Of a DNA stretch of 40,317 nt, positions 1-40,317 are shown in pieces. A program made the translations under genes and the position numbers. A model generated the notes under the pieces. That model saw only the letters and a list, made by a program, of their open reading frames with translations, searched no databases and had not been told where the DNA came from. The stretch is from NCBI GenBank assembly GCA_945957555.1, contig CAMFLX010000025.1, positions 1-40,317 on the forward strand, written 5' to 3'. Source of the stretch: an uncultured Cytophagales bacterium. GTDB taxonomy: Bacteria; Bacteroidota; Bacteroidia; Cytophagales; UBA9547. Position 1 is the first letter of the stretch. Every line of letters starts with the position of its first letter.

Positions 1-32
1 AAACAAAAAGATATAAGCAATACATGTTTTTC

Positions 33-52
33 CTTATCCCGAATTGAGGTTA
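33..52 (+). repeat. 20-bp dispersed direct repeat, copy A
   Basis: A 20-bp sequence (TTATCCCGAATTGAGG core) lies just upstream of the first gene. A second copy with one base changed (G to A) lies at 2902-2921 in the same orientation. The two copies bracket the two-gene block 65-2636. This could be the remnant of a mobile-element end, a recombination target, or a shared regulatory sequence. The similarity does not extend beyond the 20 bp. Confidence 0.6.
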
Positions 53-64
53 AATTCTGAAATA

Positions 65-1990
65 ATGTTTCTTAAAACCGCTTCCATGTCCCGTATACCT
101 TTGTATTTGAGTATGCTATTTACCCTTTTCTGCAATTATGCTCAAGCTCCCAAACATGGTTCAGACTCCAGTACAATTAGACGCATTAGTAGTATCTTTA
201 CAAGGACCGAAGCCAACCTACCCCTATTCAGAAACAATAATTCTTGCGCCTACCATACAACAAGGTTGGTCATTGATGGCATCAAAAAAGGAATATTACA
301 GCCTTACTTTATATCGCCTGATGACAGACATCTCAAAAAAATGACCAAAGATGATTGGTTGGGCAGTATGGCAAAATACTACCCAGATGTTAAGAAATGG
401 AGTGCTTCGACAAACTATCAAGACAAAGATCCAAACTATTCAGATTATACCCCTCCCGATGTTTGTGTGTATAAGCAAAAGTATTACGTTTGCAATAAAC
501 CCAACAAAGGCAAGCGGCCAGACTTGTTCCTAAAAGAATATTGGTCTTCAATCAAGATCGAAGAATTTTGCGCTATGGATCTTGAACATATTGAGCTTGA
601 TATTACAGAAGAGCATCATCCAGACCATAGCATATCAGAACATGTGCATAGTATCACCTTTGGAGTAGATGCTTCAAGATCCATAAAAGGAGTGAATACT
701 CGGCAATTTAGCCTACTTTGGAAAGATTTTATCACTTTTTTAAAAACTTACCACTCTGAGACCTTATACTACAACCTTACTCGTAGTTCATGGCTCAAAA
801 AAGATGTGTGTGTTACCAACGATATCTATTGGGTTGATTACAATAACTTGCCTTTTCACTTTCTGTTGGAATCGGCAAAATTAAAAGATTTGAGTACAGG
901 TAAGTTGTACACTGTAGCAGAGCTTCGGAAACTTTATACTGATTTTCCTGACGAAAACATAAAACTTGACAACAAATCATTGAAAATCAAAATAACACCC
1001 AGAGGTAGTAAAAGCACTGTTTACGAAATGCCCGTTAAAGACTTTGAGCAAGCCATTAAAGATAGTTTATCATTGTTCAAAACCACGATTTGCACCTTGG
1101 CAGAAGCTTGGGAAAAGCGCCTGTTCACTTGTGAAAATGCTTCGGACTATGGTATGGACGAAGATTCTTTCTTAAAGGACGGTATGATCAGTAAAAATGG
1201 GAAATTCATTTCCAACCAAAAAGCAGATACTTTGTGCAAACCAGGCCTCAAGCCTTCTTTCATAAAGGCGAAGCCGATTGCCCCACAAAAGCTTTCCACA
1301 GAAGTTCTTGAAGAAATAGACTTAAGGGTTAAAGCCAATGCGGCTTTGACTTCTGGCCTTGTTCCTTTACAGTCGCTGGTTACTGAATATGTTTTAAACG
1401 GGAAGCTTCGAAGCATTTGCCTGTACGACACTGTACAACAAAAGCAACTGCTTCCCAAAACTGCTTTCAAAGAAAAAAACTTTGAATCAATCGCACAGGT
1501 TAAGGAAAGATTGAAAAAACGAATACTGGATTTCAACAAAGACTACGATTATGTAAAGGGTGAAGTGGTAGCGTTTGAAGGACTAAATTATATGGCTACC
1601 AAAGACACCAAGGGAGTTGTCCCCAACCATGACGGAGTCCTTTTATTAAAAGTTTGGGAACCAACGAACTCCTTATCTTGCGAACCAGAACAATTATTAT
1701 TGATCAATATACATTCTACTCAAACTTGGGATCATCAGGAGCACTCATTAGCAAACTATCAATTAAACTTTTTGGAATTCATATTGCCTCAAGGCTGCTG
1801 TAATGCCCCTGTCCAATATCCCATTATTACGGTTGCATGGAAAGACGTGAAGCCATTGTTCTTAGCCGATAGCAGAGCGGTCACCTTCCTCAATGAAACC
1901 AAAACGAACTATGTGGATATTCTCGAATCGCGCAATGTAGAGTCTTGGTTTTTAAAAACAGGGGTTATTGAGAAATATAAGCCGTTTTAA
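65..1990 (+). CDS. Large exported protein of unknown function with two possible carbohydrate-binding-like modules
   Basis: I do not recognise this protein. From ATG 65 it is 641 residues; ATG 86 is equally plausible because a signal peptide ending in Ala-Gln-Ala starts there. A TTG at 44 lies inside the upstream 20-bp repeat and is unlikely. Two segments (about residues 126-165 and 494-531, counting from ATG 65) share a pattern of a short VxVxxxxYY/NYxAxxxxxGxxP strand followed by a tryptophan, which resembles small CBM5/12-type binding modules. A stretch near residues 65-105, with GIxxGxLxxY then DDxxLxxMT, weakly recalls the gliding/secretion protein GldN. Both resemblances are inference. 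The cysteines would suit a periplasmic or extracellular location. It is followed 67 bp later by another exported protein on the same strand, and the pair is flanked by direct repeats. Confidence 0.7.
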   Translation: MFLKTASMSRIPLYLSMLFTLFCNYAQAPKHGSDSSTIRRISSIFTRTEANLPLFRNNNSCAYHTTRLVIDGIKKGILQPYFISPDDRHLKKMTKDDWLGSMAKYYPDVKKWSASTNYQDKDPNYSDYTPPDVCVYKQKYYVCNKPNKGKRPDLFLKEYWSSIKIEEFCAMDLEHIELDITEEHHPDHSISEHVHSITFGVDASRSIKGVNTRQFSLLWKDFITFLKTYHSETLYYNLTRSSWLKKDVCVTNDIYWVDYNNLPFHFLLESAKLKDLSTGKLYTVAELRKLYTDFPDENIKLDNKSLKIKITPRGSKSTVYEMPVKDFEQAIKDSLSLFKTTICTLAEAWEKRLFTCENASDYGMDEDSFLKDGMISKNGKFISNQKADTLCKPGLKPSFIKAKPIAPQKLSTEVLEEIDLRVKANAALTSGLVPLQSLVTEYVLNGKLRSICLYDTVQQKQLLPKTAFKEKNFESIAQVKERLKKRILDFNKDYDYVKGEVVAFEGLNYMATKDTKGVVPNHDGVLLLKVWEPTNSLSCEPEQLLLINIHSTQTWDHQEHSLANYQLNFLEFILPQGCCNAPVQYPIITVAWKDVKPLFLADSRAVTFLNETKTNYVDILESRNVESWFLKTGVIEKYKPF

Positions 1991-2057
1991 AATTCAAGAA
2001 CCGCGTTCCATCTATTGCATTTCCTAAATTTTAAATCCATATTTGAACAAAAAACAT

Positions 2058-2636
2058 ATGAGAAAAACAACTTTACTCGCATTCATTATCAGTTCTGTAT
2101 TATGTATGGCCTCGCCAGTCATTTTTTATAACAGTTATGCAGACTACAAAGCCAAAAAGGGAGATAACAAGGGAGAGTTTAAAAAACTATCCATCTCCGA
2201 TACAAGAACAAGCCTTTTGGTAATACAAAATGACAAAAAGAAGGAGTATAACCACAAAGATTTAGAAAAGCTTTGGGGCTTTGAAATGGATGGAGTGTTG
2301 TTTAGACACAATGGAGGCAATTTATATGAAGTTTTGTACCTCGGAGAAAAAGTTACTGTATACGAGTCTGCTTTAAACAGAATGAACGCGATTAATGAAG
2401 GCAAAGCTTATACACCTGGCTCAGCAAAATATGATTTGATCTCTTTTTGCGCTGGTAATGAAGGAGAAGTAGCATTGCTACTTGCCACCATGAAGGGTAA
2501 AATCAAAGAAAACCTCAGAAAACAATTCCCACAATTTTCCAACATATTTGATTGCATGGAAAATCTCTATAAAGACAAGGACAGCTATACTACTATGAAA
2601 GCTGTTAAATGCTTTCAAGATTTTGACAAGAAATAG
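2058..2636 (+). CDS. Exported protein of unknown function (192 aa)
   Basis: The start at ATG 2058 gives a clean signal peptide (MRKTTLLAFI then a small-residue cleavage region near Met-Ala-Ser). An in-frame TTG at 2043 overlaps a CATATTTG sequence that looks like a near-consensus -7 box, so the ATG is preferred. The mature part is hydrophilic and lysine-rich, about 170 residues. It has a recognisable central pattern (WGF, then a GxLFRHNGG loop and a YxVLYLGEK strand) that I associate with small exported Bacteroidota proteins of unknown role. Two cysteines (in CAGN and DCME) may form a disulfide. It follows the 65-1990 gene on the same strand and may be cotranscribed. A stable hairpin follows 12 bp after the stop codon. 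Confidence 0.75.
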   Translation: MRKTTLLAFIISSVLCMASPVIFYNSYADYKAKKGDNKGEFKKLSISDTRTSLLVIQNDKKKEYNHKDLEKLWGFEMDGVLFRHNGGNLYEVLYLGEKVTVYESALNRMNAINEGKAYTPGSAKYDLISFCAGNEGEVALLLATMKGKIKENLRKQFPQFSNIFDCMENLYKDKDSYTTMKAVKCFQDFDKK

Positions 2637-2648
2637 TTAGTAGCATCT

Positions 2649-2685
2649 CAACACTTATAAGGCCATGAGCGCTTTATGAGTGTTG
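2649..2685. repeat. Inverted repeat after the 2058-2636 gene
   Basis: CAACACTTATAA (2649-2660) pairs with TTATGAGTGTTG (2674-2685). This gives a 12-bp stem with one G-U position and a 13-nt loop. There is no T-run on either side, so it is a poor intrinsic terminator. It may still protect or end the transcript. Confidence 0.6.
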
Positions 2686-2793
2686 AAAATTAAGCACATA
2701 AGTCCGCCTTCCATTATTTTGGAGCTATTCCTGATATTTCACCTAATAGCTTCAGAAAATCTTCAGTATCGTCGCAACGGTCATCTATAAAAC

Positions 2794-2850
2794 AAATCTA
2801 TCCGCATTTTGCGCACAGGCCCACCCCGCCCTTTCCATGCGGATAGATTT
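2794..2850. repeat. Perfect 14-bp inverted repeat with 29-nt GC-rich loop
   Basis: AAATCTATCCGCAT (2794-2807) is exactly complementary to ATGCGGATAGATTT (2837-2850). The 29-nt loop is rich in C and contains a CACCCCGCCC stretch. It is not followed by a T-run. It could be a small palindromic mobile element (REP or MITE-like), a structured RNA, or an element end. Confidence 0.65.
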
Positions 2851-2901
2851 CACACCTTTCCTGCTTTTCTCGTCCGTGGGACCTTGGCTCATAACTAGTC
2901 A

Positions 2902-2921
2902 CTTATCCCAAATTGAGGTTA
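2902..2921 (+). repeat. 20-bp dispersed direct repeat, copy B
   Basis: It matches 33-52 at 19 of 20 positions, in the same orientation, and also lies upstream of a gene for an exported protein (3000-4205). Confidence 0.6.
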
Positions 2922-2999
2922 TACACAAATGAGTAAAAGAATCCATGGGTTTTGATTTTTAAACGACATTTATTATTTTCGTTTGATATTTTTCCATCC

Positions 3000-4205
3000 A
3001 TGAAGAAAACGCTCTGTTTGTTAAAAGTTGCCCTTATTTCTATAATAATAGTTTTTTCCCAGTCCTGTAAGAAGAAAGATGACGTAAAGAAAAACGATCC
3101 CAATACTTCGGTCATGGTATCGCAGGCCAATGGTTTTGAGTATGTTGGAGCATTTGAGGAAAACCAGTATCCATATTATGAGTTTCCGGCAGTATTTCAT
3201 ATTGACGATTATCAAAATAATGACAGGGTATTAGTCATGACTCAAAATGCCAAAAATAATCCTCCAAGAAGAATTAGATGGTATATTTTAAACTATCAAA
3301 ATGGAGTCATTACGCAATCGTATTACCCAAACGATGGCTTTGGTACCGACTGGGGTAATAATATGATTTTTACATTTGATCATGAAAACTTCAAGCTACA
3401 ATCTTGGCATACCATTGACCGATATTTTTATCAAGTTGACCCAGATACGAAAAGGACATCTTATGTTATAGCAAATGGTACTTCGACCAATTATGTGCCA
3501 CCCAAAATCATAAAGAATCATTTATTGAGAGGAATTAGTGAAATATCTATTTGGCCCTACAACACTTTGAGTCAACAAGATGAACCCCAATATTTACTTA
3601 CGGGAGAACTCAGCGCTATGCAAGTAGTTGATTACTTTATAGAAGAGGCTAACTATGAGTCTCAAAAGGCAAACAGCATATACACAGGTTATTTTTATCC
3701 TACATTGGCAGGCAATTGGATAGGAGTAGGCCAAGGCAGTAAAAGCTTGGATACACTGTTAATTAGCAATGGAGCACCATCTAATTACAATTTGGGATTA
3801 TGTAAAACCTATATTGAAAAAGTTGGGAATAAACTCTATTTGGTGTTTATAAAAAACAAGTCGACTTCTTTATATGGCGACCAAGATTTGAGCATGTATG
3901 AACTCACTATTGGAGAAAACATATTGAGACCATTGTTTGTAAACATGGATTTGCCACCTGATGAAAATTTTGAAATTAAGGCTCTAAGAAATGGTAAATT
4001 GATATTTTATCCTACCGCCAACGCCGCAGACCCTACACCATATACAATATCATCATTGGGAATAAAAGAAACGTTTTCGCTGCCTGTATTAAATAATGCT
4101 TCTATTCAACGACATATCTTTGGTAAAAAATATCTATACCTGACCTTATCGAATAGTGGTGGTGAAAAGCGTTTGGAATTTTATAAAAAAGATCTGTTTA
4201 AATGA
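3000..4205 (+). CDS. Lipoprotein of unknown function, coupled to an Omp28-like lipoprotein
   Basis: The start at ATG 3000 gives a short basic N-terminus (MKKTLC), a hydrophobic stretch and a lipobox-like FSQSC with the lipidated cysteine at residue 23. A lysine- and aspartate-rich linker follows, as in Bacteroidota surface lipoproteins. An upstream TTG at 2952 would add 16 residues and spoil the signal, so it is rejected. The 401-residue protein has many aromatic and beta-strand-like segments, suggesting a beta-propeller or beta-sandwich fold, but I recognise no family. TATTTTTC at 2987-2994, only 5 bp before the ATG, is close to a -7 element. Its stop codon overlaps the ATG of the next gene (ATGA), so the two lipoproteins are probably made together and may act as partners at the outer membrane. 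Confidence 0.75.
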   Translation: MKKTLCLLKVALISIIIVFSQSCKKKDDVKKNDPNTSVMVSQANGFEYVGAFEENQYPYYEFPAVFHIDDYQNNDRVLVMTQNAKNNPPRRIRWYILNYQNGVITQSYYPNDGFGTDWGNNMIFTFDHENFKLQSWHTIDRYFYQVDPDTKRTSYVIANGTSTNYVPPKIIKNHLLRGISEISIWPYNTLSQQDEPQYLLTGELSAMQVVDYFIEEANYESQKANSIYTGYFYPTLAGNWIGVGQGSKSLDTLLISNGAPSNYNLGLCKTYIEKVGNKLYLVFIKNKSTSLYGDQDLSMYELTIGENILRPLFVNMDLPPDENFEIKALRNGKLIFYPTANAADPTPYTISSLGIKETFSLPVLNNASIQRHIFGKKYLYLTLSNSGGEKRLEFYKKDLFK

Positions 4206-5026
4206 TGAAGTCGGTAAAGCTTATATTGTTGGCCAACTTGATGCTGGCTTTGGTTACTTGCAAAAAGAAAACAGTGGATAGCCCCAAAATGTCAGTCGTT
4301 CCAAAAATAGAGGCTGTAATATTTAGTTTTGGTAACTCAAGCGATAGTTTGACAGGGCAATATTTGAGGCCTGTAATGGATTCCTTAAGGTTGATGTATC
4401 CTGAAATCGTAGTTTTGAATGCACACTTAAATCATCTAAATGGTAAAAAAGACTCTTTGAGTAATCCAGATTCAGAAGAGTTTGCTTATCTGTATAACAT
4501 TGATGCTTCAAACGATAGTGCTAACGGAATTCCCTACGCATATTTTAACTGCGATGGCTACATTGGAGGGATGAAACATGGTGGTATTAAATTTAAAGAT
4601 ATTGAGGCAAGTATCAAATGGGCAAGGGAAACCAAAACAGCTTTTATTGATTATAACATAGTTTCTACAGTGACCAATAACCAACTAAAAGTTAATGTGA
4701 ACTTCAAAACCCTGCAAGACTTATACATTCCTACCTACTTTTCAGTGATATTGACTGAAGACAATGTTTTTGAAGTCCAAAAAAACGACAAAGGAATTCA
4801 AAAAAATGTCCATCATGATGTCCTTAGAAAAGCAATTACCAATGTAAAAGGCGATATTGTTCAAAAAACTATAGCCAAAGATGTTTCAGCAACTTTTACA
4901 TGCCAAACTACACTTGATAGCAATTGGAAAAAAGAAAACATGAAAGTAAATGTAATTGTATGGTACAGCGATAATATCTATGGAAAAATGGTACATTATG
5001 GAAAGCGTGTTGCTTTAAATAATTAA
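4202..5026 (+). CDS. Omp28-related lipoprotein without thioredoxin-type cysteines
   Basis: The ATG at 4202 overlaps the previous stop; ATG 4205 is the next codon and is also possible. The N-terminus is a lipoprotein signal ending in LVTC (Cys20). The rest fits the Omp28-related family as I remember it: a thioredoxin-like N-terminal half (strand AVIFSF, a helix, then strand IVVLNAHLN), a YFNCDGYIGG loop, and a C-terminal beta domain containing the VHHDVLRKAI motif. In the usual family the first loop carries a CxxC pair. Here that loop reads SFGNSSDSLTG with no cysteine, so redox activity is not expected and a binding or structural role is more likely. The protein is 274 residues. It lies directly downstream of, and is coupled to, the 3000-4205 lipoprotein. 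Family assignment is moderate. Confidence 0.7.
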   Translation: MMKSVKLILLANLMLALVTCKKKTVDSPKMSVVPKIEAVIFSFGNSSDSLTGQYLRPVMDSLRLMYPEIVVLNAHLNHLNGKKDSLSNPDSEEFAYLYNIDASNDSANGIPYAYFNCDGYIGGMKHGGIKFKDIEASIKWARETKTAFIDYNIVSTVTNNQLKVNVNFKTLQDLYIPTYFSVILTEDNVFEVQKNDKGIQKNVHHDVLRKAITNVKGDIVQKTIAKDVSATFTCQTTLDSNWKKENMKVNVIVWYSDNIYGKMVHYGKRVALNN

Positions 5027-5106
5027 ATCACTTTTTTATATTGTTAAAGTTCATAGTTTTTGATGATTTTAGATCTGATCTTTACAGAATCAGGGTTAGC
5101 TTGTGA

Positions 5107-5256
5107 TTAAAAAGACGAATACCCAATAGTTTCAACAGTATCTGCTGAAAAGTCTTTACTTGTATCTGAAACTAAAGTGTCTGCCTCCTCAGAAACAAGT
5201 TCCTGCGCAGAAGCAAGTATAGGGAAGAGAAATAATATAATGAGAATGCGAGGCAT
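5107..5256 (-). CDS. Small secreted peptide (about 49 aa)
   Basis: Starting at ATG 5256, the product has a convincing signal peptide (MPRILIILFLFPILASAQ) and an acidic mature tail of about 31 residues rich in Glu, Asp, Ser and Thr. An upstream in-frame start at 5292 would put 12 residues before the signal sequence and is less likely. TATATTTA at 5305-5312 (read on the minus strand) resembles a -7 box and would give a leader of about 45 nt. The gene lies downstream of the kinase-like gene on the same strand, with a gap of about 70 bp. Function is unknown; the signal peptide is the only strong reason to believe it is real. Confidence 0.45.
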   Translation of the reverse strand: MPRILIILFLFPILASAQELVSEEADTLVSDTSKDFSADTVETIGYSSF

Positions 5257-5325
5257 AGAGAATATTCCATAAAAGTGAATGGTATATGTCAACGTAGTCG
5301 GAACTAAATATATTAAAAAAAGGAA

Positions 5326-5850
5326 CTATCTATTCAGAAAATACTCTTCAAAGATCTTCAATTCTTCCATTTCTTGAGCTACATACTTTTGAAACAGCCT
5401 GTCCCCGACCTGACTTTGAAGCGCTGAAATACCTACATCAATAAGCCTTAGTCCCTTATCTGTCAGGAATATATTATCAAATCTATCGCCTCCAATATTA
5501 GAAGGTCTCTTTAAGTCCCTGTGAACAAAACCCGCTTTGTGTAAGTCTTCCAATTCGGAAGTAAAAACGTCTAACCAAAGCTCCCTAATCGAAACTTCAT
5601 AGGCTCTGTAATCCATAGGATAAAGTCGCTCCATTACCAACATGTCGCTGTTAAGCTCGTCATTAGAATCTAATCGAATGAATTTTACAATTAGATCATT
5701 GATTCCGTTGGCAAACTTCATTTTCTCGGCCTCTGAGCCAATATCGGAACGTGTATCTCCCAAAAATACTTTACCCACCTCCGTAGGGGTGATGGCGATT
5801 ACAGTATTATTGGCTCCAGACGATAATGTTCTAGGATATTTCTTTGTCAT
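5326..5850 (-). CDS. Very small protein-kinase-like protein
   Basis: The start at ATG 5850 (174 aa) is chosen because a TATATTTG promoter element lies at 5869-5876, inside the alternative longer reading. Kinase landmarks are visible in order. A glycine-loop-like SSGANNTVIAI comes first, then a lysine in VGKVFLG (Lys27) and a glutamate-containing helix. A hinge with MERLYP follows, then the catalytic loop HRDLKRPSN (His110, Asp112, Asn118). Last is IDVG (Asp138) in place of DFG. The C-lobe after this is only about 35 residues, far shorter than a standard kinase, so this is a minimal or atypical member, perhaps related to small-molecule or lipid-A-sugar kinases. It lies downstream of the acyltransferase gene but has its own promoter. 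Kinase fold is likely; substrate is unknown. Confidence 0.65.
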   Translation of the reverse strand: MTKKYPRTLSSGANNTVIAITPTEVGKVFLGDTRSDIGSEAEKMKFANGINDLIVKFIRLDSNDELNSDMLVMERLYPMDYRAYEVSIRELWLDVFTSELEDLHKAGFVHRDLKRPSNIGGDRFDNIFLTDKGLRLIDVGISALQSQVGDRLFQKYVAQEMEELKIFEEYFLNR

Positions 5851-5868
5851 TGAAAATATTGATTGAAA

Positions 5869-5903
5869 CAAATATAATCGAATCCATTGATAATTACTCA
5901 AAA
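5869..5903 (-). promoter_or_regulatory. Promoter of the kinase-like gene
   Basis: On the minus strand, TATATTTG (5876-5869) matches the Bacteroidota -7 consensus TAnnTTTG exactly. TTTTG at 5903-5899 sits 22 bp upstream as a -33 element. Transcription would begin about 12 nt before ATG 5850. Confidence 0.55.
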
Positions 5904-5939
5904 TAGTTCTTTCATCCACTCATCGACTCGACGAGCCCT

Positions 5940-6986
5940 TTACTTAAACTTAACTAGTCCTCCCAGCCATTTTCCAGTGGGGACTTCTATGTATTTGTGG
6001 ATCAAAAAGGCGATAGTGACAATGATCAGGAGTGTAGTGCCACAGGCTGACCAGTATGAGAAGTGGTACCACTTCATAAATATGGGTATGAGTACCCATA
6101 ACCCCAAAAACTGATGGATCAAATACATAGGATAAGAGATCTTGCCTAGAAACAAAAAAGGCTTTTGAGCGATAAAGTTTAACCCTTGTTTTACGAAAAG
6201 TGTAAAAAGACCATAATACAAACTCATTGCAATGATATATTTCCCAAACGATATATAGCTATGACTACGACCTCCATCGTCAAACAAAATGAGTTGAACT
6301 GTAAAACTGGCCAAGAGTAATAGAACTCTTTGGTTGCTAAAGCCCTCCTTCATTCCTAAGTAAAACAAAACCCCGGCATAAAACACTGGAAAATGGTTCA
6401 GAATGGGGAAATGGGTACTCAAGAAACCAAATAGGGAAGGTAAGTGTGCATGCCAATTATCAAGGCCATATAAGCTACAAAAAATAAGAATGCCCAAGCC
6501 GATGAGTTCAAAGTTCTTTAGTTGTTTAAGCCGATAGAGTAACAACATGATCGCATAAAACTGCAACTCGACGATCATGGTCCAGTAGGGGCCGTCGAGG
6601 TCTTTTTGCCCAAACCAAGTTTGAAACATAGTCATATTGGCCAAAAACCGAGTAAAAAAGGGGATGTAACTAGGGCTCTTTGAGTCGTAAAAGTAAAACA
6701 ATAGACTTCCTGTTAGCAACATACAAAACCAATAAGTCGGGTAAAGCCTCACAAAACGTTTCCAAACAAACTCTTGCCAATATTTGATGCGATCCAAACT
6801 AAAGAAGATCACAAAGCCGCTCATCAGAAAGAAAATATCTACACAAGTCACACCCCAATAGAAGCCCAAAGCGGCCTGAGGTCTCCGTAGCGTGAAGTGA
6901 AACATAAGTACTGCTAAGGCTGCTATCCCCCTGAGCGCATCCAAGGCTTCGAATCTATGCGCAGTATGGACCGTTTTATCTGACAT
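5940..6986 (-). CDS. Acyltransferase family 3 (OafA-like) membrane protein
   Basis: This 348-residue protein belongs to the acyltransferase-3 family, inner-membrane enzymes that O-acylate sugars of lipopolysaccharide, exopolysaccharide, peptidoglycan or small molecules. The N-terminus carries the hallmark LDALRGIAALAVLMFHF with the conserved Arg19 and His30, followed by KRFVRLYPTYW, the second family motif. About ten hydrophobic helices follow, ending in a short cytoplasmic tail (KYIEVPTGKWL). The length is typical for members lacking an extra SGNH domain. The gene stands alone with its own TATTTTTG promoter element. The acceptor cannot be read from the sequence; the absence of polysaccharide genes next to it leaves the target open. 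Confidence 0.9.
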   Translation of the reverse strand: MSDKTVHTAHRFEALDALRGIAALAVLMFHFTLRRPQAALGFYWGVTCVDIFFLMSGFVIFFSLDRIKYWQEFVWKRFVRLYPTYWFCMLLTGSLLFYFYDSKSPSYIPFFTRFLANMTMFQTWFGQKDLDGPYWTMIVELQFYAIMLLLYRLKQLKNFELIGLGILIFCSLYGLDNWHAHLPSLFGFLSTHFPILNHFPVFYAGVLFYLGMKEGFSNQRVLLLLASFTVQLILFDDGGRSHSYISFGKYIIAMSLYYGLFTLFVKQGLNFIAQKPFLFLGKISYPMYLIHQFLGLWVLIPIFMKWYHFSYWSACGTTLLIIVTIAFLIHKYIEVPTGKWLGGLVKFK

Positions 6987-7005
6987 GATGATACATTTGT
7001 AAACC

Positions 7006-7013
7006 CAAAAATA
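7006..7013 (-). promoter_or_regulatory. -7 element of the acyltransferase gene
   Basis: TATTTTTG read on the minus strand fits TAnnTTTG and ends 19 bp before ATG 6986. No clear -33 element was assigned. Confidence 0.4.
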
Positions 7014-7160
7014 GAAGCTGTGGTGTTAAAATCCCAACCTATACGTTTATTCTTTCAGAGTACTAAAATCAAATCACAGGTGCTTGCTCCTTCTTACTTT
7101 ATTTTATAGCAGGAGAACTTGACTTCATGCGAATTTTAATTATTTTGCAATAAAAACACC

Positions 7161-7742
7161 ATGCAAAAACTGCTCTTCGCTCTCATACTTTTGTGTTCCT
7201 CCATAAGTTTAAGTGCCAAAACCAAAGAACTTGACCTCTTGTCCAATGGACGAAAACTCACTTACAGAATTTCTTTCAAGGGTGAGGAGTACGAGTACAT
7301 CGTTCGCATCAAAAAAGATAACAAAAGTACCTCATTTGACTACAGCATTTCTGGAGGGTCAAACATTTTGTCAGGATTTGTTTCCTACAAGGAGAAATTC
7401 AAATATGTAGCTGTGGATGGGGTGGCGATCCCTGGATTTTCAGGTACAGGGGCTTTTGAACCTTATATCTTGATCGATTGCAATATCAACAATACGATTG
7501 CAAAGGCAAAATATACCGATAGTATCGCTGTTAAAGTAAATAAGGAGAATTATATGCTTACCAAAGGAGGAAGCGATGGTTTTAATGTAGGCGATGACAA
7601 TGAGGTAAGAGCACTGTATTGTTCCTTAATTCAAAATGAGGCTACAGGAGAATTGGTGTTGGGAACAGGTGTCAACAAAGGTATCATCCTTGATATCAAC
7701 TTTGGAAACAAGTTTAAGATGCGACTCGTTAAAGTCGAATAA
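7161..7742 (+). CDS. Exported protein of unknown function (193 aa)
   Basis: A clear signal peptide (MQKLLFALILLCSS, cleaved after Leu-Ser-Ala) precedes about 170 residues of predicted beta-strand-rich sequence. It contains regularly spaced Gly and aromatic residues (GRKLTYRISFKG, YSISGGSNILSGFVSY) and no lipobox. I do not recognise a family; it is probably a periplasmic or secreted beta-sandwich protein. A TATTTTG sequence just before the gene is one base short of the -7 consensus. It is monocistronic: the upstream gene is divergent, and the 180 bp downstream contain a tandem repeat and no gene on the same strand. Confidence 0.7.
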   Translation: MQKLLFALILLCSSISLSAKTKELDLLSNGRKLTYRISFKGEEYEYIVRIKKDNKSTSFDYSISGGSNILSGFVSYKEKFKYVAVDGVAIPGFSGTGAFEPYILIDCNINNTIAKAKYTDSIAVKVNKENYMLTKGGSDGFNVGDDNEVRALYCSLIQNEATGELVLGTGVNKGIILDINFGNKFKMRLVKVE

Positions 7743-7769
7743 AGCTGGCTAAAGAACCCTCGTGGGATC

Positions 7770-7853
7770 TCGTCAAGAATTCAAGGACTTCGAAGGTGTT
7801 GTCTAAGTCCCCGAAGGTGTTGGCAAAGTTCCCGAAGGAGTTGTCAAGGTTGT
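7770..7853. repeat. 21-bp degenerate tandem repeat (about 4 units)
   Basis: Three clear units, each beginning CGAAGG, lie at 7791-7811, 7812-7832 and 7833-7853, with a weaker unit at 7770-7790. Read in one frame they encode a heptad of the type VPEGVGK, interrupted by one stop. A second frame is open across all units until a TAG at 7852. There is no start codon or clear gene around them, so they are either a decayed coding fragment or a non-coding satellite. Confidence 0.65.
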
Positions 7854-7919
7854 AGTGAGACCCGATTAAGACGAGCAGGCAAAGGTCGCTTTAGCAATAG
7901 TTGCCTCATCTAATAAATA

Positions 7920-8129
7920 TTAAGAACGATCTTCTTGAGGAAGTGTTTTTATAGGAGGCATTAGTATTGCAGGAGGTACGTCGGGCATGTCTGTGGAGAT
8001 CTTGGAAAAGTTTTGTTTTTGAGTTAATCGCTTTCTTTGTTTTGCTAAAATAGGGGTAAAATCCGAAAAATTGTTTCTGATTTTACTTTCAGAGCTCTTC
8101 TGTGCCTGGTTCGTTTCGCCGTCCTTCAT
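7920..8129 (-). CDS. Possible small hydrophilic protein (69 aa)
   Basis: The ORF from ATG 8129 encodes a polar protein rich in Lys, Ser, Gln and Pro, with no signal peptide or membrane segment and no recognisable domain. A TATCTTTA sequence at 8147-8154 (minus strand) is close to the -7 consensus and would give a leader of roughly 10 nt, which is the main support. It lies in a 900-bp stretch with little other coding content, so a spurious ORF cannot be excluded. Confidence 0.35.
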   Translation of the reverse strand: MKDGETNQAQKSSESKIRNNFSDFTPILAKQRKRLTQKQNFSKISTDMPDVPPAILMPPIKTLPQEDRS

Positions 8130-8633
8130 TATTATATTTTTTTTTATAAAGATATGTGATATCCCGTCAGTAAGTCTTATATAAATGATACCATTGTTTA
8201 CAATATTCTCACATTTTGAAAGACTCGATTTATTCCCATTGTCCTAGACGTGTGAGAAAGTCGATCGTATTGCCCCTTAAAGCCCCTTAAGCTATACGAA
8301 GTTCCGAGTAGCGCATTGCCCCTGTAGATTGTATAATTCAGGGAACTGTAAACCGGTAACTGACAACTAAAATCTCCCCTTAGATTTGGTATTGTTTTTG
8401 ATGGAATAAGGCCTACGTGATGATTTGAAAAAAAATCATTGAAATAACGAAAAATAAAAATAATTTTGCGTCTTAATTCATTGAACAACGTGATATACAC
8501 TTGCTTTAAATTTAGGTTACTTGACTTTCATTTTTTTGGTGTATTAATGCCTGTCTTAAGGCGTAGGCCCTAGGGCTATTATAACCCCTTTCTATTGATA
8601 AATAGTTGTTCACATTCATGATATTTAAATAAG
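8130..8633. other. 504-bp region without a convincing gene
   Basis: The only ORF above 60 codons here is a minus-strand frame (8198-8500) with no plausible start context, signal or domain. The region contains a local 10-mer duplication (GCCCCTTAA at 8272-8290), a GCCCTAGGGC palindrome (8567-8576) and a candidate promoter at 8439-8468. The last 165 bp probably form the 5' leader of the GNAT-argG unit. Confidence 0.5.
8439..8468 (+). promoter_or_regulatory. Candidate promoter of the GNAT-argG unit
   Basis: TTG (8439-8441) and TAATTTTG (8461-8468) are separated by 19 bp, matching the Bacteroidota promoter layout. It would produce a leader of about 160 nt, within which TGAACAAC (8482-8489) can pair with GTTGTTCA (8605-8612). 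Confidence 0.4.
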
Positions 8634-9293
8634 TTGACAAAAGACGATTTTACAATACAAGTTGCTTCGGAGCATCATCAAAAGTTTGCTGAAGCAATAT
8701 GCAAGGAAATGGAAGAAAGTGCAAAAGCACGTGGCACAGGCATTGCCAAGAGAAATCCAGAGTACGTAAAGCAAAAGATGCGTGAGGGTAAAGCCATCAT
8801 TGCGCTCACCAAAGATGAAGAACCACGATTTGCAGGCTTCTGTTATATAGAAAGCTGGGGTCACGAGAAGTTTGTGGCCAACTCAGGTCTTATCGTTGCT
8901 CCTGAATTCAGAAAAGCAGGGTTAGCAACAGAGATCAAGTACAGATCCTTTGATTTATCGAGGACTAAATACCCCAAAGCAAAGTTGTTTGGTCTTACTA
9001 CTAGTATTCCAGTCATGAAGATCAACCAAGAACTGGGCTATAAGTCAGTATCGTTCTCTGAGCTCACCGATGACGAAGATTTTTGGAAAGGATGTTCGAG
9101 TTGTATCAATTATGACATATTGACACGTACCAATAAGAAACATTGCTTATGTACTGGTATGCTGTACGATCCAGCCGAGAAGCATCCAGAAGCAAATAAG
9201 TCGGGGATATTAACCAACTTTGAGCGGTTTAAAGAGCTTGTGAAAATCAAAGAGACTTTGCTGGCCAAGTTGATGAAAAAGGAAAAGAAGTAA
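8634..9293 (+). CDS. GNAT acetyltransferase upstream of argG, probable N-acetylglutamate synthase substitute
   Basis: This 219-residue protein has a GNAT fold. The acetyl-CoA site is seen in LIVAPEFRKAGLATEI (residues 86-101), after a conserved N-terminal block ESAKARGTGIAKR. In Bacteroidota, a protein of this kind next to argG is thought to supply N-acetylglutamate for arginine synthesis; here that is inference from the neighbour. A cysteine cluster, C154-x2-C157 then C171-x-C173, follows the GNAT core and could bind a metal. The start must be TTG 8634: the upstream in-frame stop is at 8619-8621 and no ATG lies between. The first ATG would remove part of the fold. argG follows after 117 bp. 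Confidence 0.8.
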   Translation: MTKDDFTIQVASEHHQKFAEAICKEMEESAKARGTGIAKRNPEYVKQKMREGKAIIALTKDEEPRFAGFCYIESWGHEKFVANSGLIVAPEFRKAGLATEIKYRSFDLSRTKYPKAKLFGLTTSIPVMKINQELGYKSVSFSELTDDEDFWKGCSSCINYDILTRTNKKHCLCTGMLYDPAEKHPEANKSGILTNFERFKELVKIKETLLAKLMKKEKK

Positions 9294-9410
9294 GAGGTAC
9301 TAGCGCTTGGTATTTAATAGTTTGATAATAGTATTTTAATAAAAGATTCTTGAATAATAGCGTATTTAGCGCCATCGTTTAAGAACACATACACTGAATT
9401 TTTTATTGTA

Positions 9411-10604
9411 ATGAAGAAAAAACTTGTTTTGGCTTATAGTGGTGGTTTGGACACTACGTATTGTGTAAAATATCTCTCAGAAGACCTTGGCTACGAGGTA
9501 CACACTGTGATCGTAGATACAGGGGGCTTTAGTGCCGAAGAGTTGGCCGATATTGAGAAAAAAGCCTACGAGTTGGGTGTTGCAAAACACAACCGTGTGA
9601 ACCAAGTGCCTAAGTATTACAATGATTGTATTAGGTATATGGTGTATGGTAACGTATTGAAAAACAATACCTACCCATTGTCAGTATCGGCAGAGCGTAT
9701 GTTTCAAGCTTTGGCCATCGCCGAATACGCAAAATCTATCAATGCAGATGCGGTAGCACATGGTAGTACAGGTGCGGGCAACGACCAAGTACGTTTTGAT
9801 GTGGTATTCCATATTTTGATCCCAGGTGTGGAGATTATTACCCCAATAAGAGATAACAAACTGTCTCGTGAGGCGGAAATCGAATATTTGAAAGGCAAAG
9901 GCGTAGTACGCGATTGGACTAAAGCCGCTTATTCTATCAATAAAGGGATCTGGGGTACATCAGTAGGAGGGAAGGAGACCTTGACTCCTAACCAATACTT
10001 ACCTGAAAGTGCATGGCCTACACAAATCACCAAGACCACTCCAGAAGACTTGACTTTGGAATTTGAAAAGGGAGAATTGGTAGGAATCAACGGCGTGAAA
10101 ATGTCATCGGTGGATGCGATCTTAAAATTAAGAGATATTGCTCAGCCATTTGGCATCGGTAGAGACATCCACGTAGGAGATACCATTATTGGCATCAAGG
10201 GAAGAGTTGGTTTTGAGGCAGCGGCTTCTTTGATCACCATTAAGGCTCACCATTTACTAGAGAAACATACACTTACCAAGTGGCAAATGTATTGGAAAGA
10301 GCAGATGGCCAACTGGTATGGCACCTTACTGCACGAAGGTCAATACCTAGAGCCTGTGATGAGAGACATAGAAGTGTTCTTGGAAAGCACACAGAAGTCT
10401 GTAAACGGTAAAGTATTCGTTCGTTTAGAGCAAAGAAACTTCTACCTAACAGGTATTGAAAGTAAAAACGACTTGATGTCGTCTAAATTTGGAACTTACG
10501 GAGAGATGAACAACACATGGTCTGGCGAAGACGTGAGGGGCTTCTCAAAGATTTTGGCCAATCAGGCCATGTTCCATGGTCTGGTCAACGAAACACAGAA
10601 ATAA
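9411..10604 (+). CDS. argG: Argininosuccinate synthase
   Basis: This cytosolic enzyme joins citrulline and aspartate with ATP to form argininosuccinate, the penultimate step of arginine synthesis. The N-terminal nucleotide-binding loop AYSGGLDTTY (residues 8-17) is intact. GSTGAGNDQVRF, the citrulline/aspartate-binding segment, is present near residues 118-129, and KGIWG with its conserved context is near residue 190. Length (397 aa) is normal. It follows the GNAT gene on the same strand and ends at a strong intrinsic terminator. The remaining arg genes (argC, D, B, E, F) are not in this window, so the pathway is split across the genome. Confidence 0.97.
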   Translation: MKKKLVLAYSGGLDTTYCVKYLSEDLGYEVHTVIVDTGGFSAEELADIEKKAYELGVAKHNRVNQVPKYYNDCIRYMVYGNVLKNNTYPLSVSAERMFQALAIAEYAKSINADAVAHGSTGAGNDQVRFDVVFHILIPGVEIITPIRDNKLSREAEIEYLKGKGVVRDWTKAAYSINKGIWGTSVGGKETLTPNQYLPESAWPTQITKTTPEDLTLEFEKGELVGINGVKMSSVDAILKLRDIAQPFGIGRDIHVGDTIIGIKGRVGFEAAASLITIKAHHLLEKHTLTKWQMYWKEQMANWYGTLLHEGQYLEPVMRDIEVFLESTQKSVNGKVFVRLEQRNFYLTGIESKNDLMSSKFGTYGEMNNTWSGEDVRGFSKILANQAMFHGLVNETQK

Positions 10605-10606
10605 TG

Positions 10607-10630
10607 AAAGCCCCGCAAGGGGCTTTTTTA
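10607..10630 (+). terminator. Intrinsic terminator after argG
   Basis: AAAGCCCC (10607-10614), loop GCAA, GGGGCTTT (10619-10626), followed by more Ts. An 8-bp stem with a stable tetraloop and T-run, starting 2 bp after the argG stop codon. Confidence 0.9.
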
Positions 10631-10706
10631 TGATACAGGCTCGGCTATTGGATAAATTAAGTCAAACAGTTGGAATACTTCAGCTTATTTAGGAATTTTG
10701 TACAGT

Positions 10707-11294
10707 ATGGATACCCAAGGCAATTTACTCTTCCCCGTTTTTTTAAGACTCGATAAGCTTCAGCTCTTGGTGGTGGGTGGAGGTGCCGTGGGTACGGAGA
10801 AAACAATGGCCATATTTAACAGTAGTCCAAATGCACATGTAAAACTAGTCGCACCAGAGATCCGTGATGAAATCAAAGATCTGGCAGCTTCGGGAGTGGA
10901 TCTGAGACTACATCACAAGCCTTTTGACGAAAGCGACCTTGATGGCATAGATTTAGTAGTCATTGCCACGGCCAATCACGAGCTCAATCTGGGTGTGAGA
11001 GAAGCTACTCGCAAGAGGGGGATCATTACCAACGTAGCCGATACTCCCAATGAGTGTGATTTCTACTTGGGTTCCATCGTTAAAAAGGGAGATTTGAAAA
11101 TAGGGATTTCTACCAATGGTAAATCACCTACCTTTGCCAAACGTATCAGAGAGATGTTTGAAGAAATACTGCCTAATGGCATTCAGGAAATCTTGGACAA
11201 CTTGACCAAGATCAGGGAAAAACTGAAGGGAGACTTTGAATACAAAGTACAAAAGCTAAACGAAATAACTAACATAGAAAAAGAAAAATCATGA
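10707..11294 (+). CDS. Precorrin-2 dehydrogenase / sirohydrochlorin ferrochelatase family (CysG N-terminal-like)
   Basis: This enzyme family oxidises precorrin-2 to sirohydrochlorin with NAD+, and in some members also inserts iron, giving siroheme for sulfite and nitrite reductases. The N-terminal Rossmann motif VVGGGAVGTEK is near residues 23-33. The family segment TNVADTPNECDFYLGSIV is near residues 107-124, followed by LKIGISTNGKSPTFAKRIRE, as in Met8/CysG. At 195 residues it is the stand-alone dehydrogenase without the methyltransferase half. ATG 10707 is preferred to TTG 10698. The gene overlaps the next by ATGA, so the two are translationally coupled. No siroheme-using enzyme lies nearby in this window. 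Confidence 0.85.
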   Translation: MDTQGNLLFPVFLRLDKLQLLVVGGGAVGTEKTMAIFNSSPNAHVKLVAPEIRDEIKDLAASGVDLRLHHKPFDESDLDGIDLVVIATANHELNLGVREATRKRGIITNVADTPNECDFYLGSIVKKGDLKIGISTNGKSPTFAKRIREMFEEILPNGIQEILDNLTKIREKLKGDFEYKVQKLNEITNIEKEKS

Positions 11295-11668
11295 GTAAAA
11301 CAGGTTGGATTGTATTGACTGTAGGTATATTGTTTGTGCTAGGCATTGTGATGTACAATACCATAGACTATAGTGACGGTAGCAGAGCAGGTACCATTGT
11401 GAAATTAAGTAAAAAGGGTGTCTTGTTTAAGACATGGGAAGGCCAACTCAACTCTACCATGTTTATTTCAGGTGACGCCGCTGCTGCGGCAGCACAAAAC
11501 AATATCTGGGACTTTACAGTGGTTGCAAACGATTCATTGATCAGAGAAATGGAACTCTGCATGAAAAAAGGAACTAGGGTGCTCCTCAAGTACAATGAAA
11601 AATATACCAAACTGCCTTGGCGTGGCGATACCAAGTATATAGTGGTTGGTATTGAAGAAGACAAATAA
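11291..11668 (+). CDS. Small membrane-anchored protein of unknown function
   Basis: The 125-residue product has one N-terminal transmembrane helix (about residues 5-23) and a soluble domain outside the membrane. The domain contains the block YSDGSRAGTIVKLSKKGVLFKTWEGQL, cited here only by its position, residues 27-53. I recall this pattern from small Bacteroidota proteins of unknown role, some of which carry a misleading 6-phosphogluconate dehydrogenase label; no dehydrogenase feature is visible. A run of six alanines (in GDAAAAAAQ) lies mid-protein. The ATG overlaps the stop of the siroheme gene, which suggests a linked function or at least a linked dose. Confidence 0.75.
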   Translation: MSKTGWIVLTVGILFVLGIVMYNTIDYSDGSRAGTIVKLSKKGVLFKTWEGQLNSTMFISGDAAAAAAQNNIWDFTVVANDSLIREMELCMKKGTRVLLKYNEKYTKLPWRGDTKYIVVGIEEDK

Positions 11669-11692
11669 TTTGCCCACATCACCGTCATTACA

Positions 11693-11700
11693 TAATTTTA
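11693..11700 (+). promoter_or_regulatory. -7 element of the DUF1573 gene
   Basis: TAATTTTA differs from TAnnTTTG at one position and ends only 5 bp before ATG 11706. The transcript would be leaderless or nearly so. Confidence 0.4.
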
Positions 11701-11705
11701 CACCC

Positions 11706-12776
11706 ATGTTTAAGAGTGCCCTTCTTGTTGTCTTCAGTTGCTTAGTTATATGTATTCATGCGCAGCCCGTTATCAGCTTCGAAAAGACAGAGTTAGATAT
11801 TGGTGTTGTTAGTGAAAACGATGATATCATGATTGTTCCCATACCTATAAGAAACAAAGGGGATCAAGATTTGATCATTAAAGATGTTTCTACCTCATGT
11901 GGTTGTATGCTAGTGGAATACTCTTCTAAGCCCATACCTAAAGACTCATCCATCATCCTGAAAGTAAAAATCAATCCTAACAATAGACCTGGCTATTTCA
12001 GTAAAACGGTATCAATCACTAGCAATACAAAGCCTGACATCAATTTGATCATGATCAAGGGCGTAGTAAGTGCAAGGCCGCGTAACCCTTCAGTTGAATA
12101 TCCTGTGAAACGTGGGAATCTCCGTTTTTTAGGTTCTGGTTTTAATATTGGAGCCATTACTACCGAAAAGCCCATAGAGCGAAGAATGGAGATATATAAT
12201 GATTCTGACAAAGAAATTAAGCTTTTACCCAAGGCATTGCTACCAGCTCATATACAATTGGTCGTGAAAGAGCAAGTCTTAAAGCCTAGAGAGGTAAGTC
12301 TTTTGAAGATTATGTATGATGCCAAGGCCAAAAAAGATTATGGTTTTGTAAACGACTATATGGAGCTATACACCGACAGCCCCGAAGATTCCCTTTTGCC
12401 CATTAGCGTGTTTGGGACTATTGAAGACTATTTTCCTCCAATCACTGCAAAGGATCTGGCTTCTACTCCTAAAGCAGTGGTTGAGAAACAGGAGATATAT
12501 TTAGGCCGATATGGCAGAGGTACTGAGGTGCAAGGTTCATTTACCATTAAAAATGGTGGGGTAAAGCCCCTAATCATTAAAAAAATTAAGCCAAGCTGTA
12601 GCTGTGTTTCTGCTACTATGGCTTCGGACAAACTGGAAAAGCAACAATCAGAAATATTGAGCTTTAAAATAAAAACAAATGAGCTCGTAGGATCAAATGT
12701 AAAAACAATCACCTTGTTTACAAACGATCTCACAAGACATGTTGTTGTACTCACGGTAAGATTTGACGTATTTTAA
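11706..12776 (+). CDS. Exported protein with two DUF1573 (Ig-like) domains
   Basis: From ATG 11706 the protein is 356 residues with a signal peptide ending in Ile-His-Ala before Gln20. It has two copies of the DUF1573 Ig-like domain common in exported Bacteroidota proteins. The first (about residues 24-110) has STSCGCM at 63-68. The second (about 262-356) has PSCSCVS near 296-302. The paired cysteines in each are the family hallmark; their role is unknown, with metal binding or disulfide formation possible. The middle region is a further beta-rich Ig-like domain without the cysteine motif. A start at TTG 11646 would lie inside the upstream gene and is rejected. The stop is one base before the Mrp start codon, so the two genes are probably cotranscribed. 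Confidence 0.85.
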   Translation: MFKSALLVVFSCLVICIHAQPVISFEKTELDIGVVSENDDIMIVPIPIRNKGDQDLIIKDVSTSCGCMLVEYSSKPIPKDSSIILKVKINPNNRPGYFSKTVSITSNTKPDINLIMIKGVVSARPRNPSVEYPVKRGNLRFLGSGFNIGAITTEKPIERRMEIYNDSDKEIKLLPKALLPAHIQLVVKEQVLKPREVSLLKIMYDAKAKKDYGFVNDYMELYTDSPEDSLLPISVFGTIEDYFPPITAKDLASTPKAVVEKQEIYLGRYGRGTEVQGSFTIKNGGVKPLIIKKIKPSCSCVSATMASDKLEKQQSEILSFKIKTNELVGSNVKTITLFTNDLTRHVVVLTVRFDVF

Positions 12777-12777
12777 A

Positions 12778-13872
12778 ATGTATACACAAGAACAAGTAAT
12801 TAAAGCTTTAAGCACAGTTCAAGAGCCAGATCTTAAAAAAGATCTGGTAACTCTGAACATGGTTAAAGATGTGGCTATAGATGGGGAGAAGGTTTCGTTT
12901 ACAGTTGTATTGACCACACCCGCTTGTCCACTAAAAGAACTCATTAGAAACAGTTGTATTGATGCCGTTAAGAGGGAATTGGGCAACGCAGTTGTCGTTT
13001 TAGTAAATCTTACTGCCGACGTTACTTGGGGGCGTAACAATAATGGTCCCATTCTGCCGCAAGTAAAGAATATCATCGCCATAGCTTCTGGTAAAGGTGG
13101 TGTGGGGAAATCTACAGTAACTTCTAATCTTGCCGTTGCATTACAAAGAACTGGAGCGAAAGTCGGTATCATTGATGCGGATATTTTTGGACCTTCCATC
13201 CCTGTAATGTTTGGTTGCGAATCGGAACAGCCATTGATGGTGCAACGAGACGGGAAAAACTACATAGTGCCTCTCGAAAGACATGGTATCAAATTGATTT
13301 CCATCGGTTTTTTAACACCTGGCGATAGTGCAGTAGTTTGGAGGGGACCCATGGCTAGTAGTGCCTTAAGGCAGTTTATTACCGATTGTGATTGGGAAGA
13401 GTTAGATTACCTATTGATCGATTTACCCCCAGGTACAAGCGACATCCATTTGACTTTGGTACAAACAGTGCCCGTAACTGGTGCCGTTGTGGTCACAACG
13501 CCTCAAAAGGTTGCCATAGCTGATGCCCAACGAGGTCTGTCTATGTTTAAACAAGGTCAGATTAATGTTCCGATCTTAGGGGTTGTGGAAAATATGGCCT
13601 ACTTTACCCCTGAAGAGTTGCCTGACAATAAATATTATATTTTTGGAAAGGATGGCGGTAAGATATTGGCAGAAAAGAACGATGTGCCTTTCTTAGGTCA
13701 AATACCTTTAGTACAAGGAATTAGAGAGTCTGGAGATGATGGCAGGCCTGCAGTAATGAAAGACGATATTACCGCAAAAGCTTTTGAAAAGCTAGCTCAA
13801 GAATTGGCTAGACAGGTAGCGATGAGAAACGCACACGTAGATGCAACTAAAAGAGTTGAATTAAAGTTATGA
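12778..13872 (+). CDS. Mrp/ApbC/NBP35-type iron-sulfur cluster carrier ATPase
   Basis: This 364-residue cytosolic protein has an N-terminal MIP18/DUF59 domain (residues 1-85, with TTPACPLKE). A P-loop ATPase domain follows with the deviant Walker A GKGGVGKST (105-113), IDADIFGPSIP and IDLPPGTSD. Such proteins bind and pass on Fe-S clusters. The C-terminal CxxC that bridges the cluster between two subunits in E. coli Mrp is absent: the matching segment reads ENMAYFTPEELPDNKYYIFG. From memory, this is usual in Bacteroidota relatives. The start ATG 12778 directly follows the DUF1573 stop. The Nfu scaffold gene follows after 77 bp, which supports a role in cluster transfer. Confidence 0.92.
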   Translation: MYTQEQVIKALSTVQEPDLKKDLVTLNMVKDVAIDGEKVSFTVVLTTPACPLKELIRNSCIDAVKRELGNAVVVLVNLTADVTWGRNNNGPILPQVKNIIAIASGKGGVGKSTVTSNLAVALQRTGAKVGIIDADIFGPSIPVMFGCESEQPLMVQRDGKNYIVPLERHGIKLISIGFLTPGDSAVVWRGPMASSALRQFITDCDWEELDYLLIDLPPGTSDIHLTLVQTVPVTGAVVVTTPQKVAIADAQRGLSMFKQGQINVPILGVVENMAYFTPEELPDNKYYIFGKDGGKILAEKNDVPFLGQIPLVQGIRESGDDGRPAVMKDDITAKAFEKLAQELARQVAMRNAHVDATKRVELKL

Positions 13873-13892
13873 GAATAACATTAAAGATTGAT

Positions 13893-13900
13893 TATATTTG
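13893..13900 (+). promoter_or_regulatory. -7 element upstream of the Nfu gene
   Basis: TATATTTG matches TAnnTTTG, 49 bp before ATG 13950. No good -33 element is present, so it is a weak or secondary promoter. Confidence 0.35.
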
Positions 13901-13949
13901 CATTAGTGTTTAGTTGAAACTTCAATAGGTTTATAGATTCTTATTTAAT

Positions 13950-14186
13950 ATGCCAGAAATAATCCAAAGAGTAGAAGAAGCCCTCAACAATATCAGACCG
14001 TATCTTGAGGCTGATGGTGGTAATGTAAAGTTGCTCGAGATCACTGAGGATAAGGTAGTTATGTTAGAGCTGGAAGGAAACTGTGTCTCTTGCCCAATGT
14101 CTTCTATGACCATGAAAGCGGGTGTTGAAGATGCGATCAGAAGAGCTGTACCAGAGATTTCAAAAGTAATGGCTGTTAACATTTAG
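13950..14186 (+). CDS. NifU C-terminal domain (Nfu) iron-sulfur scaffold protein
   Basis: A 78-residue stand-alone Nfu domain that can hold a [4Fe-4S] cluster between two subunits and pass it to client proteins. The family signature is complete: RPYLEADGGNVKLLEI (residues 16-31), then GNCVSCPMSSMTMKAGVEDAI with the cluster ligands Cys45 and Cys48. The length equals the bare domain, with no N-terminal A-type or IscU domain. It follows mrp on the same strand with a possible promoter of its own. A strong hairpin terminator follows. Confidence 0.93.
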   Translation: MPEIIQRVEEALNNIRPYLEADGGNVKLLEITEDKVVMLELEGNCVSCPMSSMTMKAGVEDAIRRAVPEISKVMAVNI

Positions 14187-14213
14187 ACGTAAAATCTGAA
14201 TAAATCATATTTT

Positions 14214-14247
14214 AAAAGCTACTGATTCGAGGAATCAGTAGCTTTTT
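14214..14247. terminator. Bidirectional terminator between nfu and the convergent 14266-14997 gene
   Basis: A perfect 15-bp stem (14214-14228 with 14232-14246) closes a 3-nt loop. It has A-runs on the left and T-runs on the right, so it can end transcription from both sides. Confidence 0.88.
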
Positions 14248-14265
14248 CTTCGTAAAAGCTTTAAA

Positions 14266-14997
14266 TTAGTTTGGCTTTTTATATAAATATTCTTCTGTCT
14301 GTTTCATCTCAGGAGCCCTAGCAGTAAGTAATTCTAAAAATAACTTGGTCTTTTCTTGCATGGTGCTCCATTTGGTATCAACTTTTCTACGGAGATATGG
14401 TGACAGTTCGGGATAAACTCCAATAATCTGTTGTTTTGTATAACATTCTATTCCGTTAGCGAGCGCTAAGGTTTGACCTAGTTGAAATGCCAAAGTCTTT
14501 TTGATCTCAATATGGTTTTGTGATTTACCCCAATCGCTGATTTTTTCATACTCTATCTGATGTAAGACCTGAATTTTATTATAAATATCAGCGTTAAGAG
14601 CTCCTTTTATCCTTTTTCTATATATGGTTTTCGTCATGATGGATAAAATAACGCGTAGGCATCTGATCGTTTTTAGATCTAAGTCACGACTTAATGTTTG
14701 AGTAATTTGATTTTCATAGGCCTGTGTGTGTAGTGAATAGGTAAAATACAATGAATTATTCAATTCATCGGCAGTGCCCTTATAGACTTCAGCTACGATC
14801 CCCTCCTTACATACGGCTAGATTTGGGTTAATAACCTTGTTTGGAAAGGTTTCTTTTAATTTCAATGCATAAGTTTTTGCCAAGTTTAACTTTTGCTCAA
14901 TAGTTTTGGGCATCATTTCTGGAAAGAAGACAACATCTAAGTCTTGAGAATCTTCAGAACCAAAGATTTGAAAGGGCGGAAGAGTGTTGTCGACCAT
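14266..14997 (-). CDS. Putative divergent nucleotidyltransferase-fold protein
   Basis: This 243-residue protein begins with FQIFGSEDSQDLDVVFF. It has the Gly-Ser ... Asp-x-Asp pattern (Gly13, Ser14, Asp19, Asp21) of the pol-beta nucleotidyltransferase superfamily active site. A second conserved-looking block, KGTADELNNSLYFTYSLH, spans residues 73-90. The remainder is mostly helical and basic. No signal peptide or membrane segment is present. The reading as a nucleotidyltransferase is inference from the motif alone; a third catalytic acidic residue was not placed, so an inactive or different fold is possible. The gene is alone, convergent with nfu, with a shared terminator. Confidence 0.6.
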   Translation of the reverse strand: MVDNTLPPFQIFGSEDSQDLDVVFFPEMMPKTIEQKLNLAKTYALKLKETFPNKVINPNLAVCKEGIVAEVYKGTADELNNSLYFTYSLHTQAYENQITQTLSRDLDLKTIRCLRVILSIMTKTIYRKRIKGALNADIYNKIQVLHQIEYEKISDWGKSQNHIEIKKTLAFQLGQTLALANGIECYTKQQIIGVYPELSPYLRRKVDTKWSTMQEKTKLFLELLTARAPEMKQTEEYLYKKPN

Positions 14998-15204
14998 TGA
15001 AAACGGATTAGTGTTTAGATTCCTGACATGATTAAAATGTTAAGGTAATACAATTTAGTGTCAAATAAGTAAGAGAAATACATGTATTTGAATTAATAAC
15101 TGCTATGAGTGTAGTTAAATAGTACTGTTAAAAATATTGGTAATAAAGTATATGGTTAAGTAAGTCTAAAATATTATTTTGCATTATAAAAAGCATCCAT
15201 CATC

Positions 15205-17535
15205 ATGAACCCCCATCTTTCCCCTGAAGAGTTTGACGCCCTAAAGCACGATCCTCATATACCCAAAGTCGCGGTTGGTTTGCCTTCAGTGATATCCAGT
15301 GTAAAGCATGTGTTTGGTCAAATGCCCATCTCTAGAGGTGTCAAGGTGATGATGAAGCTGAATCAGAAAGGAGGGGTCGACTGCCCGAGTTGCGCTTGGG
15401 CCGATCCTGATGGACGTCGATCACAGCTGGGTGAATATTGCGAAAATGGTGCTAAGGCCATAGCTGATGAGGCAATGACTGCCAAAGCCGATGCATACTT
15501 CTTTGAACAGTATTCAATTAATGAGCTCATTGCACAATCAGACTTTTGGTTGGGGCTGCAAGGTCGTTTGGCGCAACCAATGATTGTGAGAGAAGGCTCG
15601 GATCGTTATGAACCCATTACTTGGGATGAAGCGTTTACTTTGATAGCTGAGCATTTGAAGGAATTACACTCACCCGACGAAGCTATTTTTTATACTTCTG
15701 GTAGGTCGAGTAATGAGGCAGCTTTTTTATATCAGCTTTTTGTAAGACAGTTTGGAACCAATAACCTCCCAGATTGCTCTAACATGTGTCACGAATCTAG
15801 TGGAGTTGCTTTGGGCGAGACCTTGGGTTTGGGGAAAGGTAGCGTAACTTTGGATGATTTTGAACACGCAGAAGTGATCATTGTGATGGGACAGAATCCA
15901 GGGACAAATCATCCACGGATGCTTACAAGTTTGGCACAAGCCAAAGCAAATGGAGCTAAGATCGTTTCTATTAACCCACTTATAGAACCAGGACTGTTGG
16001 CTTTCAAAAATCCACAGTCGCTCACTGCCATGTTAGGCTCAGGCGTAACCCTCACAGATCAATATTTGCAAATTAATATCAATGGCGATTTGGCCTTATT
16101 CAAAGCCTTACTCATTTTGCTATTCCAAGCGGAAGCGGAACGACCAGGGACGGTATTTGATCAGGATTTTATCAATACCAAAACCGAAGGACTTGGCGCT
16201 CTTAGAGAAGAGCTTAACGGCTATAACGTAGAGCAACTGTCCAAGGACTGTGGGATTGCATTGTCAGAAATTCAAAAGTTGGCAAAGTTATTGGCTGAAA
16301 AGCAAAGGATTATCGTTTGTTGGGCCATGGGTATCACCCAACATAAAAATGCAGTATATACTATAAGAGAGATTACCAATCTTTTGTTACTGAAAGGAAG
16401 TATTGGCAAAAAGGGTGCGGGTGTTTGTCCAGTGAGGGGGCATTCCAACGTGCAAGGGGATCGAACCATGGGTATATTTCATTTGCCTCCTCAAAAACTC
16501 ATGACTAAACTTAAAGATCTTTTCGGCTTTGATCCACCTAAGCATGAAGGGTACGATGTGGTTGCAGCTATTAAGGCTATGTATGAAAAGAAGGGTAAAG
16601 TTTTCTTTGCTTTAGGAGGTAATTTTCTCGCTGCTGCACCTGATACTGCCTATACGGCACAAGCTTTACGTAATTGTGAACTCACAGTACACGTTTCAAC
16701 CAAACTTAACAGGAGCCATCTCATCCATGGAAGGAAGGGTCTAATTCTGCCCTGCCTTGGTAGGACTGATAAAGATCTGCAACCTTCAGGAGAACAGTTT
16801 GTAAGCACTGAAAATAGTATGGGTGTTGTACAAATGTCGAAAGGTGTTTTAGAACCAGTTTCTACAGAATTGAAGAGTGAGCCATATATTGTAGCTCGCT
16901 TAGCCCATGAAGTCTTAGGCAAGGCTTCCATGATCAATTGGTTGGCACTCTCTGAAAACTATGATGCGATCCGGGAGCTCATTGCACAGACCATAGACGG
17001 TTTTGAAGACATGAATGCTAAAGTAAGGCATGATGGAGGTTTTTATTTACCAAACGGGCCACGAGAAGCTAAATTTAATACCTTAAGTGGTAAAGCAAAG
17101 CTTACACAGAATCCATGGGAGGTTATTCCCTTAAAGGCGGATGAACTCATGATGATGAGTATTCGAAGCCATGATCAATTCAATACCACCATTTATGGAC
17201 TTAACGATCGCTATAGAGGGATTTATAACGAACGTCGAATCATTTTTATGAATGCAGATGACATCCAATACCATGGTTTAGAACAGTACGATATCGTAGA
17301 TCTGTATAGCCATTATAAAGGAGTGGAGCGTAAAGCAGAGAAGTTTATCGTAGTGGCTTATGACATACCTACTAAATGTGTGGCGACCTATTTTCCGGAA
17401 TCCAATCCTCTGGTGCCATTAGACTCTGTAGCCGAGAAAAGTAACACGCCAACCTCCAAGTCTGTGATTATCACCTTGAAAAGAATTGGTAAGTATCTTA
17501 AAAAAGAAAGAGTTACTGAATATTACCCACTATAA
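15205..17535 (+). CDS. FdhF/YdeP-family molybdopterin oxidoreductase
   Basis: This 776-residue protein belongs to the bis-MGD molybdopterin oxidoreductase family and matches the YdeP-type branch. In E. coli, YdeP is linked to acid resistance, though its reaction is unknown. The N-terminus has the family block KGGVDCPSCAWADP (Cys60, Cys63) with ECxxNGxKA-like EYCENGAKA (Cys79). MCHESSGVALGETLG, with a candidate Mo-ligand Cys195, follows. Later are WAMGITQHKNAV and PVRGHSNVQGDRTMGI, then a C-terminal cofactor-binding domain starting near residue 640. No Tat signal is visible, so it is probably cytosolic. No molybdopterin synthesis gene is nearby. nuoK follows after 131 bp but has its own promoter, so a functional tie to complex I is only suggested. 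Confidence 0.88.
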   Translation: MNPHLSPEEFDALKHDPHIPKVAVGLPSVISSVKHVFGQMPISRGVKVMMKLNQKGGVDCPSCAWADPDGRRSQLGEYCENGAKAIADEAMTAKADAYFFEQYSINELIAQSDFWLGLQGRLAQPMIVREGSDRYEPITWDEAFTLIAEHLKELHSPDEAIFYTSGRSSNEAAFLYQLFVRQFGTNNLPDCSNMCHESSGVALGETLGLGKGSVTLDDFEHAEVIIVMGQNPGTNHPRMLTSLAQAKANGAKIVSINPLIEPGLLAFKNPQSLTAMLGSGVTLTDQYLQININGDLALFKALLILLFQAEAERPGTVFDQDFINTKTEGLGALREELNGYNVEQLSKDCGIALSEIQKLAKLLAEKQRIIVCWAMGITQHKNAVYTIREITNLLLLKGSIGKKGAGVCPVRGHSNVQGDRTMGIFHLPPQKLMTKLKDLFGFDPPKHEGYDVVAAIKAMYEKKGKVFFALGGNFLAAAPDTAYTAQALRNCELTVHVSTKLNRSHLIHGRKGLILPCLGRTDKDLQPSGEQFVSTENSMGVVQMSKGVLEPVSTELKSEPYIVARLAHEVLGKASMINWLALSENYDAIRELIAQTIDGFEDMNAKVRHDGGFYLPNGPREAKFNTLSGKAKLTQNPWEVIPLKADELMMMSIRSHDQFNTTIYGLNDRYRGIYNERRIIFMNADDIQYHGLEQYDIVDLYSHYKGVERKAEKFIVVAYDIPTKCVATYFPESNPLVPLDSVAEKSNTPTSKSVIITLKRIGKYLKKERVTEYYPL

Positions 17536-17613
17536 GGGTATTTATGCCTTGGTGATGTCAATTTAGAATTAATCTATAATATGAGTGGCTAGGGTCGAAT
17601 ACAAAAAAAATTC

Positions 17614-17642
17614 TTTTGAATCATAGAAAAGTTATATATTTG
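17614..17642 (+). promoter_or_regulatory. Promoter of nuoKLMN
   Basis: TTTTG (17614-17618) and TATATTTG (17635-17642) are separated by 16 bp. Transcription would begin about 17-20 nt before the nuoK ATG at 17667, consistent with a separate nuoKLMN unit. Confidence 0.55.
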
Positions 17643-17666
17643 GCGCTTGATTTATCTTAGGAAAAA

Positions 17667-17987
17667 ATGGATAGCGTTATCAAACTTATTCCACTCAACA
17701 ACTACATATATTTAAGTTTTGCAATCTTTGCCATTGGGGTATTAGGTGTTCTTACTAGGCGTAATGCCATTGTAGTTTTCATGTCTATTGAGTTGATGTT
17801 GAATTCTGTAAACTTATTACTTTCGGCCTTTTCTGCTTATAGTGGCGATGGTGCTGGACAGGTTTTTGTGTTTTTCATCATGGCAGTAGCTGCCGCCGAA
17901 GTCGCCGTTGGATTGGCGATTATCGTGTTGCTGTTTAGAAATACCAATTCGGTGGACATCAACGTATTGAAGAGGTTAAAGTGGTAA
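17667..17987 (+). CDS. nuoK: NADH-quinone oxidoreductase subunit K
   Basis: A 106-residue, three-helix inner-membrane subunit of complex I. It carries the conserved glutamates of the proton path in [13 protein letters not shown] (helix 2) and [15 protein letters not shown] (helix 3). AGGA-like bases before the ATG give a weak ribosome site. nuoL begins 22 bp after the stop. The gene before it is an oxidoreductase rather than nuoJ, so the usual nuo order is broken here. Confidence 0.95.
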
Positions 17988-18009
17988 TATTCAGATCAGC
18001 GTAATTGTT

Positions 18010-19917
18010 ATGGCAAATTATATTTTTTTTATTCCTTTATTGCCTTTATTAGGTTTTATCATCAACGGACTATTAGGTAAAAAAATGCCTAAGTCTATAG
18101 TGGGTACCATTGGTACATTAACTATGGTATTGGCTTTCTCTTTGGTCGTTTATACCTTCTTTACAAGTGAAGGACAAAACTATCATTTCTTGTACTCGTT
18201 TATTGATACTCCTTATTTAAAAGTTCCATTCGAGTTTCTGGTTGATCCCCTTTCTATCACCATGATGTTGATCATTACAGGGGTGGGTACCTTGATCCAT
18301 TTGTATTCCACAGCTTATATGCATGAAGATGAAGGATTCTATAGATATTTTGCATATCTCAATCTGTTCGTTTTCTTTATGCTATTGCTTGTATTAGGAG
18401 CAAACTATGTGATCATGTTCATTGGTTGGGAAGGAGTTGGTCTTTGCTCTTATTTGTTGATTGGTTTTTGGTTTAAAAATCAAAACTATAACGATGCAGC
18501 GAAGAAAGCATTCATTGTAAACAGGGTAGGGGACTTGGGTTTTCTTTTAGGTATGTTTCTATTGATGGATGCTACCAAGAGTAATAACTTAGACTATAAG
18601 GAGGTTTTTGGCTTTTTTAAATCGAACAGCGAAATCGTTGGCACAGGCACCATTACCGCTATTACTCTTTTATTATTTATTGGCGCCACAGGTAAAAGCG
18701 CGCAGATTCCGCTGTACACATGGTTGCCAGATGCAATGGCTGGTCCGACACCAGTATCAGCCTTGATTCACGCGGCTACCATGGTTACGGCAGGTATTTA
18801 CATGATCGTAAGGTCAAATGTGCTGTTTATGCTAGCGCCAGATACTTTATTGATCATTGCGATCATCGGAGTTGCAACGGCATTATTTGCTGCTACTATA
18901 GGCTTGTTTCAGAATGATATCAAAAAAGTATTGGCTTATTCTACTGTAAGTCAACTAGGTTACATGTTTTTGGCTTTAGGTGTTGGGGCCTTCTCTTCAG
19001 GTCTTTTCCATGTCATGACACACGCCTTCTTTAAAGCTTTATTATTCTTAGGAGCAGGTTCAGTGATTCATGCCATGCATCATGAGCAAGACATTAGGGT
19101 AATGGGTGGTCTTTCCAAGAAATTACCCATCACACATTTAACATTCTTAATAGGTACTTTAGCTATAGCAGGTATTCCTGGATTCTCTGGCTTTTTCTCA
19201 AAAGATGCAATATTGGCGTTTGTGTTCCAATCAAGTCCAGTCCTTTGGGGGCTAGGTGTTGTTGGAGCGATCATGACTGCATTTTACATGTTTAGGCTCT
19301 ATTTCCTTACTTTCTGGGGTAAATTCAGAGGTACGCATGAGCAAGAGCATCACTTACATGAGTCTCCTTTAGCGATGACTTTGCCATTGATCATTTTGGC
19401 AGTATTGTCTATTGGGGGAGGTTTCTTAAACTTAGGTGAGGTATTTGGTGGTTCCGCACTACTGGATAAATATTTAGAGCCAGTGTTCGTGGTTCCAACT
19501 AATTATCATGCAGAGGTGCATCACTTGAGTCATTCTACTGAGTGGATTTTAATGGCTGTGTCCGTTGGTGCCATATTAGCAGCAATTATATTTGCTTACA
19601 CCCAATATGGCAGTGGTAAAAATGTACCAGTTGCTGATGATAAGATATCAGGGATTCAAAAGGTTATTTACAATAAATACTATGTAGATGAGCTATATGA
19701 TGCAGTTATTGTAAAGCCTCTTTATGCATTGTCAACATTTGGTCATAGAATTTTGGACAATACGATCATTGATGGCCTTGTAAATTCATTTGGTAAAGTG
19801 GTTTATGTGTCCAGTGACTATGTGAGAAGAATACAAACAGGTAATACCAGTTTTTATATTCTGCTCATGGTGATAGGTTCTGTTGTTTTACTTGCGTTTA
19901 ATTTAGTAATTAAGTAA
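18010..19917 (+). CDS. nuoL: NADH-quinone oxidoreductase subunit L
   Basis: This 635-residue antiporter-like subunit is the most distal proton-pumping module of complex I. The hallmark GATGKSAQIPLYTWLPDAMAG, with its conserved lysine, then PTPVSALIHAATMV, is near residues 220-255. FIGWEGVGLCSYLLIGFW, with the conserved glutamate, is near residues 138-155. A histidine-rich loop (EQEHHLHES) lies before the last helices. The C-terminus has a long amphipathic segment and a final membrane helix, as expected of the lateral helix of NuoL. The length is typical. nuoM begins 11 bp after the stop. Confidence 0.97.
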   Translation: MANYIFFIPLLPLLGFIINGLLGKKMPKSIVGTIGTLTMVLAFSLVVYTFFTSEGQNYHFLYSFIDTPYLKVPFEFLVDPLSITMMLIITGVGTLIHLYSTAYMHEDEGFYRYFAYLNLFVFFMLLLVLGANYVIMFIGWEGVGLCSYLLIGFWFKNQNYNDAAKKAFIVNRVGDLGFLLGMFLLMDATKSNNLDYKEVFGFFKSNSEIVGTGTITAITLLLFIGATGKSAQIPLYTWLPDAMAGPTPVSALIHAATMVTAGIYMIVRSNVLFMLAPDTLLIIAIIGVATALFAATIGLFQNDIKKVLAYSTVSQLGYMFLALGVGAFSSGLFHVMTHAFFKALLFLGAGSVIHAMHHEQDIRVMGGLSKKLPITHLTFLIGTLAIAGIPGFSGFFSKDAILAFVFQSSPVLWGLGVVGAIMTAFYMFRLYFLTFWGKFRGTHEQEHHLHESPLAMTLPLIILAVLSIGGGFLNLGEVFGGSALLDKYLEPVFVVPTNYHAEVHHLSHSTEWILMAVSVGAILAAIIFAYTQYGSGKNVPVADDKISGIQKVIYNKYYVDELYDAVIVKPLYALSTFGHRILDNTIIDGLVNSFGKVVYVSSDYVRRIQTGNTSFYILLMVIGSVVLLAFNLVIK

Positions 19918-19928
19918 GGTTTGCATAT

Positions 19929-21347
19929 ATGTTACTTTTAACTTTATTGTTTCTTCCTCTTTTTTCGGCAATTGTTTTACAGTTTCTTTCAGGAGAGCTC
20001 GTAAAGAAAATTGCACTCTTCCTATCCTTGATACCATTAGGCTTATCCCTATACATGGCATTCAACTTTAATTGTCCTTGTATGGATGGACAATTGGCCT
20101 TTAATCAGCCTTGGATAGAGTCGCTAGGTGTTAACTTTAATTTGTTGTTGGATGGTACTTCCTTATTGCTGGTGTTATTGACAACAGTTTTGACACCCTT
20201 GATCATTTTGTCATCATTTAAACACGATTATGAAAATCCATCAAGACTTTACGCGCTTATCGCCGCAATGCAATTTGGCTTATTAGGGGTCTTCTTGGCA
20301 CATGATTGCTTCTTGTTTTATGTGTTTTGGGAGATAGCTCTGATCCCTGTTTATTTCATCTGTGGAATTTATGGTGGAGAAGGTAAGGAGAAAGTTACTC
20401 TCAAATTCTTTATTTATACGATTTTAGGTTCACTCTTTATGCTTGTGGGCATTCTATATGTGTATAGTAAGTCTAAGTTTGGGGCAGATTTTTCTTACGA
20501 AGCAATAGTTGCATCTGGAAGCGCCTTGAGTATCAGTGAACAGACTTTTGTATTTGTTATGTTCTTCTTAGCATTCGCTATTAAAATGCCAATATTTCCT
20601 TTACATACATGGCAGCCAGATACTTACACTGTATCTCCTACGGTTGGAACCATGTTGTTATCGGGTATTATGTTGAAAATGGGTGTGTTTGGTGCCATCA
20701 AGTGGTTAAAACATATTGCTCCAGATGCCTTTATTGCCTATGCTCCATATGTTGTAGTGCTTTCTGTCATTGGCATTGTTTACGCGTCAATTTTGGCGAT
20801 ACAGCAGTCTGATGCCAAGCGTTTAGTCGCTTATTCATCAATTGCTCACGTAGGTTTAATTGCTGCAGGTGTATTCGTTAACAGTAACTTAGGATCTGAA
20901 GGCGCCGTTGTGCAAATGATCAACCATGGTATCAATGTTGTAGGTATGTTTTTTATTTTAGATATTATTGAAAGAAGGACTAAAACTCGTGAGATTGCTT
21001 CTTTAGGTGGTATCATTAATAGCGCTCCCATATTCGCCGTTTTCTTTGTGATCATCATGTTGGGAAATATCGCACTCCCGCTTACCAATGGTTTTGTAGG
21101 AGAATTCATGTTACTCAAATCAGTATATGATTTCAATGTTTGGTTGGGTGCACTAGCTGGCTTGTCGGTCATATTAGGTGCAGTTTATACGTTAAGGACA
21201 TATCAGAGGGTTATGCTGGGTGATAGCAACGCTCTTACAGCAACATTTCCGGAGGTAACTACTTCAGAAATCATAGTACTGTTAGTAATTAGCTTTTTAG
21301 TGATTTTATTAGGGGTGTTTCCACAGGTAGTATTACAATTAATATAA
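19929..21347 (+). CDS. nuoM: NADH-quinone oxidoreductase subunit M
   Basis: A 472-residue antiporter-like proton-pumping subunit of complex I, with about 14 membrane helices. The family signatures FYVFWEIALIPVYFICGIYG (conserved Glu) and FAIKMPIFPLHTWQPDTY (conserved Lys) are visible, with GTMLLSGIMLKMG following. The sequence SNLGSEGAVVQMINHG matches the helix 11-12 region. It is the third gene of the nuoKLMN unit, with 17 bp to nuoN. Confidence 0.96.
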   Translation: MLLLTLLFLPLFSAIVLQFLSGELVKKIALFLSLIPLGLSLYMAFNFNCPCMDGQLAFNQPWIESLGVNFNLLLDGTSLLLVLLTTVLTPLIILSSFKHDYENPSRLYALIAAMQFGLLGVFLAHDCFLFYVFWEIALIPVYFICGIYGGEGKEKVTLKFFIYTILGSLFMLVGILYVYSKSKFGADFSYEAIVASGSALSISEQTFVFVMFFLAFAIKMPIFPLHTWQPDTYTVSPTVGTMLLSGIMLKMGVFGAIKWLKHIAPDAFIAYAPYVVVLSVIGIVYASILAIQQSDAKRLVAYSSIAHVGLIAAGVFVNSNLGSEGAVVQMINHGINVVGMFFILDIIERRTKTREIASLGGIINSAPIFAVFFVIIMLGNIALPLTNGFVGEFMLLKSVYDFNVWLGALAGLSVILGAVYTLRTYQRVMLGDSNALTATFPEVTTSEIIVLLVISFLVILLGVFPQVVLQLI

Positions 21348-21364
21348 AAGAAATTTAGTTTTTA

Positions 21365-22762
21365 ATGATAGCTTTAGTAACATTATCAATAGCGGGCTTA
21401 TTCTCAATGGTTTCGGGAATATTCAATATCAATGTTAAAGCCGTAATTGCAGTTTTAGCTCTTTTGTTAGCAGGATCAGCTGGTTTTTTATTGTTAAATG
21501 GTGACCTTAACTTAGATTGGGATGAGGCTATTCAATCCATGGTTCATTTTGATGGATTCGCTATATTTTTTACGGTTCTAATCGTTGCCTTATCTACAAC
21601 TGTATTGTTGCTTTCGGAGCATTATATGGCAGTTACTGAAAAATATCAAGGAGAGTTTTTGAGTCTTGTTGTTTTCTCTGCTGTGGGGATGATCTGTATG
21701 GTTTCATTTGCAGATCTGTCCATGTTGTTTATAGGGATTGAAATCATGTCCGTACCATTGTATATACTTGCGGGCAGTAACAAGAGAAATTTGCTTTCAA
21801 ACGAATCTTCGTTGAAGTATTTCTTGATGGGAGCATTTACCACTGGTATTTTGTTAATGGGGGTAACGCTCGTATACGGTGCTACCAACTCATTCAATAC
21901 TCAAATGATTGGAAGTGCAATAGCTGCCGGTAACGCATCTCCGCTATTATTTCTAGGAGTCTTCTTTTTAATCTTTGCGTTTTCTTTTAAAATTTCAGCG
22001 TTCCCCTTTCATTTTTGGACCCCAGATGTATATCAGGGAGCACCAACATGGATTACATCATTTATGTCCACAGTGGTAAAAGTGGCTGGTTTGGCAGGGT
22101 TCTTTAGACTGTTTTCTGCTTTCTTTGTTGCAGGCATTCCGCAAAATATCCAATTGTCATTAGCCATTATAGCTTCTATAACCATAACCATAGGGACTAT
22201 ATCAGCTGTTTTTCAAACCAATATCAAAAGAATTTTGGCATATTCCAGTATATCGCATGCAGGATACATGCTGATTTCCATAGTGTTTGTCAATAAATTG
22301 TATGCCTCTACATTACTTTACTATACTTTGGCTTATTCAGTGTCATCTCTTGCTTTATTTGGGGTTATGATGACGATAGAATCAAAAAGGGGTAGTATTC
22401 AGAATATGGATACCTTCAATGGTTTTGCAAAGAAAAACTCTTTCTTAGCCTTCGTAGCAGCTCTTGCATTAATTTCTATGGCGGGGATACCTCCTACCTC
22501 TGGTTTTTTTGCAAAATTTTCAGTGCTTAAACTTACTGTTGATAGCAACTATCTCTGGCTAGCTATTGTAGGAGTAATTAATGCGATCATTGGTATTTTC
22601 TACTATTTTAAGCTTATTATTTCCATGTATTTCAAGCAAGCCGAGGAAAATGATGCATTTGTATATAATAATTCAATAGTTTACAACTTTGTATTAGTAC
22701 TATTAGTAGTTGTAATAATAGGAGCGGGTGTATTTTCCGATCTTATCATCAAGAGCTTTTAG
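21365..22762 (+). CDS. nuoN: NADH-quinone oxidoreductase subunit N
   Basis: A 465-residue antiporter-like subunit of complex I, the last gene of the unit. It shows IGIEIMSVPLYILAG with the conserved glutamate, FSFKISAFPFHFWTPDVYQGAP with the conserved lysine, and AYSSISHAGYML. GIPPTSGFFAKF lies near the C-terminal part. An intrinsic terminator follows 21 bp after the stop, ending the nuoKLMN transcript. Confidence 0.96.
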   Translation: MIALVTLSIAGLFSMVSGIFNINVKAVIAVLALLLAGSAGFLLLNGDLNLDWDEAIQSMVHFDGFAIFFTVLIVALSTTVLLLSEHYMAVTEKYQGEFLSLVVFSAVGMICMVSFADLSMLFIGIEIMSVPLYILAGSNKRNLLSNESSLKYFLMGAFTTGILLMGVTLVYGATNSFNTQMIGSAIAAGNASPLLFLGVFFLIFAFSFKISAFPFHFWTPDVYQGAPTWITSFMSTVVKVAGLAGFFRLFSAFFVAGIPQNIQLSLAIIASITITIGTISAVFQTNIKRILAYSSISHAGYMLISIVFVNKLYASTLLYYTLAYSVSSLALFGVMMTIESKRGSIQNMDTFNGFAKKNSFLAFVAALALISMAGIPPTSGFFAKFSVLKLTVDSNYLWLAIVGVINAIIGIFYYFKLIISMYFKQAEENDAFVYNNSIVYNFVLVLLVVVIIGAGVFSDLIIKSF

Positions 22763-22783
22763 AGATCAAATAAGATAAATTTG

Positions 22784-22814
22784 AAAAGGGGGAATTACAT
22801 TTCCCCTTTTTTTT
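22784..22814 (+). terminator. Intrinsic terminator after nuoN
   Basis: AAAAGGGG (22784-22791) pairs with CCCCTTTT (22803-22810), followed by four more Ts. The loop is AT-rich. Confidence 0.85.
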
Positions 22815-22832
22815 GTATTTATATAAAATGTT

Positions 22833-23477
22833 ATGAAGAGATTATTTTTTTTAGTGTTTTCTTGCGTCGCTTTTTGTGCGGTTTCTCAGACTGATAGTGT
22901 ATTGTCCGTACCGCCTATAGTCAAGAACTCTATCTATATAGAGCTCGTAGGTAATCCGACTCTATATGCAGTTAATTACGATAGAATATTATTCAAGACA
23001 AAGTATTTGGCTTTCAATGCCACACTGGGAGGTACCTATATCTTTGGTGATGGATCTAATAATACTGGAATTAAAAAGATGTTGCAAATGCCCGATGAGC
23101 TTAATCATGCAAAATATATAATAGGAGGTACCATGATGTTCCGTAAAGAATTGTTTTGGGAAATGTTTAATATTCAGAAAGTGGCTAAAAACAAAAAGGG
23201 GAGAGTCTCTTATTTTGAGTTGGGCTTTTATCATGTCTGGAATAACCCCAAAACATCTCCATCAAATCTTCCTGGAGGTACTTTTGAGCGAGGTCACCCT
23301 TGGAATAATATTTATATTGGCTATAATTTGTTCAGAACAAAGCCTGGTATTTTTTTGCGATTTGGGGCAATGGTATACTTATTCAAAAAGGGTCCAAATA
23401 TTATTGATGAGATATCTTCAGGTTATAGGGTTAGTCCGCTTCCTTTTCCAAGGATAATAGCAGGTTATACCTTTTAA
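22833..23477 (+). CDS. Probable outer-membrane beta-barrel protein of unknown function
   Basis: The 214-residue product has a signal peptide (MKRLFFLVFSCVAFCAVSQ) and alternating polar/aromatic strands: SIYIELVGNPTLYAVNYDRI, LAFNATLGGTYIFG, NNIYIGYNLF, GIFLRFGAMVYLF. It ends in a terminal phenylalanine (AGYTF), the usual C-terminal signature of outer-membrane barrels. About eight strands fit the size. No specific family was recognised. It starts just beyond the nuoN terminator and its stop overlaps, head-on, the stop of the convergent gene 23474-24496 by 4 bp, leaving no room for a terminator between them. Confidence 0.75.
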   Translation: MKRLFFLVFSCVAFCAVSQTDSVLSVPPIVKNSIYIELVGNPTLYAVNYDRILFKTKYLAFNATLGGTYIFGDGSNNTGIKKMLQMPDELNHAKYIIGGTMMFRKELFWEMFNIQKVAKNKKGRVSYFELGFYHVWNNPKTSPSNLPGGTFERGHPWNNIYIGYNLFRTKPGIFLRFGAMVYLFKKGPNIIDEISSGYRVSPLPFPRIIAGYTF

Positions 23478-24496
23478 TTAGAATACTTTTTGCCAATAAA
23501 ATCGAAGAGTTCTGACACTTGTTCATTCTCCGTATCCCATTCATATTTCATTGCATAATCGCTCAGGAGCATTTTGATAGCAGAGTCGTAATCTGTACAG
23601 TTTTCTAATCTATTCAATGCATTGTCAAACTCCCATTTTTCGCCCTTGAATAATTGCTCCACAAACATGAATCTTTGATTTATAGTCATAGCAGATCTTG
23701 CATCTACGACTTTATTACTCAAATGGCCTTGATTGTTTTTGAAGCTATCTTTTTTAAGATCTGAGATTTGAGTTTCAGTTGATTCGGAAACTTCGACTTT
23801 AGTTTTTTCTTCAATATGGGTTTCTTCAGGTTCTTGCTTTACTAATGTGCCCGTGTCAGCCTTTTGTAAAAGATCTTCAATGTTAAGTGTTACAACAGAA
23901 TTTAATATTTTTAACATCGTTTCTTTAATCTTTTCATCCTCTTTATAATAGGTAGATACTTCAGCGAATGCATTTAATAATTGTACCTTTGTAACCTCTT
24001 CGTTATTGGTCCCTTTAAGTCTTTCGAGGGTTTCACTATAAAGTCCCTTATTGATTTTGAAATACTTTTCAAATGAAACCATTTGTTCAATGCTGACTTT
24101 TTCGGGGAGATTGCTTAGGAAAATTCCGAAAAATAGTTTTGGCAAAAAAGTGAGATTTATAGTATATGTAACTGATTTAATAAGAAGGGGTTCAAAATCT
24201 TCGCGTTTGATATTGATATGCATAGAAACTGTATTCATGAAATTTCTCAATGCTTCCTTTACCTCAGGTTTTGAATAATCAAAATAAGGGCTTTCGAGTT
24301 TTGCAACTTCTTGTTTCCATGTTTCAAATAAATTGAAAAGTACAAAATAGTTTACCTGATCAACAGGAGTTATTTTCATGATTTCAGAGCCAATCACGGT
24401 AGACTTGAACATAGAGAAAAATGAGTCACATGCTTTTTGTGCAAATCTTTCTGAGTAGTCTTCTAATTTTGATTGGTTTATATTGAAACTTTCCAT
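23474..24496 (-). CDS. Conserved Bacteroidota protein of unknown function, divergent from DUF349
   Basis: The start at ATG 24496 gives 340 residues; an upstream TTG at 24544 is unlikely. The N-terminal 200 residues are helical. A charged, probably unstructured Glu/Lys-rich linker (about 215-252) follows. The C-terminal domain (253-340) has the pattern ARSAMTINQRFMFVEQLFKGE, then a helix pair ending KYEWDTENEQVSELFDFIGKKY. I recall this C-terminal pattern (INDRFLFxxELFxGD) from proteins widespread in Bacteroidota. It is cytosolic, and divergent from the DUF349 gene across a shared 219-bp promoter region. Function is unknown. Confidence 0.75.
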   Translation of the reverse strand: MESFNINQSKLEDYSERFAQKACDSFFSMFKSTVIGSEIMKITPVDQVNYFVLFNLFETWKQEVAKLESPYFDYSKPEVKEALRNFMNTVSMHINIKREDFEPLLIKSVTYTINLTFLPKLFFGIFLSNLPEKVSIEQMVSFEKYFKINKGLYSETLERLKGTNNEEVTKVQLLNAFAEVSTYYKEDEKIKETMLKILNSVVTLNIEDLLQKADTGTLVKQEPEETHIEEKTKVEVSESTETQISDLKKDSFKNNQGHLSNKVVDARSAMTINQRFMFVEQLFKGEKWEFDNALNRLENCTDYDSAIKMLLSDYAMKYEWDTENEQVSELFDFIGKKYSN

Positions 24497-24580
24497 ACTT
24501 TTTATTAATTGTTGCAATTTAATTTTATTTACATAAATATTCAAAATATGACAGGTTATTGAGTGAAAGAATACAATTTA

Positions 24581-24613
24581 TTTTGGGAGCATAAATTTTT
24601 TTGGTTATATTTG
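24581..24613 (+). promoter_or_regulatory. Promoter of the DUF349 gene
   Basis: TTTTG (24581-24585) and TATATTTG (24606-24613) are separated by 20 bp, an almost ideal Bacteroidota promoter. It gives a leader of about 95 nt before ATG 24716. Confidence 0.6.
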
Positions 24614-24715
24614 TGTTTAATCAGATGATGCAATAACTTTATTTGAAGTATTATTGCTTTCTATTTACAATATATGTTTAAGTGTTGAACACTAAATTTT
24701 AAATTATAATTATTT

Positions 24716-25969
24716 ATGTCAGTTGTATCTATGGACATTGCCAACCAGTATGGTTATGTGTCGAACGGCAAGGTGTACTTAAAAGCTTATTTAAATTTCC
24801 CAGACAGAGAAATAGGTGAAATCAAAGAAAGCGAGGAAACATCTCTCAATTATTTTGTAAACAGGTTTAGTTTAGTCGAATCTAAGGTGGCAAACCTTAT
24901 CGAGGCGATCGAGAAATCGGAAAACAAGGGATCATACCTCATGAAACTTTTGCACATGAAAAAATATGTGTCAGAGTTTGATGGCTTGGGTGATTTTAAA
25001 CCATTACACAAGAAGTTGGATGAAGCGGAAGCTTATCTTAACGGCTTAATTGAAGTAAATAGAGAGAAAAATCTAAATACTAAGAAGGAGCTAATTGCAG
25101 AGTTAGAGGCTGTTAAAGACAGCTTAGAATGGAAAGAAGCCAGCATTAGGGTTAAGGAGATTCGTGATAGATGGATCAAGACTGGTGCTGTAGCTAAAGA
25201 ATTTGAAGAAGAGCAAGAGACTCAGTTTAATGAGTTGATCAATTACTTCTACGAGAGAAGAAGGAAATTCTTCGAAGACAGAGAAGTTTTATTTGAGGCT
25301 AGGCTCATTAAATACAAGGAGATCATAGAGAAACTTAGAGTTTTGAATGAGACGCTTTCAGAGGCTAATTCTTCCACACTAAAACCGTTAGTTGATGAAT
25401 GGAAGAAAGTTGGTGTTGTTCCAAGTCACAAAGGAATGGATCTTTTTGTTGAGTATAAAGCTATCAAGAAGGAGATCAATGAAAAATCAAAAGCATTTAA
25501 GAAAAGGCCAAAAGCTGATATCAGTCAGTGGTATAAATGTTGTGAATATGCAGAAGCATTAGCATTTGATCACCCTGCAACTACTGAATTCAAACTTAAG
25601 AAACTTCAGGAGGCTTGGAAAAAGCTAGGTGCTCCTCCAACACCTAGAAAAGTTGAGTTACAAGAGCGATTCAAACAAGCTTGTGAGAAAGTTAATGAAT
25701 ATGGCCATTTGTATGCTTCTATTCTAAGAAGGTTCCCTAACTTTGATGAAAAGCCTGAAGTTGAAAAATACAAGATCCAGATTTCACAAATGAGATATTT
25801 GTTGGGAAGAGATCAAGAAGAGTATAGGAAAGTTCAGGTTGAAAATGGGGGTTTTGGAAGAGTTACCGATAAAGCAATGTTGTCCAAGATTAACATGTTG
25901 AAGCGTAGAGTATATATGAAAGGTATAGTTCTTAAAGAACTTGAAAGAGAACTTCAGGAGATTACCTAG
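24716..25969 (+). CDS. DUF349 domain protein
   Basis: A 417-residue, highly helical and charged protein. It has repeated three-helix DUF349 units, each marked by a tryptophan-lysine turn: DRWIKTGAV near residue 150, EWKKVGVVPSHKG near 230, AWKKLGAPPTPRK near 300. A further, less conserved unit lies N-terminal. DUF349 repeats are thought to bind nucleic acid or ribosome-related partners, but no enzyme activity is established, so the role stays open. No signal peptide or membrane segment. It has its own strong promoter and shares a bidirectional terminator with hemB. Confidence 0.9.
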   Translation: MSVVSMDIANQYGYVSNGKVYLKAYLNFPDREIGEIKESEETSLNYFVNRFSLVESKVANLIEAIEKSENKGSYLMKLLHMKKYVSEFDGLGDFKPLHKKLDEAEAYLNGLIEVNREKNLNTKKELIAELEAVKDSLEWKEASIRVKEIRDRWIKTGAVAKEFEEEQETQFNELINYFYERRRKFFEDREVLFEARLIKYKEIIEKLRVLNETLSEANSSTLKPLVDEWKKVGVVPSHKGMDLFVEYKAIKKEINEKSKAFKKRPKADISQWYKCCEYAEALAFDHPATTEFKLKKLQEAWKKLGAPPTPRKVELQERFKQACEKVNEYGHLYASILRRFPNFDEKPEVEKYKIQISQMRYLLGRDQEEYRKVQVENGGFGRVTDKAMLSKINMLKRRVYMKGIVLKELERELQEIT

Positions 25970-25992
25970 TAATAATATAATCACAAGGTAAT

Positions 25993-26025
25993 AAAAAGGG
26001 TTCGTACTTGTACGAACCCTTTTTT
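25993..26025. terminator. Bidirectional terminator between DUF349 and hemB
   Basis: A near-perfect hairpin: AAAAAGGGTTCGTAC (25993-26007) with GTACGAACCCTTTTT (26010-26024). It has A- and T-runs on its two sides and serves both convergent genes. Confidence 0.9.
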
Positions 26026-26034
26026 ATTACCAAT

Positions 26035-27024
26035 TTAATAGACAATGCCATTGTGGATATCTTCCGCATACTCTTTGGCAAAGTATGTGAGGATTATTTT
26101 TGCACCTGCACGCTTTATGCTGAGTAGGCTTTCATGCATTGCCTTTTTGCCGTCTAACCACCCGTTTTGTGAAGCGGCTTTGATCATGGCATATTCACCA
26201 CTCACATTATAAGCAGCTATGGGCAAGTTAAAGTTTTCGTTCATTACATGAATAATATCCAAATAGGAGAGGGCTGGTTTTACCATTAGGAAATCGGCAC
26301 CTTCAAGTTCATCTAATGTACCTTCTATGATCGCCTCTCTTTTGTTAGCGGGATTCATTTGGTACGTTTTTTTATCTCCAAATTTGGGCGCTGACTCTAG
26401 CGCATCCCTGAATGGACCATAGAATGCACTTGCATACTTTGCGCAATAAGACATGATAGATACATCCGTAAGGCCTTGGTCGTCTAGTGCTTCCCTGATG
26501 TATCCTATCCTTCCGTCCATCATGTCTGAGGGGCCTAATATGTCGGCACCAGCCTCGGCTTGTGCAAGAGACATTTTGGCAAGAATTTCAAGAGTTTTGT
26601 CATTAAGTATTTTGCCATTTTCTACATAGCCATCATGTCCATCCGAGCTATATGGATCCATAGCGACATCCGTCATAATGCAGATATCTGGGAACTCTTT
26701 TTTGATAATCTTAATTGCATTAAGGTAAAGTCCTTTTGTATTGTAACTTTCAGTGGCAAATTTATCCTTCAGCCTATCTTCGATAGCCGGAAATATACAG
26801 AAGGTTGAAATGCCTAATGATTTGCAATATTCTATTTCTTTTAATAGTAGGTCTAAGCTCAGTCTGTCGATACCTGGCATTGATTTGATAGGTTCTCGTT
26901 TGCGAGTGCCGCTGATCAAAAATACAGGAAATATGAAATTATTCACTTGGAGATACGTTTCTTGAGAGAGAGCTCTTATTGCGGCTGTTTTTCTGTTCCT
27001 TCTAGGACGATTACTTGTAAACAT
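26035..27024 (-). CDS. hemB: Delta-aminolevulinic acid dehydratase (porphobilinogen synthase)
   Basis: This enzyme condenses two 5-aminolevulinates to porphobilinogen, the first common step of heme and siroheme synthesis. The start at ATG 27024 (329 aa) is chosen because a TACATTTG promoter element lies 4 bp upstream, inside the longer reading from 27072. The active-site lysines are in SYCAKYASAFYGPF (Lys196) and MVKPALSYLDI (Lys249). The metal loop reads DVAMDPYSSDGHDG (119-132) without the cysteines of zinc-type enzymes, so it belongs to the magnesium-responsive class. The precorrin-2 dehydrogenase at 10.7 kb lies downstream in the same tetrapyrrole pathway. Confidence 0.96.
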   Translation of the reverse strand: MFTSNRPRRNRKTAAIRALSQETYLQVNNFIFPVFLISGTRKREPIKSMPGIDRLSLDLLLKEIEYCKSLGISTFCIFPAIEDRLKDKFATESYNTKGLYLNAIKIIKKEFPDICIMTDVAMDPYSSDGHDGYVENGKILNDKTLEILAKMSLAQAEAGADILGPSDMMDGRIGYIREALDDQGLTDVSIMSYCAKYASAFYGPFRDALESAPKFGDKKTYQMNPANKREAIIEGTLDELEGADFLMVKPALSYLDIIHVMNENFNLPIAAYNVSGEYAMIKAASQNGWLDGKKAMHESLLSIKRAGAKIILTYFAKEYAEDIHNGIVY

Positions 27025-27028
27025 ATTA

Positions 27029-27036
27029 CAAATGTA
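27029..27036 (-). promoter_or_regulatory. -7 element of hemB
   Basis: TACATTTG on the minus strand matches TAnnTTTG and ends 4 bp before the ATG. Transcripts should be leaderless or nearly so. The upstream half of the promoter abuts the T-run of the metK terminator. Confidence 0.5.
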
Positions 27037-27053
27037 ATTTATATTTCTTATCG

Positions 27054-27083
27054 AAAAAAAAGGCTGTTTCAAACAGCCTTTTT
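27054..27083 (-). terminator. Intrinsic terminator after metK
   Basis: On the minus strand, AAAAAGGCTGTTT and its complement form a hairpin (core GGCTGTT/AACAGCC, loop 3 nt) followed by eight Ts. It starts 6 bp after the metK stop. Confidence 0.88.
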
Positions 27084-27088
27084 AAATG

Positions 27089-28420
27089 TTATTTTATATC
27101 AAATTGTTTTTTGAGATTATCCACCCAATTAGCTTTTTCCCAAGGGAAGAATGTGAATTTGTCTTTGGACTCTTTTCTTACCTCTTTTGTTTTCTTATCT
27201 TCTTTTTCAATTTTAACGTAGTTTGTAATTACTTTTTCTTCATAACTAGCTCTGCCTACGTGTCCATATGCAGCTGTTGGAGAATAAATCGGTGATTTGA
27301 GTTCAAACCTGTCTATGATTTGTTTAGGTTTAAACTCTTTTTTATAAAGCTTTACTATTTTGTCAGAGATTTGACCATCAGTCATCTTAACTTTAGCAGT
27401 GCCGTAGGTGTTAACGTTGATTGACACTGGCTCTGCTACACCGATAGCATATGATACTTGTACTAAGGCTTTTTCTGAAACCCCAGCTAATACCAAGTTC
27501 TTTGCCAAGTGTCTAGCTGCATAAGCTGCTGAACGGTCTACCTTCGATGGGTCTTTGCCTGAAAATGCACCGCCTCCGTGTGCGCCAGCACCTCCATATG
27601 TGTCTACGATGATTTTACGTCCTGTTAATCCTGTATCTCCGTGTGGCCCACCAATAATAAATTTTCCAGTAGGATTAATATGGTATTTGATCTGGTCGTT
27701 GAATAGGTTTTTTACCTTTGTTGGGAGTTTCGCTTTTACTGCAGGAATCAATATAGCCTTAATATCGGCTGCAATTTTTTCTTGCATAGTATTTTCTGCG
27801 GCTTTTTTGTCTTTATCTTTTTCTGAAGTTGGTTTTACAAACTCATCATGTTGTGTTGATACAACTATTGTGTCAATTCTAATGGGTTGATTTTTGTCGT
27901 TGTATTCAACTGTGACTTGTGATTTCGCATCAGGTCTAAGATATTTCATCTTTTTACCTTCTTTTCTTATCCTAGCGAGTTCACCCACAAGTAAGTGTGA
28001 TATTTCTAGAGACAGTGGCATTAGGTTTTCTGTTTCATTAGTTGCATAACCAAACATCATGCCTTGATCCCCTGCTCCTTGTTCTTTCTCTTTACCCTCG
28101 TCAACACCTTGGGCAATATCTGGAGACTGAGAATGGAGTGCATTAATGACTGCGCATGATTTAGCGGAGAACATGAGTTCGTCTGAATTGTATCCGATAT
28201 CTTCTATTTTCTTTCTTACAATCTCTTGGATATCGACCTTGGCGTTGGTAGTGATTTCTCCTGCTACAACAACCAATCCAGTTGTAACTAATGTTTCACA
28301 AGCTACTCTTGAGTGTGGGTCTTGCGCAAGCATTGCGTCAAGTATAGCATCTGAAATTTGGTCAGCTACTTTGTCTGGATGTCCTTCAGATACCGATTCT
28401 GATGTGAATAAATAAGGCAT
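27089..28420 (-). CDS. metK: S-adenosylmethionine synthetase
   Basis: This cytosolic enzyme makes S-adenosylmethionine from methionine and ATP. The N-terminal [20 protein letters not shown] motif and the P-loop-like [20 protein letters not shown] are intact. [22 protein letters not shown] follows. At 443 residues it is longer than E. coli MetK (about 384). The extra length includes a charged insert near residues 195-225 ([16 protein letters not shown]) and a lysine-rich C-terminal extension ([13 protein letters not shown]), as I recall from Bacteroidota MetK. Single-gene unit ending at the terminator just downstream. Confidence 0.97.
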
Positions 28421-28596
28421 ACTCTTTGTTTTATTATTATATAACCGATGTAAAATTATGTATTCTCTTCAATATTTGAAAGTAAATAGCTATATGCTGG
28501 CGTAAAAAAAAATATTCTATTGATTATCGTTTTGTTGAGGAATTTTATTCGGTAAAAATACTAGTCGAGGACTTTTACTAGGCTGATTTGTTGTTT

Positions 28597-28622
28597 AAAA
28601 AAAAGAGGCTATTGCCTCTTTT
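28597..28622 (-). terminator. Intrinsic terminator after the TerC gene
   Basis: Minus-strand hairpin AAAAGAGGC/GCCTCTTTT with a 4-nt loop and eight Ts, located 13 bp after the stop at 28635. Confidence 0.88.
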
Positions 28623-28634
28623 AAATATTTTAAA

Positions 28635-29438
28635 TTATGTGGTTTCTGTTTTCCGTTCATTATGTTTTTTCTGCACTCGTCGCATTAGCATATTAAGCAT
28701 CTCTACAGTAAGTGCGAAACCTAGTCCAAAATAGATCATATTTTTATCTAAATCTATGTGAAACGCATCTAAGATAAGTTTTACACTCACAACGACTAGG
28801 AAACACAATGCTAGCATCCTTATTGTTGGTTGTTTATTGACAAAGTCACTAATAGGGCCAGAGAATGCAAGCATAATGGCAACAGAAACTATAACTGCAG
28901 CCACCATTATAGCTGGTTTGTCTTCAGCTAGTGATACTGCTGCTAGGATCGAATCTATTGAAAATACGATGTCAATAAAAATGATTTGAATGATTGCAGC
29001 AGGTATACTGATTACTTTGGATTCTTGAGGTTCATTCTCGTCAAGTTCTTCGCTTATATGGTAACTCTCTATGATCTCTGAAATACTTTTAAATAGCAAA
29101 AATGCTCCACCTAATATGAGTATAAGAGTTTCTCCTGTTACATGAAATCCAGGATTTGCTACAGTGCCATTTCCTCCAATAATAAATAGGGCGTTATCAT
29201 TGAAACTTTTTAAGAATGTAATACCTAATAGTAATAGGATCCTGAAAAACAGAGCGAGTGTTAAACCGATGATCCGAGCTCGAGGTTGATTTTCCTTAGG
29301 TAGCTTACCTGTGATGATAGAGACAAATATTACATTGTCTATACCAAGCACAATTTCAGCTAAAATAAGCGTGAGTAATGTCACCACACTATCAGCAGAC
29401 AGCAAAGAACTTCCTTGTATAGACGTTAAAATTGGCAT
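28635..29438 (-). CDS. TerC-family integral membrane protein
   Basis: A 267-residue inner-membrane protein with about seven helices. The two TerC signatures LAEIVLGIDNVIF (near residue 27-39) and FIDIVFSIDSILAA (near 153-166) are present, with acidic residues likely to bind metal. A charged cytosolic loop (ISEELDENEPQES) separates the halves. Related proteins are linked to manganese export and, in other genomes, tellurite resistance; which applies here is not readable. No other ter gene is nearby, which favours a housekeeping metal-ion role. It has a consensus promoter and its own terminator. Confidence 0.92.
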   Translation of the reverse strand: MPILTSIQGSSLLSADSVVTLLTLILAEIVLGIDNVIFVSIITGKLPKENQPRARIIGLTLALFFRILLLLGITFLKSFNDNALFIIGGNGTVANPGFHVTGETLILILGGAFLLFKSISEIIESYHISEELDENEPQESKVISIPAAIIQIIFIDIVFSIDSILAAVSLAEDKPAIMVAAVIVSVAIMLAFSGPISDFVNKQPTIRMLALCFLVVVSVKLILDAFHIDLDKNMIYFGLGFALTVEMLNMLMRRVQKKHNERKTETT

Positions 29439-29445
29439 AAGTCCA

Positions 29446-29476
29446 CAAATATAAAATGAAAGTATAAAATGACAAA
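29446..29476 (-). promoter_or_regulatory. Consensus promoter of the TerC gene
   Basis: TTTG (29476-29473) and TATATTTG (29453-29446) are separated by exactly 19 bp on the minus strand. The -7 box ends 7 bp before ATG 29438, so the leader is at most a few bases. Confidence 0.65.
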
Positions 29477-29599
29477 TATTTTTGAACTATAAATTATTTA
29501 TAAGATTTCATTGTGGTGTGGTACATTAGGTGAAAAGTTCTTTTGGGACTCAATAGTGACTGATTTGGATCGTTTTTCATTTTGTTGATATTTAAAAAA

Positions 29600-32206
29600 T
29601 TATTTACCAATTAATATGTACGGTGCCCAGAAATAAGGGTTTGCACTTTCTTTGTTTTTTAGTAGTTTTATTTTACTTTTTTGTAATGATATGGCCATAT
29701 TTTCGTGAGACAGAGGTAGTGAAGTAAAAAAGAACTTCGTGATGTCTTGAGAATATGTATCTGAAACGTTCCAAAGGGATAAGATCATGGTCTGTACCCC
29801 AGAAAAAATAAGTGCTCTAGAGAGCCCCATGATGCCCTCCCCTTTAATGATTTTGCCGAGTCCAGTTTGGCAACAAGGCAAGAGAAGGAGCCTTGTGTCT
29901 ATGTTGAGGTTGTAGATTTCATTGGCATATAGATTGCCATCTTCTTTTTTGTCTGAATTTAGAAATATTTCAGATTTTTCTGGACTCATTTCGTCTACTA
30001 TACCATGTGAGGAAATCATGACATACTTAAATTTTTTGTTAAGCAAGTGCTTTAGGTTTCCTTCAGTGGCATCGGAAAAAAGTAACTTCTGTGTTTCATT
30101 TTTTTGTGATGTTAATATACTGTCGATATTGTAAATTTCTTTTTCCGCCCCTGGTAATGACACTAAACCGTTTTGGTAATTAACAGGACTACATAAGAGT
30201 GCATTGTTAGGGTATGTTTTTGCTTCGTTGAATTGTAGTAAGAATAAATTACTTGAATAATAATAGGATATCGCATGATGTCTTATTATATAATTGATTC
30301 TAACAAAGGAAGTAGTATCTTTTTTAGTATCTTTTTGGGTCAGAATTTCAAAAGGAATATTGCCGAGTTTGGGGTCTGGTATGATGATGAGTTGTGCATT
30401 CTTTTTAATCTTGAAATTAAATATTTTGTCGTTAAGATAATTGATCGATTTGATAAGTAACTTTGAATCATTATAGTTTACAGCATTTCTTAAGGAAATC
30501 AATCGCTTCTCAAATAGTTCGTCTTTAGGAGTAATAATAGCCTCTGTTTTGTATTTACTTATTATAAAGCAAATAATATTAGGATTAATGTCAGATATGT
30601 GATAATTGATAAGAATTTGATCCGCGCTTAGTTTTGTCTGAAGTTCTTTTGTCTTAATTGTTGAATTTTGATATTTTAGTTCAAAATATTTGGGATAGGT
30701 CTTCTCAATTAACTTTAGTAATAGTGCGTTCCTATTGTATAGTGTTACTAATTCATGGTTTGCGTTAGGAATTTGAGATTTATTGAGTTCATAGAACGAT
30801 ATCATTGACTTTAGTTCTATTTCTTTGTTGAGTATAGAGTCGGGAATGCCGGCAAACTTTTTTGATTTTGAATCGTTAATAGCGTCCAATAGTACACTGG
30901 ACTTGCGTTTCTCTGTGAAATTATAAGCAATTTCAAAGTAATGCTCCTTATTAGTTCCAAAATCATAAATTTTCAAAGCAGTTATTATAGCATTATCATA
31001 AAGTTGGGTTGTTGCCTTGTTTAGTGCAATTTTGTCATTTTCTAGTTTGGTGTTTTTTCTTATTTCATAAAGGATGCTGTCGGCTATTTGATAGACTTTT
31101 AATGCATTTTTAAGACGTTTAAGTTTAGGATTTTTGTGATAGTATATTGCTTCATTAAGTTCTGCTTCTAATATCATACTTTCTACGAAGAGTCGTTTAT
31201 TAATGATATTATTGAATTTTTGAAACAGCAAACAATTTTGAACTGCTTTTTCACCGAAAGCGGTGGTGTTGTTCTCATATGCAGAGCATAGGTGTTTTTC
31301 CGCTTCAACATATTTTTTTTGATGGATATAATAGCTTGCGAGTAGATTATCACTCGACGAAATTTCAGGATGTGGTTTTGTGTAGTATTTTTTTAAAATT
31401 GAATTACCTTTTAGTGCAAAATCGACGGATTTAATGAGATCTTTTTTCTCGGAATATAGCTGGGAAATGTTGTTTAAGACATAAGCTTGTATAGGTGTAT
31501 TATTAAAATTGTTATCAATAAATTGTAAGGAGGTTTCAAAGGTACTAAGGGCTTCATCAATTTTATTGGTTGTCTTATAGGCTAATGCCAGATTATTATT
31601 AAGCGATATTTTTGTGAGGTCGGTTTTTGTAAGTTTATAGCTATTTAAGCCCTCTAGGAAATAATTAATTGCTAAAGTGGGGCTGTTTTGTAAATAGACC
31701 AAGCCTAAGTTGTTGCATGACGATGCCCAAACTTTATGCTGTTTTGCATAATTGTTATGGTAATCTTTGAGTAGATGTTCCGCAAAACTAAAATTGTTTG
31801 TTAGCCAATAATTGATACCTAATGCCTTAATCACTGAATATTTTAAGTCTATTTCCTTAATGCTTTCAACATTAATTTCTGAAAGACTCTTTAGGGATTC
31901 ATCATAACGTCCAGTATATTGGTATATAAGTGAAATAAGTAACTTTTGAGTAATTTCGTTTTTGATGGTACCTATAAGTTTTTCGGCGTCTGCAATTTTA
32001 CCTGTTTTCACATAAGCTTCTACAAGTAGTTCTTTAGCATTATTTTCTTCTGTATTTTTATTGAGTAAAACTATAGCGTCTTCAAACTCGCCCATTTGTA
32101 TTTTCTCAGATGCTTTCTCTATTGGATTATTGGTTTGTGCATTTAAAGATTGGATAATGAAGATTACCAGAAAAATTATTTTTGAGGTTTTAAAAAGTGT
32201 ATTCAT
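29600..32206 (-). CDS. Exported TPR-CHAT protein (putative caspase-like protease)
   Basis: This 868-residue protein has a signal peptide ending Leu-Asn-Ala before Gln24. A long array of TPR helices follows (about residues 28-430, with units such as MGEFEDAIVLLNK, TGRYDESLKSL and TNKIDEALSTFETSL). A C-terminal CHAT domain begins near 600. CHAT is a clan CD cysteine-protease fold related to caspases. The catalytic pair is visible: His734 in ISSHGIVDE and Cys779 in LLPCCQTGLG. GEGIMGLSRALIFSGVQTMILSLWNV follows, then the terminal FWAPYILIG typical of the domain. It is last in a three-gene operon, overlapping the preceding gene by 17 bp. Substrate and partner are unknown. Confidence 0.9.
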   Translation of the reverse strand: MNTLFKTSKIIFLVIFIIQSLNAQTNNPIEKASEKIQMGEFEDAIVLLNKNTEENNAKELLVEAYVKTGKIADAEKLIGTIKNEITQKLLISLIYQYTGRYDESLKSLSEINVESIKEIDLKYSVIKALGINYWLTNNFSFAEHLLKDYHNNYAKQHKVWASSCNNLGLVYLQNSPTLAINYFLEGLNSYKLTKTDLTKISLNNNLALAYKTTNKIDEALSTFETSLQFIDNNFNNTPIQAYVLNNISQLYSEKKDLIKSVDFALKGNSILKKYYTKPHPEISSSDNLLASYYIHQKKYVEAEKHLCSAYENNTTAFGEKAVQNCLLFQKFNNIINKRLFVESMILEAELNEAIYYHKNPKLKRLKNALKVYQIADSILYEIRKNTKLENDKIALNKATTQLYDNAIITALKIYDFGTNKEHYFEIAYNFTEKRKSSVLLDAINDSKSKKFAGIPDSILNKEIELKSMISFYELNKSQIPNANHELVTLYNRNALLLKLIEKTYPKYFELKYQNSTIKTKELQTKLSADQILINYHISDINPNIICFIISKYKTEAIITPKDELFEKRLISLRNAVNYNDSKLLIKSINYLNDKIFNFKIKKNAQLIIIPDPKLGNIPFEILTQKDTKKDTTSFVRINYIIRHHAISYYYSSNLFLLQFNEAKTYPNNALLCSPVNYQNGLVSLPGAEKEIYNIDSILTSQKNETQKLLFSDATEGNLKHLLNKKFKYVMISSHGIVDEMSPEKSEIFLNSDKKEDGNLYANEIYNLNIDTRLLLLPCCQTGLGKIIKGEGIMGLSRALIFSGVQTMILSLWNVSDTYSQDITKFFFTSLPLSHENMAISLQKSKIKLLKNKESANPYFWAPYILIGK

Positions 32207-33140
32207 AGCTTATTGAAGTTACCGCTAGTCTAGATAGTCCGTCAGCGTTATTTTTTCTTTTTACTACTCTTGTTCCTACCAATATCTTTATACATGAGTG
32301 TATTGTGATCTTGTAACCACCACCGATCAGAAGTGTCATTGCTAGGCCATTACTACCTTCAACAGTTTCGTATTTGTTCGATTTTGGGTTTAAAAATTCG
32401 TCTTTTTTTAATCTATATATTGGTAGTAGACCAATATAGGTATTCCATTTTGAAAATCGAAAATTCCTTTCAATTCTAAGCATGATATCATATCCTCTTT
32501 TAAGGGCGTTTGACCGAGGGTAAACATTTATCTTAGCGCTATCTGACGTTTTGTTCCAAGGAGCCCATGTGAATTTGTTTTCGTTATGAGTTAGTGGGCT
32601 TTGAAAACCAGTTGCTATGAGCCATTTGGTGCTGCTTATAGATAATCCTGCAATAACGTCGTAGGTTCCCAAGGTTGGTTGGTAATACATAGGCAATGGT
32701 TTACCATCTGATGAGCTTCGATTAGGTTGGCCCAGTGGTATTTTAAAGCCTAATGTTGTATTTAAACTCCATTTTCTGTTTGACATTATATTTGTTGTCC
32801 CGCTTAGGGATAAATCGCTTAAGCCCGTAACATTGGTGATATTGCCGATAGTGGTATTGATTGGTAATTTGATTTGAATGGTACTTTTGTTAGAAATTCC
32901 TATATTGGCATCAATGATTTGTGACAGAAAATAATCGTAAATTTTTGAATTATTAAATTTAAAGTCAGTAACTCCCGCATAGCTGGTATATTCGATTGTT
33001 CTGATTTTAAAATTTAATTTGTCACTAAATTTTTGGTTGGGTCTCATTGCGCCCATAGTACAAAAGCCAGCATCGCTACAACCTTGAGCCATGCATATTT
33101 TACCAATGATTAATAAACATATCAATGAAATTGTTTTCAT
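32190..33140 (-). CDS. Probable outer-membrane beta-barrel protein in the CHAT operon
   Basis: The 316-residue product has a signal peptide (MKTISLICLLIIGKICMAQ). The mature N-terminus is short and cysteine-containing (GCSDAGFCTMG). A run of amphipathic strands ends in a terminal phenylalanine (SYEYTF), as in outer-membrane barrels. The size fits about 12-14 strands, and strand pairs such as KWSLNTTLGFKIPLG and WNTYIGLLPIYRLKK are visible. The CSDAGFCT start recurs, as I recall, in unnamed Bacteroidota outer-membrane proteins. Its start overlaps the MFS stop by 4 bp (ATGA) and its stop overlaps the TPR-CHAT start by 17 bp. Tight coupling suggests a shared process across the envelope. A channel or anchor for the CHAT protein is a guess. 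Confidence 0.75.
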   Translation of the reverse strand: MKTISLICLLIIGKICMAQGCSDAGFCTMGAMRPNQKFSDKLNFKIRTIEYTSYAGVTDFKFNNSKIYDYFLSQIIDANIGISNKSTIQIKLPINTTIGNITNVTGLSDLSLSGTTNIMSNRKWSLNTTLGFKIPLGQPNRSSSDGKPLPMYYQPTLGTYDVIAGLSISSTKWLIATGFQSPLTHNENKFTWAPWNKTSDSAKINVYPRSNALKRGYDIMLRIERNFRFSKWNTYIGLLPIYRLKKDEFLNPKSNKYETVEGSNGLAMTLLIGGGYKITIHSCIKILVGTRVVKRKNNADGLSRLAVTSISYEYTF

Positions 33141-34441
33141 TTTTTTGATAAGGCTTTTCTATTAAAGTTGATCAAAATTATAAAAGAAATGATACTTGCC
33201 AAAAAGTATATAATCAATGCAATAATACTTTGGCGCATTCCTCCTGTAATTTGATTAATAATACCAAATGACATGGTACCAAGTACTATGGAAATTTTCT
33301 CTATAAATTCATAAAAACTAAAGCTAGAGGTATTTGTTAGATTGGCTGGAAGGAGCTTGCTAAATGTTGATCTAGATAAACTTTGTACTCCCCCCATCAT
33401 AAAACCAACGATGACCGCCAGGATACAAAATTCTTTGTAGTTTGATGTGAAATATGCCCCAATACATATACCAATCCAGACAACACAGCAAACAGTCAAA
33501 GTCGTAATGTTCCCAATTTTTTTTGATAATTTCGCTAGTAGCATGGCTCCAACTACAGCGATAAGTTGTATAATAAGTATAATTGGAATAAGTTCTTCCT
33601 CTTTCAATTTAAGCTCTTTACTCCCAAATATGCCAGCGAGAAACATGATGGTTTGGATTCCTGCTGAATATAGAAAAAACGATATAATGTATAACATAAC
33701 GGTTTTATTGGCTCTGAGGTTTTTAGCTGTATATAAAATGTCTTTTAAGCCTAATGTTAATAAATTTTGATTTGAATCTTTTTTGATAAGTCGGTCTATT
33801 GGTAGCTTACTAAATGAATATGAGGCAAATATGAACCACCAAATACCTACCATTAAAAAGGAGATTTTTATGGACATTGTTTTTTCTAAACCTAGTTTTT
33901 CATGAAATATAATAATTGCTAGGTTAGTAATGAGTAATATTACACTCCCCACAAAGCCATAAGAATATCCCATAGCACTTACCTTATCTTGCAGTCGAGG
34001 TGATACGATTTGTGGAAGGTAGGAATTGTAGTAAGCAAGGCTGCCAGCATAACCAATAGTAGCCATAATGAACACAAAACAACCTATATAATAGTGATTT
34101 TTGTCAAAAAAATATAAAAGACAACAAGCTATGCTTCCTAAAGTAGAAAAGAATTTTAAGAATGATTTTTTTGTATCATAGACGTCTGATATGCCAGCAA
34201 GTAAAAGGTTTACGAATATTATACTTAAAAAGGAGACTGAAAGTAGAAAAGAAAAAAGTGTTCCTGTTTCTAATTCGAAGCCAAGGAGTGGTACTTTTTG
34301 TGAGGGAAATGCCTCATTTGATACAAATTCGAAATATCCTGGAAAAATTGCTGTGGTGATAGTGAGATTATAAGCTGAGTTTGCCCAATCGTACATACAC
34401 CACGCTTGAATAGTTTTTTTATTATTGAGTGATTTTTCCAA
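33137..34441 (-). CDS. UMF1/Atg22-type MFS transporter
   Basis: A 434-residue inner-membrane protein with about 12 helices. The N-terminal AWCMYDWANSAYNLTITTAIFPGYF is the signature of the UMF1 family (relatives of yeast Atg22 vacuolar amino-acid effluxer). The mid-protein SLAYYNSYLPQIVSPRLQDKVSAMGYSYGFVGS and GGVQSLSRSTFSKLLP also match. The substrate is unknown. The start is TTG 34441: a stop codon lies just upstream and the next in-frame methionine is inside the signature. First gene of the operon with the barrel protein and the TPR-CHAT protein; a TAGTTTTG element lies at 34467-34474. It is divergent from the symporter gene. Confidence 0.88.
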   Translation of the reverse strand: MEKSLNNKKTIQAWCMYDWANSAYNLTITTAIFPGYFEFVSNEAFPSQKVPLLGFELETGTLFSFLLSVSFLSIIFVNLLLAGISDVYDTKKSFLKFFSTLGSIACCLLYFFDKNHYYIGCFVFIMATIGYAGSLAYYNSYLPQIVSPRLQDKVSAMGYSYGFVGSVILLITNLAIIIFHEKLGLEKTMSIKISFLMVGIWWFIFASYSFSKLPIDRLIKKDSNQNLLTLGLKDILYTAKNLRANKTVMLYIISFFLYSAGIQTIMFLAGIFGSKELKLKEEELIPIILIIQLIAVVGAMLLAKLSKKIGNITTLTVCCVVWIGICIGAYFTSNYKEFCILAVIVGFMMGGVQSLSRSTFSKLLPANLTNTSSFSFYEFIEKISIVLGTMSFGIINQITGGMRQSIIALIIYFLASIISFIILINFNRKALSKK

Positions 34442-34466
34442 TTTTTATATGTTATTTTGAATAATA

Positions 34467-34474
34467 CAAAACTA
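34467..34474 (-). promoter_or_regulatory. -7 element of the MFS-barrel-CHAT operon
   Basis: TAGTTTTG on the minus strand fits TAnnTTTG, 25 bp before the TTG start. No -33 element was found, so this promoter may need an activator or be weak. Confidence 0.35.
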
Positions 34475-34513
34475 AAGTATGCAATTTTCGTATTATTTTT
34501 CTAAAAAACGTAG

Positions 34514-36064
34514 ATGCCAACACTTTTTTCTACTGATTTATTAATATTGGTCTTGTTTGTTGTAGGCGTTGGGTATTTTTCTTTGCGATCTACAAAAAAA
34601 GCTTTCACTGTTGAGGAATATTTCTTTGCAGATAAAACTCTTACTTGGCCGGTAATTGGTATCACAATTATTGCTTCAAATATTTCCACTGAGCATTTTG
34701 TTGCTCAAGCGGGTGATGGGTACAAAGTAGGGCTTGCTTATGCCAGTTATGAATGGACAGCTAGTCTGGTGATGATATTTGTAGCCCTAGTGATATTACC
34801 TAAGTTTCTTAGGGCAGGAATACGCACACTTCCAGAATATTTAGAGTATAGATATAATCAGACGACAAGGTTACTTATGGCCATCGTAGTGGTAGTGATT
34901 TATACATGGGTCTTGCTCCCTTCTGTAATTTATCTGGCTGCCGTAACCCTTAATGGGATCTTTAATATTAACATTTTTATGTTTATATTATTTATAGGTA
35001 TCGTTTCTGGTGTTTTTTCTGTATTAGGGGGATTGAACACGGTAGTTAAAGCAAATATAATCTTTGGGATATTCATTCTCTTGGGAGGAGCTACGATTAC
35101 GCTTTTGGGGCTAATTAAGGTAGGCGGTATGGGAGAGTTTGTTAAACTAAATCCTGAGAAGTTAACGAGTCTTTTACCTGCTAATGATACAAGATTGCCA
35201 TGGACAAATGTGTTTTTGGGAGGTTTATGGGTATTACATTATAATTATTGGTGTGCAAATCAATTTATTGTTCAACATTCTTTGGCGTCAAAAACACTAT
35301 CGGAGGGGCAAAAGGGGATCTTATTTGCAGCTACCATTAAATTAGTTATCCCATTCTTGATTATAATTCCCGGAATCATGGGATATGATTTTTTTGGAGC
35401 ACAATTTTTGGATCATAGTGACAAGGTTTTTCTCAATTTGATTAATTATCTGATTCCTGATGGATTAAAAGGATTCTTTTTGACAATTTTGATAGGTGCA
35501 GCAATCAGTACATTACATTCACAGGTTCATGCCGCATCGTCTATATTTACGCTTGATATTTTTCAACGATTTATTGACAAGAAAGCAAGTGATACTAAAC
35601 TTGTCAATACTGGCCGTATAATGGCAGTAGTATTGTTAATATTTGCTTGTATTCGTGCTTCGTTCCTGACCAATACTGGAGGTGAAGATTTCTACGAATT
35701 AATTCAAAAGTTCTGGGGATATATTGCGCCCGCACTCGTAATTCTATTTTCACTAGGTGTTTTAGGGAAGAGATCTCCCGCGATCTCAGCAAATATCATT
35801 TTGTTGTTAAACCCAATTGTTTACCAACTATGCCTTAAATACCTGGATTCGAGTTGGTCGCTCTTAGACAAGGTTGGAATCACTTGGGTGATTCTAATTG
35901 TAGTGTATGTGCTCATACATATAGTTTCACACAATAAAGAAAAGGAAATCAAGGTGATTCCAGAGAGGAATAGTGAAATTAAGTTTGAGAGAAATTTAGC
36001 TGTATTCATCTGGAGTATTTTTATATTCTCCGCCATATCGGCCATGTATCTGATTTTTCTTTAG
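34514..36064 (+). CDS. Sodium/solute symporter (SSF family)
   Basis: A 516-residue inner-membrane transporter with about 14 helices. SSF family marks are visible: EEYFFADKTLTWPVIGITIIASNISTEHFV near the first helices (the Na+-site region), RTLPEYLEYRYNQTTR, SVLGGLNTVVKANIIFG, and WCANQFIVQHSLASK. It is closest in feel to the SGLT-like sugar branch, but substrate cannot be assigned with confidence. It lies divergent from the MFS gene and 213 bp before the HAD gene, with no carbohydrate enzymes nearby to suggest a sugar. Confidence 0.88.
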   Translation: MPTLFSTDLLILVLFVVGVGYFSLRSTKKAFTVEEYFFADKTLTWPVIGITIIASNISTEHFVAQAGDGYKVGLAYASYEWTASLVMIFVALVILPKFLRAGIRTLPEYLEYRYNQTTRLLMAIVVVVIYTWVLLPSVIYLAAVTLNGIFNINIFMFILFIGIVSGVFSVLGGLNTVVKANIIFGIFILLGGATITLLGLIKVGGMGEFVKLNPEKLTSLLPANDTRLPWTNVFLGGLWVLHYNYWCANQFIVQHSLASKTLSEGQKGILFAATIKLVIPFLIIIPGIMGYDFFGAQFLDHSDKVFLNLINYLIPDGLKGFFLTILIGAAISTLHSQVHAASSIFTLDIFQRFIDKKASDTKLVNTGRIMAVVLLIFACIRASFLTNTGGEDFYELIQKFWGYIAPALVILFSLGVLGKRSPAISANIILLLNPIVYQLCLKYLDSSWSLLDKVGITWVILIVVYVLIHIVSHNKEKEIKVIPERNSEIKFERNLAVFIWSIFIFSAISAMYLIFL

Positions 36065-36221
36065 ACTTCTTTTTGAAAGAGGGAAAGAGTAGGCGAGGGA
36101 AGAGTGTTTGATTCTCATGTTTGAATTCGATTTTAAAATATTTTTGATAATAGGGCTTAAATTTATAGCATTACTATATTAAAGAAAGTTTTTTAGTATT
36201 CAGTTTCTAATCCTTTTTTAA

Positions 36222-36229
36222 TATCTTTG
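36222..36229 (+). promoter_or_regulatory. -7 element upstream of the HAD-YggS-DUF423 unit
   Basis: TATCTTTG matches TAnnTTTG, 48 bp before ATG 36278. A -33 element is not clear. Confidence 0.4.
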
Positions 36230-36277
36230 AATGTCATTCCATGTTATTTTGAGGTATAGTTTTTTGACAGTGAGACG

Positions 36278-37015
36278 ATGAAATTTTTGAAGGATATCAA
36301 TAACAAGAAGCAAGTTGTAGACTTATATAAAGATTTAGGTGCTACTTTTATCACACCATATACTGAGTTAATCGAGAGATTGCCCAAGATAAAAGCTTTT
36401 GTATTTGACTGGGATGGGGTGTTTAATGCAGGTTCTAAAGGAGTGAGTTCTCCAAGTACCTTTTCTGAGCCTGACATTAGTGGTATTAACTTAATGCGAT
36501 ATTCATATTATCTTCATTATGGTGAAATACCTGCTGTGATCATTATTACTGGGGAGGCTAATGATAATTCTGTTAAGCTAGCCAATAGAGAGAATTTTAA
36601 TTTTGTGTATCAAAAAGTTGTCAATAAAGTTGATGCTTGTATTGATGTAATGAGTAAACTCAATCTTGTGGCAGGTGAAGTAGCTTGTGTATATGACGAT
36701 TTTAATGATAGTTCGATGGCCAAGATATGTGCTTTACGGTATTTGATCAATCGATCATCTAGTCCCATTTTTACATCATATTTGATTAATAACAATTTTT
36801 GTGATTATATAACTGCTCATTCACAACCATATAATCCAATTAGGGAGATTTGTGAATTGAACATGGCTTTATTGGGGAAATATGATGAAGCGGTGAATTC
36901 AAGAACAAATTTTGATGAGACATATAAAAAGTATATGGGTAAAAGGTCGGTCCTCAAGCCGGAATTTTATGCATTGCATAAGGGGACTTTTTCTGAGGTG
37001 ATTATCACAAGTTAG
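36278..37015 (+). CDS. HAD-superfamily (KdsC-like) phosphatase
   Basis: The 245-residue protein carries the HAD phosphatase motifs: nucleophile FDWDGVFNAG (Asp44, Asp46), motif II VIIITGEAND (Thr about 106), and metal motif VYDDFNDSSMA. In KdsC (Kdo-8-phosphate phosphatase) the corresponding first motif is DVDGVLTDG. Here there is no large cap domain either, so a C0/KdsC-like fold fits. The C-terminal third (REICELNMALLGKYDEAVNSR) is an extension not found in KdsC and, from memory, seen in a Bacteroidota-specific branch. The substrate is not known; no Kdo genes are next to it. YggS follows after 9 bp, indicating one operon. Confidence 0.85.
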   Translation: MKFLKDINNKKQVVDLYKDLGATFITPYTELIERLPKIKAFVFDWDGVFNAGSKGVSSPSTFSEPDISGINLMRYSYYLHYGEIPAVIIITGEANDNSVKLANRENFNFVYQKVVNKVDACIDVMSKLNLVAGEVACVYDDFNDSSMAKICALRYLINRSSSPIFTSYLINNNFCDYITAHSQPYNPIREICELNMALLGKYDEAVNSRTNFDETYKKYMGKRSVLKPEFYALHKGTFSEVIITS

Positions 37016-37024
37016 TTATAAGAT

Positions 37025-37690
37025 ATGAGTCTTCAAGAGAATCTTGAGTTTTATACTAAAGTTACGAATCTTCATAATGCCAAATTAATAGCTGTCTCAA
37101 AGACACATCCTGTAGAATCAATTCAAGCAGCATATTATTTAGGGCAAAAGATTTTTGGGGAGAACAGGGTTCAAGAGCTCGTAGAAAAGTATGAGTTATT
37201 ACCCAAAGATATTGAATGGCATTTGATTGGACATTTACAAAAGAATAAAGCAAAATACATAGTAGGCTTTGTCGCTCTCATTCATTCTATAGATAGTTGG
37301 GAGTTGCTTTTAGAGGTAAATAAACAGGCGAGTAAGATAGGAAGATGTGTTGCTTGTTTGCTCCAAGTGCATATTGCTGATGAGAAAACCAAGTTTGGAT
37401 TTTCTGAGGACGAATTGATAGACCTATTGAGCAATAATGAAATCGGGAAATTACAGCATGTCAATATAGTTGGACTTATGGGTATGGCAACTTTTACGGA
37501 CAATCTCAATAAAATAGGCTCAGAATTTAATAATCTTAGAAGGATCTTCGATCGTATTAAGGCGCAGTTTAAAATTGTAAATGTACGTATGGAGGAACTA
37601 TCAATGGGTATGAGTAGCGACTATGAATTGGCTTTGGCGGAAGGAAGTACAATGATCCGAGTAGGAACGGCTATTTTTGGGAAACGATAG
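37025..37690 (+). CDS. YggS-family pyridoxal-5'-phosphate homeostasis protein
   Basis: A 221-residue, single-domain PLP-binding TIM-barrel protein. The PLP lysine is Lys26 in LIAVSKTHP. The family segments FGENRVQEL, EWHLIGHLQKNK, HSIDSWELL and QVHIADEKTKFGF are all present, as is the C-terminal SMGMSSDYELALAEGSTMIRVGTAIFG. Such proteins keep free PLP at safe levels and do not catalyse a known reaction. It sits in the HAD-YggS-DUF423 unit with short gaps (9 and 4 bp). Confidence 0.95.
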   Translation: MSLQENLEFYTKVTNLHNAKLIAVSKTHPVESIQAAYYLGQKIFGENRVQELVEKYELLPKDIEWHLIGHLQKNKAKYIVGFVALIHSIDSWELLLEVNKQASKIGRCVACLLQVHIADEKTKFGFSEDELIDLLSNNEIGKLQHVNIVGLMGMATFTDNLNKIGSEFNNLRRIFDRIKAQFKIVNVRMEELSMGMSSDYELALAEGSTMIRVGTAIFGKR

Positions 37691-37694
37691 GAAT

Positions 37695-38066
37695 ATGAAT
37701 CAAATTTTTATGACCATTGCTTCTACACTGGGAGTAGTGGCTGTTGGTATTGGTGCTTTTGGTGCACATGGGTTATCTAAAATATTGGAAGGTAACGGGA
37801 GGCTCGATACTTTTGAAACAGCTGTCAAATATCATTTTTATCACACTTTGGCATTGCTAATTGTATCTATACTCGTTAAGATCTCTGGAGATGATAGATA
37901 TTTGAGCTGGGCAGGTTGGAGTTTTATAGCAGGGATACTCATCTTTTCCGGTTCTCTTTACATCTTGGCAATTACAAATATTAAATGGCTTGGGGCAATC
38001 ACTCCAGTTGGAGGATTTTTATTTATAGTAGGTTGGGCCTGCCTTTTTTATTATTCTATTAAATAA
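37695..38066 (+). CDS. DUF423 (YgdD-like) membrane protein
   Basis: The 123-residue product from ATG 37695 has four membrane helices and the DUF423 signature VGIGAFGAHGL then ETAVKYHFYHTLALL. ITPVGGFLFIVGWACL near the C-terminus completes the family pattern. The function of this widespread family is unknown. An earlier TTG (37677) would overlap the YggS gene and is not needed. Last gene of the operon; the next gene has its own -7 element. Confidence 0.92.
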   Translation: MNQIFMTIASTLGVVAVGIGAFGAHGLSKILEGNGRLDTFETAVKYHFYHTLALLIVSILVKISGDDRYLSWAGWSFIAGILIFSGSLYILAITNIKWLGAITPVGGFLFIVGWACLFYYSIK

Positions 38067-38072
38067 TTCTTA

Positions 38073-38080
38073 TATCTTTG
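38073..38080 (+). promoter_or_regulatory. -7 element of the right-edge TPR gene
   Basis: TATCTTTG matches TAnnTTTG and lies 18 bp before ATG 38099. Confidence 0.45.
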
Positions 38081-38098
38081 ACAGCTAAAGTCCACATA

Positions 38099-40317
38099 AT
38101 GAATTCAAAAAGGTTTTTAATCTTGATGTTATTAGGGGTTTCTAACTATATTTTTGCTCAAAATACCAGTTTAGATAAACTCAATGAAAGTCTAACAAAC
38201 GGAAATTACAAAAGGTTAGAAAAGGAGCTAAAGTCATTTACTATTCCAAGTGAGGCTATATATTTGATGAAATTGGCTTCGATACAAACAGTATTTGCGA
38301 CAATAGAAAATGATGAAAACGAGATATCAAAAAGTACAGAAACTATAAAGTCCTGTTTGGAAAAAATAGATTCTAAAGATCCTAATAAATCGCTAAGTGC
38401 CATCTCTTTCGTTGTCAATAATTTGTTGAAAGTAAGTAGAATAGATTTGTGTAGGCAAATTTTGGCTAAAACCGCATCATTGGTAAATGTTTCCGATGAG
38501 TCTTTAAAACTCAACTCTTTATTTGTTATATGTAAGCAAATAGAAACTAATGCTTTAGGAGGATATAATATTGAGGCTAAGAATCTTTTAGATAAATATG
38601 GTACTTATTTTGAGTCGTATAAGGAGCAGAAAACTGATAAGGTGCAGGCTGAACTCTATAATCAATATTTATTAGCAAAAGGTATTTTTTTGTATCAGTA
38701 TGGGAATTATACAGATGCGCAAAAGGTCTTTTTGACTGCTCAGAAAACAATTAAATCTAACAAGGGGGTAGATTATAATAACTACTATAAAACTTTGTAT
38801 TTTAAGTCGCTTTCTATGGAGGAACAGGGCGATTCATGGAAGGCTATAAGGGAATTAAGAAAGTCTTTTTTCTTTAAAAAGAACAAGAAGTCGCTTATTA
38901 AGTTGGCAATGAGAGCAAAGATTGCGGAATATTACGCAAGTAGTAACAAGGATTTAAATTTTTTAAGGAACAAATCTAAATATGAGTATGCGATGCGTAG
39001 ATTTGATGATTCTAACCCCCTTAAATATAAAAGTAGACTTTTGGAAATACAGAGGTTGCAATTTCATAATTCGTATGAAAAGGCTTATAATCTTCAGCAA
39101 AAGACGAGTAAAGAATTAGGTATCGGTTATGAAACCACAAATCCATGGGTTCTTGATATTATAAATACGCAATATATTTCCAATATTAAAACTCACAGGT
39201 ACAATGAAGCAACAGATACTTTAAAGCGATACTTAACGCTTAAAAAGAAACTATTTGGAGAAAATAGTCCAGAATACTCTCAGGCAAAAATGGAATTGGC
39301 AGAATTTCTATTGTTATATAGTAATGAGCTAGATAGAGCTGCGAAAATACTTGAAGAGGACTATGAAAAAGTTATAGTACCTAATTATTCCGAGAGTCAT
39401 AAAACTACTTGTGATAATTTAATCATTAAATCTATTTCATATAGAGAAGCTGATGCGTTTGCAAAGGAAGTAGAAATTTTGGAACAAGCACAGAGGATTG
39501 CAAACAATGATTCTTCTTATGAAAACAAGATTAAAGTCTATGAAAATCTCTCCGAAGCATACTTACTGAATGGTGATTATGCCAAGGCAGAAAGTTTAGT
39601 ACATAAATCCATAACTTTAATTAACAAACAGACATCAAATTCCAAATTGTTGAATTCTGTTGCTTATTTGGATCTAGCTAAGTTCTATCTTAATATTGGC
39701 CGATTGCAGGAGGCAAAGAAAAGTATTGGTGTCGCTAAGAAATATGCGAAAAAATCAAAATATGATACAGATTTGGTAATGGGTAATTCTCTTGATGAAC
39801 AAGCTAGTCTTTTGATAGAATTTAGCAAGTTTAACAAAGCAGAGGAATTATTAGTGGATAATATCGCCTTCAAAACCAAACTTTTTGGAAATGAGAGTAA
39901 AAGCCTGTTGGACTCTTACAATTCATTAGCAAAGGTAAATCTTATTGAAGGAAAGTACCCTGAAGCAGAAGAGTGTGTTAATAGGTCTTTGGCTATATCA
40001 AAAACAGTATATGGAGAGAAGTCATTGAAATATGCAAGTACTTTAAGCTTACAAAAGGATCTGTTTACAAGTATTGGTGATTTTAGAAGGGCCAATGATG
40101 TAGCTTCCAAGATTTATAAAATAAGAAAAGAAAAGCTAGGAGATAACCATATAAAAACAGCGGATGCGTTAGATAATTTGGCTACAAGTGAGTTTCTTTT
40201 GAACAACGATCCTGAAAAGACTTTGGCGGATATTGAAAAGGCAATGGCTGTGTATAAAAAGAATAATTTGACTAAACATCCTTATTATTCTGATATACTT
40301 ACGAATAAGGCATATGT
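38099..40317 (+). CDS. Large exported TPR protein, cut off by the window edge
   Basis: The frame stays open from ATG 38099 to the last base, at least 739 codons; no stop was found when read line by line. A signal peptide (MNSKRFLILMLLGVSNYIFA, cleaved before Gln21) is followed by a long helical region with TPR repeats. The clearest are in the last 200 residues: SYNSLAKVNLIEGKYPEAEECVNRSLAI, then LFTSIGDFRRANDVASKIYKI and LGDNHIKTADALDNLATSEFLL. The spacing is like kinesin-light-chain-type TPRs (about 42 residues). The same layout, signal peptide plus long TPR array, is seen in the TPR-CHAT protein at 29600-32206. The missing C-terminus may therefore hold a CHAT domain, but this cannot be seen here. 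Confidence 0.85.
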   Translation, partial: MNSKRFLILMLLGVSNYIFAQNTSLDKLNESLTNGNYKRLEKELKSFTIPSEAIYLMKLASIQTVFATIENDENEISKSTETIKSCLEKIDSKDPNKSLSAISFVVNNLLKVSRIDLCRQILAKTASLVNVSDESLKLNSLFVICKQIETNALGGYNIEAKNLLDKYGTYFESYKEQKTDKVQAELYNQYLLAKGIFLYQYGNYTDAQKVFLTAQKTIKSNKGVDYNNYYKTLYFKSLSMEEQGDSWKAIRELRKSFFFKKNKKSLIKLAMRAKIAEYYASSNKDLNFLRNKSKYEYAMRRFDDSNPLKYKSRLLEIQRLQFHNSYEKAYNLQQKTSKELGIGYETTNPWVLDIINTQYISNIKTHRYNEATDTLKRYLTLKKKLFGENSPEYSQAKMELAEFLLLYSNELDRAAKILEEDYEKVIVPNYSESHKTTCDNLIIKSISYREADAFAKEVEILEQAQRIANNDSSYENKIKVYENLSEAYLLNGDYAKAESLVHKSITLINKQTSNSKLLNSVAYLDLAKFYLNIGRLQEAKKSIGVAKKYAKKSKYDTDLVMGNSLDEQASLLIEFSKFNKAEELLVDNIAFKTKLFGNESKSLLDSYNSLAKVNLIEGKYPEAEECVNRSLAISKTVYGEKSLKYASTLSLQKDLFTSIGDFRRANDVASKIYKIRKEKLGDNHIKTADALDNLATSEFLLNNDPEKTLADIEKAMAVYKKNNLTKHPYYSDILTNKAY

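Follow-up and report, generated by a model that had tools for sequence, protein, structure and literature searches.

The question raised by this locus is whether three overlapping genes, for a transporter, an outer-membrane barrel and an exported protease, constitute a single system of the cell envelope. The locus lies in a window of 40,317 nucleotides (the whole stretch of DNA analysed) from an uncultured Cytophagales bacterium; all features described here are on the minus strand. Gene 1 (33137..34441) starts with TTG and encodes a UMF1/Atg22-like MFS transporter of 434 aa, matching the ATG22-like family PF11700 in Pfam (E 1.8e-67, 228.6 bits against a cut-off of 24.1). Gene 2 (32190..33140) encodes an outer-membrane 12-stranded ß-barrel of 316 aa with a FapF/COG4313-like fold. 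Gene 3 (29600..32206) was assigned from its ORF and Pfam as an exported TPR-CHAT protease of 868 aa. The overlaps of 4 and 17 bases reported between these genes in the first-pass annotation were confirmed from the ORFs.

What is conserved as a unit is the pair of genes 2 and 3, without gene 1. The MFS gene is present in all 10 family genomes, including four without the barrel, and adjoins the barrel gene in the window only. Among 29 other loci and the gene rows of 80 loci, no neighbour is labelled as the MFS of gene 1. Its common presence and its lack of association with the barrel speak against the MFS as a member of the system, and it is judged to be a bystander despite the 4-base overlap. 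A system of three parts, as first read, is thus extremely improbable; the part of that claim which stands is the combination of the barrel with the exported TPR-CHAT protease.

The barrel and the protease are a true pair, kept or lost together, and this is well supported. A CHAT orthologue was found in 75 of 390 Cytophagales genomes, all 75 of which also carry the barrel, and in none of the 306 barrel-negative genomes (co-occurrence table [[75,9],[0,306]]). This count leaves out G514, where a 1,199-aa paralogue is the sole match; with it, 76 genomes are CHAT-positive. Nine of the 84 barrel-positive genomes contain no recognised CHAT orthologue; two of these have a distant barrel only and several are incomplete. 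A set of 98 genomes gave [[32,2],[0,64]] (Fisher 8.5e-24), using a CHAT orthologue cut of 600 bits that was picked after the table was seen and leaving out the weak barrel match of G063 (E 5.5e-4). The top CHAT score in a barrel-negative genome of this set was 565.7 bits (G027). None of 200000 within-family shuffles was as concordant as the observed distribution, and both genes are jointly patchy in eight mixed families.

The survey thus shows the two families kept together across Cytophagales, the MFS being no part of the association. The first-pass annotation would have been undermined if the genes were adjacent in this genome alone. This does not hold for the barrel and CHAT genes, since in 62 of 80 loci they are same-strand neighbours and their co-occurrence persists when unlinked. 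In 51 of the 61 loci measured, the barrel stop and the protease start codon lie no more than 10 nt apart. The two genes are adjacent in 46 of the 75 CHAT-positive genomes and still co-occur in the remainder; the unlinked counts are upper bounds, because in G002, counted as unlinked, the protease start adjoins the barrel where the contig ends. The proteases used to build profile A3 were barrel-adjacent, and it favours such proteins; 29 unlinked or cut CHAT orthologues, none of them included as such, nevertheless reach similar scores. No full-length CHAT orthologue above 800 bits was found outside Cytophagales among 395 genomes of the phylum. The pair suggests that the cell envelope of Cytophagales, a large group of soil and water bacteria, contains a protease-channel system not yet described; as the first-pass annotation had supposed, no system with this set is described in the literature searched.

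Further partners were sought in the 80 loci. An M23 peptidase gene occurs in 42 of them, and molybdopterin, rhodanese-type and PCMT genes also form neighbour clusters. Their arrangement has the appearance of a gene order inherited within one clade, and no third conserved partner was found in the locus. At the 16 CHAT loci that are cut or away from the barrel, no common neighbour gene was seen by eye. A defence-system reading was rejected, as PADLOC-DB returned 0 families for all three proteins at E values up to 0.1.

The gene 3 product is a CHAT protease by its domain score (PF12770, E 9.4e-48, 163.6 bits against a cut-off of 24, plus TPR) and its conserved His/Cys, with activity predicted from these features. 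A putative signal peptide spans residues 1-23 (32138..32206) and is followed by Q24, which is conserved in at least 90% of sequences. This signal-peptide-like start agrees with the earlier view of the protein as exported; the signal peptides of genes 2 and 3 were judged by eye and by a crude rule, which 61 of 62 pass. A kinesin-light-chain-like TPR superhelix covers about residues 28-330 (31217..32125), as indicated by Pfam, the structural model and fold matching, and the CHAT match covers residues 601-868 (29603..30406). The catalytic residues His734 (codon 30005..30007) and Cys779 (29870..29872), noted previously as intact, are invariant in 56/56 aligned full-length sequences, that of the window included. 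The AlphaFold2 model has a pLDDT of 84.8 and a pTM of 0.81.

The barrel protein has no Pfam or NCBIfam match. Its AlphaFold2 model is confident (pLDDT 91.4, pTM 0.81), displays 12 long strands and matches the folds of 5o65 and 4rl8. The signal peptide, residues 1-18 (33087..33140), was assigned from the sequence and alignment A1, with cleavage expected before Q19 by the Bacteroidetes Q-rule as given in excerpts of PMC5837995 and PMC10653852. The barrel domain, delimited by alignment and model, comprises residues 45-316 (32193..33008) and contains the invariant charged residues K91, D109, K133, D161, R215, D218, R222 and R304.

What stands out most in gene 2 is the mature N-terminal tail, which is absent from the first-pass annotation. 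It opens with the DsbD-alpha-like CX5C motif QGCSDAGFC (residues 19-27; 33060..33086), the most conserved stretch of the protein (entropy 0.02 bits versus 1.71 for the barrel). Of 19 genomes, the 8 that are barrel-positive each contain one match to it. There follows the extension TMGAMRPNQ (residues 28-36; 33033..33059), with an entropy of 0.56 bits against 2.37 for the linker after it. Tail conservation was taken from 29 loci outside the window whose discovery did not depend on the motif, because the 80-locus set was gathered by patterns from the tail itself and is biased in this respect. The tail stays at low confidence in the barrel model (pLDDT about 51-60) despite its conservation, as a mobile peptide would be.

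The form TMGAM[RK]P[ND]Q occurs in 26 of the 29 non-window loci, in 0/26 distant barrels and in 2/8 unlinked second barrels; it is kept by the unlinked second barrel of G070 and by the other barrel of G062. It is missing in L036-L038. One of these, L037, is from a genome (G011) in which no full CHAT orthologue was found, while the other two barrels stand beside the protease and carry a looser GALxP form only. On these alignments, the extension marks protease-associated barrels. CSDAG is present in all 26 distant barrels, which are without this CHAT next door. It is older than the barrel-CHAT pair, and therefore at least this part of the tail serves another job.

The nearest counterpart of the protease is Csx29 of Craspase, which combines a TPR superhelix with a His/Cys CHAT domain and resembles the gene 3 model along most of its length (Foldseek E 1.5e-14; Z 28, about 590 residues). 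The two differ in that the gene 3 protein is exported, its partner is an outer-membrane barrel and identity is 11-14%. The gRAMP/Cas7-11 neighbour of Craspase is also missing, as gene 3 adjoins the barrel and unrelated genes and no CRISPR effector. The protease domain is also similar in fold to separase (5fby; Z 26.9 over 308 residues), with no partner common to the two systems; separase is eukaryotic and not exported. According to PMC10028731, the active site of Craspase is arranged allosterically by the state of its partner, and a single precise cut results. By analogy, the barrel or its tail might sense outer-membrane or redox damage and release the TPR-CHAT protein to cut another envelope protein, as Craspase cuts Csx30. 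The Craspase-like architecture and the joint patchiness of the genes suit such a dispensable stress system, but the locus offers no conserved third gene as a target and PADLOC no match, leaving this a lesser though real possibility.

The top fold match of the barrel is the 12-stranded FapF of the Pseudomonas Fap system (Foldseek E 1.3e-11; Z 23.9 and 2.8 A for 240 residues). The COG4313 channel of Pseudomonas putida (4rl8) is similarly close (Z 23.8, 12% identity), and is not known to have a protease partner. The fold is no proof of protein export, because the small-molecule channels 4rl8 and CymA share it. According to PMC5557850, FapD is a cysteine protease that is exported by Sec and required for secretion, and on this account the channel's partner is a Sec-exported cysteine protease in both systems. 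FapD is a C39 peptidase, whereas the protease here is a CHAT protein. FapF bears an N-terminal coiled coil and helical plug, where the gene 2 barrel has a tail of ~26 residues only. No Fap amyloid subunit genes were seen at the locus, and the unit holds no conserved further gene. The parallel could be taken to mean that at least one polypeptide leaves through the barrel as cargo for trimming by the protease, with contact made elsewhere than at the tail. This is unlikely, given that no conserved cargo gene lies next to the pair, that the barrel fold is common to small-molecule channels, and that the extension tracking the protease group would be left unexplained.

The kind of mechanism favoured is an extracytoplasmic system for sensing, processing or barrel maturation, whose workings we infer. 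Docking of the protease on the tail, with control or maturation of the channel, is the best reading, held tentatively at a little short of even likelihood. Both members probably act in the periplasm. The channel would present its mature N-terminus, the CX5C segment followed by the extension, as a flexible periplasm-facing tail, to be gripped by the TPR superhelix of the Sec-exported, Craspase-like cysteine protease. Once bound to the tail, the protease would cleave one specific target, the likeliest being the tail of the channel itself or a substrate passing through it, and the cut would open, close or mature the channel. The R/K-P bond in the tail is, as far as we know, not an obvious cut site for the clan of CHAT proteases. 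As the least certain step, the CX5C segment may tie docking to the periplasmic redox state. The proposed layout would resemble that of FapF and the periplasmic FapD, with an unrelated protease replacing the latter.

The redox step is suggested by DsbD-alpha (nDsbD), whose QGCADAGFC equals the barrel segment at 8/9 residues in a weak match (E 0.4-0.55). According to PMC7347389, this segment holds the active-site cysteines C103/C109 and lies inside an immunoglobulin-like domain, which is missing around the motif in the barrel; there it forms the free N-terminus of a short, low-confidence tail. The tail could on this basis be a DsbD-like thiol pair reducing the protease cysteine or another periplasmic thiol protein, and some distant barrels do adjoin DM13, YHS-like or thioredoxin-like genes. 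Such a relay is improbable in view of the weak match, the missing domain and the 80 loci, which have no recurrent redox neighbour except a rhodanese-domain tRNA hydroxylase. It is also unlikely, if less so, that the pair is an envelope proteolytic switch of a new class, in which a DsbD-like redox peptide at the free periplasmic N-terminus of a channel would be read by a Craspase-like protease, and redox state or channel occupancy would turn a caspase-type cut on or off.

Few CHAT proteases have a known partner and target, and the best-known, Craspase and separase, act inside the cell. In this strictly co-inherited pair the protease has a defined partner, a docking peptide can be proposed and two catalytic residues are available for mutation; cultured species that carry the pair include Cytophaga aurantiaca (locus L063). 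The system would bring a caspase-type cut into envelope control of Bacteroidota. The finding also draws attention to an extensive family of barrels that carry the CSDAGxC mark; no Pfam model scores above its cut-off for this family. Two records of plasmid-borne barrels come from Persicobacter.

The locus occupies the minus strand, and the first-pass annotation was right that its three genes overlap, by 4 and 17 bases. Gene 1 (34441-33137) encodes an Atg22-like/UMF1 MFS transporter (PF11700), gene 2 (33140-32190) the barrel, which has no match in Pfam or NCBIfam, and gene 3 (32206-29600) the TPR and CHAT protease. None of the three proteins has a match in PADLOC. A divergent sodium:solute symporter gene lies upstream and a TerC gene downstream. 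A 245-aa protein encoded at 36278-37015 has no Pfam match and a weak NCBIfam similarity to KdsC-type phosphatases. The unit is two genes, barrel and TPR-CHAT, rather than three. The transporter, originally proposed as a third member, adjoins the barrel only in the window among the ten genomes of its family (MFS 10/10, barrel 6/10). It is absent from all 29 other barrel loci within 1.5 kb flanks, where a TPR-CHAT gene often adjoins the barrel.

The barrel and protease proteins very probably work together. The barrel protein matches 35 of 98 relatives at E up to 0.001, or 34 once the weak match in genome G063 is omitted. A protease orthologue (profile search, >600 bits) is present in 32 of the 98, all barrel-positive, giving the table [[32,2],[0,64]] (Fisher 8.5e-24). 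The observed concordance was matched by 0 of 200000 within-family shuffles, with eight families mixed. The two genes were scored as non-adjacent in 16 of the 32 genomes, including one (G002) in which a contig end truncates a pair that is really adjacent. In a second, larger draw (390 Cytophagales genomes, overlapping the 98), 84 contain the barrel and 76, at the preset threshold, the protease. Not counting G514 among the protease carriers, since only a longer paralogue matches there, gives the table [[75,9],[0,306]]. All 43 protease genomes new to this draw carry the barrel, and 46 of the 75 orthologues adjoin one. The nine barrel-positive, protease-negative genomes are G011, G041, G482, G514, G540, G549, G557, G624 and G761; G624 and G761 hold distant barrels only, and completeness is 79-84% for G041, G514 and G549.

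A scan of genome contigs with patterns derived from the barrel's N-terminal tail gave 350 coding places, with 80 loci returned. In 62 of these the TPR-CHAT gene follows the barrel directly and in the same orientation. The distance from barrel stop to protease start codon, measured in 61 loci, is ≤10 nt in 51, and the genes overlap in 15. Two loci (L065, L096) have a tandem pair of barrel genes ahead of the protease. Of the 80 loci, 42 also contain a gene for an M23 peptidase (~326 aa), as a rule one gene upstream from the barrel gene.

The AlphaFold2 model of the barrel (83 sequences) is confident, with 12 strands (pLDDT 91.4), and confidence is low across the tail. The top fold match is FapF (5o65; Z 23.9; 240 residues at 2.8 A), and the COG4313 channel (4rl8; Z 23.8) is among the best. 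The most conserved part is the stretch following the signal peptide. In 30 sequences collected independently of the motif, entropy is lowest at residues 19-27 (QGCSDAGFC; 0.02 bits) and still low in the extension at 28-36 (0.56), compared with 1.71 in the barrel and 2.37 in the eight residues that follow the extension. The predicted cut before Gln fits the Bacteroidetes Q-rule (PMC5837995, PMC10653852). The strict extension is present in 26 of 29 Cytophagales loci from the barrel-protein search, and is kept by two of eight second barrels not adjoining the protease. A phylum-wide search found barrels in 57 of 395 genomes; of the 26 distant loci read, all carry CSDAGxC, and none has the GA[ML]xP extension or this TPR-CHAT within ~1.5 kb. 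The pair and the barrel family have no description in the one open-access library searched, and the tail strings are absent from the open-access papers searched. The protease, the fold and the layout of a channel plus a periplasmic cysteine protease are of known kinds; the combination of barrel and TPR-CHAT, and the tail, are apparently new.

Catalytic His and Cys are present in 56/56 aligned full-length proteases. The window protease has MISSHG and LPCCQTGLG where the group has HFATHG and LSACQTGLG, with both catalytic residues kept. For most of the chain, its model (pLDDT 84.8) aligns with Csx29/Craspase; the protease region also matches separase. The TPRs are similar to kinesin light chain, a peptide binder. 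Craspase is switched by a partner and makes a single cut (PMC10028731); a protease controlled in this manner could also form a guard with the barrel, although this is unlikely. Craspase orthologues cut at non-conserved residues, position outweighing sequence (PMC11106740), and the cut site of this protease is therefore unreadable from sequence. The window genome contains eight CHAT matches, most in open frames near 900-1400 aa. In two phylum genomes (L203, L204), genes of another TPR-CHAT group (~1030 aa) have an FtsY-like gene on one side and one for an exported TPR protein on the other, both named by eye.

The pair, its co-inheritance, the exported intact protease, the channel fold and the conserved tail are established by computation. 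The tentatively favoured mechanism is that the protease docks on the channel tail and controls the channel. The tail would lie on the periplasmic side, the TPR groove could hold it, and the protease may cleave the tail, cargo or some other protein of the envelope. Among channels paired with an exported cysteine protease, FapF/FapD is the closest studied case: FapD is required for secretion via the 12-stranded FapF channel and may cleave the N-terminal linker of that channel (PMC5557850). Maturation of cargo by the pair, after the secretory role of FapD, is a little less probable than the guard.

A profile search of PDB sequences with the barrel returned DsbD-alpha chains only (E 0.4-0.55), the alignment being confined to the tail (QGCADAGFC vs QGCSDAGFC, 8/9 residues identical). 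The two cysteines of QGCADAGFC are presumably C103/C109 of nDsbD. These form its active-site pair (PMC7347389). As the identity falls at functional cysteines, the match is a lead and not a finding, though the E-value alone would dismiss it. A redox relay through the tail is improbable as the role of the pair. Among 19 genomes searched, the tail motif occurs once in each of eight barrel-positive genomes and is absent from the other 11. A DM13-domain gene (Pfam) adjoins the distant barrel in eight of the 26 distant loci (L134-L141), and a few distant barrels have YHS-like (as in L132) or thioredoxin-like genes nearby; these neighbours suit a redox theme.
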